Below, piece by piece: positions 1 through 64,000 of a DNA stretch of 64,000 nt. Location of the stretch: assembly GCA_016183235.1 (NCBI GenBank), contig JACPFA010000013.1:1-64000 (forward strand). The letters run 5' to 3'. The notes under the pieces were generated by a model. That model worked only from the letters and a program-made list of their open reading frames with translations, had not been told where the DNA came from and ran no database searches. The position numbers and the translations under genes were made by a program. Source of the DNA: Deltaproteobacteria bacterium (lineage in GTDB: Bacteria; UBA10199; DSSB01; JACPFA01). Within the stretch, counting starts at the first letter, position 1. The number at the start of each line of letters is the position of its first letter.

Positions 1-199
1 TTGAGAAGAATATAACTTTTTTTCGAAAATAACCGCAACACCCTCTGCTCCTCTTCTATCCAAAGGACAACGAAGGCACACCCCTGCACACCCTCTTAAA
101 CCCCATTATTACTTTTGGGCCCATCCTGATTAGCGCCTACAAGTATATGTAATTATTAAATTTTTTAAATTGATCGCCTTCTAATTTACTCATAAATAC

Positions 200-391
200 T
201 CATAATTTTTCTTTGTTTATAAGTATCCATTTGGGCTTACGATCTGTTCCTGCATTTTTAATATGTCTTTTGTATTTCAGAGCGCTCACTAGATTTGTAA
301 CTTTGTTTTTCTTTTGTTCTGTAGTTAGAGCCCGTCCGAAAACCAGCAAACCTATGATCCACAAGGGATAGCTCAATAAAAAACCCGCTTA
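200..391 (-). pseudogene. C-terminal gene fragment, winged-helix-like
   Basis: One minus-strand frame is open for about 63 codons with no good start codon and stops with TGA at 200-202. It reads like a real protein tail: a basic segment (TEQKKNK), a helix-like stretch (VTNLVSALKYKRHIKNAG), then DRKPKWILINKEKL. The pattern resembles the last helix and wing of a DNA-binding winged-helix domain, but I cannot name the family. A stop and a terminator-like hairpin lie directly upstream, so this is probably a decayed remnant. It overlaps, in another frame, an ATG-started frame at 258-452 that looks non-coding. Confidence 0.35.
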
Positions 392-441
392 TAACTGTCG
401 AATTCAGGGAAAACCCCAAAAGAGATGTGTTATAAGCGGGT
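377..441 (-). terminator. Hairpin followed by T-run, minus strand
   Basis: A perfect 13-bp inverted repeat (383-395 and 429-441, arm ACCCGCTTATAAC) is followed on the minus strand by six T residues (378-383). The 33-nt loop is long for an intrinsic terminator, so it may instead be the end of a lost mobile element. Confidence 0.4.
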
Positions 442-580
442 ATGGAGAACAAAAACGCCTACAGCCTGACTCGTTCCTTGGAGGAGGTGATTGTACAGTC
501 GGCTTTGGTCCGACTCTTGGGGGTGCCATTGTTAGCAGTCTACAGGAGGTTAGTTGTTAGGGACAAATTCGTTCTTGTAT
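442..580. other. Gene-free stretch before abiE
   Basis: Together with 1-199 this makes up most of the first 615 bases without a convincing intact gene. A 6-bp stem hairpin (AGTCGG / CCGACT) lies at 497-515. A plus frame of about 54 codons from the ATG at 442 runs to a stop near 608, but I see no recognisable domain in it and do not call it. Confidence 0.3.
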
Positions 581-612
581 TTGTCACAAAAATAGGTTAC
601 TTTTTGTGACAA
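581..612. promoter_or_regulatory. Perfect inverted repeat, probable AbiEi operator
   Basis: TTGTCACAAAAA (581-592) and TTTTTGTGACAA (601-612) form a perfect 12-bp inverted repeat with an 8-bp spacer, ending 3 nt before the start codon of the antitoxin gene. AbiEi-type antitoxins are known to repress their own operon by binding inverted repeats at the promoter. The position and symmetry fit that role; the binding is inferred. Confidence 0.65.
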
Positions 613-615
613 GAT

Positions 616-1239
616 ATGGACACTAATATAAATCAAACTATTGAAAATAATATAAAAAATAGAATTTATGGCCATGACAGGGGTTGGTGCTTTACTCCTA
701 AACATTTTATGGGCCTTGGGAGTGAGACTGGTATTCGCAAGGCCCTTTCGAGGTTGGAAGCTCAGGGCTTTATTCGGCGCATTCGGCAAGGGCTTTATGA
801 TTATCCCCATATCCACGAAAAGCTGGGAGTTATCCCGCCGTCTGTGGATGCCATTGCCAAAGCCTTGGCCGAGAGGGACAAAATCAAAATTCAATCCACT
901 GGCGCCTACGCAGCAAATATTTTGGGGCTTTCAGATCAGGTTCCTGCACGTGTGGTGTTTGTGACCGATGGACCGCCTAAAAAAATCAAACTGGGAAACT
1001 TGGTCATTGTATTTCGAAAAACCACAGCCAAGAATATGGCCAATGCAGGAACTTTATTGGGGTTGATTATTCAGGCTGTCAAATATATCGGGAAAGACTA
1101 TTTAACCGACAAAATGGCTCTCCAATTAAAAACACATCTGAAGAACATTGATCAGAAAACCTTGGAAAAGGGCATCCGCTACGCACCCGTGTGGATTGGA
1201 AAATATCTTACGAAATTACATGGGAGCCTCAATGGATAA
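616..1239 (+). CDS. AbiEi-type antitoxin (DUF6088 family)
   Basis: Antitoxin and transcriptional repressor of a type IV toxin-antitoxin pair. The 207-residue protein has an N-terminal winged helix at about residues 15-65 (FTPKHFMGLGSETGIRKALS, then a basic GFIRRIRQGLYDYP wing), followed by the conserved AbiEi/DUF6088 body. Length is normal for this class. Its last 8 bases overlap the ATG of the downstream toxin gene (ATGGATAA, 1232-1239), so the two are translationally coupled. A perfect inverted repeat just upstream is the likely autoregulatory operator. Family assignment is from recognised sequence pattern; function is by homology. Confidence 0.8.
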   Translation: MDTNINQTIENNIKNRIYGHDRGWCFTPKHFMGLGSETGIRKALSRLEAQGFIRRIRQGLYDYPHIHEKLGVIPPSVDAIAKALAERDKIKIQSTGAYAANILGLSDQVPARVVFVTDGPPKKIKLGNLVIVFRKTTAKNMANAGTLLGLIIQAVKYIGKDYLTDKMALQLKTHLKNIDQKTLEKGIRYAPVWIGKYLTKLHGSLNG

Positions 1240-2071
1240 AATTCATTTCCTCCCTTCCCAAGAAAGACTCCGTTATTTTACGGACGCTGCCAACCAAATG
1301 GGACTTGTCGTTCCCATGATCGAAAAAGATTATTGGGTTGTGTGGGTCTTGGGGCAGATGTTTGACTTGGATGAACTCAAAGATCACCTCACCTTCAAAG
1401 GTGGCACGTCTCTTTCAAAAGTGTATGGCCTGATCAAAAGGTTTTCAGAGGACGTGGATTTATCCATTGAGAAATCTTTTTTTGGATTTGCCGACGAAAA
1501 ATCCCCAGAGCAAGCCAAAAGCCGAAAGCAACGGACCCTCACGCTAGAAAAACTGTCCACCGCATGCTCCCAGTACATTCAGAACCATCTTTTAAAAACT
1601 CTTAAGGAAAAGTTCTCTAAGGAGCTTTCCTCATCCGAAAAATGGGACCTTGTTGTGGATGAAACCGAAGTGGTGGTTCAAGTCTTAAATGTGGAAAGAA
1701 CCTTTTGGGAGAAAGCCACCATCTTGCACCAGTACGCACATCTTCCGGCTGACAAGAAACTGCTCCTAAGATTATCCCGCCACTATTACGATTTTCATTG
1801 CCTGCTTCAGGCCCCGACAAAACACAAAGCGTTGGCCGCTCAAGATCTTTTAGGAAAAGTAGCCCATCACAAAGAACTCTATTTCCCATCCGCATGGGCC
1901 AAGTACAGCTTGGCCAAAAAAGGAAGTTTAACACTGGTGCCGCCGGATCCCATTTTGAAGGAGTTGGAAAAAGACTATGAGCAGATGGGACAAATGTTTT
2001 TTGAAGATCCCACTCCGTGGGGTGAGGTGATGGCTAGCATCAGATTGTTTGAAGAAGAATTTAATTTCTAA
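1232..2071 (+). CDS. AbiEii/AbiGii-family nucleotidyltransferase toxin, internally deleted
   Basis: Toxin partner of the upstream antitoxin. The ATG at 1232 is chosen because it overlaps the antitoxin stop and gives the usual N-terminus (MDKIHFLPS...). Nucleotidyltransferase motifs are present: FKGGTSLSK (about residues 56-63) and FSEDVDLS (71-78). The conserved late motif ERTFWEKATILH and the C-terminal LTLVPP region are also present. The protein has 279 residues; relatives I recall have about 330-340. Between WDLVVDE and VQVLNVERTFWEK the usual stretch with an [LE]LGAR..HWP-type motif is missing, as if about 55-60 codons were deleted in frame near 1660. It is probably inactive; this rests on family memory, not an alignment. 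Confidence 0.75.
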   Translation: MDKIHFLPSQERLRYFTDAANQMGLVVPMIEKDYWVVWVLGQMFDLDELKDHLTFKGGTSLSKVYGLIKRFSEDVDLSIEKSFFGFADEKSPEQAKSRKQRTLTLEKLSTACSQYIQNHLLKTLKEKFSKELSSSEKWDLVVDETEVVVQVLNVERTFWEKATILHQYAHLPADKKLLLRLSRHYYDFHCLLQAPTKHKALAAQDLLGKVAHHKELYFPSAWAKYSLAKKGSLTLVPPDPILKELEKDYEQMGQMFFEDPTPWGEVMASIRLFEEEFNF

Positions 2072-2117
2072 TGAAAAAAAAGAGAAAACCTATAGCGTAA
2101 AACGCAACAGACGTTAT

Positions 2118-3068
2118 TTAAACATGAGAAGCTGGGACGAGCAATTCAAGGGCTTGGGGAATCACTTCAAACTGCACTTGATAAGCCGAATCGGTTTCGC
2201 CATCGATGTCAAGCAACAGGGGGCGATCTTCCAAAGACTCTACCTGCAATTGGCGGATTCTTTTGTAAAGGACCGGAATCCTTTTCATTCGCTCACCCCT
2301 AAAAACTTGCATGATCTCGAAAGGTGCCTTGGTGAGCACAGACCAAAATGATAATCGTTTAATAAAAACCAGATCTAATTGCCCGTCATTTAAGCTTGCT
2401 GCAGGGGCAATTTTCATCCCCCCACCAAAATAGGCCCCATTGGCCACCACTAAAGCCGTCAACAGATCCGAAAAAGATTGATCGGCAAAAGTCATTTTAA
2501 CTTTCAAAGCAGAATAGGTAAAAAAAGATTTGATGAGAACAACTAAATAGCTCAACTTTCCAAAGGCCTTTTTGGATTCATTGACCCGACGTGCCACCTC
2601 AGCCCCCAACCCAATATCGGCAATGTTAATAAAATAGCGCTCGCGAGGGTTTTTGCCGGCTTGATCGGTTAAAACCAATTTACCCACATCAATCGTTTGA
2701 CTTCGGGTATGAAGTAACCAATCACAGCCCTCTCCCAACCCCCACTGGCTTTTGATCATGCGAGCAAAATCGCTACCCGTACCCGCCGCCAACACCCCAA
2801 GGCTCGGGCGCTTGGTAACCCCTGCACTAAAAATACCATGAACTATTTCAGAAACCGTCCCATCCCCTCCCACCACAATGATTTTTTTTACACCGCTTTT
2901 AGTGAATTGCTTGGCCAATTGAATGCCATGGCCGGGCCTTTCGGTAAAAAAAACGCTAGCTGAAAGTTGATGTTGCTTAATCCAATCGGGTAAATTTAAT
3001 TTTTTCACTAAAACACTACCGCGCTTGGAAGCAGGATTAACGATAAAAATCGTATCGTAAGTGGTCAT
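2118..3068 (-). CDS. Diacylglycerol kinase-family lipid kinase (YegS/DagK-like)
   Basis: Cytosolic or membrane-associated kinase that phosphorylates a lipid alcohol such as diacylglycerol; the exact substrate is unknown. The ATP-binding motif VVGGDGTVSE lies at about residues 65-74, followed by LAAGTGSDFAR (93-103), and the C-terminal LDIDGE typical of the family. Length (316) is normal. Its ATG overlaps the stop of the upstream Fe-S gene (ATGA, 3065-3068), making it the last gene of the minus-strand operon that begins at 7020. Pairing a DagK-like kinase with an alkyl-DHAP-synthase-like flavoprotein recalls the neighbouring Rv2251/Rv2252 genes of Mycobacterium, which supports a lipid role. 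Confidence 0.8.
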   Translation of the reverse strand: MTTYDTIFIVNPASKRGSVLVKKLNLPDWIKQHQLSASVFFTERPGHGIQLAKQFTKSGVKKIIVVGGDGTVSEIVHGIFSAGVTKRPSLGVLAAGTGSDFARMIKSQWGLGEGCDWLLHTRSQTIDVGKLVLTDQAGKNPRERYFINIADIGLGAEVARRVNESKKAFGKLSYLVVLIKSFFTYSALKVKMTFADQSFSDLLTALVVANGAYFGGGMKIAPAASLNDGQLDLVFIKRLSFWSVLTKAPFEIMQVFRGERMKRIPVLYKRIRQLQVESLEDRPLLLDIDGETDSAYQVQFEVIPQALELLVPASHV

Positions 3069-4174
3069 AAAATGATTTTGCTTAAAAGCGACAAGAGATC
3101 TTGCACCTGACAGGTTTTGGTAACGGAGGACAGCATAGCCTGTTCACTGCTATTAGCCGTAATAATTTTGTGGATCTTTTTTGTTTCTACTTCAGCAATT
3201 ATTTTTTGTGCCATTTTTTGAGCAAGCTCAGGGAACAACCATTCATAACCACCCCCCACTCCACAAGCCTCAACATCTTTTCCATGATTGCCTAACTCTA
3301 GGGGCTTAAGCCCCGTCATATGTTCCAAGAGGGTGCGCGGTAATTCAACCATGCCTAAATGGCGAGAAAGGAAAAAAGAATCATAATAAACATAAGGCCC
3401 CATTAATTGAGTTTTCATATGGTAATCAACTTTTTCTAAATAGGGTTGAAGAAATTCTAAAAGATGAACCACTTTATTGACCAAAGGAAAACTTTTTTGC
3501 GAATAAATGTTGGTTAACAAAGAAGTACATTCTGCCCCATCGGTTAAAATCGTATGACAATTGCGCAAAGAATAATATTGCACCTCGGCAAGCTCTTCAA
3601 ATTCTCGTTCAAACCCCAGCGCCCATAGCGGATAGCCACAACATTGAATGTCTGATAAATAAACAGAAACATTTTGCAGCTTTAATTTTTCAAAGAGTTC
3701 TAACGTCGCTAATATTTTTTCTGGATAAAAATTTAAGGTGTGACAACTCGGCCAATACAAAACATCGCTTGTTTTTTGATAAAATTTTTCAGGAAGTTTC
3801 TTTTTTATTTCCGCAATAAGATTTTTCCCATAAGGATTATTGCATTGATGAAATTTTTGCTCAAAGGCATACACCTCAGGTGGGGCCCAATGATCACTCA
3901 CCGCATTAACCCTTACTTGATGCAAGGCGCTGGGAACATCCACCCCATGGGTGCAATATTCTTTACAGCGTAAACAATCGAGGCACTTATAACTTGCCAA
4001 ACTTAAATTGGCATTTAACGGCAACGCCCGTTCGGTTAGCAACTTAGCCACCTGCATCTTGCCCCAAGGCGTGTAGGTTTCATTGGGTTCTGCCTCACTG
4101 GCCGGGCAAGAAAATTTGCACATCTTGGGGCAAAAAGTGCAATAATCCATCATTTTTTCGTTGGTCAGTACCAT
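3065..4174 (-). CDS. (Fe-S)-binding oxidoreductase subunit, GlcF/HdrD-like
   Basis: Electron-transfer subunit that normally partners a flavoprotein oxidase. Two 4Fe-4S motifs lie near the N-terminus: C12-C15-C19-C23 (CTFCPKMCKFSC) and C64-C67-C70-C74 (CLDCLRCKEYC). The C-terminal two-thirds carries the CCG-type domain, with a first CCG (DIQCCGYP) and a degenerate second copy (EACGVGGG). In glycolate oxidase this subunit works with GlcD and GlcE flavoproteins; here the upstream neighbours are a GlcE-like truncated flavoprotein (3-nt gap) and an alkyl-DHAP-synthase-like flavoprotein. Start at 4174 is assumed; an internal ATG seven codons later is possible. The donor substrate cannot be read from the sequence. 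Confidence 0.75.
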   Translation of the reverse strand: MVLTNEKMMDYCTFCPKMCKFSCPASEAEPNETYTPWGKMQVAKLLTERALPLNANLSLASYKCLDCLRCKEYCTHGVDVPSALHQVRVNAVSDHWAPPEVYAFEQKFHQCNNPYGKNLIAEIKKKLPEKFYQKTSDVLYWPSCHTLNFYPEKILATLELFEKLKLQNVSVYLSDIQCCGYPLWALGFEREFEELAEVQYYSLRNCHTILTDGAECTSLLTNIYSQKSFPLVNKVVHLLEFLQPYLEKVDYHMKTQLMGPYVYYDSFFLSRHLGMVELPRTLLEHMTGLKPLELGNHGKDVEACGVGGGYEWLFPELAQKMAQKIIAEVETKKIHKIITANSSEQAMLSSVTKTCQVQDLLSLLSKIIL

Positions 4175-4177
4175 AGG

Positions 4178-4918
4178 CTAATCTTTAAAAAGGCTTTGTC
4201 GGATTTTCTTGGCTAAAATATCTTCTTTTGTTTTCATTTCATCTCTCCCCAAAGGGGGTGGATATTCTTCATAAAGTAATTTTTTAATTTTTTGTGCCAC
4301 AGGATGACCCGATTCAACCCCTTGATGAGTAAAAGGCTTGGCTAAGTCTTGCATGGCTTCTACTTTGGCACGAACCCATTTTGCTTTTCCCCACAACATA
4401 AAAAGAAAGGCAAAGGGATATTGCCTAGAATCTATTTTGTTAACAATTTGACTCCTGCCATACAAAGGAAAGTAAAAGCCCCGCCCCAAAAGTTGCTGCT
4501 CATAGGCCAACAACATTTCATGAGTTGGAAAAGACAAGGCGCCAACCCATTCCTTTTCGGGTTTTGGCAAAATTTTAAAATAGGCTTTTGAAAAGATGCC
4601 CCACCCATGACCTGCCCCCATGAATATATTCTTAAGCGATGGCCCCACCGCCGAGCGCGGGCAAGGGCGCACGCGCAAAACTTCTCCCGAATTCAAAATC
4701 ATTTCATAACCAATGCAAATATTTTCAATCCCACCGAAGGCATGGCCATACAAATTGGGTAACCGCTTGGCTAAACAATCATGGGCATTGAACCGATCAG
4801 GGGCCAAAGTAAGATAGGGCAACACATAGCCCTTCTTTTTTAAAGTTTGGCTAATCTGCGCTAAGGTGTCATCTCCCCACACCAAAACATAAGATGCACT
4901 TTCATCAATTTCGATCAT
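4178..4918 (-). CDS. FAD-linked oxidase, GlcE-like, N-terminally truncated
   Basis: Resembles glycolate oxidase subunit GlcE and other PCMH-type FAD oxidases. The first residues (EIDESASYVLVWGDDTLAQI) match the GlcE segment that starts about 55-60 residues into the full protein; the rest (GHAFGGIENICIGYEMILN, then GAGHGWGIFSKAYFKILPKP) follows the family. The N-terminal FAD pyrophosphate-binding region with the P-x-GGGTS-type loop is missing. The start codon lies only 5 bp from a 177-bp palindromic repeat (4924-5100), suggesting that the element or the rearrangement that brought it removed the 5' part of the gene. It may be a pseudogene or a degenerate subunit; the downstream reading frame is undamaged. 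Confidence 0.65.
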   Translation of the reverse strand: MIEIDESASYVLVWGDDTLAQISQTLKKKGYVLPYLTLAPDRFNAHDCLAKRLPNLYGHAFGGIENICIGYEMILNSGEVLRVRPCPRSAVGPSLKNIFMGAGHGWGIFSKAYFKILPKPEKEWVGALSFPTHEMLLAYEQQLLGRGFYFPLYGRSQIVNKIDSRQYPFAFLFMLWGKAKWVRAKVEAMQDLAKPFTHQGVESGHPVAQKIKKLLYEEYPPPLGRDEMKTKEDILAKKIRQSLFKD

Positions 4919-4923
4919 GAGCT

Positions 4924-5100
4924 ATTAACCGTCCCATCATAGTATGGACATATGACATAAGATCATGAGCCGAGACAAGGAAGATGAGCAAAAAGCGCGG
5001 AGGCGTAGCTATAGCTACGTTGAGCACTTTTTGCGAAATCTGACGCAGTCGCAGGCCATGAGCTGAAGTCAGATGTCTATACTATGATGGGACGGTTAAT
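4924..5100. repeat. 177-bp palindromic element, copy A
   Basis: The outer arms are a perfect 22-bp inverted repeat (4924-4945 and 5079-5100) and pairing continues inward with mismatches. The interior shares GGAAGATGAGCAAAAAG and CTTTTTGCGAAATCTGACGC with copies at 9034-9210 and 55195-55370, but the outer arms are different. The central hairpin is GTAGC-TATA-GCTAC. The right end lies inside the upstream flavoprotein gene and supplies its last codons and stop; the left end lies 5 bp from the start of the truncated GlcE-like gene. Confidence 0.85.
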
Positions 5101-6618
5101 AAGCCCTAATTTCCCTGGATTCATAATATTGTTGGGGTCAAGTCGCTTTTTTATTTTACACAACCACGGATGCGCGACTCCCCATTCTTTTTTCATATAA
5201 GTTGCCTTGAGCAGCCCCACCCCATGATGGTGACTAATCGTGCCACCGGCCTCAAAACAAGCTTTTAAGGCCTTATCCCAAATTTTATCATAAAGGGCTT
5301 CTGAGGTTTCAAGAGTTGGCTGGTGGCCAGCAAACGTAAAATAAATCGAACACCCTTCTTGATAGGCGTGGGAAAAGTGGGCCAATACTAGGGCATAGGG
5401 CGACATGCTAGCACGCACTTTGTGATAAAGAGGCAAAAGATTATCCCAGGTGGTTGCCACTTCCATGGTGTCGGCAAAAAAACCTTCGTCAAACAGGGGC
5501 GACAACTTATAAGACACATCATAGCGATGCCGCTTCCAATAAAGGCCCGGCCCTTCACCCAAATTTTTGGCATGATAAGTTTTAAATAATTCTTCAGTAA
5601 TGGCTACCTCGGCTTCAATCACTTTTTGTAAACCTTCAAAACCTAAAATCAGCAAACATCCGGTGGGCAATAATCCGGTTATTTGATTGGCCATATTAGG
5701 TTTATACAAAGCAAGTTTTTTGACCCAATGACCGATTTGTTTTGACCAACCTTCCCAGCAAGGCAGACTCTGCTCAGCCGCTTCGTCATAAGATTTGGCA
5801 ACGAGGCTATCGACTTCATCATAAAGTCTCACCACGGCAGGGAAGATATTCAGTTGCAACAAATGCTGAATGGCCTTAAGCCCCAGTTTTAAATCCCCAA
5901 AGCGAAACGCACAAAATTTTTCGGCTTCAGGCAAATGATGAATTTTTAAAGTGGCTTCGGTAATAATACCCAAAGTGCCTTCACTCCCCATAAACAGCTC
6001 TTTCAAATCAACCTCACCCGTTGGATGATGCTCTGGGCTCAAATGCAGCACCTCACCTTGGGGCAACACAACCTCCATGCCGGTAACCATGTCTTCAATC
6101 TTGCCATATTGAGTAGAAAGTTGCCCGGCCGAACGACAAGCCAAATACCCACCTAAGGTTGCACTATAAATCGAAGAGGGAAAATGCCGCAGCGTCACCC
6201 CTTGGGCGTTTAAATGTCTTTCTAACACCTCTCCCCCAATACCGGTTTGTGCGGTCACTTGGAGATGAGTCAAATCTAAATGGGATACCTGATTCATGCG
6301 TTTTATATCCAAAGCAATCCCACCCTCAACAGCCCAGGTCCCGCCACAAACTCCAGAGCCGCCGCCAAAAGGAATAAGCGGCACTTCATGCTGCTGGCAC
6401 CATTGCACCAATTTAACAATTTGCAGAACATCTTCTGGCCACACGATGGCATCGGGAGGATAGCGAAGCTGATGATGACGAATTTGTAAGATGGCCTTGC
6501 TGTTGCAATCTCGGCCATAACTTAAACGATCCCGATCTAACCAACTGACCTGATCATCACGGAATAAACTGCGTAAGGCCTTTTTTAAATCTCGCTTGGG
6601 GGGAGGATAAGATAACAT
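5077..6618 (-). CDS. FAD-binding oxidase, alkyl-DHAP-synthase (AGPS)-like
   Basis: Flavoprotein of the PCMH/FAD-oxidase type 4 class, 513 residues. The FAD-binding domain has VPLIPFGGGSGVCGG (about residues 80-94) and the ATLGGYLACRSAGQ-STQYG segment; the C-terminal cap contains GGTISHHHGVGLLK, the histidine-rich motif characteristic of alkylglycerone-phosphate synthases, and ends in DPNNIMNPGKLG. AGPS makes ether lipids from acyl-DHAP and a fatty alcohol without net redox change. The adjacent lipid kinase supports a lipid role, while neighbouring Fe-S subunits would also fit a dehydrogenase of the GlcD/D-lactate type. The last residues (NRPIIV) and the TAG stop are encoded by the repeat at 4924-5100. 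Confidence 0.72.
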   Translation of the reverse strand: MLSYPPPKRDLKKALRSLFRDDQVSWLDRDRLSYGRDCNSKAILQIRHHQLRYPPDAIVWPEDVLQIVKLVQWCQQHEVPLIPFGGGSGVCGGTWAVEGGIALDIKRMNQVSHLDLTHLQVTAQTGIGGEVLERHLNAQGVTLRHFPSSIYSATLGGYLACRSAGQLSTQYGKIEDMVTGMEVVLPQGEVLHLSPEHHPTGEVDLKELFMGSEGTLGIITEATLKIHHLPEAEKFCAFRFGDLKLGLKAIQHLLQLNIFPAVVRLYDEVDSLVAKSYDEAAEQSLPCWEGWSKQIGHWVKKLALYKPNMANQITGLLPTGCLLILGFEGLQKVIEAEVAITEELFKTYHAKNLGEGPGLYWKRHRYDVSYKLSPLFDEGFFADTMEVATTWDNLLPLYHKVRASMSPYALVLAHFSHAYQEGCSIYFTFAGHQPTLETSEALYDKIWDKALKACFEAGGTISHHHGVGLLKATYMKKEWGVAHPWLCKIKKRLDPNNIMNPGKLGLINRPIIV

Positions 6619-6624
6619 AGTTTT

Positions 6625-7020
6625 TTAAAACCGACGCGATGTCTCCATAATAAATTCAGCAATCTTTCGTAGCGGAACTTGCTTGGGGCAACTTTGTTCA
6701 CAACGCCCACACTGCACACAATAAGCCTGATCCATAAAATCAATATAGGAATATGAAAGCGTACTGCGAATCGAAGTTGTGGCTATGCGGCTTGGATAGG
6801 CTAATTTGGGACAAACGGCATCACAAAGCCCACAATGAATACAATGACTAGCCGCAAAAAAAAGCCCCTTCTCAGCACTGCCCAAGGTGATTATCTTATC
6901 TTCTTGATAATATTCAAGAAATTTATCTGCTGCTCTTTGGGGTGGGGCCAAAAACCTAAATAGGCCATTAACCATAAAATTCCACGCCAGGCTCAAATAA
7001 GCTTGAATTGCTCTTACCAT
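6625..7020 (-). CDS. 4Fe-4S dicluster protein
   Basis: Small ferredoxin-type electron carrier of 131 residues. Two 4Fe-4S motifs are visible: CIHCGLCDAVCP at about residues 60-71 and CVQCGRCEQSCP at about 100-111. The N-terminal 25 residues are hydrophobic and amphipathic and may associate with the membrane. It is the first gene of the minus-strand operon and ends 6 nt before the AGPS-like flavoprotein starts, so it probably transfers electrons to or from that flavoprotein. Similar proteins are HdrC-like or SdhB-like fragments; the specific partner is inferred from position only. Confidence 0.7.
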   Translation of the reverse strand: MVRAIQAYLSLAWNFMVNGLFRFLAPPQRAADKFLEYYQEDKIITLGSAEKGLFFAASHCIHCGLCDAVCPKLAYPSRIATTSIRSTLSYSYIDFMDQAYCVQCGRCEQSCPKQVPLRKIAEFIMETSRRF

Positions 7021-7030
7021 GCCGTCTCTC

Positions 7031-7060
7031 TTGACATTAGGCCTACTAAACGTGTATACG
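7031..7060 (+). promoter_or_regulatory. Candidate sigma-70 promoter for rplM operon
   Basis: TTGACA (7031-7036) and TATACG (7055-7060) with an 18-nt spacer lie in the divergent gap before rplM. A second, weaker pair (TTGACT 7064-7069, TACAAT 7090-7095) has an overlong 20-nt spacer. Confidence 0.4.
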
Positions 7061-7119
7061 CCTTTGACTTTTAACTAAAATCACGCTTTTACAATACATC
7101 GATTAAAGACATTTTTAAC

Positions 7120-7563
7120 ATGATTAAAAAATTTACTAAAAGCTTTTCTAAAGAACAAACCAAACCCAGTTGGTATCTTATTGATTTACGCAATCAGGTA
7201 TTGGGTAGGGCCGCAAGTCAAATCGCTCAGATCTTAAGAGGCAAACATAAGCCGACTTACACCCCCCATGCCGATACCGGTGATTTTATCGTGGCCATTA
7301 ATGCCAAACATATTCGCGTCACAGGAAATAAGGCCTCGCAAAAAAAATATTATCGCCATTCAGGTTTTATTGGTGGAATCAAAGAACGCGATTATGCCAC
7401 CGTGTTGGCTAAAGACCCTGGGTTTATCATCTATGAAGCCGTTAAGGGCATGTTGCCTAAAACTCATTTGGCCAAACATTTAATAACTAAACTAAAAGTC
7501 TACCCCGACGAAGCCCATCCCCACCAAGCCCAGTCTTTACAAATGTTTACTTTAGGAGCATAA
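7120..7563 (+). CDS. rplM: 50S ribosomal protein L13
   Basis: Early-assembling protein of the large ribosomal subunit. The core is unmistakable: WYLIDLRNQVLGRAASQIA (about residues 18-36), RGKHKPTYTPHADTGDFIV, and the NKASQKKYYRHSGFIGG segment, with a normal length of 147 residues. A short N-terminal extension precedes the first conserved Trp. It begins the plus-strand run rplM-rpsI-argC, an order found in several deltaproteobacterial genomes, and is read divergently from the Fe-S/flavoprotein operon. Confidence 0.97.
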   Translation: MIKKFTKSFSKEQTKPSWYLIDLRNQVLGRAASQIAQILRGKHKPTYTPHADTGDFIVAINAKHIRVTGNKASQKKYYRHSGFIGGIKERDYATVLAKDPGFIIYEAVKGMLPKTHLAKHLITKLKVYPDEAHPHQAQSLQMFTLGA

Positions 7564-7573
7564 AGGTTTTAAA

Positions 7574-7975
7574 ATGGTTACGAATAAAAAGCAATTTTAT
7601 GGCACCGGAAAAAGAAAGGCCGCTATTGCACGCGTAAGGCTTCTGCCGGGCGAGGGTAAATTTACCATCAATGGGCAATACGGTTTAAATGATTATTTCA
7701 AGCGAGCCATCTATGCGATGGTGATTGTCCAACCCTTTGAAGCCACGGGTAACTTGGGCCGTTTTGATGTTCTAGCCACCTTAGAAGGTGGTGGGACTTC
7801 AGGGCAAGCCGAGGCCTTACGTCATGGCATTTCTCGAGCCCTCCTGGAGCTCAATTCTGATTACCGTAAACCACTGCGTCGTGGTGGGTTTTTAACACGT
7901 GATCCCAGAGTCAAAGAACGAAAGAAATACGGCCTGCGTAAGGCACGCAAGGCCACCCAGTACAGTAAACGGTAA
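7574..7975 (+). CDS. rpsI: 30S ribosomal protein S9
   Basis: Small-subunit protein whose C-terminal tail reaches the P-site tRNA. It shows FYGTGKRKAAIARVRLLPGE at the N-terminus, GGGTSGQAEALRHGISRALL in the middle, and the conserved C-terminal end LRKARKATQYSKR. Length (133) is normal. It follows rplM by 10 nt, and its TAA stop shares one base with the ATG of argC (TAATG). Confidence 0.97.
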   Translation: MVTNKKQFYGTGKRKAAIARVRLLPGEGKFTINGQYGLNDYFKRAIYAMVIVQPFEATGNLGRFDVLATLEGGGTSGQAEALRHGISRALLELNSDYRKPLRRGGFLTRDPRVKERKKYGLRKARKATQYSKR

Positions 7976-9009
7976 TGCATTCTTCTATCCAAGTCGCTAT
8001 TATTGGCGCAACGGGTTACACCGGAGAGGAACTTTTACGGCTCCTTTTCCAGCACCCTTATGCTGAAATCGCTGCGGTTACTTCCCAACAACACGTGGGA
8101 AAACCGATCAGCTCTTTTTACCCTCAGTTTAGCAGACTCACTCACTTATCTTTTGAAGATTTAGCTGTTGAAAAAATTTCTCAGAACACAGAGCTGGTTT
8201 TTTTATGTCTACCCCATCATGAGTCAGCCAAAATCGCAGCACAATTTTTAGAAAAGGGGCTTAAAGTCGTCGACCTTTCCGCCGATTTTCGTTTGCATGA
8301 TCTAAAGGTCTATGAAAAATTCTACGGCCCCCATCAAGCCCCTGCCTGGCTTAAACAAGCCGTTTATGGAATCCCTGAATTTTTTAAAGAAAAAATTAAA
8401 TCTGCCCAACTCATCGCTAACCCGGGTTGCTACCCAACCAGTATCTTATTAGCCCTGGCCCCACTTTTAAAAGCCAAGCTCATCCATACCCAAGGTATCA
8501 TTTGTGATTCAAAATCGGGGATGTCAGGTGCGGGCAGAAACACGGTCGAAGAAATCTTGCAAAAAGAGATGCGACAAAATTTTAAAGCCTACAAAGTAGG
8601 CACCCATCGACATACCCCTGAAATCGAACAAGGTTTGTCAATCTTGGCAGGAGAACCCATTAAGGTTACTTTTACCCCTCATTTGCTCCCGGTGATGAGG
8701 GGGATCTTAAGCACGATTTATTGCAAAACCAAAGGCCAGGTTACTTTGTCTGCACTACAAAACGCTTTTAAAGACTTTTATCAGCATAGCCCCTTTGTTC
8801 AGCTATTAGAAAATCAAGAATCTCCTCGTTTACACGACGTGCAAATGACCAACCTCTGTCAAATCGCTTTGCACTTTGACCCGAACCTCCAACAAATCAC
8901 CCTGCTTTCAGCCATCGATAATTTAACCAAGGGTGCCTCGGGCCAAGCCATCCAAAACATGAACCTCTTGTGCAATTTCCCAGAAACCTCAGGGTTATTG
9001 CCTAGCTAA
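7975..9009 (+). CDS. argC: N-acetyl-gamma-glutamyl-phosphate reductase
   Basis: Third step of arginine biosynthesis: NADPH-dependent reduction of N-acetylglutamyl phosphate to the semialdehyde, in the cytosol. The N-terminal Rossmann motif is VAIIGATGYTGEELLRLL (about residues 7-24) and the catalytic cysteine is Cys152 in ANPGCYPTS. The KVGTHRHTPEI segment and the C-terminal dimer region are present; 344 residues is normal. Start overlaps the rpsI stop by one base, so it is translationally coupled. A palindromic element (9034-9210) follows the stop and may act as the 3' hairpin of the transcript. Confidence 0.95.
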   Translation: MHSSIQVAIIGATGYTGEELLRLLFQHPYAEIAAVTSQQHVGKPISSFYPQFSRLTHLSFEDLAVEKISQNTELVFLCLPHHESAKIAAQFLEKGLKVVDLSADFRLHDLKVYEKFYGPHQAPAWLKQAVYGIPEFFKEKIKSAQLIANPGCYPTSILLALAPLLKAKLIHTQGIICDSKSGMSGAGRNTVEEILQKEMRQNFKAYKVGTHRHTPEIEQGLSILAGEPIKVTFTPHLLPVMRGILSTIYCKTKGQVTLSALQNAFKDFYQHSPFVQLLENQESPRLHDVQMTNLCQIALHFDPNLQQITLLSAIDNLTKGASGQAIQNMNLLCNFPETSGLLPS

Positions 9010-9033
9010 ATAAATAGTCGGTTTTGAAGAAAT

Positions 9034-9210
9034 ACTAACAAGTCCTCTGTATAGGCTACAGATTGCGAGGATTATGTGGCGAAAGAAGGAAGATGAGCAA
9101 AAAGTCCGCAGGCGTACCTTAGGGTACGTCGAGGACTTTTTGCGAAATCTGACGCGCTTCGCAGCCCATAAGCCGAAGCAAGCTGTAGCCTATACAGAGG
9201 ACTTGTTAGT
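9034..9210. repeat. 177-bp palindromic element, copy B
   Basis: Perfect 27-bp terminal inverted repeat (9034-9060 and 9184-9210). The interior is nearly identical to copy C at 55195-55370 and shares its core with copy A. The central hairpin is GTACC-TTAG-GGTAC within a longer stem ending in CAAAAAGTCC / GGACTTTTTG. It sits between argC and the convergent toxin-antitoxin-like pair. Confidence 0.9.
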
Positions 9211-9245
9211 AAGTGGGCTCATTCACTTTTCTTGAAATACATTTT

Positions 9246-9479
9246 TTATAGTGCAACAACCTCGATCTCTGCTCCCATACTACGTGCCTTTGCTGTCACA
9301 GATTCTAGTGATTTGGCCGCTTTTGCGTTTATCCACGATTCTCCACACTGAATACAAATTGAGGCAGGGACATTCCGAACCACCACCACGCCCTTTCCTG
9401 TATCGGCTGTAAAAGTAGTTTTACCTTTTTTTCGATCCCCACCACATAACGGACATAATTTCTGAGAATTCTTTTTCAC
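9246..9479 (-). CDS. YgiT/MqsA-type zinc-finger protein, probable antitoxin
   Basis: Small 77-residue protein with two CxxC pairs (CPLCGG at about 9-14 and CIQCGE at about 42-47) that match the zinc-binding N-terminal domain of MqsA/YgiT antitoxins; the helix-turn-helix half of MqsA is absent, as in the many short YgiT-type relatives. Its start overlaps the stop of the upstream DUF4258 gene by four bases (ATGA, 9476-9479). The DUF4258 plus YgiT-type pair is a common toxin-antitoxin-like arrangement, here with the putative toxin first. Function is inferred from that pairing. Confidence 0.75.
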   Translation of the reverse strand: MKKNSQKLCPLCGGDRKKGKTTFTADTGKGVVVVRNVPASICIQCGESWINAKAAKSLESVTAKARSMGAEIEVVAL

Positions 9480-9802
9480 TTTTTCATTCTCCTCGTCTTA
9501 TAGTCGCTTTCAAAATATTTCAAATCGGGGGTATAAACCGTAACAATATAAACCCATTGATTTCTCTCGTCAAAGGCTGCGACCACATGCAGTGGGACTT
9601 TGTTCAAAATTCTACCATAAAACAGAGCACTGGGATATGGCTTATCTGCAAGATATTCCTCTATAATAAAACCTCTCCTGAGTACTGCAATTACTTGTTC
9701 TTGGGAGATCTGCCTTTGAACGAGTCGTTCCAATGTATGCTGCCGCCACTCAAACCTGCCTTTAGAAATCGCTTTTCTAAATTTGCCGAGGTTGATGGAC
9801 AT
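9476..9802 (-). CDS. DUF4258 protein, putative toxin
   Basis: Protein of about 108 residues with the DUF4258 pattern: an N-terminal helix with H-x-x-E-R (RQHTLERLVQRQIS), then PYPSALFYGRILNKVPLHVV and VYIVTVYTPD strands. These are RelE-like small folds usually paired with a YgiT-type zinc-finger antitoxin, exactly as here. The ATG at 9802 is preferred over the TTG one codon upstream; no strong ribosome site is visible for either. The toxin role is inferred from family context. Confidence 0.7.
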   Translation of the reverse strand: MSINLGKFRKAISKGRFEWRQHTLERLVQRQISQEQVIAVLRRGFIIEEYLADKPYPSALFYGRILNKVPLHVVAAFDERNQWVYIVTVYTPDLKYFESDYKTRRMKK

Positions 9803-9911
9803 CAAGTGTCTTTTTGCAGACTCAAGCTAGGAAATTCAAGCTATTTGTATTAATTATTTACTTTAACAACAAAGATGTGTAAAAATTGCCCATCCTACTT
9901 CGGGAGGTCCC

Positions 9912-11618
9912 TTGAAAACCAAATTAATTTTTGTAACCGGCGGCGTGGTGAGTTCTTTAGGTAAAGGGCTTGCCTCTGCAAGTGTTGGGGCGTTGTTAGA
10001 ATGCCGAGGGCTAAAAATCACCCTCATGAAGTTAGACCCCTATATCAATGTGGACCCTGGCACCATGAACCCCCTCCAACATGGTGAAGTTTTTGTCACC
10101 GACGATGGCGCCGAAACCGACCTTGACCTAGGCCATTACGAACGCTTCACCCACGCTAAACTTAGCAAACTCAGCAACATCACCACCGGGAAAATCTATC
10201 ACTCGGTCATTGAAAAAGAACGGCGCGGAGAATATTTGGGCAAAACCGTCCAAGTCATTCCGCATATCACCGACGAAATCAAAAGCAGAATCATTCGAGC
10301 CACGCAAGATGTTGATTTAGGCATTATTGAAATTGGCGGAACTGTGGGCGATATTGAATCGCTGCCTTTCCTCGAAGCTATTCGCCAACTTCGTTACGAC
10401 CTTGGCAAAGAAAACGTCTTATATATTCACTTAACGCTGATCCCCCACATGGACACTTCGGGGGAATTAAAAACCAAGCCCACGCAACATAGTGTGCAAA
10501 AACTACGTGAAATCGGTATTCAACCCGACATTTTACTCTGCCGCACCAAATTGCCACTCAATCAAGAAATTAAAAGTAAAATCGCCTTGTTTTGTAATGT
10601 TAATCCTGATTGTGTTTTTCAAGCGATCGATGTGAAAAGCATTTATCAAGTCCCCCTTGAATTCCGAGAAGAAGGCATTGATGAAAAAATCATTGAACTC
10701 CTCAACATTTGGACCAAAGCCCCTGACCTAAAACCCTGGGAAGATTTAATTAATCGCATTAATCACCCCACCCACGAAATTAAAATTGGCGTCGTGGGGA
10801 AATATGTTGACCTAACCGACAGCTATAAAAGCTTAAACGAAGCGCTGATTCATGGTGGTATTGAAAATGATTGTAAGGTTTTATTAAAATTTGTTGATTC
10901 AGAAAAACTTGAAGCCCTGCCCGAAGTAAGCACGGCCTTTCAAGATGTCGATGCCATCCTAGTACCCGGAGGATTTGGCAATCGAGGCATTGAAGGTAAA
11001 ATCAAGGCCATTCAGTATGCGCGCGAGAACAAAGTCCCCTTTTTCGGCATTTGCCTTGGCATGCAATTGGCCTGTATTGAATTTGCCAGACACGTTTGTC
11101 GACTGCGCGAGGCCAATAGTAAAGAATTCGATCCCAACACAGCGCACCCCATCATTGCCCTGATGGAGCAACAAAAAGCTGTCATCAATAAAGGCGCGAC
11201 CATGCGCTTGGGCGCCTATCTTTGTCGCATCAAAAAAGGTACCTTGGCCAATCGCATTTATGGAGAAACCGAAATTTCTGAACGGCATCGGCATCGTTAT
11301 GAATTCAATAATGAATATTTAGATCGGCTCGGAGCAAAGGGGATGGTATTTTCCGGAACTTCTCCTGATGGTTCGTTGGTAGAAATCGTTGAGATTAAAA
11401 AACACCCTTGGTTTTTAGGCTGTCAATTTCACCCTGAGTTTAAATCAAAGCCCATGACCGCTCACCCCATTTTTAGCAACTTTATTGCCCACGCCCTCAA
11501 ATGTAGGGTCAAAGCCGACTGGAAAGATCTTAAAGAAAAAAAATTAACCAAGGGCTTAACCCTAGAATCTTCAGGAAAAAATCCTCAAGAAACACAAGAG
11601 CGAACCGCCAAATCGTAA
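9912..11618 (+). CDS. pyrG: CTP synthase
   Basis: Makes CTP from UTP, ATP and glutamine in the cytosol. The synthetase domain starts with [17 protein letters not shown] and carries the [20 protein letters not shown] segment; the class-I glutamine amidotransferase domain has the nucleophile motif FGICLGMQ and the HPEF histidine. Translation starts at a TTG (9912) preceded by GGGAGG with 4-nt spacing; no ATG fits. At 568 residues it is longer than the usual 530-545, with a polar C-terminal tail after residue 540. It lies 56 nt upstream of rpoN, whereas many delta-lineage genomes have kds and lpt genes in between. Confidence 0.97.
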
Positions 11619-11636
11619 AAAATTGGCACGCCTCCC

Positions 11637-11666
11637 TTGACACCCCTTAGCCCAAACTACTATGAT
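11637..11666 (+). promoter_or_regulatory. Strong sigma-70-like promoter immediately before rpoN
   Basis: TTGACA (11637-11642) and TATGAT (11661-11666) are separated by 18 nt. The -10 box ends only 8 nt before the rpoN ATG, so transcription would begin at or next to the start codon, predicting a leaderless mRNA. No good ribosome-binding site is present. Confidence 0.65.
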
Positions 11667-11674
11667 TAGGTTAT

Positions 11675-13174
11675 ATGGCACTGACTTTGCAGCAAAACCT
11701 CAAACTCGCCCAATCCCTTGTCATTACACCGCAATTACAACAAGCTATTAAGCTGCTTCAATTATCCCACGTTGAATTAATTGATGTGGTGCAACAAGAA
11801 CTCATGGAAAATCCCCTGTTAGAAGAAGCGGCCGAAGTAGAAGAATTACCCAAGGAACCCCCCGAAATTTTAGTTGAAAAACAAGAACTTGAAAGTGAAG
11901 TCCCCACCACCACCCACCCCGCTGAACTTGAAGTAGGGGCACAATCTACCGATCTTTCCAAAGAACCCAAAGACTTTGATTGGGAAAATTATCTCAATAC
12001 TTATAATAATTCTTACGGCCAAACCGAGCATTTTGAACGAGACTCCGACGATGGTAATCTGAGTTATGAAACAGTGGCCTCTTCCAAAACGAGTTTGTTT
12101 GATCATCTCATTTGGCAATTACACCTTTCAAAACTTTCCCCTAAAGAAATGGAAATTGGGGCTGAAATCATCGGCAATTTTGATGAAGATGGTTATTTAA
12201 ATGCGTCGGTTGATGAAATAACCAACCAATTAAACGAACCCACAACCCCTGAAGAAGTCGAGTCGGTTTTAAAAAGAATTCAAAATTTCGACCCCATTGG
12301 AGTGGGGGCACGCAGCCTGCAAGAATGCCTATTGGTTCAAATTGAACATTTAGAGCACGATCGTGACTTGTTGCGAAACCTCATTTCTAATTTTATGCAC
12401 GAATTAGAAAGAAAAGATTACTCCCGCATTGCCAGGGGTTTAAAAATTTCGCCTCACAAGGTAAAATTTTTAATCAAAACAATTCATTCGTTAGATCCAA
12501 AACCAGGCCTATCTATTTCAATTTCAGAAGCCCAATACATTTCACCCGATGTTTATGTTAAAAAAGTAGGCGATGAGTGGGTCATTCTTTTAAACGAAGA
12601 TGGTCTGCCTCGCCTGCAGGTGAGTTCTTATTATAAAAACATGATTTCTCGTGGCAGCAATGGCAATGGTAAGACCGAGGCCAAAGAATATGTGCAAGGC
12701 AAATTGCGCAATGCGGTCTGGCTGATCCGCAGCATTCAGCAACGCCAAAAGACCCTTTATAAAACGGCTAAAACCATTGTTAAATTACAAAAAGAATTTT
12801 TTGAAAGCGGAATTGGGTCTTTAAAACCCATGACCATTAAGGATGTAGCCAACGAAATTGAAATGCATGAATCAACCGTTTCCAGAGTGACCACCAATAA
12901 ATACATGCACACCCCTCACGGCATTTTAGAATTAAAATTCTTTTTCAGTAGCGCCATTTCCACCACTGATGGCACTCGGGTGGCGGCTGAATCCATCAAA
13001 GACAGAATTAAACATCTGATTTCGAGCGAAGATCATGGTCACCCTTATAGTGACCAAGACATTGTTGAAAGTCTCAAAAAGACAAATGTCATCATTGCTC
13101 GCCGCACCGTCGCCAAATATCGTGAAATGCTGGGTATCCTGCCTTCTTCCCAACGCAAACACGCCTTCAAATAA
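11675..13174 (+). CDS. rpoN: RNA polymerase sigma-54 factor
   Basis: Alternative sigma factor recognising -24/-12 promoters and needing enhancer-binding AAA+ activators. Region I is glutamine-rich (LQQNLKLAQSLVITPQLQQA...), followed by an acidic linker (about residues 45-130), the core-binding domain, the helix-turn-helix (KDVANEIEMHESTVSRVTTN) and the C-terminal RpoN box ARRTVAKYRE. Length (499) is normal. A strong promoter lies directly upstream with no leader. It is followed by ptsN without the usual hpf gene; a palindromic element sits in that gap. Confidence 0.97.
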   Translation: MALTLQQNLKLAQSLVITPQLQQAIKLLQLSHVELIDVVQQELMENPLLEEAAEVEELPKEPPEILVEKQELESEVPTTTHPAELEVGAQSTDLSKEPKDFDWENYLNTYNNSYGQTEHFERDSDDGNLSYETVASSKTSLFDHLIWQLHLSKLSPKEMEIGAEIIGNFDEDGYLNASVDEITNQLNEPTTPEEVESVLKRIQNFDPIGVGARSLQECLLVQIEHLEHDRDLLRNLISNFMHELERKDYSRIARGLKISPHKVKFLIKTIHSLDPKPGLSISISEAQYISPDVYVKKVGDEWVILLNEDGLPRLQVSSYYKNMISRGSNGNGKTEAKEYVQGKLRNAVWLIRSIQQRQKTLYKTAKTIVKLQKEFFESGIGSLKPMTIKDVANEIEMHESTVSRVTTNKYMHTPHGILELKFFFSSAISTTDGTRVAAESIKDRIKHLISSEDHGHPYSDQDIVESLKKTNVIIARRTVAKYREMLGILPSSQRKHAFK

Positions 13175-13215
13175 ACTTGCCCATAAGGGCACCTCTAATA
13201 ACTTGGATTTGGGGG

Positions 13216-13335
13216 GACCTCTAAAAAGGGCCCAGATGCAAGGCGCCCGCAAAGACGCGACCGGAGCGTATATGGAAATACGTGAGGATCGCGGCTTTGC
13301 GGGCAACGCGGCAGATGGGTCGTTTTTAACCAGTA
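13216..13335. repeat. Palindromic element overlapping the ptsN start
   Basis: Imperfect inverted repeat with strong inner arms GCCCGCAAAG / CTTTGCGGGC (13245-13254 and 13295-13304) and weaker outer pairing. The apical core reads CCGGAGCGTAT-ATGGAA-ATACGTGAGG, the same core as in the elements at 13789-13934 and 42840-42982. The core contains GGAG followed at 5 nt by ATG, which is the apparent ptsN start. Confidence 0.8.
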
Positions 13336-13775
13336 TCTTAAAAAAAGCGGCCATCATCCCTGAGTTGCGTACCGCCAGCAAAGGTGAGGTCTTAAAAGAG
13401 TTGGTCGATGCGCTTTATTTAACTGTGCCTAATATTGACCCCCATCGCTTGGTCAAACTCCTCAAAGAAAGAGAAGAATTAGGCAGCACTGGAGTAGGGA
13501 GCGGCGTCGCCATCCCCCATGCCAAATACCCCGATCTTGAAAATATTGTCGCAGCCTTTGGTAAAAGTTCATCGGGTATAGCCTTTGATGCCCAAGATGG
13601 GCAGCCCGTTCACCTATTTTTTGCTTTAGTCGCCCCAGAGCACGCTGCGGGTCTTCATTTGAAGGTCTTGGCCAAATTATCGCGCTTACTCAAAGAAGAG
13701 TCTTTTAGGCAACGCCTGCTAGCCGCTGACGACCCAGAATCGATCTATTCAATCATCCTTGAAAAGGATGATTGA
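13272..13775 (+). CDS. ptsN: PTS IIA-like nitrogen-regulatory protein
   Basis: EIIA(Ntr)-type regulatory phosphoprotein. The conserved body runs from LTSILKKAAIIPELRTASK to the C-terminus, with the phosphorylatable histidine in GSGVAIPHAKYPDL. Normal PtsN is about 150 residues and starts just before that first segment. No ATG, GTG or TTG is present there; the nearest start is the ATG at 13272 inside a palindromic repeat, which adds 17 residues (MEIREDRGFAGNAADGS) encoded by the repeat and has GGAG 5 nt upstream, also from the repeat. The protein probably receives phosphate from PtsI/HPr encoded downstream. Confidence 0.9.
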   Translation: MEIREDRGFAGNAADGSFLTSILKKAAIIPELRTASKGEVLKELVDALYLTVPNIDPHRLVKLLKEREELGSTGVGSGVAIPHAKYPDLENIVAAFGKSSSGIAFDAQDGQPVHLFFALVAPEHAAGLHLKVLAKLSRLLKEESFRQRLLAADDPESIYSIILEKDD

Positions 13776-13788
13776 TCCCAAAATCCCT

Positions 13789-13934
13789 GGGGCTGTTGAA
13801 AAACGCCCATCTACGGAGCCTGTCCTGAGCAATAGCGAAGGATTGCCGCAAAACCGCAATCCTCACGTACTTTCATGTACGCTCCGGTTGCGGTTTTGCG
13901 GCTGCCTTGTATCTGGGCATTTTTGAACAGCCCC
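13789..13934. repeat. 146-bp palindromic element with a nested short repeat
   Basis: Outer arms GGGGCTGTTGAAAAA and its near-complement (ending at 13934) flank inner arms GCCGCAAAACCGCAA / TTGCGGTTTTGCGGC and the core CCTCACGTAC-N6-GTACGCTCCGG. The left arm alone carries about 26 extra bases (near 13817-13842, containing CCTGTCCTGAGC and CGAAGGA), which look like a second repeat type inserted into the first. The element fills the gap between ptsN and hprK. Confidence 0.85.
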
Positions 13935-13990
13935 TAAAAAACAATATTTTTCAACATTTTCTTGTGGTATTATCAAAGCAAGGGATTTGC

Positions 13991-14959
13991 ATGATTTCAA
14001 TCCAAGTGTCTGAATTACTTAAAGATTCTTCTTATAACCTCAATCTTGAGATTCTAAGCGGGCGTAAAGGGCTCGATAAAAAGATCACGATCCCTCGTAT
14101 CCAAAAACCAGGCTTAGCCCTAACCGGTGATACCTCGAACCTTCATGCCGGGCGCATTCAAGTCATTGGCAAGTCGGAGGTCAATTATTTAAATAACCTC
14201 TCAGACAATAAACTAACGACCGTCGTAAAAAAGATTTGTGAAATTGATCTGGCTTGTTTTGTGGTCACTCGAGGTAACCAACCTCCCAATATTTTATTAG
14301 ACGAATGCGAAACCAAAAATATCCCTATTTTCACGACTAATTTAATCACCAGCACCTTTATCAACCGAGTTTCTAAATTTCTAGAATACAAGTTAACCGC
14401 CACCACTTCACTTCATGGCGTGCTCTTAGATGTCTTTGGGGTCGGTGTTCTCATTATTGGCAAGAGCGGAATTGGTAAAAGCGAATGTGCCCTAGATTTA
14501 ATTTTGCGAGGGCATCGCTTAGTAGCCGATGATATTGTGCAAATTAAAAAACGCCCTCCGGCCACACTTTCGGGGATGGGAACCGAACTCATTAAGCATC
14601 ATATGGAAATTAGAGGCTTGGGGATTATCAACATCAAAGACCTATTTGGGGTCGCCGCCATCCGCGATGCTAAAGTTATTGAAATTGTCGTTGAACTGAT
14701 CGAGTGGGGTGGCCATGAAGAATACGACCGTTTAGGCATTGACGATAAATATTATTCGATTCTCGATGTTAAGATTCCTTATATTCGCATCCCGGTACGG
14801 CCTGGTAGAAACATTACCACCATTGTAGAAGTGGCCGCTCGAAACCATTTACTTAAATTGCGAGGGCATTTTTCAGCCAAAGAATTTCAAGACACCCTCA
14901 ATACCGAATTAATCCGACAAGAAGAAGCCCATAAAGCCAAACTTGATGCCGTGGAATAA
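13991..14959 (+). CDS. hprK: HPr kinase/phosphorylase
   Basis: Bifunctional enzyme that phosphorylates and dephosphorylates a serine of HPr in response to metabolic state. From the ATG at 13991 the protein has 322 residues, normal for the family, and starts at the usual position (MISIQVSELLKDSS). The P-loop is IGKSGIGKSECALDL (about 156-170), preceded by LHGVLLDVFGVGVL, and the signature region around EIRGLGIINI is present. It lies in the ptsN-hprK-rapZ-EIIA-HPr-ptsI cluster, and its target HPr keeps the matching serine. The 3' end overlaps rapZ by 14 bases. Confidence 0.95.
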   Translation: MISIQVSELLKDSSYNLNLEILSGRKGLDKKITIPRIQKPGLALTGDTSNLHAGRIQVIGKSEVNYLNNLSDNKLTTVVKKICEIDLACFVVTRGNQPPNILLDECETKNIPIFTTNLITSTFINRVSKFLEYKLTATTSLHGVLLDVFGVGVLIIGKSGIGKSECALDLILRGHRLVADDIVQIKKRPPATLSGMGTELIKHHMEIRGLGIINIKDLFGVAAIRDAKVIEIVVELIEWGGHEEYDRLGIDDKYYSILDVKIPYIRIPVRPGRNITTIVEVAARNHLLKLRGHFSAKEFQDTLNTELIRQEEAHKAKLDAVE

Positions 14960-15818
14960 AGCCCAAAAACAATTTTTTTTGGTATCGGGTCTTTCTGGCT
15001 CAGGGAAAACCACTGCTTTAAAGGCTTTAGAAGATTTGGGCTTTTTCTGTATCGACAATCTACCTATTCATCTCTTAAAAAATGACCACCCCTTTGAACA
15101 ATGGCTAAGCGGTAGTTTACACACCGCACTTGGCATGGATATAAGAGACCCCGGGTTTATCAAAGAATACCCTGAGCTCATCACAGAACTACAAAAAAAA
15201 ATCTCTCAAATCAAAATCCTATTTCTGGATTGTGCCGAGGCAACCTTACTTCGAAGATTTTCTGAAAGTCGAAGACCGCATCCTTTAGGGCGTAATATCC
15301 CTTTAATTCAAGCCATTAAACAGGAACGAAAAAAATTAAACCTACTTAAATTAAAAGCCGACTATGTTTTAGATACCTCTCATCTAAATGTTCACCAACT
15401 CAAAAATGAGATCCATAAACTATTAGGCCGCTTTCTACCCATGCCCGCTTGTACTTTAACACTAACTTCTTTCGCCTACAAAAGGAGTATACCTTTGCAA
15501 TCCGATTGGGTCGTGGATGTTCGGTTTTTAAAGAATCCCTTTTTCCACCCAAAATTATCTAAACTAACGGGAAAAGACAAACGGGTCCAAAATTTCATTT
15601 TTCGACAAAAAGAAACAAAAATTTTTATGAAAAATTTGGCTCATTTTTTAAATTATATCTTGATTCAGAATAAAAAAGAGGGGAAAGCCTATATTAATAT
15701 CGCTATTGGTTGTACCGGGGGCCAACACCGTTCCGTAGCCATGGTGGAGAGGCTACCCCAACTCCTGAAGATAAAAGATTTTTCCGTGTTTACTTTTCAC
15801 CGTGATTTAATAGAATGA
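14946..15818 (+). CDS. rapZ: RapZ/YvcJ-family nucleotide-binding adapter protein
   Basis: P-loop protein that binds RNA and nucleotides; in enterobacteria it guides RNase E to the GlmZ small RNA, but its role in this lineage is unproven. The Walker A motif is SGLSGSGKTTAL (about residues 14-25); ESRRPHPLG and the C-terminal domain motifs DVRFLKNPFF and IAIGCTGGQHRSVAM are all present. 290 residues is normal. The ATG at 14946 lies inside hprK, and a TTG one codon earlier is also in frame. It belongs to the regulatory PTS operon. Confidence 0.93.
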   Translation: MPWNKAQKQFFLVSGLSGSGKTTALKALEDLGFFCIDNLPIHLLKNDHPFEQWLSGSLHTALGMDIRDPGFIKEYPELITELQKKISQIKILFLDCAEATLLRRFSESRRPHPLGRNIPLIQAIKQERKKLNLLKLKADYVLDTSHLNVHQLKNEIHKLLGRFLPMPACTLTLTSFAYKRSIPLQSDWVVDVRFLKNPFFHPKLSKLTGKDKRVQNFIFRQKETKIFMKNLAHFLNYILIQNKKEGKAYINIAIGCTGGQHRSVAMVERLPQLLKIKDFSVFTFHRDLIE

Positions 15819-15822
15819 AAAC

Positions 15823-16233
15823 ATGAGCATCGGTATCGTCATTATAACCCACGGCAACATTGGTCGAGAAATGACCAAAGTCGTAGAAACTATCACCAAT
15901 GAAAAATCGGGGTTTGTTTGCGTAAGTGTCGATCACAATTCCCCCTTAGAATTCATCAGCAAAAATATTCATGCTGCTATTGAACAAGTCAAAACCACTG
16001 AGGGCGTATTGGTTTTGACCGACATCTTTGGTGCTACCCCTTGCAACGAATGTGTCCCTCTGCTTTCCAACAAAAATATTCAAATTGTTGCTGGGGTTAA
16101 TTTGCCCATGCTCATGAAAATCGCCACTCACATGCTACCCTCTAATCTCTTAGAGGCTGCACACTTTATTCAAAATTATGGTAAAAATAATATCCTCGAC
16201 GTTCGGGATTTATGTCAAAAGGCGGGAAAGTGA
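15823..16233 (+). CDS. PTS EIIA of the mannose/fructose family
   Basis: EIIA(Man)-type phosphocarrier of 136 residues. The active histidine is His10 in IVIITHGN, and LTDIFGATPCN is the conserved loop. No IIB, IIC or IID permease gene lies nearby, so as in other delta-lineages this protein probably acts in regulation rather than sugar uptake. It starts 4 nt after rapZ and its TGA stop overlaps the likely GTG start of the HPr gene. Confidence 0.92.
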   Translation: MSIGIVIITHGNIGREMTKVVETITNEKSGFVCVSVDHNSPLEFISKNIHAAIEQVKTTEGVLVLTDIFGATPCNECVPLLSNKNIQIVAGVNLPMLMKIATHMLPSNLLEAAHFIQNYGKNNILDVRDLCQKAGK

Positions 16234-16502
16234 ATTGGATTAAAAAAGAACTGAAAATTGGTAACGAACTTGGCCTCCATGCCCGAGCCGCCGCTAAGTT
16301 GGTAAAACTAGCGAATCGTTTCCCCTGTGAAATTTTCATTCGCAAGGGAGAAAGCATGGCCAATTCTAAAAGCATCATGGGGCTTTTAACCTTAGCTGCG
16401 GGTAAAGGCTCCGTCATTAACATCGAAGCCCGAGGGGAAGAAGCTGAACTTGCTTTAACCGCTATTGAAGATTTAATTAACTCTAAATTTGGAGAAGTGT
16501 AA
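16230..16502 (+). CDS. ptsH: Phosphocarrier protein HPr
   Basis: Small phosphocarrier between EI and EIIA proteins. The phosphorylated histidine is in LGLHARAAAKLV (His17) and the regulatory serine is in NSKSIMGLL (Ser48), the target of the HPr kinase encoded upstream. I prefer the GTG at 16230, which forms a GTGA overlap with the EIIA stop, is preceded by GGCGGG and gives the usual N-terminus; an in-frame ATG at 16212 would add six residues. With the GTG start the protein has 90 residues. Confidence 0.93.
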   Translation: MNWIKKELKIGNELGLHARAAAKLVKLANRFPCEIFIRKGESMANSKSIMGLLTLAAGKGSVINIEARGEEAELALTAIEDLINSKFGEV

Positions 16503-16540
16503 TTTCACTCCCGGCCCTAAAAAAACGTAGCAATCTTATT

Positions 16541-18295
16541 TTGCAAGGTATTGGCGCATCCCCCGGTATTTGCATGGGGACAGCTTTTGTCTTAGAGAAA
16601 AAACGCATTAACATCCCCAAATATTGGATCAACAACCGAGAAGTTGAAAATGAGATTAAACGTTTTAATCAGGCTCTGCGGAAAACCAAAGACGAATTTA
16701 ATCGCATCAAAGATCGCATTTGCAAATTTGAAGGCAAAGATCAGATTAGCATTCTTGATTCTTACAATATGATCGTCAAAGACGACATGTTGGTCAAAGA
16801 CACCCTCGCTTCCATTAAAAAGGAAAGCATCAACGCAGAATGGGCCTTGCAAAAAACCTTAGACCAAATCAAAGAAACTTTTCTTAAAATCGATGCTGAA
16901 TATTTTAAAGAACGTAACAGCGATGTCGACTATGTGGGCGAACAAATCATTAAACATTTAGTAGGGCACAAAGAAGAACTCTTTTCTGAAATCCCTAAAG
17001 ATAGTTTGATTGTTTCCCATGACATTTCACCGGCTGAAACCGCTCAACTCATGAAATTTAAGGTCAAAGGTTTTGTAACCGAGTTGGGGGGCAAAACCTC
17101 TCACACCGCTATCATCTCGCGAGCCTTAGAAATCCCTGCCATTGTGGGTTGCCCGCTGGCCGTGGTGCAGATCCAAACGGGTAATACCCTGATTGTGGAT
17201 GGCGAAAAGGGCATCGTGATTATTGACCCTACCGACAAGACCAAAAAAGATTACGAATTACAAATGCGTAAACAGGTTGAAACCGAACGCATGTTATTAA
17301 AAAATATTCATTTGCCGGCTGAAACCAAAGATCACAAAAAAATTCGCCTCTCCGCTAATATCGAAATTTTAGAAGAATTAGAATCAATTAAGGAACATGG
17401 CGCCGAAGGGATTGGGTTATTCCGCACAGAGTTCACTTATTTGAATCGTGAAACCTTGCCCGACGAAGAAGAATTATTTCAACAATATAAAACCGTGTTA
17501 AAAACCATGTATCCTCATTACACCACGATTCGTACTTTTGATATGGGCGGCGATAAAATCCCCCTTAATTACGAATATAACTTAGATGAAACCAATCCTG
17601 CCTTAGGTTTGCGGGCCATCCGGCTTTGCCTTAAAGAACGTACCCTCTTCAAAACCCAACTCAGAGCTATGCTGCGGGCCAGTATTTATGGAAAACTTAA
17701 AATCTTAATCCCCATGGTGAGCAGTCTTGAAGAATTACGGGCCACGAAAGCCATTATCGACAAAGTCAAAAAAGATCTTACTAAAAAAGAAATCGAATTC
17801 GATCCCAACATTAAACTTGGGATCATGATCGAAATCCCCTCCTCTGTGATGATTGCGGACTTACTAGCTAAAGAGATTGATTTTTTCAGTGTGGGCACCA
17901 ATGACCTCATTCAATATACCTTGGCCATTGACCGCTCCAACGAAAATGTAGCCTACCTGTACCAACCCCTCCACCCCTCAATTTTACGAATGCTAAAGAT
18001 GATTGTCTCTGCCGCCCTTAAAGAACAAATTGAGATAAGCGTATGTGGCGAAATGGCGGGTGACCCACTTTGCATTTTAATTCTGTTGGGGTTTGGTATC
18101 ACCGAACTTTCTATGAACGCCCTCTCGATTCCCAAAGTTAAAGAGATCGTTCGTTCCGTGGAATATGATACAAGCCGCTCTCTTTTAGAGCGTATTTTAG
18201 AGTTAGATTCTGCTGAAGAAATAGAAAAATTTGTTCGAAAAGAACTCGCCAAAATACTAGGCCCTGTCTACACCAAATACATTTCTTTATCTTGA
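16541..18295 (+). CDS. ptsI: PTS enzyme I (phosphoenolpyruvate-protein phosphotransferase)
   Basis: Takes phosphate from PEP and passes it to HPr. The N-terminal motif is QGIGASPGICMG, the active histidine is His188 in ELGGKTSHTAIISR, and the PEP-binding barrel has GLFRTEF, DMGGDK, SVGTNDLIQYTLAIDR and the VCGEMAGDP cysteine motif. 584 residues is normal. The start is uncertain: the TTG at 16541 has no good ribosome site, but no ATG or GTG lies upstream in the open frame, which continues to the HPr stop. It completes a regulatory PTS with HPr, HprK, PtsN and EIIA(Man). Confidence 0.95.
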   Translation: MQGIGASPGICMGTAFVLEKKRINIPKYWINNREVENEIKRFNQALRKTKDEFNRIKDRICKFEGKDQISILDSYNMIVKDDMLVKDTLASIKKESINAEWALQKTLDQIKETFLKIDAEYFKERNSDVDYVGEQIIKHLVGHKEELFSEIPKDSLIVSHDISPAETAQLMKFKVKGFVTELGGKTSHTAIISRALEIPAIVGCPLAVVQIQTGNTLIVDGEKGIVIIDPTDKTKKDYELQMRKQVETERMLLKNIHLPAETKDHKKIRLSANIEILEELESIKEHGAEGIGLFRTEFTYLNRETLPDEEELFQQYKTVLKTMYPHYTTIRTFDMGGDKIPLNYEYNLDETNPALGLRAIRLCLKERTLFKTQLRAMLRASIYGKLKILIPMVSSLEELRATKAIIDKVKKDLTKKEIEFDPNIKLGIMIEIPSSVMIADLLAKEIDFFSVGTNDLIQYTLAIDRSNENVAYLYQPLHPSILRMLKMIVSAALKEQIEISVCGEMAGDPLCILILLGFGITELSMNALSIPKVKEIVRSVEYDTSRSLLERILELDSAEEIEKFVRKELAKILGPVYTKYISLS

Positions 18296-18356
18296 CGAAA
18301 GCCTCTCTCTAGGGCTAGGGTTTTCCGCTTAAATCCCTAACTTAAAAGGACCTTTT

Positions 18357-19523
18357 ATGACCGGCAGCCATCATTTTTTTACTTCAGAATCTGTAACCGA
18401 AGGCCACCCCGACAAAGTGGCCGATCAAATCTCTGATGCCGTGCTCGACAACATCTTTGCCCAAGACCCCATGGCTCGAGTTGCCTGTGAAACCCTGGTA
18501 ACCACAGGCATGGCGATTGTTGCAGGCGAGATCACCACCGAAGCTTATGTTCACATCCCCGACATCGTTCGCGAAACTATCAAACAAATTGGTTACAATG
18601 ATTCTTCGATGGGCTTTGATTATGAAACTTGCGCAGTATTAACCACCATTGACCGACAATCCCCTGATATTTCGATCGGCGTAACCGAAGGCCAAGGGCT
18701 TTTCAAAGAACAAGGGGCCGGGGATCAGGGCCTTATGTTTGGGTTTGCTTGTGATGAAACCCCTGAGTTAATGCCCTTGACCATTAACCTTGCTCACAAG
18801 TTGACTCAAACTCTCGCTAAAAAAAGAAAAGATGGCACCCTCCCTTGGTTAAGGCCTGATGGTAAATCCCAAGTAACCGTGGAGTTTATCGATGGCAAAC
18901 CTCACCGCATCGATACCGTGGTTGTTTCTACCCAACATGCAGAAAATGTAACCCATCAAGAAATTTACAATGGAATACTTGAAGCCATTATTAAACCTAC
19001 TCTGCCGGCCAGCCTTTTAGACGCTAAGACTAAATATTATATCAACCCCACCGGCCGATTTGTGGTGGGTGGCCCTAAGGGCGATTGTGGCTTAACCGGG
19101 CGAAAAATTATCGTCGACACTTACGGTGGCTATGGTTCGCATGGTGGTGGGGCCTTTAGTGGCAAAGACCCTTCAAAAGTCGATCGTTCCGCCTCTTATT
19201 TGGCCCGCTATATTGCAAAAAATGTTGTGGCTTCAGGGGTTACCAGCAGTTGCGAAGTTCAATTGGCCTACGCCATTGGTATTGCCGATCCTGTCAGTTT
19301 ACTCATTATCACCGATGAACATTGTGAAATCCCTGAAGAAAAAATTGCGGCGGCCGTGCGCGAACTATTTCCCCTCAAGCCTGCAGCCATTATTAAAGAA
19401 CTCAATTTAAGGCGCCCTATTTACCGTAAAACAGCCGCCTACGGTCATTTTGGTCGCAATGAACCTGAGTTTACTTGGGAAAAAACGGACAAAGCTGAGG
19501 CCTTAAAAAAACTAATTAAATAG
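18357..19523 (+). CDS. metK: S-adenosylmethionine synthetase
   Basis: Makes SAM from methionine and ATP. It shows [20 protein letters not shown] at the N-terminus, [12 protein letters not shown] in the middle, and the [17 protein letters not shown] metal and substrate loop. Length (388) is normal. The 61-nt upstream gap is too short and lacks recognisable conserved elements for me to call a SAM riboswitch. It is followed by ahcY, placing SAM synthesis and recycling of its by-product together. Confidence 0.97.
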
Positions 19524-19632
19524 AGATTGCTTCGGGCCTTACAGGCCCTCGCAATGACAGGTAGTTTGTCATTGCGAGCGATGTCATCCCCGCGAAGGCG
19601 GGGACCCATGATACCGAGCGTGGCAATCTCGC
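19523..19632. repeat. Composite intergenic REP-like repeat
   Basis: Lies between metK and ahcY. The outer pair GAGATTGC / GCAATCTC encloses CTCGCAATGACA and TGTCATTGCGAG, a widespread dispersed hairpin type. A second type, TCATCCCCGCGAAGGCGGGG (from about 19586), is nested inside its right half. Related copies lie at 28179-28281 and 56440-56522, and the second type recurs at 49226, 55164 and 57601. Confidence 0.75.
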
Positions 19633-19659
19633 TTGATCATATTTGAAATGGAGTTGATT

Positions 19660-20970
19660 ATGACTGCAACCGCAAAAAAATTAAACCCCGATTATAAAGT
19701 AGCTGATTTGAGCCTGGCTGACTGGGGTCGCAAAGAAATTATCTTAGCCGAAAAAGAAATGCCCGGGCTAATGTCCCTGCGGGAAAAATACGGAAAGTCA
19801 AAACCCCTGCAAGGCGCTCGTATTACGGGCTGCCTGCACATGACTATTCAAACTGCTGTGCTTATCGAAACCTTGATCGAACTGGGGGCTAAAGTTCGGT
19901 GGTCGAGTTGCAATATTTTTTCTACCCAAGATCATGCTGCGGCTGCCATTGCCCAAACCGGTATTCCTGTTTTTGCTTGGAAAGGCGAATCCGAAGAAGA
20001 CTATTGGTGGTGTGTGGAACAGAGCATTTATTTTCCTGAGGGTGGCCCCAATTTACTGCTCGACGATGGGGGTGATTTAACCAACTTTATTCACGACAAA
20101 CGACCCGACCTTTTAAAAGACATCAAAGGGGTCAGCGAAGAAACCACCACGGGGGTACATCATCTTTATCATCGTTTGGCCGAAGGTACTTTAAAAATTC
20201 CTGCCATTAACGTTAATGACTCGGTCACCAAATCTAAATTCGACAATCTTTATGGTTGTCGTGAATCGCTGGCCGATGGCATCAAACGAGCCACCGACAT
20301 CATGATGGCTGGTAAAGTCGTTGTGGTTGCAGGTTACGGCGATGTAGGTAAGGGCTGTGCTCAATCCATGCGAGCCTTTGGCGCCAAAGTTTTGATCACC
20401 GAAGTTGACCCTATTTGTGCATTGCAAGCGGCGATGGCTGGCTTTGATGTTACCACCATGGACGAAGCTTGCAAGGTGGGCGATATTTTTGTGACCGCCA
20501 CTGGCTGTAAAGACATCATCCGTTTAGACCATATGAAAAAAATGAAAGACGCGAGCATTGTTTGCAACATCGGTCATTTCGATGTGGAAATCCAAGTAGC
20601 AGCTTTAAATCAATTGCCAGGCATTAAAAAAGTTTCGGTTAAACCCCAAGTTGACCAATACACCTTCCCTGATGGCCATTGTATCATTTTGTTGGCCGAA
20701 GGGCGCCTGGTTAATTTAGGTTGCGCCACCGGCCACCCTTCTTTTGTGATGTCCACATCATTTACCAACCAAGTCTTGGCTCAAATCGAACTCTTTACTA
20801 AAAAACATCCCATTAGCGTGCAGGTATTGCCCAAAAAACTCGATGAAGAAGTGGCACGATTGCATTTAGAAAAATTGGGGGTTCGTCTAGAAACACTCAG
20901 TGCCGACCAAGCCAAATATCTTGGCATTGCTCAAGAAGGCCCCTTCAAACCTGAGTATTATCGCTACTAA
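19660..20970 (+). CDS. ahcY: Adenosylhomocysteinase
   Basis: NAD-dependent hydrolysis of S-adenosylhomocysteine to adenosine and homocysteine, removing the inhibitory product of methylation. The substrate region [19 protein letters not shown], the [14 protein letters not shown] segment and the NAD-binding motif [18 protein letters not shown] are clear, and the C-terminus ends in KPEYYRY as expected. The ATG at 19660 has GGAG at 6 nt; upstream in-frame starts lie in or next to the repeat. With this start it has 436 residues. Its stop overlaps the convergent ATPase gene by four bases. Confidence 0.97.
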
Positions 20971-22079
20971 ATTAATTTCTTGAGAAATTTAATGGCTGGA
21001 CTCACTCGAATATTTTCCCTAGAAAGGTAGTCTTTGTTACCAACCATCGAGATTTGCCAAGATTCCACTTGAGGAAACTTATTTTTTAAATAAAGAAGCC
21101 CCGGGCTAATCGCAGCATCCGACCACTTGCATTCCACAAAGAAAATGGGAGTCCTTTTTTCGGTGATGACAAAATCAACTTCTCTTTTGTCGACATCGCG
21201 AAAATAATTTAAGTCAAGTTCTCTCCCCTTTGCATCTTGTTCAAAACAAACCCACTTAAGCAAATGACAAGCCACCATATTTTCAAAGCGATAGGAAAGA
21301 TTCTCTACCAAAGACCAATCATAATGGTAGTGTTTCTGCTCCTTCTTAACAGCTCTAATTTTTGAAGCTCCAAATGGAGACAATCGAAATAAAACATAAT
21401 TTCTTTCTAAAATATCAATCCATTTAGAAACGGAATAATGATTAACCTGCAAATCTTCCCTTAAACTATTAATCGACAGTGGAGACCCAACTAATTCAGG
21501 TAAGCGCAGCATAAGTAGTTCAATGCTCCCAACGTCGCGGATGGCCTCTAGGCTGGTTATTTCTTCTTCAACCAGTCGGGTACGATATTCAGTAGACCAA
21601 CGCTTGGCAGCTTCTTTGCTTTGACCAAAATAGGGCTCCGGAAAACCACTCAAATCAAGCAATGCCATCAAGTCTTCTGAATTGTCGATTCCTAGCTCTC
21701 GTGAACTCAATGGATGCATACGTAATAAATGATAGCGCCCCTGTAAGGAATCTCCACCAAAACGGTAATAATCTAGTTTTGCACTACCCGTAACTAGAAT
21801 TTGATAGCGACTTTTTTTATCATCATAAAATCCTTTAAGATAATTTCTCCAAGCGCGAAATTTATGAATTTCGTCAAATACAATTAAGGGGGCATTGGGA
21901 TATTGTCTTTTTAAAATCCTTTCTCGTTGTTCAGGTATATCCCAACTGAGGTAACCCTCATTTTTTTTTAACAAAGATAAGGCGAGGGTGGTTTTACCAA
22001 TTTGCCTTGGGCCTGCGATAAAAACCATTTTTTGTTTTAAATCTCTTTTGATTTGCTCGGCGAGATAACGGACTTTCAT
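20967..22079 (-). CDS. AAA ATPase with DUF4143 domain (copy 1)
   Basis: Single-protein ATPase family of unknown role, common in accessory regions of bacteria. Walker A is [15 protein letters not shown] (about residues 22-36), Walker B is LIVFDEIH, the sensor-like segment is [10 protein letters not shown], and the C-terminal DUF4143 nuclease-like part includes [21 protein letters not shown]. It is closely related along its length to the gene at 53339-54445, and more distantly to 35145-36308. A promoter-like dyad lies immediately before the ATG and there is no ribosome site, suggesting a leaderless transcript. Function is unproven; a toxin-antitoxin-like or defence role has been suggested for such genes only by context. 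Confidence 0.85.
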
Positions 22080-22080
22080 G

Positions 22081-22115
22081 CTAGTATTTTATAATCAATT
22101 ATAAATAACTAGCAA
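22081..22115 (-). promoter_or_regulatory. Promoter overlapping an AT-rich dyad, DUF4143 copy 1
   Basis: On the minus strand TTGCTA (22115-22110) and TATAAA (22093-22088) are spaced by 16 nt, and the -10 box ends 8 nt before the ATG. The same bases form a near-perfect 32-bp dyad (22081-22112), which could bind a repressor, possibly the product itself. Confidence 0.5.
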
Positions 22116-22184
22116 GTTTTTTCTATATTATTAGAAATCACTGGCTTTAGACAAGCTAAACCCCAAACCGGAATTTTATCGTTA

Positions 22185-22895
22185 TTAATCTTCCAAAATC
22201 CGAAGTTCTAATAATTTCTTTTTTCGGTGAACCCGAAAGTTAGTAGGATTCTGATTTTGAATATTTTGAAGGAATGGGATTCCTTTTTCTAAGGTAAAAG
22301 CAATACCATTCATAGAAAGTATAATGTCTCCTTCTTGTAAACCCATTTTAGCAAATGGAGATTCCTGTTTAAGGATCAAAAATTTTACACCAACTATTTG
22401 ATGATTTTCTAAGAGATAAGGGATCATCCTCACTTGTGAAAAAAGGATATCCAAATTTGAGAAGGCTGCTGTTATTTCTTTTGAGTTGATTTTTATACGG
22501 ACAATTTCATCAGGCTTACTTTTAGCTAAACTTTTTTTAACATCTTCTGGAGTATAGCGCAGCTTGGCTAGGGACTTCGTGTTTTTAATATTTTCATCAA
22601 TAACAAGTTCTCCCTCATGGTACTTTTTCTGGCTGGAGGTTACTTTCTTGCCATTTTTATAACCATAGTATCGAATCACTCCGTCATATTCACCGTTTCT
22701 GTATTGACCCTCCCGAGCCAACATACCCTGCTCATATATTTTAAAGGGACCATTCTCAATCCCATCGTGATAAGTCATCTTATAAAGAATATTTCCCTCT
22801 TCATCATAAACTTGCTCCACCCCCTCCTGTTTCCACTTAAGATATTCACTCACCCGTTTTAACTTACCATTAAGGATGATAAATTTTTTCCTCAC
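22185..22895 (-). CDS. YwqK/MORN-repeat segment fused to a GspC-like PDZ domain (downstream half of a split gene)
   Basis: Begins at a GTG (22895) inside the upstream gene and has 236 residues. The first 90 residues continue the MORN-like pattern (QVYDEEGNILYKMTYHDG, GPFKIYEQGMLAREGQY). Residues about 130-236 match the GspC C-terminal module: a segment like EITAAFSNLDILFSQVRMIP, then a PDZ domain (ESPFAKMGLQEGDIILSMNG). GspC is the inner-membrane clamp of type II secretion. Removing one base at the upstream stop joins the two frames as YHP-NGKLKR, a perfect repeat match, so this and the next gene were probably one gene of about 430 codons. Confidence 0.65.
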   Translation of the reverse strand: MRKKFIILNGKLKRVSEYLKWKQEGVEQVYDEEGNILYKMTYHDGIENGPFKIYEQGMLAREGQYRNGEYDGVIRYYGYKNGKKVTSSQKKYHEGELVIDENIKNTKSLAKLRYTPEDVKKSLAKSKPDEIVRIKINSKEITAAFSNLDILFSQVRMIPYLLENHQIVGVKFLILKQESPFAKMGLQEGDIILSMNGIAFTLEKGIPFLQNIQNQNPTNFRVHRKKKLLELRILED

Positions 22896-23463
22896 GACGA
22901 TGGTCTTTGAAATTAATTAATTCAACCCGCAAGATGCCCTTTTGATAATGAAGTTCTTTCACAACAACCCCATTTTGATAATGAGTTTTGCTGAGCAGCA
23001 TTCCATCTTTATCAAAATATCTTTCAATTCCCTGCAGTTTCCCCTTTTTATATGGAGATTCTAAAACTAATCTCCCATCTTGATAGGTTTTGGTAATACC
23101 ATGGATTTGGTAGTTGTTAAAATGTGTCTCTGAATATAATTCGCCATTTTTATCATATCCACGTAAGATACCTTTCACCATATTACCTTCTTTATACAAC
23201 TTGCCTTTTTCATCATAAATTTTAATGTCCCCTTTTTTGGGCAGAATCTCGGCGGCTAATTGTCCATTAGAAAAATAGTACCGATAAATAGCCTCTTGAC
23301 CACCCGAAGGGGGTTTAATTTCTTCTCTAAAATCCCCATGTAAGTAACCTTCTTGAAATTCCCGAAGAAAGTCGTGCCAAGCATCTTCGGCAAAGGTAAT
23401 ATTGCAAAGGAACAATAACGGAACTAATATTACCTGAATCTTAAACAGACAGTTTGAATTCAA
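22870..23463 (-). CDS. Secreted YwqK/MORN-repeat protein (upstream half of a split gene)
   Basis: 197 residues with a signal peptide (hydrophobic ILVPLLFLCNITFA, likely cut before EDAW). After it come about six MORN-like units of the form YYFSNGQLAAEI, YDEKGKLYKEG, YDKNGELYSETH, FDKDGMLLSKTHYQNG, as in YwqK-family proteins. The frame ends at EEKIYHP-TAA, immediately after an A6 run, while the next frame continues with NGKLKRV. The join at CCT-TAA would need a +1 shift, so this is either a frameshift mutation or a programmed +1 site. It starts 15 nt downstream of the M48 protease gene and probably shares its transcript. Confidence 0.65.
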   Translation of the reverse strand: MNSNCLFKIQVILVPLLFLCNITFAEDAWHDFLREFQEGYLHGDFREEIKPPSGGQEAIYRYYFSNGQLAAEILPKKGDIKIYDEKGKLYKEGNMVKGILRGYDKNGELYSETHFNNYQIHGITKTYQDGRLVLESPYKKGKLQGIERYFDKDGMLLSKTHYQNGVVVKELHYQKGILRVELINFKDHRREEKIYHP

Positions 23464-23478
23464 TGGGTACCTCCAAAA

Positions 23479-24348
23479 TTAAGGTAGCGTTATCTCTTTT
23501 TTATAAACCTGCATGGCCTCGGGCAGCCACTTTTTTAAGGCCTTGGCCCGCGACCCATCGCTAGGGTGAGAAGCAAAGGCGTTTTTTTTATCGTGTTTAT
23601 CTTTGCGGTTCGCGGCCTGTTCCCAAATTTGCACTGCCGCCTCGGGATTGTACCCTGCTTTACTCATGTAATAAAATCCCACTCGATCGGCTTCTTTTTC
23701 ATGTTTGCGGCTGTAGCCCGGCATGATGAGATTGGTGCTTAAAGAAAAGAGTGAATCAAAGGCAAATTGAGCCGATGACCCAACCCCCGCCCCCAGGGCA
23801 ATCGAAGCAATAGAGCCAAGGGCGTTCAAAGCCATAGCACTCGAGATTTGGCGGGTGGCATGGCGCATGGTCGCATGAGAAATCTCATGGGACAAGATCG
23901 CTGCAATTTGTGCATCGTTGTTGATGTCCACCAAGCCTTTTTGAGGATCAAAGAGCCCCGAAAACACCCCAATCTTACCCCCTGGCAGGCAATAGGCATT
24001 CACCACCTTGGGCATATCAAACACATGCACTTCGTAAGGCAAATCCGGCATATCCGAAACTTTCGCAATTTTTCGAACAATATGGTTGATGCGATTTTTC
24101 AATTTGGCATGTTTAGGTAAATCCACGCCGATATTTTTCTTGCGAAAAATTTTAATCTGTTCTTGTAAATAATGCGTGCCAATTTTAATTTCTTGTTCCA
24201 TCGAAAAACTAGTTTTGTGCTGACGCTTGTAATCCCACAAATGCTTGCCGGCTTTTTCTTTAGATTTTTTAGCTGAAACTTCAAGGGGAACCCCCTGCGG
24301 AAGCAAGAAAATAACCAAAAATATTAATAACTTACGTAGCCTAACCAT
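23479..24348 (-). CDS. M48-family zinc metalloprotease, exported
   Basis: Periplasmic or outer-membrane-associated protease resembling BepA/LoiP-type quality-control proteases. It has a signal peptide (LLIFLVIFLLPQGVPLEVSA), the zinc motif HEISH at residues 154-158, and a third ligand in KHEKEADRVGFYYM. The C-terminal segment QIWEQAANRKD...FASHPSDGSRAK is typical of the family. 289 residues, no TPR extension. It heads the minus-strand group with the MORN/GspC-like genes. Confidence 0.88.
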   Translation of the reverse strand: MVRLRKLLIFLVIFLLPQGVPLEVSAKKSKEKAGKHLWDYKRQHKTSFSMEQEIKIGTHYLQEQIKIFRKKNIGVDLPKHAKLKNRINHIVRKIAKVSDMPDLPYEVHVFDMPKVVNAYCLPGGKIGVFSGLFDPQKGLVDINNDAQIAAILSHEISHATMRHATRQISSAMALNALGSIASIALGAGVGSSAQFAFDSLFSLSTNLIMPGYSRKHEKEADRVGFYYMSKAGYNPEAAVQIWEQAANRKDKHDKKNAFASHPSDGSRAKALKKWLPEAMQVYKKEITLP

Positions 24349-24434
24349 AACCCCCTCCTCATAATTCTTATCACAAGTATAAATTCAAACCCCCAAACAA
24401 GCCACGAGAATTTTCAAGACAAATCATCGCACCT

Positions 24435-24654
24435 AAAAAGGGAGTGAGGAGACTTTGCAGTAGAGTCAGCTTTTTCGACCCGGCGCTCCAGCGGTGACCC
24501 TCATGGGGCTAGCCGGCACGGAATCCTTCCGCGTTCCCCCGCCAAAGGCGGGGGCCTCGGCTTTCCATGCCGGCTAGCCCGCATGGGGGCCCCACCGCTT
24601 CCGCGATGGGTCGAAAAAGCTGACTCTACTGCAAAGTCTCCTCACTCCCTTTTT
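24435..24654. repeat. 220-bp near-perfect palindrome
   Basis: The outer arms are a perfect 47-bp inverted repeat (24435-24481 and 24608-24654). Inside is a second stem, GGGCTAGCCGGCA / TGCCGGCTAGCCC, and an apical GC-rich hairpin CCCCCGCC-AAA-GGCGGGGG. The core differs from that of the CCTCACGTA elements, so this is a separate type. It lies in the 435-bp gap between the M48 gene and the GMC gene, which are transcribed away from each other. Confidence 0.9.
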
Positions 24655-24680
24655 ATATCTCTACAAATATTTACGAAGAA

Positions 24681-24758
24681 GTCTTGCCGAAGCGGGAAGA
24701 GGTTACCCGAAACCCCTTTGCTTGGGGTTGAGGGAACCTCTGCCGGATTCGGCAAGAC
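24681..24758. repeat. 78-bp palindromic element
   Basis: Outer arms GTCTTGCCGAA / TTCGGCAAGAC (24681-24691 and 24748-24758), a middle stem around GAGGTTACCC / GGGAACCTC, and an apical hairpin AACCCC-TTTGCTT-GGGGTT. It follows the 220-bp palindrome by 26 bp. I see no gene in this gap. Confidence 0.75.
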
Positions 24759-24825
24759 GTGGCTCAAATGACATATTTTCTAGTTGCTTCACTCCCCATT
24801 CCCATCCATAATTCGCGCCAGTTTT

Positions 24826-26229
24826 ATGGATTCCTTTCATCAATTCTATGATGCGATTATTGTTGGTTCAGGAATTTCGGGTTCTTTTATTGCGGCTGAC
24901 CTAACCAAAGCCGGATTAAAATGCTTATTATTAGAAGCGGGAAAATTTTTTAATAAATACACCTATCCTCGTCACGAAATTGATTCCAATTCTCAACTCT
25001 ATTGGGGAGGGGGCATTGAATTTAATGCCAATGCTACGATTGGTTTTTTACGCCCCAAGGTGGTTGGTGGTGGATCGATTGTTAATCAGGCTTTGCTGGA
25101 TCGCTTTGATAATATCGCCCTTGAAGCTTTTCGAGAAACTTCCGGAATCGATTTTTTCTCAACCGAAAATTTAAAGCCTTGGTACGAACAAGCCGAACAA
25201 GAATTATGTATCCAAACCATTCCTGAACAATTCCACAATGGCAATGCCAAAATTTTCAAAACCGGTTTTGAAAAATTAGGCTTTCAATACGCCCCCTTAT
25301 GCCGAGCCCAAAAAAACTGCCGCTATGAAGAGGGCAATGATTGTATTGAATGCCTAGCCGGCTGCCCCATCGATAGCAAACAAAGCATGCCGGTCACGGT
25401 ATTAAAAAAGGCCTTGAGCGAAGAATTGACCCTGTTAGATCAATGTGAGGTCACACAAATAGTCCCTCGCTCAGAAGATGTTGAGGTTCATGCTTTATTC
25501 AAAAATAATGAGCGCCATTGTTTTAAAGGAAACCGGCTCATCTTAGCCTCCGGCGCCATTGGCAATTCAAAATTACTTTTGCGTTCTGGGTTTAAAAAAT
25601 CTTTGCCTGCTTTAGGAGAAAGTTTTTTCACCCATCCTCAATATATGGTCTTAGCCCTCTATGCCAAGCCCATCAACGCTCACAAAGGCCCCTTACAATC
25701 GGTTAAATCAAATGACCCGGGGTTTAGGCGAAAGGGGTTTAAACTTGAAAATGTGTTTGCCCCGCCGGTTGCCATTGCCATGCTATTGCCCGGCATTGAA
25801 TCGCACCATCAATATTATATGAAAAACATCACTCGGCTTGCCTGCATTGAAGTGGCCGTGCGCGACACCCACCCTGGTAAAATCAAACTAAACCGAAAGG
25901 GCGAGGTCAAAATCTTTAAAACTTTAAATGGTGAAGACCAGCGACGCCGTGATGCGGGGCTCGAAACGATTCAAAATATTTTTGAAGCCACCGGCGCTCA
26001 AGAAATCATACGCGGGAAAATGCCCATTGGCCTGCATTTGATGGGAGGTTGCGGCATTGGCAGCAATGCCAAAACATCGGTGGTTAACCCTGATTTTCAA
26101 TTACATGGCCATAAAAATATCTTTGCTGCCGACTCGAGTATCTTTCCTAATGCACCAGGCATCAACCCTTCATTAACGATCATGGCTCTCTCTAAATTAG
26201 CCGCTACCAGAATAGTAAGGAACCCATGA
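24826..26229 (+). CDS. GMC-family FAD oxidoreductase
   Basis: Flavin oxidoreductase acting on alcohols; the substrate cannot be read but long-chain alcohol oxidases are in this family. The FAD Rossmann motif is DAIIVGSGISGSFIAADL (residues 9-26), followed by VVGGGSIVNQAL, and the C-terminal signature is HLMGGCGIGSNAKTSVVNPD with FAADSSIFPNAPGINPSLT. A Cys-rich insert (CRYEEGNDCIECLAGCP) might bind metal. The ATG at 24826 gives 467 residues; a TTG 14 codons upstream is unlikely. The stop overlaps the next start (ATGA), so alcohol oxidation is coupled to an aldehyde dehydrogenase. Confidence 0.85.
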   Translation: MDSFHQFYDAIIVGSGISGSFIAADLTKAGLKCLLLEAGKFFNKYTYPRHEIDSNSQLYWGGGIEFNANATIGFLRPKVVGGGSIVNQALLDRFDNIALEAFRETSGIDFFSTENLKPWYEQAEQELCIQTIPEQFHNGNAKIFKTGFEKLGFQYAPLCRAQKNCRYEEGNDCIECLAGCPIDSKQSMPVTVLKKALSEELTLLDQCEVTQIVPRSEDVEVHALFKNNERHCFKGNRLILASGAIGNSKLLLRSGFKKSLPALGESFFTHPQYMVLALYAKPINAHKGPLQSVKSNDPGFRRKGFKLENVFAPPVAIAMLLPGIESHHQYYMKNITRLACIEVAVRDTHPGKIKLNRKGEVKIFKTLNGEDQRRRDAGLETIQNIFEATGAQEIIRGKMPIGLHLMGGCGIGSNAKTSVVNPDFQLHGHKNIFAADSSIFPNAPGINPSLTIMALSKLAATRIVRNP

Positions 26230-28172
26230 TCTCTAAATATTTTTCCAAAACACAAATCAAGGGGCTACAAAAAGTAGGGGATGTTATCATCCCGGGCGAT
26301 CTTGAATTTCCCGCTTTTTCCAAAACCGGTTTTATCATTCACGTTGATCGAATCCTAGATTACTTGCCCGCAACAGAGCGTAAGAGTTTTTGTCATTTAA
26401 TGATTCTATTGCGTTTTTTGCCTAAATTTTTATTACGCATTATTTTTACGCTCACGGATAAAAATACAAAGTTTCCCTGGCTGCTGGGTACTGCCTTACG
26501 CCTATTGGACATTGGCGTAAAAGGAGTGGTGTTTACCCTCTATTACTCGATGCTCAAAGAACCCATCCCCATGGGCGGGAAAATCACTCAACTCATAAAA
26601 TGGGACGCTAAAGTTGAACGTCCTAAATCCGATCCAAACGCGTCGAGCACCTTTCCAGAACCCAATTTGCAAAACCCAAGCCATCAAGACATTCAAAATA
26701 TTTATGCGCGAGCGAAAGAAAGCAAAAAAGAATTACGCATGCTCCCCCTAGCGCAACGGCTTAAGTATGTTACATCGTTAAAAGAAATCATTCTTACACA
26801 ATATGAATCCATCCTCGACCGTATTCAGGCCGATACCAAAAAATCCCGAACCGATGCCTTAATGTCAGAAATTTTTGGGGTCTTAGATCATCTCACTTAT
26901 TTAGAAAAGTATGCGATCAAACAGCTACGTGATCGCAAGGTACCCACCCCGCTTTCTTTAATGGGCAAAAAATCAAAAATTCTCTTTGAACCGCTAGGTG
27001 TGGCATTGATCATCTCTCCCTGGAATTACCCCCTCTATCAAGCCCTGGTGCCGCTTACGACGGCATTTGTATGTGGCAATAGCGTGATCTATAAACCCTC
27101 CGAACTTACCCCCCTTACAGGGTTAGTCGAAGAACTCTTAACTCAAAGCGGCTTTCATCCTCATTGGATACAAGTCGTTTATGGCGATGGGCAAGTGGGT
27201 GCCAAGCTCATTGAACCTCGCCCTGATAAAATATTTTTTACCGGCAGTGTTAAAACTGGCAAGGCCATCATGGCTAAGGCCGCTGCAGCCCTCATTCCGG
27301 TAGAATTAGAATTAGGTGGCAAAGACCCAATGATCGTGTTTGAAGATGTCAATCTTGATCGTGCAGTCAAGGGAGCCGTGTGGGGGGCTTTAACCAATAC
27401 CGGGCAGGCCTGTACTTCTATTGAACGACTCTATGTTCAAGAATCGATCTATGATGAGTTCCGAGATAGGCTGATCCTTGAAATCCAAAAAGTGAAACAA
27501 CAGGTCGATCACGACGGCAGCGCGGATATGGGAATCATGACCTCAACCCGGCAGATTCAGATCATCCGTGAACAATTAGAAGATGCCATTAAACAAGGGG
27601 CAAAAATTCTCACCGGTCGAAATTGGGATTATGTCTCCCCCTTCATCCCCCCTATTCTTTTAGAAAACACCACCGCTGCCATGAAAATAAACCAAGAAGA
27701 AACCTTTGGCCCGCTGCTTCCGCTTTTTAAATTTCGGGATGAAGCAAGCGTGATTGCATTGGCCAACGATAGCCCCTTTGGCCTGTCGGCCAGTGTGTGG
27801 ACGGCTGACCTGAATCGTGCCATGCGCGTCACCAAGGCCTTAGAAACGGGGAATGTTTCTATCAACAATGTCATGTTGACCGAAGGCAACCATGCACTGC
27901 CCTTTGGGGGCACCAAACAAAGTGGCATTGGCCGTTATAAGGGTGAGTTTGGTTTTTATTGCTTCACGAATATTAAATCGGTTTTGATCGATAAAAATGG
28001 CAAAAAAATCGAAGCCAATTGGTACCCTTACACTCCACAAAAATATCAGATTTTCAAAAAAATGATGGCGGGGTTGTTTGGAGAAGGGGTCAGGTCTTTG
28101 GGTCGTTTTATCATCAACGGGCTTAAGCTTGAACGTTATAGTAATAAAGTAGGTAAAAAGGGAAGGACATAG
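26226..28172 (+). CDS. Aldehyde dehydrogenase with N-terminal gluconate-dehydrogenase-subunit-3-like region
   Basis: Two parts. Residues 1 to about 125 contain LQKVGDVIIPGDLEFPAF and a hydrophobic helical stretch, resembling the small subunit that accompanies membrane GMC dehydrogenases. Residues from about 160 on are a full aldehyde dehydrogenase: PWNYP, the catalytic glutamate region VELELGGKDP, the nucleophile in NTGQACTSIER, and ETFGPLLPLF. At 648 residues it is about 150 longer than a standard enzyme. It overlaps the GMC gene by four bases, so it probably converts the aldehyde made by that enzyme into an acid, perhaps at the membrane. The identity of the N-terminal part is tentative. Confidence 0.82.
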   Translation: MISKYFSKTQIKGLQKVGDVIIPGDLEFPAFSKTGFIIHVDRILDYLPATERKSFCHLMILLRFLPKFLLRIIFTLTDKNTKFPWLLGTALRLLDIGVKGVVFTLYYSMLKEPIPMGGKITQLIKWDAKVERPKSDPNASSTFPEPNLQNPSHQDIQNIYARAKESKKELRMLPLAQRLKYVTSLKEIILTQYESILDRIQADTKKSRTDALMSEIFGVLDHLTYLEKYAIKQLRDRKVPTPLSLMGKKSKILFEPLGVALIISPWNYPLYQALVPLTTAFVCGNSVIYKPSELTPLTGLVEELLTQSGFHPHWIQVVYGDGQVGAKLIEPRPDKIFFTGSVKTGKAIMAKAAAALIPVELELGGKDPMIVFEDVNLDRAVKGAVWGALTNTGQACTSIERLYVQESIYDEFRDRLILEIQKVKQQVDHDGSADMGIMTSTRQIQIIREQLEDAIKQGAKILTGRNWDYVSPFIPPILLENTTAAMKINQEETFGPLLPLFKFRDEASVIALANDSPFGLSASVWTADLNRAMRVTKALETGNVSINNVMLTEGNHALPFGGTKQSGIGRYKGEFGFYCFTNIKSVLIDKNGKKIEANWYPYTPQKYQIFKKMMAGLFGEGVRSLGRFIINGLKLERYSNKVGKKGRT

Positions 28173-28178
28173 CCCTAT

Positions 28179-28281
28179 TGTCATTGCGAGGGCTCCTTCG
28201 GCAAGCCTCAGGATAAACTCCGCAATCTTCCTTTTTATAATAATGAAGATTGCCACGGGCCTAAAGGCCCTCGCAATGACA
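28179..28281. repeat. REP-like hairpin repeat
   Basis: TGTCATTGCGAGGGC and GCCCTCGCAATGACA form the outer arms, and CGCAATCTTC / GAAGATTGCC the inner pair. The left half carries an extra CTTCGGCAAGCCTCAGG segment, related to the insert found in the element at 13789-13934. It fills the gap between the aldehyde dehydrogenase and the PLP-enzyme genes. Confidence 0.75.
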
Positions 28282-28287
28282 TAATCT

Positions 28288-29487
28288 ATGTTTCAAAACT
28301 ACCAACAATTACGTCAGCTACTCACTAACGAAACCTACCCTTTAATAGTGGTGGATCTTGACGTCTTAACTGCCAACACGCAAAGGATCGCTCAAAAAAT
28401 CAAAGCCGCAGGCAAATCTTTACGCATCGCTACCAAATCCATTCGTGTCCCCTATTTAATTTCCCTTATTCAAAAAATAGCCGGCCCCACCGCTCGAGGG
28501 CTCATGTGTTTTTCTATGCAAGAAGCAGATCAACTTTCCCAACTTGGTTTTGATGATCTCTTGATCGCCTATCCCACCGTACAGCCACAAGAATTAAAAA
28601 TTTTCCGTAAACTCATCGATACTGGCAAAAAAGTTACCCTGATGGTTGACCATGAATTTCATTTAGAACCCTTAAAATCGGTGGCTAGCCCAGCTCAACC
28701 CTTACCTGTGTGTATTGATATTGACATGTCTTATCGGCTTTTTAATTCCATTCATCTTGGAGTTTATCGTTCGTCTATTCGAAACATCGCTGACTTTTCT
28801 CGATTACTCGACCGCATTCAAAATGCTGCTTATTTACAGCTCGCTGGGATTATGGGTTACGAAGCCCAAATTGCAGGGCTCCCCGATCAAAATCCTTTTT
28901 CAGCCACCACGAATTTTATTAAAAAATGGGTCCGCCAGCGTTCGAAAAAAATTGTTTATGAAAAACGAAAAAGAATTGTTGAATTATTGAACCAAAAAAA
29001 GATTTCATTAGATTTTTTTAATGGTGGTGGAACTGGTAGCCTAACCAGCACCCTCGAAGAACCTTGGATTAGCGAAGTTACAGCGGGTTCAGGTTTTTTA
29101 CAGTCTCACTTGTTTGATTATTACCAAGACAATGTCAACGAACCTGCGTTTTGCTTCGGCCTACCCATCACTCGTATCCCAGAAAAAGGCATCGTTACCT
29201 GTCAAAGCGGGGGATTTATAGCCAGTGGCACCCTATCCCCAGATAAAGCCCCTCAAGTTTTTCTGCCTAAGCATCTAGAACCTATTTCGAATGAAGGTTT
29301 TGGTGAAGTTCAAACTCCCTTAAAAACTTTAGAAAGCAACAAACTTTCGATGGGGGATCCCATCTTTTTCCGCCCTGCCAAGGCTGGCGAAATTGCCGAA
29401 CGCTTTAATGAATATGTTCTAATTCAAGGCGGACAAATCGTTGATAGGGTTAAAACTTATCGTGGTTTAGGCTGGAATTTTTTCTAA
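28288..29487 (+). CDS. Fold-type III PLP enzyme, alanine racemase/D-amino-acid aldolase-like
   Basis: 399-residue PLP-dependent TIM-barrel enzyme. The likely PLP lysine is in SLRIATKSIRVP (about residues 46-57); VVDLDVLTANTQRIA precedes it, CIDIDMSYR and FNGGGTGSL follow, the latter probably binding the cofactor phosphate. The C-terminal part (GDPIFFRPAKAGEIAERFNE) matches proteins annotated as amino acid deaminase/aldolase. It is in the same orientation as the GMC and aldehyde dehydrogenase genes but separated by a repeat. The substrate is unknown. Confidence 0.78.
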   Translation: MFQNYQQLRQLLTNETYPLIVVDLDVLTANTQRIAQKIKAAGKSLRIATKSIRVPYLISLIQKIAGPTARGLMCFSMQEADQLSQLGFDDLLIAYPTVQPQELKIFRKLIDTGKKVTLMVDHEFHLEPLKSVASPAQPLPVCIDIDMSYRLFNSIHLGVYRSSIRNIADFSRLLDRIQNAAYLQLAGIMGYEAQIAGLPDQNPFSATTNFIKKWVRQRSKKIVYEKRKRIVELLNQKKISLDFFNGGGTGSLTSTLEEPWISEVTAGSGFLQSHLFDYYQDNVNEPAFCFGLPITRIPEKGIVTCQSGGFIASGTLSPDKAPQVFLPKHLEPISNEGFGEVQTPLKTLESNKLSMGDPIFFRPAKAGEIAERFNEYVLIQGGQIVDRVKTYRGLGWNFF

Positions 29488-29526
29488 TTGGGTCCTGATC
29501 CACTTCATGATAAGTTTAAATAAATT

Positions 29527-31473
29527 GTGCTACTCTTACCATTGATAAAAATATTTCTAGTTTTCTCCCTATCTGGCTTTGCCATCTTTACCTATTTCCC
29601 CAAAATGTTCGACAATTTTCGTGGAATTATCGATCGCACGATTTTAGCCTTTTTAGTCGGAGCGCTTTTTTTTACCTTATTGTTTTACCCCGCTCAAAGT
29701 TTAATCGGTCTCAAAATTACACTCACTAATATTTTAATTATATTCGGTTTATTATGTCTCCCGGCCCTACTGATTCGAATAAGAAAGGGGTTATCGCCCC
29801 TTTCAATCAAACCCAAGGCCTTAGCCCAAGGTTTGCTTTTAATATTACTTGGGATTATTTTTAGTTTAAGTCTTAGTATACGATTACAAAATGCCCAAAA
29901 ATATCCCAACTACCTATTAGATTCCGACCCTTATCGGCACGAGGTACGTACCTACGCCATGATGCAAACCGGAACGATCAGCAAATTTGACCCTCTCATT
30001 ATCGGCGAAACCCCCATTTTTGAACTGCAGGGCTGTTATGTCCTTGCGGCATTGCTCGGTATCCTGGGGAATTTTAGTGCTTGGCAAATTTGGATGTGGG
30101 GGGCTCAAAGTGCGGGTGCTCTGTGCATTTTAGCCATGTATCTCTTAGCCAAATATACCCACGAAATGCTGTCGCGCGAGTTCCAATGGAAAGAACGTTC
30201 TTTTTTAGGGCTTCAAGCCGCCTACTGGGCAGGGTTGATTGCAGCCGCACTGTTAGGCGCATCTCCGGTCCACATTTTACGCACCAACATGGGGTTTTCT
30301 GAAGGTTTTGCCCTCCCCTATTTCCCACTAACCATTCTGTTTTATCTTTTTTGTATTCACCATCGAGAAAAAATTTATTTCATCCTCTTTGGGCTCTTTT
30401 TCACCATGTTGACCTTTAATAATCCCACCTCAGCCGTTTTTCTGGTCCCTCCTTTCCTGTTTCATACCCTTTGGATTACTTTCACCCGTCGGCAATATTT
30501 TCATCTCACCGGTTTCGCTCTGGCAGCGGGCGTTTTCTTGGTTTGGGTCTTCATTTGGAAATTTAATTTTTTAGCCACGCCCTTTTTCCAAACCGCCTCT
30601 CATTTATCAGAAACTGGAACCAAAGGTATTTTAAAAGACGTGGGGGTAGGAAAAACTTTGATGCAATCGCTCGCTTTAGGTTGGAAAGAATTTAAAGTCC
30701 AGGCCCTACGCAATCTTACGTCTTTGCAACTTTTTGGAATAATGATGGCTTGGTTGGGATTCCTCATTCTTTCATTTAAACGTTTTCGCTATCAATTGGG
30801 TGACACCAGTTCGTTTTTGATTAGCTCCACGGTCATTTTATTCAGCGTACTTTTCCTCATCCCATTCGGATTTATCTCTTTTACCATGTATTATTATCGC
30901 CATTTTATTCCGCTGGCCCATCTGTCAGCATTGCTGATCGCTACCCTTGTGGTTTGGCTTGCCACACAAAAAGAAACCCTCAAACCCTATTTAGTTTCAG
31001 CCAGCATGATTGCCGCATTAACCATCAGTTATAAAGCAAAACCCTGGGGCACCTGGGGGCTCAATTGTTCTCATGAAGAATATTCTAGCGCCCGCTGGAT
31101 CAATCAAAATGCCCCTAGCGATGCTATTATTATTGCCAATTGGTTCACGGGAGACTTTCTGCGCAGTCTTACGAAACGTCAAGTCATCATGAGCGACTAT
31201 GCACGGGATGAAGTCGCGAAGGCAGATAAACATACAAACTTGGATATCCGTATTTTACCCAAAGATACCAACAAGGTCATTGAATACATTCAAAAGAATC
31301 CCGGCACCTATTACTTGATCACCAGCAAATGGGGCCCTTGGGGCAAATACGACGAAGATCAACGGTTTGAATTATTAAAGACCCACGGCACTAAAAAGAA
31401 AGACCAGTCCAAAATCTATCGTATTGATCCCAATCGCATTCTACCTATAACTACGCCCGCTTTACCTCCTTAA
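29527..31473 (+). CDS. Multi-pass GT-C membrane protein, STT3/PglB-like
   Basis: 648 residues with about 11-13 predicted membrane helices and a soluble C-terminal part of roughly 120 residues. The first large loop has YLLDSDPYRHEVRTYAM, similar to the DPYYH-type catalytic loop of STT3 oligosaccharyltransferases. The soluble part begins ARWINQNAPSDAIIIANWFT at the place where STT3 carries its WWDYG motif, which is not intact here. It may transfer a lipid-linked glycan to protein or another acceptor. It starts at a GTG (29527); no glycan-assembly genes lie beside it, so the substrate is unknown. Confidence 0.55.
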   Translation: MLLLPLIKIFLVFSLSGFAIFTYFPKMFDNFRGIIDRTILAFLVGALFFTLLFYPAQSLIGLKITLTNILIIFGLLCLPALLIRIRKGLSPLSIKPKALAQGLLLILLGIIFSLSLSIRLQNAQKYPNYLLDSDPYRHEVRTYAMMQTGTISKFDPLIIGETPIFELQGCYVLAALLGILGNFSAWQIWMWGAQSAGALCILAMYLLAKYTHEMLSREFQWKERSFLGLQAAYWAGLIAAALLGASPVHILRTNMGFSEGFALPYFPLTILFYLFCIHHREKIYFILFGLFFTMLTFNNPTSAVFLVPPFLFHTLWITFTRRQYFHLTGFALAAGVFLVWVFIWKFNFLATPFFQTASHLSETGTKGILKDVGVGKTLMQSLALGWKEFKVQALRNLTSLQLFGIMMAWLGFLILSFKRFRYQLGDTSSFLISSTVILFSVLFLIPFGFISFTMYYYRHFIPLAHLSALLIATLVVWLATQKETLKPYLVSASMIAALTISYKAKPWGTWGLNCSHEEYSSARWINQNAPSDAIIIANWFTGDFLRSLTKRQVIMSDYARDEVAKADKHTNLDIRILPKDTNKVIEYIQKNPGTYYLITSKWGPWGKYDEDQRFELLKTHGTKKKDQSKIYRIDPNRILPITTPALPP

Positions 31474-31542
31474 CGAAAAGCCCTTTCAAACAGGAAAAAA
31501 TCAGGTTATACTCCTCCCTCTGCCGAAGCCCTGGAAGTTTTT

Positions 31543-33060
31543 ATGCGAAAGAAAAAAGTAGCACTTGTTAATCCTCCCAATCAGTACATGTTACCTTCCA
31601 ATACACCTGCCTTTCTTTCTAAGAAGGAGGGCGTTGGAGCCCTACCACCTCTAGGGTTATTGTTTATTGCAAGTTACTTAAAAAAAAATTCAGACCATGA
31701 ACTCCTTTTTTTAGATGGGGTCGTTGACAAACTGGATCATCAAACGATTGCCCAACGAATTGTCGATTTTAAGGCCGACGTTGTGGGTATCACCACCATC
31801 ACTTTCTTTTTAGTTGATTGCATTCAAGTTGCTAAGGCCATTAAAAAACTTGAACCCTCTATCAAGGTTGTCATGGGTGGGCCTCATGTCGCCATTTACC
31901 CAGAAGAAACCGCCAAGCTTGGTTGTTGTGATTTTGTCCTCAAAGGTGAGTGCGAACAATCTTTTACTCAACTTGTTAATCATATTGAAGATGAAGAAGA
32001 GATCAAAAAAATTAATGGTATTTATTTTAAAACTAAAAATGGAACTTTCTTCTCCAATCCTCACGTCGATTTTGTGCAAGATCTAGATTCCCTCCCTTTT
32101 CCTGACCGGTCTCTTATTCCATACAAAAAATATAACTCTATTTTAAGTCAGGAAAAACTGGGTGGCGGTTATGTAACAACGATATTTAGCAGTCGCGGTT
32201 GCCCCTTTAAATGTATCTTTTGTGATCGTCCCACTTTGGGAAAAAACTTTAGGTTTCATAGCCCTGAATACGTTCTTTCAGAAATCCAACATGCCTATAG
32301 TTTAGGTGTTCGCGAATTTTTCTTTTATGATGACACATTTACGATCAACCGAGAGCGGGTCATGAAATTATGCCAGCTCATCTTAGCAAATAACCTAAAA
32401 ATAATTTTTGATATCCGTACTCGGGTCAACAATGTCGACGAAGAGTTGTTAACGGTCATGAAAAGAGCCGGTCTTGGGCGAGTTCACTATGGTATTGAAG
32501 CAGGTTCAGAAGAGATATTAAAAAAATTAAAAAAAGGTATTACTAAATCGTTAGCACGCAAGGCACTTAAAGCTACCAAAAATTTGGGAATTGAATGTCT
32601 TGGTTACTTTATGTTTGGTGCACCCAGTGAAACAAAAAAGCAAATGTTAGAAACCGTTGCCTTTGCTAAAGAATTATCTCCTGACTATTGTCATTTTGCG
32701 GTCTTAACTCCTTTTCCAGGAACACCCATCTATCTAGAAATGGTTCAAAACAATCTCACCGCTGACTATTGGAAGGCCTACGCTGAAAATCCTACTCCTA
32801 ATTTTGTTCCGCCTTTTTATCCTGCTGGGTTATCAAGAGAGGAACTCATCATCATTCTCTCTCGAGCCTATAAGAAATTTTACATGACTCCAAAATATAT
32901 CTTAAAACAATTAATTAAGATCCGAACGCCTGGAATGCTTTGGAAGAGAATGAGAGTATTTTTTAATTTATTTTTTACAAAAACAAAGAAATTAATAGCC
33001 CTTGACCCTGAAAATACCTCTTTCGAAAAAGCTACCCCAATGGAAGGATTCTTTCAGTAA
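31543..33060 (+). CDS. B12-binding-domain radical SAM protein
   Basis: 505-residue class B radical SAM enzyme. The N-terminal 150 residues form a cobalamin-binding-like Rossmann domain (ALVNPPNQYM, LPPLGLLFIASYL, VVMGGPHVAIYPEE), followed by the radical SAM cluster motif SSRGCPFKCIFCD (about 226-238) and the GIEAGSEEILKKLKKG segment. Such enzymes methylate unreactive carbons or modify lipids and cofactors; no specific product is indicated. It follows the STT3-like gene by 69 nt. A TATACT box at 31507-31512 lies upstream, but its -35 is weak. Confidence 0.83.
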   Translation: MRKKKVALVNPPNQYMLPSNTPAFLSKKEGVGALPPLGLLFIASYLKKNSDHELLFLDGVVDKLDHQTIAQRIVDFKADVVGITTITFFLVDCIQVAKAIKKLEPSIKVVMGGPHVAIYPEETAKLGCCDFVLKGECEQSFTQLVNHIEDEEEIKKINGIYFKTKNGTFFSNPHVDFVQDLDSLPFPDRSLIPYKKYNSILSQEKLGGGYVTTIFSSRGCPFKCIFCDRPTLGKNFRFHSPEYVLSEIQHAYSLGVREFFFYDDTFTINRERVMKLCQLILANNLKIIFDIRTRVNNVDEELLTVMKRAGLGRVHYGIEAGSEEILKKLKKGITKSLARKALKATKNLGIECLGYFMFGAPSETKKQMLETVAFAKELSPDYCHFAVLTPFPGTPIYLEMVQNNLTADYWKAYAENPTPNFVPPFYPAGLSREELIIILSRAYKKFYMTPKYILKQLIKIRTPGMLWKRMRVFFNLFFTKTKKLIALDPENTSFEKATPMEGFFQ

Positions 33061-33077
33061 TCGTCGATGGCCGTTTT

Positions 33078-33917
33078 TCAACAGCTCTCCAAAAGAAAGC
33101 TCATATCCAAGGCAGGTGCAGAATGAGTAAGCCTGCCAATAGAAATATAATCGACACCTGTCCTGGCAATCGCTCGAACATTTTTTAACGTAACCCCCCC
33201 TGAAGACTCGAGTTTAGTTCGCCCAACAGCTAGTTTTACAGCCTTTTTCAAAACTGGGATTGGAAAATTGTCAAGCAAGATTCGTTTGACTCTGGTTTGC
33301 AAGGCCTGCTGCAATTCGGAAAGATTACGTACCTCTAAAATAAGATTATTTCTGTCTTTCGAAAATTTCTCGATTGCCTGTCTAATGGAACCAGCTATTT
33401 TAATATGATTTTCTTTAATCAATATTCCATCGGCCAAAGAAAATCGGTGGTTCTCACCCCCTCCCATTAGCACTGCCCACTTTTCTAATAAACGTAAACC
33501 TGACAAGGTTTTGCGTGTGTCTAAAATTTTAACCTTCGTTCCTGCCACCGCTTGAACATAGCGTTGTGTCTCTGTTGCAATGCCACTTAAGTGTTGTAGC
33601 AAATTAAGTAACGTCCTTTCACCTGCCAATAGTGACTCTACGGACCCTTCTAAGGTCGCAATGATTTCACCTTGTTTTACTGTCTGCCCATCTTTCTTCT
33701 TTAGTTGCACGCGTACACTGCCAGGCAAAAGGCTAAAGGTAAGCGGAATAGCGATGGTCCCAGCAAAAATCCCTTTTTGCTTGGCTAATAAAATACCCTT
33801 GGCTTTTTTAATTGGATTCTTTTTTAAAATTAAATCTGTGGTTAAATCACGATTAGCTTTATCTTCCTTCAAAGCTAACTTAAGGACTCGCAAGAACTCT
33901 TGTCGTAAGTTTTTCAT
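33078..33917 (-). CDS. nadC: Nicotinate-nucleotide pyrophosphorylase (carboxylating)
   Basis: Converts quinolinate and PRPP to nicotinate mononucleotide in de novo NAD synthesis. Clear motifs are NRDLTTDLIL at the N-terminus, GERTLLNLLQHLSGIAT, the active-site KILDTRKTLSGLR, KENHI and the C-terminal ESSGGVTLKNVRAIA and GVDYISIGRLTHS. 279 residues is normal. It follows a radical SAM gene with no intervening base, so the two are co-transcribed. NadA and NadB are not in the window. Confidence 0.95.
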   Translation of the reverse strand: MKNLRQEFLRVLKLALKEDKANRDLTTDLILKKNPIKKAKGILLAKQKGIFAGTIAIPLTFSLLPGSVRVQLKKKDGQTVKQGEIIATLEGSVESLLAGERTLLNLLQHLSGIATETQRYVQAVAGTKVKILDTRKTLSGLRLLEKWAVLMGGGENHRFSLADGILIKENHIKIAGSIRQAIEKFSKDRNNLILEVRNLSELQQALQTRVKRILLDNFPIPVLKKAVKLAVGRTKLESSGGVTLKNVRAIARTGVDYISIGRLTHSAPALDMSFLLESC

Positions 33918-35015
33918 TTATCTTAACATGCCTTTTAATCTTTGCACAAACAGGTCTCCCGTTAACAAAGCGCTAGGAGTTACCTCGCAGCCTACCCAAC
34001 ACCCAGGGCATTTTTTAACCCACTGTCGATCTTTGGTTAATCGGTCCGAGAACCATAGTTCTTGGAATGACAACTGTCTTAAATTGCCCACTCGGTTGGT
34101 ATTAAAGTAACAAATGGGCACATCGCCATTGGGCAAGATTCGTAAATGCCGATGCAGGGCAATACAACTGGGGTTTGGATCACCCTTTTTAAGCAAAAGA
34201 CGATTGCGCAGACCTAAGAGATAGTTTTGTAAGACCCAACGTTCTACCCGAGAATTAACATATTCTGCATGCTCGTCAAATAAATCTAATAACTCTTCCA
34301 AAGTATTCTGAGAATAATGCCCAAATAGTTTCATCTCTCCTGGATAAGAAGGCGCAATATTTTTATAGCCGCCTTGAGAATAAATAGGTGCTTCTTGAAC
34401 TGCAAAACCTGTATGTAACGGAACCTGCAACTTATCTAGGACCGCCCTTAATTCCAGATATTGTTCTTTTGGATCTTCAGCTGTAAGTACCTGATTAACA
34501 CCAAAATAAAACCGCGGCTTACTTTTGCGCAAAGCCGCCAAACGTTTGACCGTTTCAAAAGACCGTTTCCACGCATCTTGGCCCCGAATGCGATCTTGGG
34601 TGGCACCATAACCATCAATGGAAATCTTAATATCTAAATTAGTAGGTAAGGCATAATTTTCAACAAAACTCACAACCCGATCGGTCAAAAAACCATTGCT
34701 CGTAATGTGAATGTAATAAGGTTTGGTATACTGGTAAATTATTTTTGCCCGCTCATACAAATCACCCAAAATAAAGGGCTCACCCCCACTCAACCGAATA
34801 GCCAACAATTGTCGCAATTGTGAAAAAATTTTATCGACTTCGTCTAGTTGTAAGGTGGCTTCTTCTTTGGTCTTCCAAGAATCACACATAATACAATGGG
34901 CATTGCATTTCAGCGTAACCTGATAGGTTACATAGGAAGGATAATCAATCTTACCCATCCGCTCCCGAACAATCGTCTTTAATAAATTGAAATAAGAAAT
35001 CATTTCGTTGAACAT
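33918..35015 (-). CDS. Radical SAM protein with SPASM-like C-terminus
   Basis: 365 residues. The radical SAM motif is TLKCNAHCIMCDSW (about residues 34-47), followed by LSGGEPF and the ISIDGYGATQDRIRG segment. The C-terminal part has Cys-containing stretches (PSCIALHRHLRI, PICYFNTNRVGNL, KKCPGCWVGCEV) like the auxiliary-cluster SPASM or twitch domain. Such enzymes modify peptides, proteins or cofactors; the substrate is unknown. Its stop is immediately followed by the nadC start codon. Confidence 0.8.
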   Translation of the reverse strand: MFNEMISYFNLLKTIVRERMGKIDYPSYVTYQVTLKCNAHCIMCDSWKTKEEATLQLDEVDKIFSQLRQLLAIRLSGGEPFILGDLYERAKIIYQYTKPYYIHITSNGFLTDRVVSFVENYALPTNLDIKISIDGYGATQDRIRGQDAWKRSFETVKRLAALRKSKPRFYFGVNQVLTAEDPKEQYLELRAVLDKLQVPLHTGFAVQEAPIYSQGGYKNIAPSYPGEMKLFGHYSQNTLEELLDLFDEHAEYVNSRVERWVLQNYLLGLRNRLLLKKGDPNPSCIALHRHLRILPNGDVPICYFNTNRVGNLRQLSFQELWFSDRLTKDRQWVKKCPGCWVGCEVTPSALLTGDLFVQRLKGMLR

Positions 35016-35144
35016 ACCTTGAAGACAAGAGAGTGTCGAGGGTACTTTGATATTACAAAAAGTGATTTAAGTGAACATGAGATAGAAGGTAAAGTAAAGC
35101 GTGTCAACGGCTTCTGCAGCGTTTGTTTTAGGGAGAGGGCGAGG

Positions 35145-36308
35145 TCAAGAAAGCCCGATTTCACTCAAACCTATTTGCCATGGCAACAAATGAATATCGT
35201 CTATTTTTTTAGGAATAGGATCACAAGAGAGGCAATAAGCTTCAACGTTCTTCCCCATGTCTTTTTTGAATAAGGATAACGTGCGTATATCTCTTGAGTC
35301 TACCCTTTCTGCCGATTTGATTTCGACAATAACTAAAGGGAGCCCGGGGCGCTCAATAATCAAATCAATTTCAGCATCATCTTTTGTTCGGAGATAACTG
35401 AACCGGTAATCTTTTTCATGGTAAGCATTTAACCGATAAGCTTCAGCCATCACAAAATGTTCGAAGGTTTTTCCATATCCATAAGTGCCTTTTAAAATAT
35501 CCACGGTCAAACTTCCCTCTAAAGCCCTTTTAACCCCAAGATCAAAGAAATAAAATTTAGGATTAGTCCTTTGCCGCTTACGGATGGATTGATGAAAGGG
35601 ATGAAGAAGAAAACCAATCAGAGTATCTTCAAGGATCTGAAAATAGGACTGGACCGTGACCGTGTCAACACCTACATCGTGCGCTATATTGGAAAAATTC
35701 ACAATTTCACCATTCTGTTGAGCGGCAATTTCAAGAAAAAGACGGAAGGGATCTAACTTGCGTATGATCTGTTCGGCAACAATCTCTTCTTTTAAATAGG
35801 TCTGAGCATAGGTACGCAAGAAACGAATTTTATCTTGTGTTGCTGAAAGTTGAAAAATCTTAGCCAAGCTCCCCCACCGCAAAATGTCAGGTAATAAAAA
35901 CTCAGAACCAAGTTCTACATGGGTCAAAGGGAACAGATGATACACAAAGGCCCTTCCTGCCAAGAGATTAGCCGCACCACGTTTTAGTTTTCTTGCAGAA
36001 GAACCTGTCAGCGCAAAAAGTTTTTTATGTTTTTCAATACAAAGATGAACAACATCAAGAAGCTTGGGCAACTTTTGAATTTCGTCAATTACAATCCAGC
36101 GGGTTTTTTGGTCCAAGCCCTTCACCTGGGCTAAGAGGGCGTTGGGGTCCTTAGCCAATCGCTCCTCCTCATCAAGATTGAGAAGGTCTATATAAAGATG
36201 GGGGACAGACTCAAACTTCCATTCCAACCAGGTGGATTTACCTGTGCCACGAGCCCCAAAAATGAAAAAACTGTTATCTTTTGAGGGGTTTATTATCCTA
36301 TTGAACAT
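35145..36308 (-). CDS. AAA ATPase with DUF4143 domain (copy 2, divergent)
   Basis: Walker A is FGARGTGKSTWLEW, Walker B is WIVIDEIQKLP, followed by FALTGSSARKLKRGAANLLAGRA and a C-terminal DUF4143 part with DAEIDLIIERPGLPLVIVEIKS. It belongs to a different branch from copies 1 and 3. The ATG at 36308 is preferred over the TTG two codons upstream because a promoter ends 8 nt before it: TTGACT, 17 nt, TACTTT on the minus strand, with the -35 inside the dyad TTGACCTAAGTCAA. No ribosome site is visible, so a leaderless transcript is likely. The function of the family is not established. Confidence 0.83.
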   Translation of the reverse strand: MFNRIINPSKDNSFFIFGARGTGKSTWLEWKFESVPHLYIDLLNLDEEERLAKDPNALLAQVKGLDQKTRWIVIDEIQKLPKLLDVVHLCIEKHKKLFALTGSSARKLKRGAANLLAGRAFVYHLFPLTHVELGSEFLLPDILRWGSLAKIFQLSATQDKIRFLRTYAQTYLKEEIVAEQIIRKLDPFRLFLEIAAQQNGEIVNFSNIAHDVGVDTVTVQSYFQILEDTLIGFLLHPFHQSIRKRQRTNPKFYFFDLGVKRALEGSLTVDILKGTYGYGKTFEHFVMAEAYRLNAYHEKDYRFSYLRTKDDAEIDLIIERPGLPLVIVEIKSAERVDSRDIRTLSLFKKDMGKNVEAYCLSCDPIPKKIDDIHLLPWQIGLSEIGLS

Positions 36309-36316
36309 ACTCAATA

Positions 36317-36345
36317 AAAGTACGCCTTTTATTGACCTAAGTCAA
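36317..36345 (-). promoter_or_regulatory. Promoter with dyad, DUF4143 copy 2
   Basis: On the minus strand TTGACT (36345-36340) and TACTTT (36322-36317) are 17 nt apart, and the -10 box ends 8 nt before the ATG at 36308. The dyad at 36332-36345 (TTGAC/GTCAA) overlaps the -35 box and could be an operator. Confidence 0.5.
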
Positions 36346-36365
36346 TGAAAAATCGGTTCCTAGAT

Positions 36366-36488
36366 TTAATCTTTCCACCGATCAATCAACTTATGAGTGC
36401 CTGCAAAAAGTAATTCAAAACCTTCTTCTCTAATACGAAATACACCTCGATAAAAACGATCGATGTGGAAAGTGCTCAAATCGTTGAG
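36366..36488 (-). pseudogene. Short protein-like fragment
   Basis: A minus-strand frame of 40 codons without a good start encodes LNDLSTFHIDRFYRGVFRIR followed by EEGFELLFAGTHKLIDRWKD and a stop. The composition looks like the tail of a real protein, but I do not recognise the family. It lies in a 500-bp region without an intact gene. Confidence 0.3.
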
Positions 36489-36535
36489 CTAGCCGTCACG
36501 AACTTTCTGTTATTGCGAGCCCAAGCCTGCCCCGG

Positions 36536-36718
36536 ATGGCGGGCCATATGTGGGCATTGGGGGAAAGGTTCATGGACCCGTTTGGCGAAAAGGTAGAGAC
36601 ACCCACCGAGGCAAGAGGCGCGGTGAAATGGAACATCGGCAAGACCGGGTTTATTGTCAGCGCAGGCGGCAAGGATCTTAGCAGCGCAGAGGTCCTATCA
36701 CTGTATGGATCTTGCTAA
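36536..36718 (+). CDS. Small hypothetical ORF, GC-richer than its surroundings
   Basis: 60 codons from ATG to TAA: it contains MAGHMWALGERFMDPFGEKV and NIGKTGFIVSAGGKDLSSAE. By eye the base composition is richer in G and C than the flanking AT-rich DNA, suggesting a transferred fragment. No ribosome site or family match is evident. It may be the tail of a longer lost gene, because the frame stays open about 18 codons upstream of the ATG. Confidence 0.3.
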   Translation: MAGHMWALGERFMDPFGEKVETPTEARGAVKWNIGKTGFIVSAGGKDLSSAEVLSLYGSC

Positions 36719-36822
36719 TTAAAGCGAGATCAACTTGTCAATTGATTGTTCCATTTGATTTCTAGGGGGAGAAAATTTTTGTCTATGTGTCTAAATGAGC
36801 ATCACGGGTTTTTTCATTGTAG

Positions 36823-37194
36823 TTATTGATCATCAGAGGGAGGTCTGCGAATTCTAATACGGGTAGCATCAACAACTACAATACAATTTCTAAACTCCTC
36901 AAGATTGGTGTTGGCTACAAAATTTTCAATAAAATGATTGACAGCCAATGGACCATAACTTTCAGGACGGAAAAGAATGATACCTGGAAAACAACCTGGC
37001 GGATATTTCCTTAAATCGGCAAACTCTACGTCGAGTGTTAAAAGTATTCGTCTTTCCTCTTTACAAACAGCAGCTATTATTGGATCGGGTTGTGAAAGCA
37101 ATCCTTCATCAGCAGCGGTCATTACATCATGATTCAATTTTTGCAGGATGGGTTTAAGATGGCGAGAAATATTTTCATCGAGCTTTAATTTCAT
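36823..37194 (-). CDS. DUF5615 PIN-like protein, putative VapC-type toxin
   Basis: 123 residues from the ATG at 37194, which overlaps the upstream DUF433 stop (ATGA). The N-terminus MKLKLDENISRHLKPIL and the motif RRILLTLDVEFADLRKYPPG are the conserved acidic blocks of DUF5615, a PIN-like nuclease family. A DUF433 protein paired with a DUF5615 protein is a common toxin-antitoxin arrangement. Toxicity and RNA cleavage are inferred from the family, not shown. Confidence 0.8.
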   Translation of the reverse strand: MKLKLDENISRHLKPILQKLNHDVMTAADEGLLSQPDPIIAAVCKEERRILLTLDVEFADLRKYPPGCFPGIILFRPESYGPLAVNHFIENFVANTNLEEFRNCIVVVDATRIRIRRPPSDDQ

Positions 37195-37433
37195 GACCCA
37201 GAAGCAATTTTCCACAGATGTTCACGTGAGAGTTCCGCGGCATAGGCAAGAGCAGCCTGAATATCTTCTTGGCTAAGCTGCGGATAATGATCGATAAGCT
37301 GTTGTGAAGTCAGCCCTTCTGCAAGCCCATCAAGGATAATGGAAATATAGATCCTCGTTCCCCGGATGCAAGGCTCCCCCCCAGCAACTTGTGGATTGAC
37401 AACAACTCTATTCAACGCTTCTTTGTAGGTCAT
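37191..37433 (-). CDS. DUF433 protein, putative antitoxin
   Basis: 80-residue DNA-binding protein with the DUF433 signature VVVNPQVAGGEPCIRGTRI followed by a helix-turn-helix-like segment (LTSQQLIDHYPQLSQEDIQA). It overlaps the downstream PIN-like gene by four bases. A good promoter on the minus strand (TTGTAA, 17 nt, TATACT) ends 12 nt before the ATG, giving at most a very short leader. Confidence 0.8.
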   Translation of the reverse strand: MTYKEALNRVVVNPQVAGGEPCIRGTRIYISIILDGLAEGLTSQQLIDHYPQLSQEDIQAALAYAAELSREHLWKIASGS

Positions 37434-37445
37434 AAACTTAGAGTA

Positions 37446-37474
37446 AGTATAAACAATGACGACTTAAATTACAA
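37446..37474 (-). promoter_or_regulatory. Promoter of the DUF433/DUF5615 pair
   Basis: On the minus strand TTGTAA (37474-37469) and TATACT (37451-37446) are spaced by 17 nt. The ATG is 12 nt beyond the -10 box, and no ribosome site is visible. Confidence 0.5.
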
Positions 37475-37560
37475 CTTTAAAACCAGATGGTGTGTAACAT
37501 AAGAACACACGTCCGTTTGCGTATGTTGGTGAAAGGTAACTTATCATGATCTCATGGCAT

Positions 37561-40215
37561 TTACTTGAGCAATTCTAAGGCTTCTTCGACTTCAGATTTA
37601 CGAATTTCTAATTCTTGTTTTTCTTGATTCTTTTGTTGAACCAATTCGGGTGGGGCTTTTTGAGCAAAATTGGGGCTGGTCAGCATGTGGGAAACAGCAT
37701 CGATCCCTTTTTGGATGCGCTTAATTTCTCTCCCTTGACGCTCTTTTTCTTTTTCAATGTCGATCAGGCCCGTTAATGGAACATAAACCAAAATTTCATC
37801 TACCCCAGTAACCCCTTTAGCAACTGGCTCCGAGGGCTTTTGATCGATGTAGGTTATTTTTTGTGCTCGGCCCAATTCTATCATACGATCTTCTAAACTT
37901 TGTATTTCTGCCTTGTTACCTTTGCCCAAATAAACCCACACGGCAATTTTTTGTGAAGCTGGCACCCCGGTTTCGGTGCGGATTTGGCGAAGCTTACTCA
38001 CCATTTTTTGAAGCTTGTTGATGCGTTGATCAGATAGACGCCAAGTGCCTAAAATGTTTTCTTGAGGAACCTGGGGAAAGGCGGCTTGGAAAAGGTACCT
38101 GCCCTCTCGCTTGGCTAAAAGGTGCCACAGCTCTTCGGTAAGAAAAGGCATGAAAGGATGTAATAAGCGCAAGGCCTGATCTAAAATAAAAACCGCCACC
38201 GTTGCGGTTTGTTGTTTGGCCTGCAGGTCGTCGCCGTATAAACGGCTTTTAATCAATTCAAGGTACCAATCACAATAGGTGCCCCAAAAAAAATGATAAA
38301 GAGTTAAGGCCGCATCATTGAAACGGTAATCATCAAGGGCCTGTTTGACGCTATTCACACATTGAAAAAACTCACTCAATATCCATTGATCTTCATCCGA
38401 ACTGGCCTCTGGAATATTTTGGAGATCGGTTTTGGCATGAGGGAGCGCTGCTTGAATAATAAAACGAGAGGCATTCCAAATTTTATTACAAAAATTACGA
38501 TAACCTTCGACTCGATCTTCAGCCAATTTGATATCGCGGCCTTGGGCTGCAAAGGCGGCCAAAGTAAAACGAAAGGCATCGGTTCCGTATTTTTCCATCA
38601 AATGCAATGGATCCATCACGTTGCCCTTGGATTTGCTCATTTTATGCCCTTGGGCATCGCGCACTAAGGCATGAATATAAACCTCACGAAACGGAACTTC
38701 TTGCATAAAATGCAGGCCCAGCATCATCATGCGCGCCACCCAGAAAAACAAAATATCAAACCCGGTAATCAACGTGCTGGTTGGATAATATTGCTTTAAT
38801 AAAGGCGAGCTTTCATCTGGCCAACCTAGAGTAGAAAAGGGCCAGAGGGCTGATGAAAACCAAGTGTCTAAGACATCGGTTTCGGGTTTCAAAGCAGAAC
38901 TTTTACAAACGGGGCATTGCGTAATGTCTTGTTTAGAAACAACGATTTCCCCACATTCACAATACCATGCTGGGATGCGATGCCCCCACCAAATTTGTCG
39001 TGAAATGCACCAATCCCGAATATTTTCTAGCCAATTAAAATAGGTGTTTTGCCACTGCTCCGGGATAATTTTGGTCCGGCCGTCTTTCACCGCCTGCAAA
39101 GCCGCTCCGGCCAAGCCCTTCGTCTGCACAAACCATTGCATCGAAAGATACGGCTCCACAACCGTCTTGCAGCGATAACAATGGCCAATGCTGGTGGGAT
39201 AATCTTCAATTTTCTCCAACAAATCCATCTCTTCGAGTTTAGCCACGATCGCATGACGGGCTTTAAAACGTTCAAGGCCAGCAAAGGATCCAGCAAGTTC
39301 ATTCAAATGAGCATCTTCAGTAAAAATATTATAGCGGGGCAACCCGTGCCTCAACCCCACTTCAAAATCATTAAAATCATGAGCTGGCGTTATTTTAACG
39401 GCACCGGATCCAAACTGACGATCGACATATTCATCACCAATAATGGGAATTTCTCGATTAACAAAAGGCAAAATAATTTTTTTGCCTAGCAAGGCTTGAT
39501 AGCGAACATCTTCGGGATGCAGCGCAACCGCACTATCCCCTAGCATCGTCTCCGGCCGGGTGGTGGCAACAATCAATACTTCGTTAGTGCCATGAATAGG
39601 GTAACGAAGGTGCCAGAGCTTGCCCTTACCCTCTTCGTGCTCCACTTCAAGATCCGAGAGTGCCGTGTGGCAACGCGGGCACCAATTGATCAATTTTTCC
39701 CCTCGATAAATCAATCCTTCTTTATACAAACTCACAAAAACTTCTTGGACTGCAGCGCTTAAGCCGGGGTCCATCGTGAACCGCTCTCGATTGTAATCGA
39801 GGCTCGCTCCAAGTTTTTTAAGCTGATGCCGAATCTGCCCACCCGATTCTTCTTTCCAACGCCACACCCGCTCCACAAATTTTTCGCGACCTATATCTTG
39901 CCGCGTTTTACCTTCGGCCTTCAGCTGTCGCTCAACGACATTTTGTGTCGCAATCCCGGCGTGATCCAAACCAAAGACCCACAAGGTGGCAAAGCCATTC
40001 ATATGTTTGTAGCGAATTAAAATATCTTGCAGCGTATTATTAAGCGCATGCCCCATGTGCAAAACCCCGGTCACATTGGGCGGCGGAATCACAATAGAAT
40101 AAGGAGGCAGGGTGGTATTTTCTTGGGCGGAATATAAATCGGCGTTAACCCAGGCTTCACTCCACTTGGCTTCGATCTCTTTGGGTTCGTACTTCTTGCT
40201 TAAATCAAAATCCAT
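37561..40215 (-). CDS. valS: Valyl-tRNA synthetase
   Basis: Charges tRNA-Val and edits threonine. Class I signatures are present: PPNVTGVLHMGHALNNTLQD (HIGH-like, about residues 43-62) and GHKMSKSKGNVMDPL (KMSKS). Zinc-ribbon-like cysteines (CECGEIVVSKQDITQCPVC), the CP1 editing domain and a C-terminal coiled coil ending in EIRKSEVEEALELL complete the normal 884-residue protein. It follows a small unknown gene by 7 nt. Confidence 0.97.
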   Translation of the reverse strand: MDFDLSKKYEPKEIEAKWSEAWVNADLYSAQENTTLPPYSIVIPPPNVTGVLHMGHALNNTLQDILIRYKHMNGFATLWVFGLDHAGIATQNVVERQLKAEGKTRQDIGREKFVERVWRWKEESGGQIRHQLKKLGASLDYNRERFTMDPGLSAAVQEVFVSLYKEGLIYRGEKLINWCPRCHTALSDLEVEHEEGKGKLWHLRYPIHGTNEVLIVATTRPETMLGDSAVALHPEDVRYQALLGKKIILPFVNREIPIIGDEYVDRQFGSGAVKITPAHDFNDFEVGLRHGLPRYNIFTEDAHLNELAGSFAGLERFKARHAIVAKLEEMDLLEKIEDYPTSIGHCYRCKTVVEPYLSMQWFVQTKGLAGAALQAVKDGRTKIIPEQWQNTYFNWLENIRDWCISRQIWWGHRIPAWYCECGEIVVSKQDITQCPVCKSSALKPETDVLDTWFSSALWPFSTLGWPDESSPLLKQYYPTSTLITGFDILFFWVARMMMLGLHFMQEVPFREVYIHALVRDAQGHKMSKSKGNVMDPLHLMEKYGTDAFRFTLAAFAAQGRDIKLAEDRVEGYRNFCNKIWNASRFIIQAALPHAKTDLQNIPEASSDEDQWILSEFFQCVNSVKQALDDYRFNDAALTLYHFFWGTYCDWYLELIKSRLYGDDLQAKQQTATVAVFILDQALRLLHPFMPFLTEELWHLLAKREGRYLFQAAFPQVPQENILGTWRLSDQRINKLQKMVSKLRQIRTETGVPASQKIAVWVYLGKGNKAEIQSLEDRMIELGRAQKITYIDQKPSEPVAKGVTGVDEILVYVPLTGLIDIEKEKERQGREIKRIQKGIDAVSHMLTSPNFAQKAPPELVQQKNQEKQELEIRKSEVEEALELLK

Positions 40216-40222
40216 GGAGCCC

Positions 40223-40495
40223 TTAGGTTTTAGGATTTTCTTGCTCTTGTAAAAGTTTGTTTAACTCTTCACGAATAATTTTTTCAGCAAGTTCGGGGAC
40301 AACTTTATTGACCACTTCTAAAATGCTTGCTTGGGTCATTTGCATTAATTTTTCTTCATCCAAAACGGCCTTGCCACTTTCACTAGCCACGGCCTGCTGC
40401 GGAGTGATAGGCTCGATCGATTCTACAGGTGCAGGCAACGGAGTGACCTCATCTTCAAAATGATCTTCAGGAGAACGTTTCCAATAAAAACCCAT
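40223..40495 (-). CDS. Hypothetical protein with conserved C-terminal helix
   Basis: 90 residues. The N-terminal half is acidic and proline-rich; the C-terminal half is helical and ends ILEVVNKVVPELAEKIIREE plus LNKLL. That helix resembles the C-terminal pattern of PopZ/DUF2497-type proteins and of some delta-lineage response regulators, which is suggestive only. It lies 7 nt upstream of valS and is probably co-transcribed with it. Function unknown. Confidence 0.6.
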   Translation of the reverse strand: MGFYWKRSPEDHFEDEVTPLPAPVESIEPITPQQAVASESGKAVLDEEKLMQMTQASILEVVNKVVPELAEKIIREELNKLLQEQENPKT

Positions 40496-40584
40496 AATTT
40501 GGTTTCCTTATAGTAAAAAGCGTGCAAATTTATCTAGTATTTCGGCCATCCGCTTGTCAAGGAGCCTAGTATTAAGGACATTCA

Positions 40585-41553
40585 ATGAAGAAAACCTGGA
40601 ATCTGCTTAGGCAACTACTCCCTTGGCTAGTGGCCATTGGCATCTTCTATTGGTTATTCAAAAAATATCCTCCTGCCCAAGTTTTTTCTAATATTCGAGA
40701 TACCAACCTATTCGCCTTTTTTGGCCTGTCTTTATTCTATGTGGGCTATGTTGCACTCATCGATTCCTATGGCCTAGCTTGGACCTTATCGCGTTTTGAT
40801 TGTAAGGTTTCTCTAAAAGAAATGATCCCGCCCCGTTTTACGAGCTACTTGGTGGCCATTCTCAATTACAATGCCGGGCAGGCCATGCTCACTCTTTATT
40901 TAAAAAAATCTCACCGCTACTCTCCCTTTAAAACTTTGGGCGCCATTCTTTTATTAATGCTGATGGATTTCTTTTTGATCATCACCCTTTGTGTCGTGAG
41001 TTCTTTGTTCGTCAACCTGCACGTGCGGGGGATTGACTTGTCGGCATGGATTCAAAAATTTGGATTAGTGTTTTATGTTTCTTTATTAATCGTTGCTTTG
41101 TTAAGAAAAAAACTGCCCGCCTTTATTCATCAAAAAAAGATCTTTCAAGCCCTACACCAAGCCACCTATCGTGATATTTTAACTATGATTGGTTTGCGTA
41201 TTCCCATCCACTTTGGATTTATTTTCTGCATCTATTTTCTTTTGAAAATTTTTCATGCCCATGTTCCCTTCACGAGTCTCATCCTTAGCATACCGCTAGC
41301 CCTTTTGATTGGCGCTGTGCCTATAACGCCTGGTGGATTGGGGACCATCCAAGCCGCCATCGTTGAACTGTTAAAAGATCAAATTCACTCGCCGCTTTTT
41401 TTAACTGGAACCACTCGCCCTGAAGATTTATTATTTGCCGCAAGCTTACTCTGGATTTTTTGTAACTACCTTTTAAAAGCCACCATAGGATTATTTTATT
41501 TAAGACAAGTATCAAAAGTTGTTGGCTCCGTGCTGCCCTCCGAAGCCTCTTAA
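40585..41553 (+). CDS. Flippase-like/LPG-synthase-type integral membrane protein
   Basis: 322 residues with about 7-8 membrane helices, of the UPF0104/lysylphosphatidylglycerol-synthase transmembrane family. The family motif is near the C-terminus: IPLALLIGAVPITPGGLGTI followed by QAAIVELL. Family members move or modify membrane lipids, but the substrate here is unknown. It is monocistronic in appearance, starting 89 nt from the divergent valS-side gene. Confidence 0.78.
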   Translation: MKKTWNLLRQLLPWLVAIGIFYWLFKKYPPAQVFSNIRDTNLFAFFGLSLFYVGYVALIDSYGLAWTLSRFDCKVSLKEMIPPRFTSYLVAILNYNAGQAMLTLYLKKSHRYSPFKTLGAILLLMLMDFFLIITLCVVSSLFVNLHVRGIDLSAWIQKFGLVFYVSLLIVALLRKKLPAFIHQKKIFQALHQATYRDILTMIGLRIPIHFGFIFCIYFLLKIFHAHVPFTSLILSIPLALLIGAVPITPGGLGTIQAAIVELLKDQIHSPLFLTGTTRPEDLLFAASLLWIFCNYLLKATIGLFYLRQVSKVVGSVLPSEAS

Positions 41554-41625
41554 CGCATTGCGCCCTAAGCCCTAATTTTTCCTTAGAATTATCTCTCTTT
41601 TTCCGTATAATACTAGAGGAGGACA

Positions 41626-42222
41626 ATGGGGATTAAGATGGTTCATCAAATTGCTCCACATACTTCGTTAAACGATTATTTTCATCAAGAAGTCCGGGTG
41701 GCTTTATTCAAACAAAACATCCAAACCACGGAACATGTTGAGTATTATTTAGTAAACTTGCTGGCTGGGTTTGCCCAAGAACTCAACCAAGTCGATTCTC
41801 CGCTAGCCATCTTATTCCTTGACTCCATGACCACCCCCGATGCCCCCAAACGATACCGGCAGCTCAAACAATTGGGTGATTTTGCTTTGCTTGTCTCGGG
41901 TTATTTTTCCGACAGCTTAAAACGCAAACTCGTCGATATTGATTATTACATTGGTTTGGGAAGCAATGCCTATCAAGCGTTGTCGTCTATCTCGATTAAT
42001 ATTTCTGCTTTTCAACAAACCTTCGAAGAACTAGGCGATCAATTCCCTCGCTATGTTGATGTGTTGTCGGAAATCAGTGAAAATGCGGGGATGCAAAACA
42101 ACTCGGATCTCTTACGACTCTATGAAAAATATTTAAAGACCGGCAGCGAACGCCTTAAAACCAAATTGCAAGAAGCGGGCATTCCGGTAGGTGCTCAAAA
42201 CCCTTTACGGGATGTGCATTAA
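41626..42222 (+). CDS. Conserved hypothetical protein (pair member 1)
   Basis: 198 residues, mostly helical. The segment RQLKQLGDFALLVSGYFSDS followed by LKRKLVDIDYYIGLGSNAYQ is one I recall as conserved in unnamed proteins of delta- and gammaproteobacteria. AGGAGG lies just upstream of the ATG at 41626, with short spacing; an ATG four codons later is an alternative start. The stop overlaps the ATG of the next gene by one base, a coupling that appears conserved for this pair. Function unknown. Confidence 0.65.
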   Translation: MGIKMVHQIAPHTSLNDYFHQEVRVALFKQNIQTTEHVEYYLVNLLAGFAQELNQVDSPLAILFLDSMTTPDAPKRYRQLKQLGDFALLVSGYFSDSLKRKLVDIDYYIGLGSNAYQALSSISINISAFQQTFEELGDQFPRYVDVLSEISENAGMQNNSDLLRLYEKYLKTGSERLKTKLQEAGIPVGAQNPLRDVH

Positions 42223-42830
42223 TGATCGAAGCTACCCAAAGACAAATCGAAACTCTCTATCAACTCCCAGCTACCTTCAATATTCAAAACTTTCTCTTAG
42301 CTAAATCCGATCTTAAAGGGCTGCTGACCGAAAATAATCCTTATCTACATGCCGATGAAGTCGTATTAACCGCAACTTCTGATGGTGAATTAGAAATTGG
42401 GGTGTTTTTTAGCCCCGAAATTTTAGAGAATCTTGAACAACTCAACATTCAACAAAAACTAAATCTCATCGAAGGCATCAGCCACTTTTTACTGATCGTT
42501 TACAAACATCACTCTGAAATCCCGCTGACTCAGTTAGAACTTGAACTACAAGCCGAGATCGATAAATTTTTATTATTAACCCTCAATCAAAGCTGCCCCA
42601 CCAACCCAGAAGAAGCACTAGCCTTAATTTCACGCCCTATTAATTTGCCCAATTTAAATTCCAACCAAGATCAGCTTTATCGTCAAGCCAGCGAATTCGC
42701 CAAGCGCTATTGTCATTACTTATTGCAAAAGTACCTCCACTCCCATTCCATCGACCCGCTATTACAAGAAATCCGCACCTTCTACCGCCTCCCCTATTTC
42801 AATAAAATCCAAACTATTCAGATGATCTAA
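42222..42830 (+). CDS. Conserved hypothetical protein (pair member 2)
   Basis: 202 residues, helical, no signal peptide or membrane segment. The motif LIEGISHFLLIVYKHHSEIP then LTQLELELQAEIDKFLLL is strongly reminiscent of a conserved block in unnamed proteobacterial proteins (SHF...TxLELELQAE-DKF). It is translationally coupled to the preceding gene (TAATG). The two proteins probably act together; function is unknown. Confidence 0.65.
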   Translation: MIEATQRQIETLYQLPATFNIQNFLLAKSDLKGLLTENNPYLHADEVVLTATSDGELEIGVFFSPEILENLEQLNIQQKLNLIEGISHFLLIVYKHHSEIPLTQLELELQAEIDKFLLLTLNQSCPTNPEEALALISRPINLPNLNSNQDQLYRQASEFAKRYCHYLLQKYLHSHSIDPLLQEIRTFYRLPYFNKIQTIQMI

Positions 42831-42839
42831 TTCATAAAT

Positions 42840-42982
42840 AGACCTCTTGCAGAACCGTCGCGAGCGACCCAAGGACAAGGCGGGGCGGGGCCCCAAAACC
42901 GCAGCGTATATGAAAATACGTGAGGATTTTGGGGTGACCCAACGAAGTCATTGGGTCGCGCAGTAGGTTACGCAAGAGGTCT
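42840..42982. repeat. 143-bp palindromic element
   Basis: Terminal arms AGACCTCTTGC / GCAAGAGGTCT (42840-42850 and 42972-42982), a middle stem GCGACCCAA / TTGGGTCGC, and an inner stem CCCCAAAA / TTTTGGGG around the shared core GCAGCGTAT-ATGAAA-ATACGTGAGG. It has the same core as the elements flanking ptsN, with different arms. Confidence 0.85.
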
Positions 42983-42998
42983 AATAAGAAAAACCCCT

Positions 42999-43027
42999 TT
43001 GATTATCTCTTCATGGTATGCGATAAA
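42999..43027 (+). promoter_or_regulatory. Candidate promoter of hicBA
   Basis: TTGATT (42999-43004) and GATAAA (43022-43027) are spaced by 17 nt; the ATG follows 6 nt later, so the transcript could be leaderless. Confidence 0.35.
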
Positions 43028-43033
43028 TAGACT

Positions 43034-43246
43034 ATGAAATATCGAGTTCTTATTGAGCAAGATGAAGACGGAATGTACGTCTCTCAATGCCCCTCTTTGC
43101 CTGGCTGTATTTCACAGGGCAAAACTAGGCAAGAGGCATTACAGAATATTTATGATGCAATTCAAGGATACTTAACTAGCCTCAAGAAACATGGTGATCC
43201 TCTTCCCCCTTCTATTCAAGAAGAAGTCATCGACGTCGCTCTATGA
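43034..43246 (+). CDS. hicB: HicB-family antitoxin
   Basis: 70-residue protein with the HicB fold pattern: MKYRVLIEQDEDGMYVSQCP, SLPGCISQGKTRQEALQNI, then DAIQGYL. No C-terminal DNA-binding domain is present, as in short HicB forms. It overlaps the toxin gene by four bases (ATGA, 43243-43246), with the antitoxin first. It neutralises HicA and may help repress the operon. Confidence 0.9.
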   Translation: MKYRVLIEQDEDGMYVSQCPSLPGCISQGKTRQEALQNIYDAIQGYLTSLKKHGDPLPPSIQEEVIDVAL

Positions 43247-43467
43247 GCAAATTACCTGCTATCTCTGGAGAAAAAGCTCTTAAAGCCTTTAAAAAAATGG
43301 GTTTTGCTTTAGACCACCAAACCGGTAGCCATGTGATTTTGCGGCATGAAAAACCTCCTTATCGTCGCTTAACAATTCCCAACCATAAAGAACTTGCCAA
43401 AGGGACCCTGAGAAGTTTAATTCGCGAGGCTGGATTAACTGTCGATGAATTTGTAAATTTATTATAA
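43243..43467 (+). CDS. hicA: HicA-family mRNA interferase toxin
   Basis: 74-residue double-stranded-RNA-binding-fold toxin. It has the core GEKALKAFKKMGFALDHQTG followed by SHVILRH, where the His after GS is the catalytic residue of the family, and LTIPNHKELAKGTLRSLIRE. Complete and apparently intact. Coupled to hicB. Confidence 0.92.
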   Translation: MSKLPAISGEKALKAFKKMGFALDHQTGSHVILRHEKPPYRRLTIPNHKELAKGTLRSLIREAGLTVDEFVNLL

Positions 43468-43490
43468 TCAATCCCTTCGGTACACCCGTC

Positions 43491-44516
43491 ATGATTTTTT
43501 TTCGTATTTTAGTTATTACCTTCCTATTGAATCTTGGTTTGGCCCTGCCGGCAGTCGCAGAAATCCCGTTGGGTTCACCCCCTTCGCAAAAAGGCATGAC
43601 CTTAGGGCTTTTTTCTAAAGAAAATAATTACAATTACTACGAAGATTTAAAAGAAATGAAGGCCTATGGCATTACGCATATTTTGCTGGTGGTGAGTTGG
43701 TATCAACAAGATATTTATTCGACCGAACTCAAACCCATGGAGTTTGACCACGCCGATGCCATGACGATTCCTGATGCGAAATTGATCGAAGTCATCCAAC
43801 AGGCAAGCTCGTTGGGGTTGAAGACCTCACTCTTTCCGATTGTTCGATTGATGCAACGTAAAGGTGGGGAATGGCGAGGCGTGCTAAAACCTAAAGACCT
43901 TGCCCAATGGTTTTTCTCTTATGAAACTTTTATTCTACATTATGCCAATCTTGCTAAGAGCTATGGTGTTGATATGCTAAGCGTGGGGTCTGAACTCGGT
44001 AGTTTGGAAAAAGAAAAAGACCGTTGGGTGGCTTTAATTCAAAAAATTCGCACGGTCTTTCCTGGTAAATTAATTTATTCGGCTAACTGGGACCACTATC
44101 AAAAAGTTACTTTTTGGGATCAACTGGATTATATTGGCATGACCGCCTATTACGAACTCACTAAAATCAAAAACCCCACTTACACGCAATTGATCAACAG
44201 TTGGCGAACCATTCGCAATCACCTCTTGCAATGGAAACAACAATATAAACAACCTTTAATTTTTACCGAGATTGGTTATTTGTCGATTGATGGCACGAAC
44301 ATTTACCCTTGGAATTATTTTGCCGAAGAAAAAGTAGACCTCGAAGAACAAGCCTTATGTTACCGCGCCTTTGCCAGGGCGTGGGGAAGCGTGCCCCAAT
44401 TAGGTGGGGTTTATTTTTGGGTGTGGTGGGGCAACGGCGGCCCCCAAGACAAATCTTATACCCCACGCAATAAACCTGCGGGCGAAGTGGTGAAGGAATG
44501 GTATCAAAAATCTTAA
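43491..44516 (+). CDS. Secreted glycoside hydrolase-like TIM-barrel protein (GH113-like)
   Basis: 341 residues with a signal peptide (FFRILVITFLLNLGLALPAVA). The barrel follows the pattern of family GH113 enzymes: KGMTLGLFSK near the start, MLSVGSELGSLEKE with a likely acid/base glutamate, IYSANWDHYQKVTFWDQLDY, and PLIFTEIGYLSIDG with a likely nucleophile glutamate. GH113 includes beta-mannanases; the true substrate is unknown. Its last 19 bases overlap the next lipoprotein gene, so the two are coupled. Confidence 0.62.
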   Translation: MIFFRILVITFLLNLGLALPAVAEIPLGSPPSQKGMTLGLFSKENNYNYYEDLKEMKAYGITHILLVVSWYQQDIYSTELKPMEFDHADAMTIPDAKLIEVIQQASSLGLKTSLFPIVRLMQRKGGEWRGVLKPKDLAQWFFSYETFILHYANLAKSYGVDMLSVGSELGSLEKEKDRWVALIQKIRTVFPGKLIYSANWDHYQKVTFWDQLDYIGMTAYYELTKIKNPTYTQLINSWRTIRNHLLQWKQQYKQPLIFTEIGYLSIDGTNIYPWNYFAEEKVDLEEQALCYRAFARAWGSVPQLGGVYFWVWWGNGGPQDKSYTPRNKPAGEVVKEWYQKS

Positions 44517-44863
44517 AACTAGTTCTTGTGCTTATTTTAGCAAACTGTGGTTCGAGTGAGCTTAGCCCGCAAGTTATCGAACAGCCCTTTATCAATTTTG
44601 TCAGTCCCAACCCAGCATCGCTAGGTGACACAGTAGAAATCCACGGCTTTGGCTTTTCACCCGCCGCCCCTACCAATATTATTATTTTAGGTGATACGGC
44701 CCTGGTAGCTGCTAGTTTTAATTTCTCAACAACTCCTACCAGCCAAGATTTAGAAACTTTGGGGTTAGTCATCCCCCCAGATTTTACCCCAGGCACTTAT
44801 GCTTTAACTCTTGTTGTAGAGGATGAGATTTCCAATACGATCTCTCTCACTATCTCCCCGTAA
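44498..44863 (+). CDS. Lipoprotein with IPT/TIG-like domain
   Basis: 121 residues. A lipobox LILANC places the lipidated cysteine at residue 17. The rest resembles one IPT/TIG immunoglobulin-like domain (FVSPNPASLGDTVEIHGFGF and PPDFTPGTYALTLVVED). It starts inside the glycoside hydrolase gene and probably sits at the cell surface or periplasm with it, perhaps in carbohydrate contact; this is inference from context. Confidence 0.7.
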   Translation: MVSKILKLVLVLILANCGSSELSPQVIEQPFINFVSPNPASLGDTVEIHGFGFSPAAPTNIIILGDTALVAASFNFSTTPTSQDLETLGLVIPPDFTPGTYALTLVVEDEISNTISLTISP

Positions 44864-44963
44864 TCACTTATATTTGTCTAAAATGCCCTAAAAAACAACA
44901 ACTTACCCATAGCGGATTACCGATACTACTGGGGACTGACAGCTTTACAAAGGGGGTTAGGGT

Positions 44964-45725
44964 ATGAAATCCATTCTTAATTTGTTCATTATAACATTAT
45001 TTTTATCATTGGTTGCCTGTGGTGGTGGCGATGATCCCAAGACAAAAGCCCCCGTCCAAGATCCAGCCCTTAGTCTAGAAGAAATACTTTCAAACAATTT
45101 AAACACCATCAATGAAGGCGAAGGGGATAGCTTTTCCGATTTGAATCTTTCGGCCGAGCAGGTAAAATTTTTAGCTGAAAATGTGGCGGCCACTGCTTAT
45201 TTTGGAAACCTTTATGGTTTACTTATTCAATCGGCTGAAGATCAAGGCATACCGTCTATCGATGGCCCCTTTGATTATACAAGAGAAGCCACTGCTCCTG
45301 GCGCTCAAGGGACTATCTCTGGCAAGGTTCATGGCACCGGAAATATTAGCGATGAATTCGTAGATGGCATTTTTACAATAGAATCCAATTTAAATGGTTA
45401 TGCCATTGATGAGTATTACGTTCTTGCCTTAACGGGCTCTCATCAAGGCACTTTTCATGTCCAAGGCAATGAATCGTCTCAAAGTGTAGCAGCAGAGTTA
45501 ACAGGGACATTTTCTGTATCCGGTTGGTTGGGTGGTTCCAAGGTAAGTTTTCAGATTACAGCTAACTTTCCAAGCATTGAAGAGCGAGTTATCCCCACAA
45601 CGATCACTGGCAAAATGGTTCTTATCTCCAAAGATCAGACCTATGTTTGCGATTTTGATGGTAAGAATTTTATTAATCAAGATGGCAAAACCGTCACCAC
45701 TGGGGCAAATTGCAAGAAAATCTAA
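44964..45725 (+). CDS. Hypothetical lipoprotein
   Basis: 253 residues with a lipobox (LSLVACGGG, Cys at about residue 19). The mature part is acidic at first and then rich in Gly, Thr and Ser with alternating beta-strand-like stretches (GTISGKVHGTGNISDEFVDG, LTGTFSVSGWLGGSKVSFQI), suggesting a beta-barrel or beta-sandwich. No family recognised. A strong AGGGGG-type ribosome site lies upstream; the 100-bp gap before it holds nothing else notable. Confidence 0.7.
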   Translation: MKSILNLFIITLFLSLVACGGGDDPKTKAPVQDPALSLEEILSNNLNTINEGEGDSFSDLNLSAEQVKFLAENVAATAYFGNLYGLLIQSAEDQGIPSIDGPFDYTREATAPGAQGTISGKVHGTGNISDEFVDGIFTIESNLNGYAIDEYYVLALTGSHQGTFHVQGNESSQSVAAELTGTFSVSGWLGGSKVSFQITANFPSIEERVIPTTITGKMVLISKDQTYVCDFDGKNFINQDGKTVTTGANCKKI

Positions 45726-45731
45726 CCCACC

Positions 45732-46787
45732 TTAGTTAGATTGAACAAAATCCTGTTTATAGATTTTGAGGGCAGCTAACAACACCGCCATAATGATGGG
45801 CCCCAGCAATAACCCGGCCGGGCCAAAGACCCGAATGCCGCCTAAAATACTTAAAAAAAGCACTAGGGGATGAAGATCACTTTTGCCTTTGATAAGAATA
45901 GGTTTTAAAAAATTATCGACCCCTGAAATGATGAGGGCCCCATAGATGATTAAAAAAATGCCTGACCGAGTATCACCCACCAGCAATAGAATAATCGACA
46001 TGGGCAACCAAATCCCAGCCGCGCCTACAAAGGGAATAAACGAAGTTAAAAAGGTGATAAAGCCCCACACCAAAAAGCCATCTACCTTTAAAAAGAAATA
46101 AGCCGCTGTGGCAAGAATGGCCTGAACCAGCGCTGTAAAAAAAGAACCATAAAAAACCCCATGGATGGTTCGCTTAATTTCGTAAGCTAAGATGTGTTCA
46201 TATTTTTCTTGTAAAGGGGAAAGCAAAACGATTTCTTTGTAAAGCTTAGGCCCATCGGCAAAAAAGAAAAAAATCACCACCAACATAATGAAAAAAGAAA
46301 CCAATACATTCAAGGTGCTGGACAAAACCCCGGGTGAATAAGCCGAAGCAAAGGCCCAGATTTGCTTCAATAGGCCTTTGGCCATGCGGCTTAAATCTAA
46401 GTTTAAATTAAATTGGGTGTTGAGCTGATTAAAATAATTACTAATATTAATACTTAGATTAGCAAATAATTTAGAAAGGCTTTCATTTTCTAAATAAAAA
46501 GAAAGTTTGTCGGCCCACGAAAAAATCTGGCTGGTCACCAAAGAACCAACTAAAATCAAAGGCACCAACACAAATAAAAAGACCACCAACGTTGAAATTG
46601 TTGCACTCAAATATCTTCGTTCTTTTAATTTTTTCAGCAAAAAGGCTTGGATGGGGTTGCATAAAATCACAAGAATGGCCGCCAAAATAGCAGGCATAGC
46701 AAACGACTTCAAAAGATAAGCCGCTAGCATTAAAAGCAAAAAGAGAAAGACAACAAAAGATTTTTTCTCAGCTGCTGTGGGTTGCAT
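45732..46787 (-). CDS. AI-2E/PerM-family transporter
   Basis: 351-residue membrane protein with about 8 helices in the usual arrangement: two N-terminal pairs, a soluble loop (SLSKLFANLSINISNYFNQL), then a C-terminal block with GFITFLTSFIPFVGAAGIWL and LKPILIKGKSDLHPLVLFLS. Members export autoinducer-2 or ions, and many have unknown substrates. It starts 20 bases inside the upstream SDR gene, so the two are co-transcribed. Confidence 0.87.
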   Translation of the reverse strand: MQPTAAEKKSFVVFLFLLLMLAAYLLKSFAMPAILAAILVILCNPIQAFLLKKLKERRYLSATISTLVVFLFVLVPLILVGSLVTSQIFSWADKLSFYLENESLSKLFANLSINISNYFNQLNTQFNLNLDLSRMAKGLLKQIWAFASAYSPGVLSSTLNVLVSFFIMLVVIFFFFADGPKLYKEIVLLSPLQEKYEHILAYEIKRTIHGVFYGSFFTALVQAILATAAYFFLKVDGFLVWGFITFLTSFIPFVGAAGIWLPMSIILLLVGDTRSGIFLIIYGALIISGVDNFLKPILIKGKSDLHPLVLFLSILGGIRVFGPAGLLLGPIIMAVLLAALKIYKQDFVQSN

Positions 46788-47493
46788 AGGGGCTCCGTTG
46801 AGGTCTTAAGATAATTTCAGTAGGGCAAACTCTAGCATTCATTTGCAACACTTGCAAAACCGTTTGTGCAACATCTTCGGGCGCAATCATTTTCTGCCGA
46901 TCCAAACTTGGTGTTTTGGGAATCAACGGGGTATCAACATAACCCGGGCAAATGGCACAAACTTTAATATTGTGTTCCCTCACCTCTTCAAAAAGCGCTT
47001 GGCTAAACCCCACCACTCCAAATTTTGAGGCACAATATGCAGCTGAATCTTTCAAACCCATTTTACCCGCCATCGAAGCAATGTTAATAATGGCCCCTTC
47101 TTGTTTGGCCATCATATGGGGTAGAGCTAATTGAGCTAAATACATACCCGCGATCAAATTGACATTGAGGGTCCAAACCCAATCAGCAAGCTCACCTTTG
47201 AGAAAAGGGCGATGGGCCCCGGTGCCGGCATTATTGATTAATAGATCAATGGGCCCTAAGCTTTGTTGAATTTCTTCAAAAACTTTGGGTAGTTTTGCAA
47301 GTTCATTGAGATCGGCTGTAATGCAAACGACTTTGGTCTTTTGCCCAATCAGCTCCGCTACGGATTCTAGTTGCTTTTCAGTTCTAGCCAGTAAGGCTAT
47401 TTCAACGCCCTCATTGGCAAGGGCACAAGCAATGGCCCTGCCAATGCCTCGCCCCCCACCGGTGATTAAGGCTTTTTTACCAGCAAGAAACAT
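46768..47493 (-). CDS. Short-chain dehydrogenase/reductase
   Basis: 241-residue NAD(P)-dependent enzyme. Cofactor motif ALITGGGRGIGRAIACAL, NNAG (LLINNAGTG), catalytic Ser in IINIASMAGKMG and YxxxK in AAYCASKFGVVG. The substrate cannot be deduced. It is read divergently from polX with only a 22-bp gap, so their promoters overlap. Confidence 0.9.
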   Translation of the reverse strand: MFLAGKKALITGGGRGIGRAIACALANEGVEIALLARTEKQLESVAELIGQKTKVVCITADLNELAKLPKVFEEIQQSLGPIDLLINNAGTGAHRPFLKGELADWVWTLNVNLIAGMYLAQLALPHMMAKQEGAIINIASMAGKMGLKDSAAYCASKFGVVGFSQALFEEVREHNIKVCAICPGYVDTPLIPKTPSLDRQKMIAPEDVAQTVLQVLQMNARVCPTEIILRPQRSPYATHSS

Positions 47494-47515
47494 ACTATAG
47501 ACTGTTATATGGCTT

Positions 47516-49264
47516 ATGGAAAAAAATCAAATCATTGAAAATCTTAATACCATTGCTCAATTGATGGAACTCGATGGTGAAAATCCTTTCAAAGTAAGGG
47601 CTTTCCTTAACGCCGCCCGAGTTTTAGAAAGTGAAGCAAGGGACTTGAGCACTTTGGTAAAAACCGGGGAATTATCTAATCTTCAAGGTGTTGGCAAAGG
47701 CCTCACCGAGGCCATCACCGAAATGGTGCAAAAAAACAAATCTACCCCCTTAATGGAATTGCAAAAAAAGTTCCCCGAAGGCCTTGTGGAATGTTTAAAA
47801 ATCTCAGGGCTGGGGCCTAAAAAATTAAAAGTTCTCTACCAAGAATTAGGCATTCAGAACGTAGGCGAGTTGGAATATGCCTGTAAAGAAAATCGTCTGC
47901 TGGGTCTTAAAGGTTTTGGCTTAAAAACCCAAGAGAATGTTCTGCAAGGCATTGCTGCGCTCAAAAAATTTCAAGGGCGATTTCATTTAGACATGGCCTG
48001 GGCTACCGCCAATCGACTGGTGGCCTATTTAAAAGCACAACACAAGGGCCTTCAAATTGAAGTGGGGGGGAGTTTAAGAAGATGGCGGGAAACCATTGGA
48101 GATATTGATTTGCTGATTGCCAGCGATAACTCTGCTGAAAAAATTATTCAAACTTTCCAAAAAGTCCCTCAGCTCGAATCGGTGTTGGCTGCCGGCCCCA
48201 CCAAGGCTAGCATTCGTTTGCAATCGAGCATTCAAGTCGACTTACGAGTGGTGCATCCTGAAGAATTTCCTTATGCCCTCGTTTATTTTACAGGCAATAA
48301 AATCCACAATACCGCCTTACGCGCCCGCGCCAAAGATTTTGGGTTAAAACTCAACGAATATGGCCTCTTCAAAGGCACAAAATGTATCCCCTGTAAAACC
48401 GAGGCCGACGTTTATGCGGCTTTAGAATTGCAATACATCCCACCAGAATTAAGAGAAGGCTTAGGCGAAATTGAAATAGCAGCCGAGCACAAAATTCCCA
48501 AACTCATTGAGGCCAAAGACATTCAAGGGGTCTTTCATGTACACTCGGACTGGAGTGATGGCATCAACGCAATGGAAGACATGCAACAAGAGGCCATGCG
48601 TTTGGGTTTTTGCTACATGGGGCAATCGGATCATAGCCAATCAGCCACCTACGCGGGCGGGCTTAATGAAACTCGAGTAAAATCCCAACTGACTAAAATT
48701 GAAGGCCTTAATAAAAAGACTAAAAACTTTCATATCTTCAAGGGCGTTGAATCCGATATTTTAGCCGATGGCTCTTTAGATTATGCCCCCAAAATTTTAA
48801 AACAGTTCGATTTTATTATTGCCTCGGTGCACAGCCGTTTTAAAATGACTAAAAGCCAAATGACTGAACGAATTTTAACCGCCATCAAAAACCCTTATAC
48901 TCGCATTTTAGGCCACATGACGGGCCGATTGTTGCTGGCCCGAGAAGAATATGAAATCGATATTGAAAAAATTATAGAAGAGGCCGCTAAAAATCGCGTG
49001 GCCATTGAAATTAACGCCAACCCCCATCGCCTAGATATGGATTGGCGATTTTTGAAAAAAGCGAAAACGGCAGGGGTGAAATTTTTCATTAACCCCGACG
49101 CCCATAGCACAAGAGGCTTAAGCGACACCTGGTTGGGCGTTCACATCGCCCGCAAAGGTTGGCTAAGCAAAGAAGATGTGATTAATACGGGTTCGCTGGC
49201 CGTTATTACAAAATATTTATCTAATATGGATCCCCCGCTTCCGCGGAGGATGACATGCACGTAA
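47516..49264 (+). CDS. polX: DNA polymerase/3'-5' exonuclease PolX
   Basis: Family X polymerase with a C-terminal PHP phosphoesterase, used in base-excision-type repair. Domains in order: N-terminal helix-hairpin-helix region (LQGVGKGLTEAI), nucleotidyltransferase core (VGGSLRRWRETIGDIDLLIA, with catalytic DID), and PHP domain from about residue 335 (GVFHVHSDWSDG, NADILADGSLDY-type metal sites, NPDAHS). 582 residues. The last ten or so residues (DPPLPRRMTCT) and the stop are encoded by a REP-like repeat (49226-49258) rather than by the conserved domain. Confidence 0.94.
   Translation: MEKNQIIENLNTIAQLMELDGENPFKVRAFLNAARVLESEARDLSTLVKTGELSNLQGVGKGLTEAITEMVQKNKSTPLMELQKKFPEGLVECLKISGLGPKKLKVLYQELGIQNVGELEYACKENRLLGLKGFGLKTQENVLQGIAALKKFQGRFHLDMAWATANRLVAYLKAQHKGLQIEVGGSLRRWRETIGDIDLLIASDNSAEKIIQTFQKVPQLESVLAAGPTKASIRLQSSIQVDLRVVHPEEFPYALVYFTGNKIHNTALRARAKDFGLKLNEYGLFKGTKCIPCKTEADVYAALELQYIPPELREGLGEIEIAAEHKIPKLIEAKDIQGVFHVHSDWSDGINAMEDMQQEAMRLGFCYMGQSDHSQSATYAGGLNETRVKSQLTKIEGLNKKTKNFHIFKGVESDILADGSLDYAPKILKQFDFIIASVHSRFKMTKSQMTERILTAIKNPYTRILGHMTGRLLLAREEYEIDIEKIIEEAAKNRVAIEINANPHRLDMDWRFLKKAKTAGVKFFINPDAHSTRGLSDTWLGVHIARKGWLSKEDVINTGSLAVITKYLSNMDPPLPRRMTCT
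49226..49258. repeat. Short REP-like hairpin inside the polX 3' end
   Basis: TGGATCCCCCGCTTCCGCGG followed by AGGATGACA is a member of the dispersed TGGATCCC...GGGATGACA hairpin type also found at 19586, 55164 and 57601. It overlaps the last codons of polX. Confidence 0.65.
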
Positions 49265-49274
49265 AGGAGACTCT

Positions 49275-49592
49275 ATGAAAAGTCTGGTTGTACTTTGCAC
49301 CGTTCCCACTCTGGAACTGGCTAAAATCATGGCCAATGGCCTGGTCAAAGAAAAATTGGCGGCCTGTGTCAACATCATCCCCAATATTATTTCGGTTTAT
49401 GAATGGGATGACAAAATTTGTGAAGACAAAGAATTTTTACTGCTCATAAAAACCAACGCCCGTAAATATCCCAAGCTAGAAAGCAAGATCTTAGCTACCC
49501 ACCGCTATGAAGTGCCAGAAATTATCGCCCTACCTATTGAACGCGGCAGCCCTGCTTATTTAAAATGGTTGGGGCAATTTTTAAATAGGTGA
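49275..49592 (+). CDS. cutA: CutA1 divalent-ion tolerance protein
   Basis: 105-residue trimeric protein. The conserved patterns VVLCTVPTLELAKIMANGLV, LAACVNIIPNIISVYEWDDK and RYEVPEIIALPIERGSPAYL are all present. Its biochemical role (copper tolerance in E. coli) is debated. It starts 10 nt after polX with an AAAGGAG ribosome site at good spacing. Confidence 0.95.
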   Translation: MKSLVVLCTVPTLELAKIMANGLVKEKLAACVNIIPNIISVYEWDDKICEDKEFLLLIKTNARKYPKLESKILATHRYEVPEIIALPIERGSPAYLKWLGQFLNR

Positions 49593-49701
49593 AGATTTAT
49601 TTTTTTATCCATCGCCAAAAGCGAAAGCGGGGTGGCCTTGCTTCTTCAGAGGCAGCCCCAACGCCACCATCGCATGAAATCTGTCTGACTTGATTCATGG
49701 A

Positions 49702-51429
49702 TTAAAGTTTCTTTATGTCTCTTAGTTGGTTTTTTCTCCAGCGTTCAATTCTTGCAAGTAATGCAAAACGTTGTTGGGTAACCACGTTTGGATTTATTTT
49801 TAGAATCTCGGGCAAATCCCTTAGTACCCGGTTGTTGCCAGGGTTTCCCGTTGTTAAATAAACTCCTAAGGCCTGAGAGGAAACCCCTAAATGCTCAGCA
49901 ACCTTGCCTCTCCAGCGCAGATATTGCTCAGGATCACTAATGGCATCGAGTTCAGCATACATGGCGTGCAACCCTCCTCGCCACTTGTTAATCCGGGGGG
50001 CTAGCCTTGCCTTCGGCGTTGATTGTATAAGTTCTAACTTTGAGTCCGGTACGAGCGTATCTCCAAAGTTAGTAATGAAGGCACTAATCTCGTTTGCGTA
50101 TCTGTTACGTTCGATGTTCGCCAGCCACCATTGTTCGGTAGCCTTGTATAGCTGAATACGTGCTAGAGTTCTACCGTAGGCCAATGAAAAATAACGGGCG
50201 GCCGCCTCCTTACTCTGTGCATCAACAGCATAGGCAGTCCCTAAAGCCGCATACAAATCGTGAAACCAACCGTTAAATTTTGCAGCATAATCTGCCGTTG
50301 CTTTGGGACCAAGAAATTCTCCCACCGCCAGTATGGCTTTCAGTCGCCCTCTCAATAAGTTAACGTCATTCTCCCGCTCCCACATTTCAGCACGACGAGT
50401 TTCTTGAATTTTTTTGATAAGACGAAGTGCTTGTTGATCCCAATCTACTGACAAAACATCGACTGCGTCTAGCCATTGACTGGCTTTGGCAATGGTTCGA
50501 GCTAGTTCATCCGTGAAGTTCTTTTTAGCCTCCGGAGTACCAGATTTTTCCAAACGAGACGAAAACGCTTGATTGATTCGTACGGTTTCATGCAAGGCAA
50601 CTCTGGCCTCATCCCACTCCCCTAACTTTAACCAAAGTTGCGCTACTGCAAAACTATCTTGGCTGACTCTATATGAGAAAACCCATGCATTCTGAGTATC
50701 CATATCATGATCCATCAAGTCACAATAATGCACCCAACCCATGTTTATTTGAACTAGCCATCCTTTCAACACCGCAAGTCTAGCATCTTGCCTTCCCTTC
50801 CGTTCGTAATCCTCTACAAACTCACCAATAGCCGTAGACAACCCTGATAAATCTTCATCGATGGATGCTAGTTCATCACGACTGGGGGCTTGATGCAGCT
50901 GATATAATAATGAAGTTAACTCTAGCGGGGTCATCCTGCCATCGGCCGAGTGACTTAGATAATCCCGCCATAATCTCAAAACTTTGGGCTGATATTGATC
51001 AGTCCCCCTAGCAAGTTCTAGGTCTAATTGCGCCTTCGTATATAAAGCTAGCCCTCGAAAGATCATTACCCTTGCCAGCTCAGGGATATCCTCACCTCCA
51101 AGATAGATCCCTATTTGAGTCTGGCTGAAAGCCTGCTCCATCATAGCTACAATCGGCCCCAACAAAGGGGCAACCGGTGCCACCGCCCATAAAAGATCAT
51201 CCCACTGCTCCCGCCATAAGCCTGGCATCTCTCTAGCTACACCGTCTGTGCTCACCACCAGAGAATCTGCTCTTGCCGTAAAGGTATCTGAATCAAACGG
51301 GATGAGGGTTAACTCGCCGCCAACAACAGCAGCTGTAACCTCTGGCTCAAGTATCGGGGACTCAGTAACGTTAAACAAAGTTTCTATATTTGCGGAAGCC
51401 TCGCCTTTGGAGGCAGCAGGTACGCTCAT
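49702..51429 (-). CDS. Large hypothetical helical protein
   Basis: 575 residues, no signal peptide, no clear membrane segment. After an N-terminal variable part (to about 65) the rest is helical and rich in Trp, Leu and Ala (GLWREQWDDLLWAVAPVAPL, LWLKLGEWDEARVALHETVR), with TPR-like spacing in the middle. I recognise no family. It follows a similar-sized unknown gene on the same strand, and both begin ATGAGCG after an AAAGG ribosome site, so they may be related in regulation. The 109-bp gap downstream holds no gene. Confidence 0.6.
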   Translation of the reverse strand: MSVPAASKGEASANIETLFNVTESPILEPEVTAAVVGGELTLIPFDSDTFTARADSLVVSTDGVAREMPGLWREQWDDLLWAVAPVAPLLGPIVAMMEQAFSQTQIGIYLGGEDIPELARVMIFRGLALYTKAQLDLELARGTDQYQPKVLRLWRDYLSHSADGRMTPLELTSLLYQLHQAPSRDELASIDEDLSGLSTAIGEFVEDYERKGRQDARLAVLKGWLVQINMGWVHYCDLMDHDMDTQNAWVFSYRVSQDSFAVAQLWLKLGEWDEARVALHETVRINQAFSSRLEKSGTPEAKKNFTDELARTIAKASQWLDAVDVLSVDWDQQALRLIKKIQETRRAEMWERENDVNLLRGRLKAILAVGEFLGPKATADYAAKFNGWFHDLYAALGTAYAVDAQSKEAAARYFSLAYGRTLARIQLYKATEQWWLANIERNRYANEISAFITNFGDTLVPDSKLELIQSTPKARLAPRINKWRGGLHAMYAELDAISDPEQYLRWRGKVAEHLGVSSQALGVYLTTGNPGNNRVLRDLPEILKINPNVVTQQRFALLARIERWRKNQLRDIKKL

Positions 51430-51523
51430 GGGTCAAGACCTTTCCACCCATGGCCTATTCCTGACCGGAATTAATTAAACCCTTCGACTTATAAACATTT
51501 AAACATTATTGTTGCTACATTAA

Positions 51524-53230
51524 TTAAAGTATTGGGTTTGGGTCTTCTTCAATAAATTCTATCGATCTCTCCGGAACAAACAATATCAGACCGCGCTGGC
51601 CTACATTCACCGCTGCTTCTCCCAAAACTGCAGCAGCTTTAGGAGCATGTTTAATAACATGTGCAATGAACAGGCCAGCAGTGATCAAAGTCGCACCAAA
51701 GGCAGTGGTTTTATCAGCCATGGCATGGTACCAGGGATCGGGCTCAACCTTTTCGGCCCTTCCCACCCCACTCGAAGTGCTACCGGCTGGCTTTTTGGAT
51801 ACCACTGCTTGTTCTAAAGTATGCACCCCATAGCCGGAGAGCATCTGTGCAGCTACTTGAGTGTCAACCCCCATCCCATCGGTCCACTTCAAGATCTGCG
51901 CAGTGCCAACTCCCATGCCTAGCCATAGGGGAACCAGGTACTCCAAAGAATTAACGCACATTTTTTGTGGCCTGGCAGCAACCGATCGATTAGGCTTTTG
52001 AACAACTGCTTGCCGGATTTGGCTGGGATGGGGTTGTATTGGGGGAGGTGAGGTAGGCGGATCTTTGGGCCCTTTATCTCGCCATTGCTGCCATTTTTCA
52101 GCAACCCAGCGCACCCCACGTACCACCCCACGTAAACCCCATTGCGCCGTGCGGACCATCCATAATTTAGAAAGTTCTTGGCCTAGGCCTCTTACTCCAA
52201 ACAACCCCACCGTCTTCGCTAAAGCGTAAAGGTCATGGCAGAATGTGACGCCAACCCCAAACACCGCACTCAAAAACAAACCCCCTTTTACAATGTTCTT
52301 CCAAGAAAATTCTTCACCTCTTAATGCCGCCTTAATGATTTCTAAGGCAGTCAAAAGGGAATCAACGGGTGACGCATCTTTTTGGGTGACGTTTTCCACT
52401 GCGTTACCAACTTTGGAAAGCAGCCCTTCAATCCTGGTAATGGTCGCTTGGTCAGCCACCACATAATAAGTGTTTTCAGCAACAAGTGGGTCAGCCTCGC
52501 CATTTTCTGGCGGGCTTGCTCGAAACAATTCATTACCTGTATCTTGGAGACTAGCCCGGATTAATGCGACCATGCGAGCCGACATGGGTTTTGCGACGAT
52601 TCTCCAATCCTCGAGATCATAGTTGTGTTGGGCAAGCACGGGGGGTGGGGCTGTTAAATACTCATTTAACAGCGCTTCTTTTTGCTCTCGATTGAATGGA
52701 TTTCCATCTTTATCCGTAAGCGCCCAATAATCTAAATTGGTAACATCGATTTCAATCCCTGATGAAAATTCAAAGCTGGAACCCGTAAGGAGATTTGTTA
52801 AAACACTATCTCCTCGAGAAACTGATTCTGAACTTCGCCGTAAACTTGTTTCTTCATTCCCAAACTTTTTCAAAATCGCACTTAAACTGATAATATTCCC
52901 TTGGGGAATTTTAACGAATGGGTACATGCCATCCCATTGATAACAAAGCCCAAGGCTAGCCCCATCATTCTGGGTAGCCACATAATTTAATAAATATCGA
53001 TAACCGGGGTCGCTCGACCTATAATAGGTTCCTCCACCCATTTCCCCTGAATGAGAAAAGTTTAGCTGTTTTAATTCTACCCATATATTTTCAGGTGATA
53101 GGGGCGGGCTTCCTTCAGCGGGCGCAGGCGGACATTCTGAAAATAGCCGGGGAATATTTTGAAGCTTAGATTCGCTAAAAGGGTTGGGTAAAGAGTCAAA
53201 AAAATTTCGGACAGGGTTTGAAGCGCTCAT
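51524..53230 (-). CDS. Large hypothetical protein with membrane segments
   Basis: 568 residues. The N-terminal half (to about 290) is soluble and polar; two or more hydrophobic stretches follow (GGLFLSAVFGVGVTF, TTAFGATLITAGLFIAHVI), separated by a basic region and a proline-rich linker (PPTSPPPIQPHPS). No signal peptide. I recognise no domain. It lies 94 nt upstream of the other large unknown gene in the same direction. The layout suggests a membrane-anchored protein with a large cytosolic part, but no function can be assigned. Confidence 0.6.
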   Translation of the reverse strand: MSASNPVRNFFDSLPNPFSESKLQNIPRLFSECPPAPAEGSPPLSPENIWVELKQLNFSHSGEMGGGTYYRSSDPGYRYLLNYVATQNDGASLGLCYQWDGMYPFVKIPQGNIISLSAILKKFGNEETSLRRSSESVSRGDSVLTNLLTGSSFEFSSGIEIDVTNLDYWALTDKDGNPFNREQKEALLNEYLTAPPPVLAQHNYDLEDWRIVAKPMSARMVALIRASLQDTGNELFRASPPENGEADPLVAENTYYVVADQATITRIEGLLSKVGNAVENVTQKDASPVDSLLTALEIIKAALRGEEFSWKNIVKGGLFLSAVFGVGVTFCHDLYALAKTVGLFGVRGLGQELSKLWMVRTAQWGLRGVVRGVRWVAEKWQQWRDKGPKDPPTSPPPIQPHPSQIRQAVVQKPNRSVAARPQKMCVNSLEYLVPLWLGMGVGTAQILKWTDGMGVDTQVAAQMLSGYGVHTLEQAVVSKKPAGSTSSGVGRAEKVEPDPWYHAMADKTTAFGATLITAGLFIAHVIKHAPKAAAVLGEAAVNVGQRGLILFVPERSIEFIEEDPNPIL

Positions 53231-53338
53231 GGTTAGGCCTTTGAGTTAGCCATCCATACACCTGAGCAACGTTTGAGTTATCGTATGGGTAATTTATGTG
53301 TTGCTAAGCAAGTTTTAATAAATTTTTTAGAGGCCCCC

Positions 53339-54445
53339 TTAAACCCAATCCGGCAATAGCTTGATTGCTGGACATACTCGAATGCCATTTTGATTAAGAT
53401 AATCTTTCTTACCTTTGAGGGAAATTTGGTAGGCAGGGGTTTCAGGAAACTTCGATTTTAAATAGGTTAATGCCGGATTGATTGTATCATCTGAAAGTTT
53501 ACACTCTACAAATAAAATGGGCTTTGCTTTGTCGACCACGACAAAATCTACTTCACGACCCATCGGATCACGAAAATATCTCAATTCCCAAGTTTCCCCA
53601 AAAACATCGTATTTCCAATGAACCCATTTGAGCAAATGACAAGCCACCAAGTTTTCAAAACGTTTGCTTTCATCTTCAATGAGAACCCAATCAAAGTGAT
53701 AATGTTTTTGTTCCTTTTTGACCGATTTGATACGAGGAGACCCAAATGGACTGAGTCGAAAAAGAGCATACATTTTTTCAAAGATTTGAATCCATTTTTC
53801 AACGGTGGTATGATGGACTTGCAAGTCCTCCCTTAACCCATTGATCGACAAAGGGCTCCCCGTCAAGTCAGGAAGTCTTAAAAAAAGTAATTCCAATCGA
53901 CCTAAGTCACTAACTTCTTCTAAAGATAGGATATCTTCACGAATAAGACGGGTGCGATAATTAAGCGACCAACGTTTGGCGTCAATTTTATTTTGAGAAT
54001 AAAAAGGTTCTGGAAATCCCCCATAGGTCATGAGGTCATTTAAAGTTTCTTGGGTTGAAGCCAACTCCGCAACCGAAAGTGGGTACATTCTTAAAAGGTA
54101 ATAACGCCCTTGCAAAGAATCCCCCCCAAAACGATAGATGTCAAGTTTGGCACTCCCGGTAACTAAAATTTTGAAATGAGCTTTTAATTTATCAAAGGTA
54201 CCCTTTAGGTAATTACGCCAACCGCGGTATTTGTGGATCTCATCCAAAACAAGAATGCCCGACTTTTTGGGAAATTCTTTCTTGAGGATTTTTGCTCTAT
54301 CTTCATCATCATCCCAGTTTAAATAGTGGGATTGAGAAGAAACTAAAGACTGGGCCAAGGTGGTTTTCCCCACTTGCCTTGGCCCTGCCACAAAAACCAT
54401 TTTTTTATTTAAATCTTTCAGAATCTGCTCTTTAAGATAACGCAT
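53339..54445 (-). CDS. AAA ATPase with DUF4143 domain (copy 3)
   Basis: Close relative of the gene at 20967-22079 along its whole length: Walker A AGPRQVGKTTLAQSL, Walker [39 protein letters not shown], and the C-terminal GREVDFVVVDKAKPILFVEC. It also starts directly after a promoter-like sequence (TTGCTT, 16 nt, TAATAT, 6 nt, ATG on the minus strand) with no ribosome site. Two near-identical genes 32 kb apart suggest duplication or repeated acquisition. Function of the family is not established. Confidence 0.85.
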   Translation of the reverse strand: MRYLKEQILKDLNKKMVFVAGPRQVGKTTLAQSLVSSQSHYLNWDDDEDRAKILKKEFPKKSGILVLDEIHKYRGWRNYLKGTFDKLKAHFKILVTGSAKLDIYRFGGDSLQGRYYLLRMYPLSVAELASTQETLNDLMTYGGFPEPFYSQNKIDAKRWSLNYRTRLIREDILSLEEVSDLGRLELLFLRLPDLTGSPLSINGLREDLQVHHTTVEKWIQIFEKMYALFRLSPFGSPRIKSVKKEQKHYHFDWVLIEDESKRFENLVACHLLKWVHWKYDVFGETWELRYFRDPMGREVDFVVVDKAKPILFVECKLSDDTINPALTYLKSKFPETPAYQISLKGKKDYLNQNGIRVCPAIKLLPDWV

Positions 54446-54451
54446 ATATCT

Positions 54452-54479
54452 ATATTATGCATTTTTGGAATAAAAGCAA
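54452..54479 (-). promoter_or_regulatory. Promoter of DUF4143 copy 3
   Basis: On the minus strand TTGCTT (54479-54474) and TAATAT (54457-54452) are 16 nt apart; the -10 box ends 6 nt before the ATG. The AT-rich sequence next to the start codon (GCATAATATAGATATATGC) is itself partly symmetrical, as before copy 1. Confidence 0.45.
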
Positions 54480-54480
54480 T

Positions 54481-54534
54481 AATTTTCACCCCTATGAAAA
54501 ATAATGTGTATTAATTTTCATAGGGGTGAAAATT
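54481..54534. promoter_or_regulatory. Perfect 20-bp inverted repeat at a gene boundary
   Basis: AATTTTCACCCCTATGAAAA (54481-54500) and its exact complement (54515-54534) flank a 14-nt loop. The right arm overlaps the stop codon of the upstream secreted-protein gene, and the left arm adjoins the DUF4143 promoter. It could be a transcription terminator (T-rich on both strands) or an operator; no other copy was noticed. Confidence 0.5.
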
Positions 54535-55144
54535 AATAAATCTTCACGTAAGGGTTGTAATCAACGGCGTCTAAGGGTGGGAGAATTTGAGTGGAATTGA
54601 GATTGATCCCTCGGAATTGTTCGCATTCTTGTTTGGTTAGGCCTAAGCAACGAAAGGCATCTTCATTGCCATTGAGCATAATGGTTGCCCCAGCATCAAA
54701 CTGGGCGATGGTATTTTGAATTTGCGAGCGCATGGCTGATAACTCGCAAGGATCGCGAGAATAAATTTTGCCAATAAGATTAATCACCATTTGATATTTA
54801 GGCACTTTGACCGAATCGACCCTTAATTGCGCTTTTTTGAGGGGGTTGAGTAATTTTTCTTTGCGCTCTAGTTTGGCGAGGGTTTCTTCTTTAGCGGCAA
54901 ATAAATTCCCCAAGGCCTCAATCACCATCGATTGGGGATAGCTTTCAATCTCTATGGTAACCGGCACCAAACGATCGCCGCATTTGAGTTCGCTGCCTTC
55001 TTTATAATAAGTCACCTCTTCTTGAGGTAACACAAAATAAACCTGCACCTGCCGTTTTTCTTTTTGTTCACTGGTCCAAACTTGCGCCACGGTCGTAGGT
55101 ATAAAAATCCCCATGAGGCACAAAACTAATATTATTCGTTTCAT
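54533..55144 (-). CDS. Hypothetical exported protein, possibly GerMN-like
   Basis: 203 residues with a signal peptide (RIILVLCLMGIFIPTTVAQ). The mature part has VQVYFVLPQEEVTYYKEG, VTIEIESYPQSMVIEALGNL and FAAKEE, a layout similar to the GerMN domain of spore-germination and lipoprotein components, and four or more cysteines in the second half. The resemblance is weak, so I call it hypothetical. REP-like and palindromic repeats occupy the region upstream. Confidence 0.55.
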   Translation of the reverse strand: MKRIILVLCLMGIFIPTTVAQVWTSEQKEKRQVQVYFVLPQEEVTYYKEGSELKCGDRLVPVTIEIESYPQSMVIEALGNLFAAKEETLAKLERKEKLLNPLKKAQLRVDSVKVPKYQMVINLIGKIYSRDPCELSAMRSQIQNTIAQFDAGATIMLNGNEDAFRCLGLTKQECEQFRGINLNSTQILPPLDAVDYNPYVKIY

Positions 55145-55163
55145 AAATTGATTACTCCCCCAT

Positions 55164-55192
55164 CATGGATCCCGGGTCAAGCCCGGGATGAC
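55164..55192. repeat. Short REP-like hairpin
   Basis: ATGGATCCCGGGTCAAGCCC followed by GGGATGACG; same dispersed type as at 49226 and 57601. It directly precedes palindromic element copy C. Confidence 0.65.
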
Positions 55193-55194
55193 GT

Positions 55195-55370
55195 ACTAAC
55201 AAGTCCTCTGTATAGGCTACAGATTGCGAGGATTATGTGGCGAGAGAAGGAAGATGAGCAAAAAGCCCGCAGGCGTACCTTAGGGTACGTCGAGGACTTT
55301 TTGCGAAATCTGACGCGCTCGCAGCCCATAAGCCGAAGCAAGCTGTGGCCTATACAGAGGACTTGTTAGT
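55195..55370. repeat. 176-bp palindromic element, copy C
   Basis: Nearly identical to copy B at 9034-9210, including the terminal arms (ACTAACAAGTCCTCTGTATA and the complement ending at 55370). It differs by a few substitutions and one base missing near 55317. It lies 8 bp from the queA stop. Confidence 0.9.
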
Positions 55371-55378
55371 AGAGAACA

Positions 55379-56428
55379 TCATAAAATCAACATACAATCG
55401 CCGTAACTAAATAAACGGTATTTTTGAGCGATGGCCTCTTGATAGGCGCGTAAGATAAATTCACGGCCAGCAAGGGCACTGACTAAGATAAGCAGCGAAG
55501 ATTGGGGTTGATGAAAGTTGGTTAATAAAGCGTCGGCCGCTTTAAAAGAAAAACCTGGGTAAATGTAAAGATCGGTGAATCCCTGCAAGGCAGGGGCTGG
55601 CTGTTGGAAAAGGGTTTCTAAAACACGCAAGGTTGTTGTGCCCACGCACAAAATAGATTTCCCCTCGTATTTCGCTTTTTTTAAACCTTGGTAGCTTGCT
55701 TCGGATACTTCGTAATATTCGGAATGAAGTTTGTGCTGCCGAATATCCTCGGTTTTAACCGACAAAAAAGTGCCCGGGCCTACATGCAAACACACTTTAT
55801 AAATTTCGACCCCCCGCGCCGTTAACTGCGCTAGCGTTGATTCGTCAAAATGCAACCCCGCCGTGGGAGCCGCAACAGACCCTAGCTGCCGAGCAAATAC
55901 GGTTTGATAACGATTTTCGTCTTGGCGCTCTGAATTTTTACGTTTGATATAAAGGGGTAATGGCATGATGCCGTAGGGCTTAATCCAGGTTTCCAGATCT
56001 TTCACCGGAGGCAATTCTACTTCAAAATGTTGGCCCTTTTCTACACGCACCACCGTAATAATTGCATCACTCGTTTCTTCAGAATCTCGAAATAGCAATT
56101 TGAGCGACATGCCCACTCGCAAACCCTTAATGGGTTGGCCCAAGGCTAACCATCGCCCATTTTCAATGGGGCGAACCAATAAAACTTCAACCACACCGCC
56201 GGTTGGTTTGCGGCAATAGAGCCTGGCTGGGAAAACCCTGCTTTCATTCAGTACGATCACGGTATTGGAGTTTAAAATTTCGGGCAATTCAATAAAGGCG
56301 CGGTGGGCTATGGCTTGTTTGTGTTTATTGAGTACCATGAGCTTGGATTGGGTACGATCTAACAAAGGATGATGGGCGATGAGCGAGTCGGGGAAATTGA
56401 AAGTATAGTTGGAGAGGTTAAAAGTCAT
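55379..56428 (-). CDS. queA: S-adenosylmethionine:tRNA ribosyltransferase-isomerase
   Basis: Makes epoxyqueuosine in tRNA by transferring the ribosyl part of SAM, in queuosine biosynthesis. Clear motifs: FNFPDSLIAHHPLLDRTQSK, the ESRVFPARLYCRK segment, RYQTVFARQLGSVAAPTAGL with HFDE, and HVGPGTFLSVK. The ATG at 56428 gives the standard start; the GTG seven codons upstream lies in a repeat. 349 residues is normal. Confidence 0.95.
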   Translation of the reverse strand: MTFNLSNYTFNFPDSLIAHHPLLDRTQSKLMVLNKHKQAIAHRAFIELPEILNSNTVIVLNESRVFPARLYCRKPTGGVVEVLLVRPIENGRWLALGQPIKGLRVGMSLKLLFRDSEETSDAIITVVRVEKGQHFEVELPPVKDLETWIKPYGIMPLPLYIKRKNSERQDENRYQTVFARQLGSVAAPTAGLHFDESTLAQLTARGVEIYKVCLHVGPGTFLSVKTEDIRQHKLHSEYYEVSEASYQGLKKAKYEGKSILCVGTTTLRVLETLFQQPAPALQGFTDLYIYPGFSFKAADALLTNFHQPQSSLLILVSALAGREFILRAYQEAIAQKYRLFSYGDCMLIL

Positions 56429-56439
56429 AATAATATAGA

Positions 56440-56522
56440 AGATTGCCACGCTCGCCGACGGGGCTCGCTCGCAATGACATCGACGTTGTCATTGCGAGCC
56501 ACAGCAGTGGCGAAGCAATCTC
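56440..56522. repeat. REP-like hairpin repeat
   Basis: AGATTGCC ... CTCGCAATGACA and TGTCATTGCGAGCC ... GAAGCAATCT are arranged head to head, the same type as at 19523-19632 and 28179-28281. It lies between the divergent queA and FlhA-like genes. Confidence 0.75.
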
Positions 56523-56573
56523 ACTCGCATTTAAAAAATAGATTTCTTCTCCCCTTCCCTCTATACTTAATCG

Positions 56574-57596
56574 ATGACCTTGAAAAGCCCCCTTAGCGGC
56601 CTCTCGTATTTTCTCCTCCTCATAGGGGGCATTGTTTTTATTCTATTAGTCCCTCCCCCTTTGAGGTTTCTCGACTTAGGGTTATTAATGTTTTTACTTT
56701 TGAGTGTACTCAATGGCCTGTTAGTTTTACGCGAGTTGATCTTTGATCCTAAACTGCCTTTAGGGTTCCCCTTTCTTTCTTCCACCATCATTTCTTTTTT
56801 AATCGTATTATTATTTGTGGGAATTGCCCGCCAATTCTTGATCAGCGGAGATTTTGGAGAAGTTATTTCTTTGGTCGCAAATTTAGTAATCGGAGGGAAT
56901 TATGTGCAAGGGTTTTTGCTCACCCTCACTCATGGGTTATTACCCATCTTGCTTTATTTGGGAATTTTGCAATCTTGCCGAACTCCCTCCCTACCCCAAG
57001 AAAATATTTATTTAAAATCACCCTTGTTGCCTTTTTTTTATTTTTTACCCGTCTTGATCTACTTGGTCATTTTTATAAGTTTAGTAGCCTATTTGGGCAT
57101 TAACGATCAAAAAGATCCCAAAAAGTTTTCTGAATTATTGCCCATCGGGCTGCTTTATTTGTCTGGCAGCACCATTATTTTTTCCTTAGGGATGCTTAGT
57201 TTTTTTATACCTTCAAGCCTGCTTTACTTAACCCGCAGCCGACAAACATCGCTACGCCAACTTTTAGACCTCCCCAAATTCATCAAAAAAACTCTATTGC
57301 CCTTTTTAATTTTATTACCTTTGGTCAACGGCATGTATTTTTTGGTTGCTGAACCTCAAGTGAAACAAATTACTTCTACCGCCATTCCCATGCTGATCCC
57401 CTTTATTTATCTACCCATGGCTTTGATCGTGGGCATGGCCTTGAGCCGCATGCATAGCCACAGGCGTTCGGGTTATCACATCATGATTGGCTTAGCCGCT
57501 CTGTTTATGATCTTGAATCTTTCACTGGTTAGTCTTGTTTTAGGTTTGGTGATCATTTATTATTCGACACAAGGGTTGAAAACAGAAGTTCCTTAG
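56574..57596 (+). CDS. Orphan membrane protein resembling the N-terminal half of FlhA/FHIPEP export proteins
   Basis: 340 residues with about 8 membrane helices and no cytosolic C-terminal domain. Residues about 27-115 follow the FlhA pattern closely: VPPPLRFLDLGLL, FPFLSSTIISFL at the place of FPSLLLLTTLFRL, a conserved Arg (IARQFLISGDFGEVI) and NLVIGGNYVQGF matching the near-invariant VVGGNYVVG. The FHIPEP signature loop (EVAARFTLDAMPGKQ in real members) is absent, and the later helices end in SFFIPSSLLYLTRSR, similar in position to ALLISTAAGIIVTR. No flagellar or type III secretion gene is in the window. It may be a derived export component or a domain remnant. Confidence 0.55.
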   Translation: MTLKSPLSGLSYFLLLIGGIVFILLVPPPLRFLDLGLLMFLLLSVLNGLLVLRELIFDPKLPLGFPFLSSTIISFLIVLLFVGIARQFLISGDFGEVISLVANLVIGGNYVQGFLLTLTHGLLPILLYLGILQSCRTPSLPQENIYLKSPLLPFFYFLPVLIYLVIFISLVAYLGINDQKDPKKFSELLPIGLLYLSGSTIIFSLGMLSFFIPSSLLYLTRSRQTSLRQLLDLPKFIKKTLLPFLILLPLVNGMYFLVAEPQVKQITSTAIPMLIPFIYLPMALIVGMALSRMHSHRRSGYHIMIGLAALFMILNLSLVSLVLGLVIIYYSTQGLKTEVP

Positions 57597-57600
57597 GCAT

Positions 57601-57660
57601 CATGGATCCCGGCTCTCCGCCTGAGGCGGATCAGCCTCTGGCTGAAAGGCCGGGATGACA
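57601..57660. repeat. REP-like hairpin repeat
   Basis: CATGGATCCCGGCT ... GGCCGGGATGACA with an inner hairpin (CCGCCTGAGGCGG) and CAGCCTCTGGCTG. It precedes the septoil-knot gene. Confidence 0.7.
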
Positions 57661-57670
57661 AGGAGTAATT

Positions 57671-57994
57671 ATGATACGTATCATTTTAAAAACGAGTTTA
57701 TTATTAATTTTATTAATCTCTTCAGCCCATGCTGAACCAAAAATTGGCAAAGACTGCACGTATAAAGATAAAAAATTATACGGTAAAATTAAAATCGTCG
57801 AACATTTCCCCGATCTTAAAGTTAAAATCGTAGAAAATTTCCCCGATTTAAAAGTGCAAGTGGTCGAGCATTGGCCCGACCAATGCGGCAAATGGCAGAT
57901 GGTCGAAAATTTCCCCGATCTAAAAATTCAAATCGTCGAACACTTTCCTGACTTCACCATCAAATACGTGCAAAATTGGCCGGGATTGCCCTGA
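57671..57994 (+). CDS. Secreted 7(1) septoil-knot-like repeat protein
   Basis: 107 residues with a signal peptide (IILKTSLLLILLISSAHAE). The mature part is seven or so short repeats of about ten residues: KIKIVEHFPD, LKVKIVENFPD, LKVQVVEHWPD, KWQMVENFPD, LKIQIVEHFPD, FTIKYVQNWPG, plus two cysteines (DCTYKD and DQCGK). This is the pattern of the family named 7(1) septoil knot domain, a small beta-propeller-like knot of unknown role. An AAGGAG ribosome site lies 5 nt before the ATG. Confidence 0.65.
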   Translation: MIRIILKTSLLLILLISSAHAEPKIGKDCTYKDKKLYGKIKIVEHFPDLKVKIVENFPDLKVQVVEHWPDQCGKWQMVENFPDLKIQIVEHFPDFTIKYVQNWPGLP

Positions 57995-58004
57995 GTATCT
58001 TGCT

Positions 58005-61000
58005 TTATCTTTTGGATTTATAAGGTCGATAAGGTCCATGAGAGTCAAAAATAGGAACTCCACCTCGATCTTGTGCGTTGATTCTCGCCTTAAAATAGAT
58101 GGGCGTATCACCCATATCTAAAATGGGCCATCCTTTAGGATCTATAGTAATCCGCTGAGCGCCAACCATCAAAAATTGTCGTCCAAGGGGCCGATGCGGA
58201 TTTTTGCCTTCATGGAGTTTTAAAAGCACTTCCCCCAAACGAATGATAGGTTTTTTCTCCTTGCGATCAAATTGAATTCTCTCAATTCTTAAAAAATCCC
58301 CACGGGCTAACACTGCTTGTTCTTCGGGAGGCAAGTGGGCAATGAGTTCACTAACTTTGGGTAAATCGGCATCATGGTCATCCCCACCCAGTGGGTTAAA
58401 TTGAACAGGATAAAGAGTCCATATAAAGGTATCTAACCAAACAGTGGCTTCTCCTTTAATATCACTAACCCTCAAAGGTCCTATATCTACCTTCGTCACA
58501 TCGATAATGCCTGTATTCGGATCGAGAACCACTTTTCCCTTATCCATCCTTCTTTCCATCGATATTTGTCGAATATCAGCAATGGAGAGCGTTGCATTGG
58601 CTCGGATGGCGGTGGGTTGTACGTTTCGGTTTTTTTTATGTATTTTTTGTCTCGCTGTAATATTGGGTCGATGAATTAAAATGGTATCTTCAAATTGAGC
58701 CGTCAATCGAAGTGTTTCTATGCTATCTCTAGGCTTGGCGAGTTCTCCACCCCCCGGTGACAAAAGAAACTGTGCAGGCCCTTCGATCACAACATTGGAC
58801 AACTTTGGTAAAAGATACATACGGGGAATACCAAAATCTAAGGGCGAGGTTTCAATTCCTGTAAAATGCAAACGAAAATCCCCTGAAAAACGGCTTTCCT
58901 GCTTAGAAAAATATAGGTTCGCGTTATGCACAAAACTATCCTCAAGATTACTTTTCAAAAACTTTGAACGTCCACCAATTCTAAGTTCTGGGATAGACAT
59001 CTGAAAAGAACCCCCCTCTTTTTTGAAACCAAAATATAAAGAAAGGGCCTCGAGATAAGGCCCCTTAATATTTAACACACCCACTTCATTTGAAGATAAA
59101 CTCAGTTCACTGAAATGGATCCCTGAAATATCACCTGAAAGCCCTTCAGTGGTTTCTTGAAAATGAATTTGCTCAATGGTTTCTTGCCGACCTTCTTTAG
59201 CCCCTTGAAAATGGAGAGAAGTTTTCCCCACTTGAATTTCCACAGGGCCCACCTTAAGCTTACGAAGCTGGAGCGTTTTTTTATGGGTCTCAGAATCATT
59301 TTGAAGAGAAAGGTGTTCTAGGCTCACTCCAGGTTTTCCCAAATCGAAAATAAGTCTACCTTGTGAATCCCAAATTTTCAGTTGCTTAGCTTTAAACCCT
59401 TTAATGTCTAGGGTAGCTTGCTCCAAACCATCGCCATCGCTATTGAAAAAAGAATAATTCCCCAATTTCAAACTTTCTATTTCTACCCCTTCGCTCTCAA
59501 TCGTATAAGCACCTAGCTCAAGTAGGCTGGGGCCTATTTTCAGACCTTCGCATTCAAAGGTTCTCAAACCGGTTTGCGGATCTCGTGTAAACCTAACATC
59601 TAGAGAGGATCCTTCTTGAAAAGACACCGTTCCAAAAGGAGTTCTTATCTTTTGCCCTAATAAGAGTATTTTAAAAACAGCACGCTGGGCCGTAGTAAAA
59701 TCAAATAAAGGCCTAGCCTCAGTTTGAAGCTCGCCGGGACGCACAGGGCTGGGTATAAACCGAGCTTCATAAGGCAGTTTGCCGCCTAAACGTTGCCTAT
59801 CCTCAGCTTCATCATGGGGACAACGATAATATTTTTCATTAAGTAGCCTTGGCCTTAAAGCGTAAGGATATTTAAGACCAAGCTCGTTTCTCGCTTTAAG
59901 TTCGAGCTCCATGCTTTGAAAATATTCAGAATCCCCTTTATGCTCAGGATCAAAGGGTTTCCTGGGTAATTTTTCTAGATCACTTTTTTTGTGTGCCTCC
60001 TGCTCGGCCAAAGATCCATAATATTTTTTCTCAATGGCCTCAAATTGAACATGATGAGGAAGTTTAAGGCCTAATCTTTTTCTATCATTATACTCAGCTT
60101 GCTGACTTTGATAGTAATCTGGATCTCCTACTTTTTGAGAATCAAAAAGTTTTTTAGGCAAAAGACTTTTGACACGCTCCAAATCGGCAGCCTCATCATG
60201 GGGACAGCGATAATACTGAGGATGCGGTAGGGGAATGCGGTCTTTATCTTGAATATTGGGATTATAAAAAAGAGAGCGATCACTGGTTTCATTGTTGGTT
60301 CCATCCCAAATCCATGACATTTGACGAATAAAATCTGCCGGTATTCTAGACAAAGATCCATATCGAATGGATTCTGTTAAAGGCCCCCCTTCCTTTATGG
60401 AAGCATAATCTTTTTTTCGGTTATTTCCAAAAGCAGGCATCCAAGGATCTAAAAATAATTTTCGCCCTGAAAATGCTTTTTGCAAAGCAACAATTACCCC
60501 ACCCGCAACAGGAATACCACAACCGCTCCCCCCAATCACCGGTAGAAAGCGGATCCCATAATTATTGCTTGGCATAGGCGGAATGACTTCACCAAACTTG
60601 AAAAATTTATATCGAAAAGCCCCTGGGGTTTTGGATCGATCTCTGAGTAGTCCCGTATATTCGATGGGTTGAGTTAGTCTTAAAGCAGCTTCATCATAAC
60701 CGTAAAAACCTGCAATACTTAAATCACAGAAAAGAAAATTGTGAAGGGGCTTGCTATAGAGCACATTAAAAACAACGACACTGGCACTGGGTTTTCCCTC
60801 CTCTCTTCTCAATTCAAGATGCCAAGTGGCTGTGGTATTTTCTTCAAACCGAACGGAGTTTTTTAAGGGTTTTTTATATTCTTTGGGAATGGTTTCCTGA
60901 TCCCTTCCATAGACTTCAGGATAACGCGCTCCCGGTTGCATGGTGATTCCTTCAATATCAATGTCCATAGAAGAAATAGCTCTTGCAAAATCCTGCCCGA

Positions 61001-61310
61001 ACTCTGTCCAAGTATAAGTAGCCACCTTGGGTAGAGCAGTATTTACATTGATACTGGAAAGCACTTCTCTCAACGATGAGTGAATACTTTCAGAACGGCC
61101 AAAAGTTTGTAATAATTTCGGACAAAATGGGGCGGAGTTCGTGGGAAGACAAAGGTTGAATGCCCGAGAATCTTGATCAGAAACATAAAAAGTATCTCGT
61201 TGCCCTTGAGTGAAAAGGGTGAGAGGATTAACGAGATCTGTCTCATTCTCGCTGGGCACAAAGCCCTGGAGAAATAATCTTAAGTCGTTAAGAATCGCAG
61301 GGGAAGTCAC
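58005..61310 (-). CDS. Giant unknown protein with a 32-residue internal repeat and a long beta-rich part
   Basis: 1101 residues, no signal peptide or obvious membrane segment. Residues about 364-520 hold five repeats starting with an aromatic pair (YY or YF at 366, 399, 430, 463 and 494, alternately 33 and 31 apart), of the form YYxS...E...R..LGLKLP. The C-terminal 550 residues are beta-strand-rich with recurring phrases such as LEHLSLQND, LRKLKVGPVEIQVG and ADIRQISMER, like large AsmA/TamB-type or bridge-like proteins, but I see no certain family. It overlaps the upstream giant gene by four bases, so the two work together. Confidence 0.6.
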   Translation of the reverse strand: MTSPAILNDLRLFLQGFVPSENETDLVNPLTLFTQGQRDTFYVSDQDSRAFNLCLPTNSAPFCPKLLQTFGRSESIHSSLREVLSSINVNTALPKVATYTWTEFGQDFARAISSMDIDIEGITMQPGARYPEVYGRDQETIPKEYKKPLKNSVRFEENTTATWHLELRREEGKPSASVVVFNVLYSKPLHNFLFCDLSIAGFYGYDEAALRLTQPIEYTGLLRDRSKTPGAFRYKFFKFGEVIPPMPSNNYGIRFLPVIGGSGCGIPVAGGVIVALQKAFSGRKLFLDPWMPAFGNNRKKDYASIKEGGPLTESIRYGSLSRIPADFIRQMSWIWDGTNNETSDRSLFYNPNIQDKDRIPLPHPQYYRCPHDEAADLERVKSLLPKKLFDSQKVGDPDYYQSQQAEYNDRKRLGLKLPHHVQFEAIEKKYYGSLAEQEAHKKSDLEKLPRKPFDPEHKGDSEYFQSMELELKARNELGLKYPYALRPRLLNEKYYRCPHDEAEDRQRLGGKLPYEARFIPSPVRPGELQTEARPLFDFTTAQRAVFKILLLGQKIRTPFGTVSFQEGSSLDVRFTRDPQTGLRTFECEGLKIGPSLLELGAYTIESEGVEIESLKLGNYSFFNSDGDGLEQATLDIKGFKAKQLKIWDSQGRLIFDLGKPGVSLEHLSLQNDSETHKKTLQLRKLKVGPVEIQVGKTSLHFQGAKEGRQETIEQIHFQETTEGLSGDISGIHFSELSLSSNEVGVLNIKGPYLEALSLYFGFKKEGGSFQMSIPELRIGGRSKFLKSNLEDSFVHNANLYFSKQESRFSGDFRLHFTGIETSPLDFGIPRMYLLPKLSNVVIEGPAQFLLSPGGGELAKPRDSIETLRLTAQFEDTILIHRPNITARQKIHKKNRNVQPTAIRANATLSIADIRQISMERRMDKGKVVLDPNTGIIDVTKVDIGPLRVSDIKGEATVWLDTFIWTLYPVQFNPLGGDDHDADLPKVSELIAHLPPEEQAVLARGDFLRIERIQFDRKEKKPIIRLGEVLLKLHEGKNPHRPLGRQFLMVGAQRITIDPKGWPILDMGDTPIYFKARINAQDRGGVPIFDSHGPYRPYKSKR

Positions 61311-64000
61311 GGATTATCCCCTTCTTCTCGTTGTTGCAAAAACCACAATAGTTTTGAATAGGGGTGTCTTTCTTGTTCATCCAAAAAGTCTTGTTCAATG
61401 GCTCCCACACCCCTGGGAAGAAAATAAACATTATTAGAAGGCAGCCTAAAGGTAAACAGCAGTGGCACAATCATGCCAAAGGGACGTAGGGTTCTTTGAT
61501 CCACATCCACTTCCAAGTGGTAATCCCCCCAGGCATATCCCTTAAAAATCTCTTGATGTGTGGGGTCGTCTCCCTTCATTTTAGGTAAGGCGGTCTCCCA
61601 CTTTTGAGGAAGGGGCTCCTTTACCCAACGAGCGTATTTTCTGCGTGGCCTGTAGGATCCATCTACCCATACGTAAACGTCCCGATGGGGAAGCCACTTT
61701 TTTGTGGATCGACCCTTTTGATCTAAGGTTAACTGAACCCACTGCTCTCCAATGGCATTGGCCGCCCAATGGGTCCAAGCAAAATAGGGAGGCCCCACCA
61801 TTTGACAAGCACTGTCTAGTAATTGCATGTCACCAGGCAGTGGATTAAAATGGGTTCTCAAGGGATAGGGATTAGAAACAAAGCCCCCTGCCGCATCTTT
61901 AAGAAATCTTGGTTTTCTGTATCGACGGGTTTCAGGATCAACAAGATATGGGCCATCTTGATTGCCCACTAAACTTAAACGCCCAAGACCCACGAAATGG
62001 TTTGGATCATAGCTTAAGTCTTCCATGTTTCCCGTGAACCGACCATCTAAAGCAAAATAATGGACCAACCCGCGCGACGTTTTAGCTAGCAAGGGATCAT
62101 GAAGCCCCTGAAGACTAAAAGCAAAATCCGCACCTGAAAAAGCAACATGTCTTTGGTTGGGCCTCCATTGTATTTCAAGGGGATCTTCCGAAATACTAGA
62201 TAGCTTTATATGGATAGGGCCCCTTATTTTCCCCGTCTTTGAAACACAAGCTGGCTGTTCTGATTCATTATTGGCTAAAATTTGAAAATCTTTTAGACTG
62301 AACTTAAAAGTATCTTCATCTATTTGAGCACGATCAAAGGCAATAGAAATTTTAGATTGATGAAGATCTAGAAGATCTCTCCATCCAAATCGGTCAGCAG
62401 AAAATTGTAGGCTAAAAATATCTTTCTCACCCCTTGCCATTCCCAGGAGGAGCCTTGCACCCCCAAGCATAGACAATAGTTTTTTATCCGAAGACTTTTG
62501 AGAATATTCAAAATCGATTTGAGTACCCTCACCCACCCACCACATGCTGGCAGGGCTAGTATCAATGCTTCCATGAGTGTGTTGTTTGTCTGAGCGAAAG
62601 TCAAACTGAGTATGAGTAATCAAATGACCAATAGAGTTTGGCAATTCATAAACCCAATGCTGCCCCTGTGCCCCCCAGCGGTCAAATAAATCCATAATAT
62701 TAGGAAATTCTTGCAACAGATGACGAACGTTTAAAGGAATTTCTGTATGACTTTCAAATTCCCAGCCTCCTTCAGCCCCAGAACTGGCCTGTAGGCTTAG
62801 CGTAAAACCATCGTTAGTAAAAAAACTTGGTTTAAAACCGGGGATGTCTGTTAACGTGATATTGAAGTGATCTAGCAGCGGCTCACCGCTTTCTGTTTCG
62901 ATCACTTCAATATCTTTGAAACGCAAATAAGTCGTACCTTTCTGAAAGTTTATTTTTCCATCGAATAATGGAAGTTCTGTATTCACAAGTAGGCTGCCCA
63001 AAACAGTAACCTTTCCAACAAAGGGTAATAAAAAATCTAAACTAAAATGAAATACTCCATTAATGTGGGTGCGAAGAGACAATCGGGTAACGTGTAATCC
63101 TGATAGAAAGGTTAAAGCCTCTTCACGCTCATGGTCGACAATTTCGCTTTGACGGGCATCGGCCCAAATTTTTCCACCCAGAAAAGCCCACTCAGACATT
63201 CCTGTTTTTGGAGAGGTCTTAAAGACCCATGGCATGACCTCTATTTCAAAGTTTGAAACATCTAATTTTGGAAACCTAAGATCTTGATCAGGAAAAGTCA
63301 CCGTGGCATCAAAGCTTGAAGCCCCAAAGGCAATGCCATTGGGGATGACGAGTCTCGTCATCTCCCTTACATTGATCGTAATTTTGGCATTTTTAAATAT
63401 ATCTTCTAGAATATTGAGGGGGCCATTATTGCCTTTTGCTTCAGAATAACATGTTGTTACATAAGGAAAATCGGAAGGGCCTGAATCGGTTTTTTGTTCT
63501 GAACTGAATAAGACTCCCAAGAGGTCGTTTACCCGAAGCGCTGAAGGTAGGCTTCCGTTGTCTTCTTTTAACGCATCTGGAAGATAGTGGTTTAAAGATT
63601 TTCCAACCGGTCCATCGTTGAAAAGCCAATTTGAAGCGGCAAAAAATCGATCAGGGGTTGAGCTAAGCCAAAGCTCACCATATTCAATAAGATCACCCTG
63701 TGAATCACGGTGAGGTGGGTACCAGTATGTTAGAGCAGGATCTGAAACATCAACAACAATTCCGTTAACTTCAACACCACGAGTCTGAAGAAGTTTTCTA
63801 CCTAGGAAGAAAAAATTATTGCGGATCGATAGATCTCCAAAAAGCTTGGCGTTGTTAAATTCAAAATCAACACTATTGTACTTCCAATCATTACAACTAA
63901 TATTGCCTTTCAAATCGGCAGCAATAGAGATAGTCGCCTCATTAATATGTAAATCCACGGGGCTTGTAGGACGGATAGGGGGAAGAACCATGAGGGAGCC
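61307..64000 (-). CDS. Giant unknown beta-rich protein, 5' end probably outside the window
   Basis: The frame is open to the window edge; an ATG at 63991 has no ribosome site, so the true start is probably beyond 64000. At least 894 residues are encoded. The protein is dominated by alternating beta-strand-like segments (VDLHINEATISIAADLKGNI, GKINFQKGTTYLRFKDIEVI, DTFKFSLKDFQILANNE), with Trp/Tyr-rich loops toward the C-terminus, which is QQREEGDNP. The style is close to the next gene (ATGA overlap). AsmA-like proteins are one analogy; no firm family match. Confidence 0.6.
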   Translation of the reverse strand, partial: GSLMVLPPIRPTSPVDLHINEATISIAADLKGNISCNDWKYNSVDFEFNNAKLFGDLSIRNNFFFLGRKLLQTRGVEVNGIVVDVSDPALTYWYPPHRDSQGDLIEYGELWLSSTPDRFFAASNWLFNDGPVGKSLNHYLPDALKEDNGSLPSALRVNDLLGVLFSSEQKTDSGPSDFPYVTTCYSEAKGNNGPLNILEDIFKNAKITINVREMTRLVIPNGIAFGASSFDATVTFPDQDLRFPKLDVSNFEIEVMPWVFKTSPKTGMSEWAFLGGKIWADARQSEIVDHEREEALTFLSGLHVTRLSLRTHINGVFHFSLDFLLPFVGKVTVLGSLLVNTELPLFDGKINFQKGTTYLRFKDIEVIETESGEPLLDHFNITLTDIPGFKPSFFTNDGFTLSLQASSGAEGGWEFESHTEIPLNVRHLLQEFPNIMDLFDRWGAQGQHWVYELPNSIGHLITHTQFDFRSDKQHTHGSIDTSPASMWWVGEGTQIDFEYSQKSSDKKLLSMLGGARLLLGMARGEKDIFSLQFSADRFGWRDLLDLHQSKISIAFDRAQIDEDTFKFSLKDFQILANNESEQPACVSKTGKIRGPIHIKLSSISEDPLEIQWRPNQRHVAFSGADFAFSLQGLHDPLLAKTSRGLVHYFALDGRFTGNMEDLSYDPNHFVGLGRLSLVGNQDGPYLVDPETRRYRKPRFLKDAAGGFVSNPYPLRTHFNPLPGDMQLLDSACQMVGPPYFAWTHWAANAIGEQWVQLTLDQKGRSTKKWLPHRDVYVWVDGSYRPRRKYARWVKEPLPQKWETALPKMKGDDPTHQEIFKGYAWGDYHLEVDVDQRTLRPFGMIVPLLFTFRLPSNNVYFLPRGVGAIEQDFLDEQERHPYSKLLWFLQQREEGDNP

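Follow-up and report, generated by a model that had tools for sequence, protein, structure and literature searches.

A palindromic repeat fused in frame to ptsN in place of its native start codon in a deltaproteobacterial-type draft genome

The ptsN locus and its repeat

In the stretch of DNA analysed here (64,000 nt, hereafter the window), the conserved body of ptsN directly follows a palindromic repeat and has no start codon of its own. This raises the question of where translation of the gene would begin, and whether such repeats act as mobile translation starts, as an earlier note on this DNA had proposed. The source is a metagenome-type draft genome (2.6 Mb, 51 contigs, 98% complete), whose class-level relatives include metagenome-assembled genomes (MAGs) deposited as Deltaproteobacteria.

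The order of features, on the forward strand unless stated, is rpoN (sigma-54; 11675−13174), the repeat (13187−13328), the ptsN body (13329−13775), a second repeat (13789−13934) and hprK, with its ATG at 13991. The rpoN gene, recognised by its ORF and by tblastn synteny with relatives, stops 12 nt short of the element's left extension, GGGCACCTCTAATAACTTGGATTTGG (13187−13212), which is common to many copies. The palindrome itself occupies 13213−13328 and lacks the right terminus AGAGGTCCCC. The second repeat, on the reverse strand, separates the ptsN stop from hprK; it has the usual orientation and belongs to a related subfamily with GGGGCTGTTC termini. A third member, from the CCTCTTGCA-terminated subfamily and with an identical apical core, is found at 42860−42958, and an isolated terminus match (GGGGGCCTCTAAAAA) occurs at 53324−53338, with no core nearby in the model search.

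The ptsN body (EIIA-Ntr) is intact from about codon 4 to its stop at 13773−13775. It matches PF00359 (3.7e-34) as well as PtsN entries in the PDB, and its complete domain, which covers positions 2−143 of the 144-position profile, begins only a few codons past the junction; the TIGR01419 PtsN model gives 99.7 bits, below its cut-off of 138.7. We compared the 5′ region with those of relatives, a check that the earlier note had suggested. In 28 of 29 relatives the start ATG of ptsN aligns with a TCG in the right arm of the element (13320−13322), which means that the native start has been replaced. Every ordinary in-frame start outside rpoN is element sequence: TTG 13203 and TTG 13209 in the left extension, ATG 13236 (13236−13238) in the outer arm, and ATG 13272 at the hairpin apex. 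The first ordinary start 3′ of the element, TTG 13365, already lies inside the PtsN domain. The read-through from the repeat into ptsN is in frame, as GGPLKRAQMQGARKDATGAYMEIREDRGFAGNAADGSFL, and the frame of ATG 13272 stays open to the ptsN stop.

The apex carries GGAG (13263−13266), CGTAT (13267−13271) and ATG (13272−13274), in frame with ptsN, just as had been read from the sequence before, and the complementary copy at 13789−13934 has the same arrangement, as GGAG-CGTAC-ATG. From ATG 13272 the repeat encodes 19 codons, not the 17 residues given previously, and the in-frame ATG at 13236, preceded by a weak AAGG, had been overlooked.

That this is a repeat is borne out across the genome. BLAST against the same genome finds dozens of copies at 88−100% identity, the core 14-mer, with up to one mismatch allowed, occurs at 59 places, and a covariance model recovers at least 71 copies in the 2.6-Mb draft, with 150 of 527 candidates scored. 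A full copy reads GGGGACCTCTAAAAAGGGCCCAGATGCAAGGCGCCCGC...GCGGGCAACGCGGCAGATGGGTCGTTTTTAGAGGTCCCC, often with the left extension, and most copies have terminal inverted repeats, GGGGACCTCTAAAAA / TTTTTAGAGGTCCCC, the right one of which is missing at ptsN. The family is thus MITE-like, with dispersed, near-identical copies of ~100−200 bp (best pairs 100%) and inverted termini; a scan for terminal inverted repeats, judged by eye only, revealed no longer element with the same ends. The ptsN copy is young and truncated, because window positions 13190−13328 match a second locus of the genome (L002) at 100% identity and this match breaks off at 13328 without AGAGGTCCCC, which most other copies have.

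Some further variation was seen among the copies. One of them (L074, G000:C16:78028-78127) ends at the same right-arm base (GTTTTTA) as the ptsN copy and is fused, in an antisense frame, to an Ig-domain protein. In six loci (L063, L068, L089, L096, L100 and L110) the outermost terminal bases vary between copies while the arms stay complementary, as if the palindrome were corrected or selected as a hairpin. At 13809−13845 of the window, and in L067, L076 and L078, the inner right arm is swapped for CCTTCGCTTGCGCTCTGGACAGGCTC-type sequence that is common to several loci.

Proposed deletion of the native start and fusion to neighbouring genes

The neighbourhood of ptsN in relatives suggests how its start was lost. 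There too rpoN and ptsN are neighbours (tblastn synteny), mostly spaced by several hundred bases, and hpf (PF02482) is found within ~1 kb of ptsN in 20 of 24 relatives. Here the gap consists of the repeat alone, and hpf is absent. The sole hpf of the genome is located upstream of cysD on contig 33 (L168, G000:C33:72193-72537) and has 31−36% identity, over most of its length, to the rpoN-linked hpf of relatives; it is either a moved gene or a different copy. A further copy of the repeat immediately adjoins the end of this hpf.

We propose that a deletion took place here and that its junction is now occupied by a young, non-autonomous, MITE-like palindromic repeat. One end of this deletion would lie inside the right terminus of the repeat, and the deletion would have taken out hpf together with the first codons of ptsN, ATG included, possibly through microhomology at TTA; we infer both the deletion and the order of events from the present arrangement. 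The right arm of the element would so have been fused in frame to ptsN at about its fourth codon, producing a chimeric ORF, and PtsN, if made, would carry a repeat-encoded N-terminal extension of ~19−42 residues.

Initiation on such an ORF would probably be weak, since the ATG sites lie inside a very stable hairpin. We calculated an opening cost for each start, that is, the predicted energy needed to open positions −20 to +15 around it, as a thermodynamic estimate for naked RNA. This cost is 18.0 kcal/mol for TTG 13203, 24.6 for ATG 13236 and 26.9 for ATG 13272. By the same measure, ATG-started ORFs of at least 200 aa in the window have a median of 9.9 kcal/mol, a 95th percentile of 17.0 and a maximum of 18.2, and the native ptsN starts of relatives have a median of 10.2. 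This conserved regulatory gene may be poorly expressed. We consider it fairly probable that the fusion arose by accident at a deletion junction, leaving ptsN as a low-expression or failing allele, and that the repeat is not an evolved portable start site.

The repeat is fused to other genes of this genome as well. One strand frame of it is open end to end (GTSNNLDLGGPLKRAQMQGARKDATGAYMEIREDRGFAGNAADGSFLEVP), and this same frame is joined to the 5′ ends of ptsN and of a gene for a beta-keto acid cleavage enzyme (BKACE, L085), and to the 3′ (C-terminal) ends of genes for PcrA (L099) and a BNR protein (L070). Where relatives of the BKACE gene read ...PVILTCALVGAELTRE, this genome has ...GSFLEVPLVGAELTREH..., such that element-encoded ...GSFLEVP stands before LVGAELTRE in place of the start and the first strand. 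Ahead of the conserved body, the ordinary starts are limited to an ATG at the junction and to the ATGs and TTGs within the repeat. The junction ATG is predicted to be accessible (8.6 kcal/mol), whereas the two repeat ATGs cost ~25. Judged from its sequence, the BKACE gene is a second 5′ takeover and an independent parallel to ptsN. We did not rely on an upstream VLSVTIAT that is similar to the native first strand, since it follows a TAG without an ordinary start. The recO gene (L086) was set aside as a candidate for a further 5′ takeover, having kept its own ATG.

A more drastic possibility is that ptsN was simply inactivated by the loss of its start and now survives as a very young pseudogene with its decay still to come. 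The native ATG and upstream region are indeed gone, the starts in the element are predicted to be occluded, and the copy is too young for decay to show. Against this, the ORF is intact and continues an open frame of the element that holds ATGs, and a second gene has had the same outcome; we therefore regard plain inactivation as unlikely, although an intact frame is no proof that the gene works, because the insertion is so young.

Candidate translation starts in the repeat

The proposal of the earlier note went further, namely that the apex supplies the ribosome site and start codon of ptsN and that the repeats can serve as mobile starts; on this view ATG 13272 would be an efficient start for PtsN and the apex a portable ribosome site. 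That the repeat supplies the start of ptsN stands insofar as all ordinary starts outside rpoN lie within it; an efficient or evolved start at the apex does not follow. GGAG-CGTAT-ATG is present and in frame, most copies with an exact core in this genome keep the GGAG-N5-ATG arrangement, and long ORFs run from that ATG in three copies (those at ptsN, BKACE and recO). Yet recO has its own ATG, and in most copies the ORF from the apical ATG stops within the element or shortly after it. The very high opening cost also argues against the apex, where GGAG is predicted to lie mostly in an internal loop and the ATG in the terminal loop. Furthermore, GGAG-N5-ATG occurs in the window at chance frequency (7 observed, 6.4 expected), so its mere presence does not point to a ribosome site.

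Comparison across genomes points in the same direction. In an alignment of 27 family members (A1), the stems covary, with 23 of 32 pairs changed on both sides, and the core letters flanking the loop are nearly fixed. Of the 14 members that come from other genomes, only 5 have ATG as the loop triplet; the others have ACG, TTG or TCG. Because the loop ATG varies while stem and core are conserved, conservation of GGAG is more readily understood as structural than as that of a Shine-Dalgarno sequence. Orientation also weighs against the apex: among copies between co-directional genes, transcription follows the opposite strand in 21 and the ptsN-like strand in 5 (p 0.0025; approximate, as the gene calls come from our own hexamer score). 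A mobile translation start at the apex is thus weakly supported, and we find it doubtful.

The start could instead be a TTG of the left extension, at 13203 or 13209, outside the palindrome, which would give an extension of ~40 residues. Both codons are in frame, and the opening cost at 13203 is lower than that of either ATG. It is still at the top of the range for the window, however, the codon is a TTG, and there is no recognisable Shine-Dalgarno sequence upstream, so that this start seems improbable to us. Finally, a misjoin or collapsed repeat in the assembly, with the real ptsN keeping its own start, is very improbable: a 51-contig draft with dozens of near-identical copies invites such failures at repeats, but the rpoN-ptsN adjacency in relatives indicates that the flanks belong together, the sequence shared by the element end and the native ptsN start is only ~3 nt (TTA), too short for an assembler misjoin, and hpf is found elsewhere, in unique sequence.

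On the complementary strand the left extension reads ...CCAAGTTATTAGAGGTGCCC, an outward-facing, Shine-Dalgarno-like sequence, and ends ...AAGTTATTAGAGGTGCCC; together with a start codon, this antisense left end takes the form ATTAGAGGTGCCC-ATG. In five loci (L067, L071, L078, L097 and L100) a coding ORF starts within a few bases of an outward AGAGGTG or AGAGGTA, and these starts are predicted to be accessible (6.9−14.3 kcal/mol). As a candidate portable ribosome site, the outward AGAGGTG, just upstream of ~5 genes, is better than the apex. The terminal CTCTAAAAA also appears, on reading the sequence, to provide with its TAA the stop codon of the gene on that side in several copies.

Relation to known repeat families

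An exact 48-mer of the repeat had no match in a GTDB scan, while its degenerate core was found at 12 places in GTDB, and the core occurs in Deltaproteobacteria, Peregrinibacteria, one Bacillota MAG and Enterobacter. Rfam gave no meaningful match to the repeat. The papers listed by a literature text search on the core sequence looked unrelated, to judge by their titles, and the family may already have been described. Relatives of the Enterobacter repeat are present in almost every E. coli genome, with a median of 5 and at most 8 places in each. This ~150-bp E. coli/Enterobacter repeat (L128, L169), which we take to be possibly the RSA repeat (a literature search for that name gave no match), has CCGGAGCGTAC..GTACGTGAGGAT and the apical core in common with the element; it differs in that its loop is ACG, with no ATG, and in that its outer arms are unrelated. 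A model from which they were left out matches the Enterobacter and E. coli repeats with E-values of 1.3e-12 and 1.8e-10, scores that are not independent evidence, as both loci were picked through the core pattern and similarity hits.

ERIC, unlike these core-selected repeats, was not picked through the core. A model built without it aligns to ERIC over the full length and in register, with a marginal score of 14.6 bits (E 0.14), and a pairwise alignment with the element was no better than with shuffles. The apex of ERIC, GGAGC-TACAT..AAGTA-GTGA, is alike, and its AAGGCG and AACGCAG stand at similar places. The link is suggestive. ERIC belongs to enterobacteria or Vibrio, whereas the relatives of the present repeat include uncultured deltaproteobacterial MAGs. 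To our knowledge, the mobility mechanism of ERIC is not established.

Tentatively, all these repeats might form one superfamily extending over Deltaproteobacteria, Peregrinibacteria, Bacillota and Enterobacteriaceae, and perhaps including ERIC, with nearly fixed internal loops (AGGC / AACG and CCGGAGCGTA / TACGTGAGGAT) and covarying stems, whose ends and open frame in the present genome would repeatedly give neighbouring genes start codons, ribosome sites and stop codons. Such a structural family would be a testable link between deltaproteobacterial repeats and enterobacterial ones such as ERIC.

Fusions between MITEs and genes are already known, from RPE and ERIC. ERIC/RU-1 and YPAL/RU-2 are structured intergenic repeats of ~127−168 bp with open frames fused to genes, among them an N-terminal fusion of YPAL/RU-2 in YP_0349 wbbJ (Delihas 2007, PMC2759123). 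RPEs are palindromes of 105−150 bp that contain an open frame and form in-frame fusions with conserved genes (PMC10969869, PMC2229807), as the element here does with ptsN, BKACE, PcrA and the BNR protein. This likeness is one of description; the setting there is Rickettsia and here an uncultured deltaproteobacterial-type draft genome, and the RPE insertions described modify existing ORFs, whereas here the element replaces the 5′ start. QMITE1 and QMITE2 of Coxiella and the pneumococcal BOX elements are MITE-like repeats that alter gene ends, and in some cases an ORF has its start codon within a BOX element (PMC5896051, PMC3049150). Where QMITEs overlap functional genes they do so at the 3′ end, unlike the 5′ takeover of ptsN, and BOX-started ORFs match hypothetical proteins only, not a conserved gene such as ptsN.

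Known palindrome-gene fusions thus lie mostly inside genes or at their 3′ ends, and here the 5′ end and the start codon are taken. We regard the takeover of the start codon of a conserved gene as a new form of such fusion, and its independent occurrence in a conserved regulator and a metabolic enzyme of one genome makes it a case for studying how genes survive the loss of their start.
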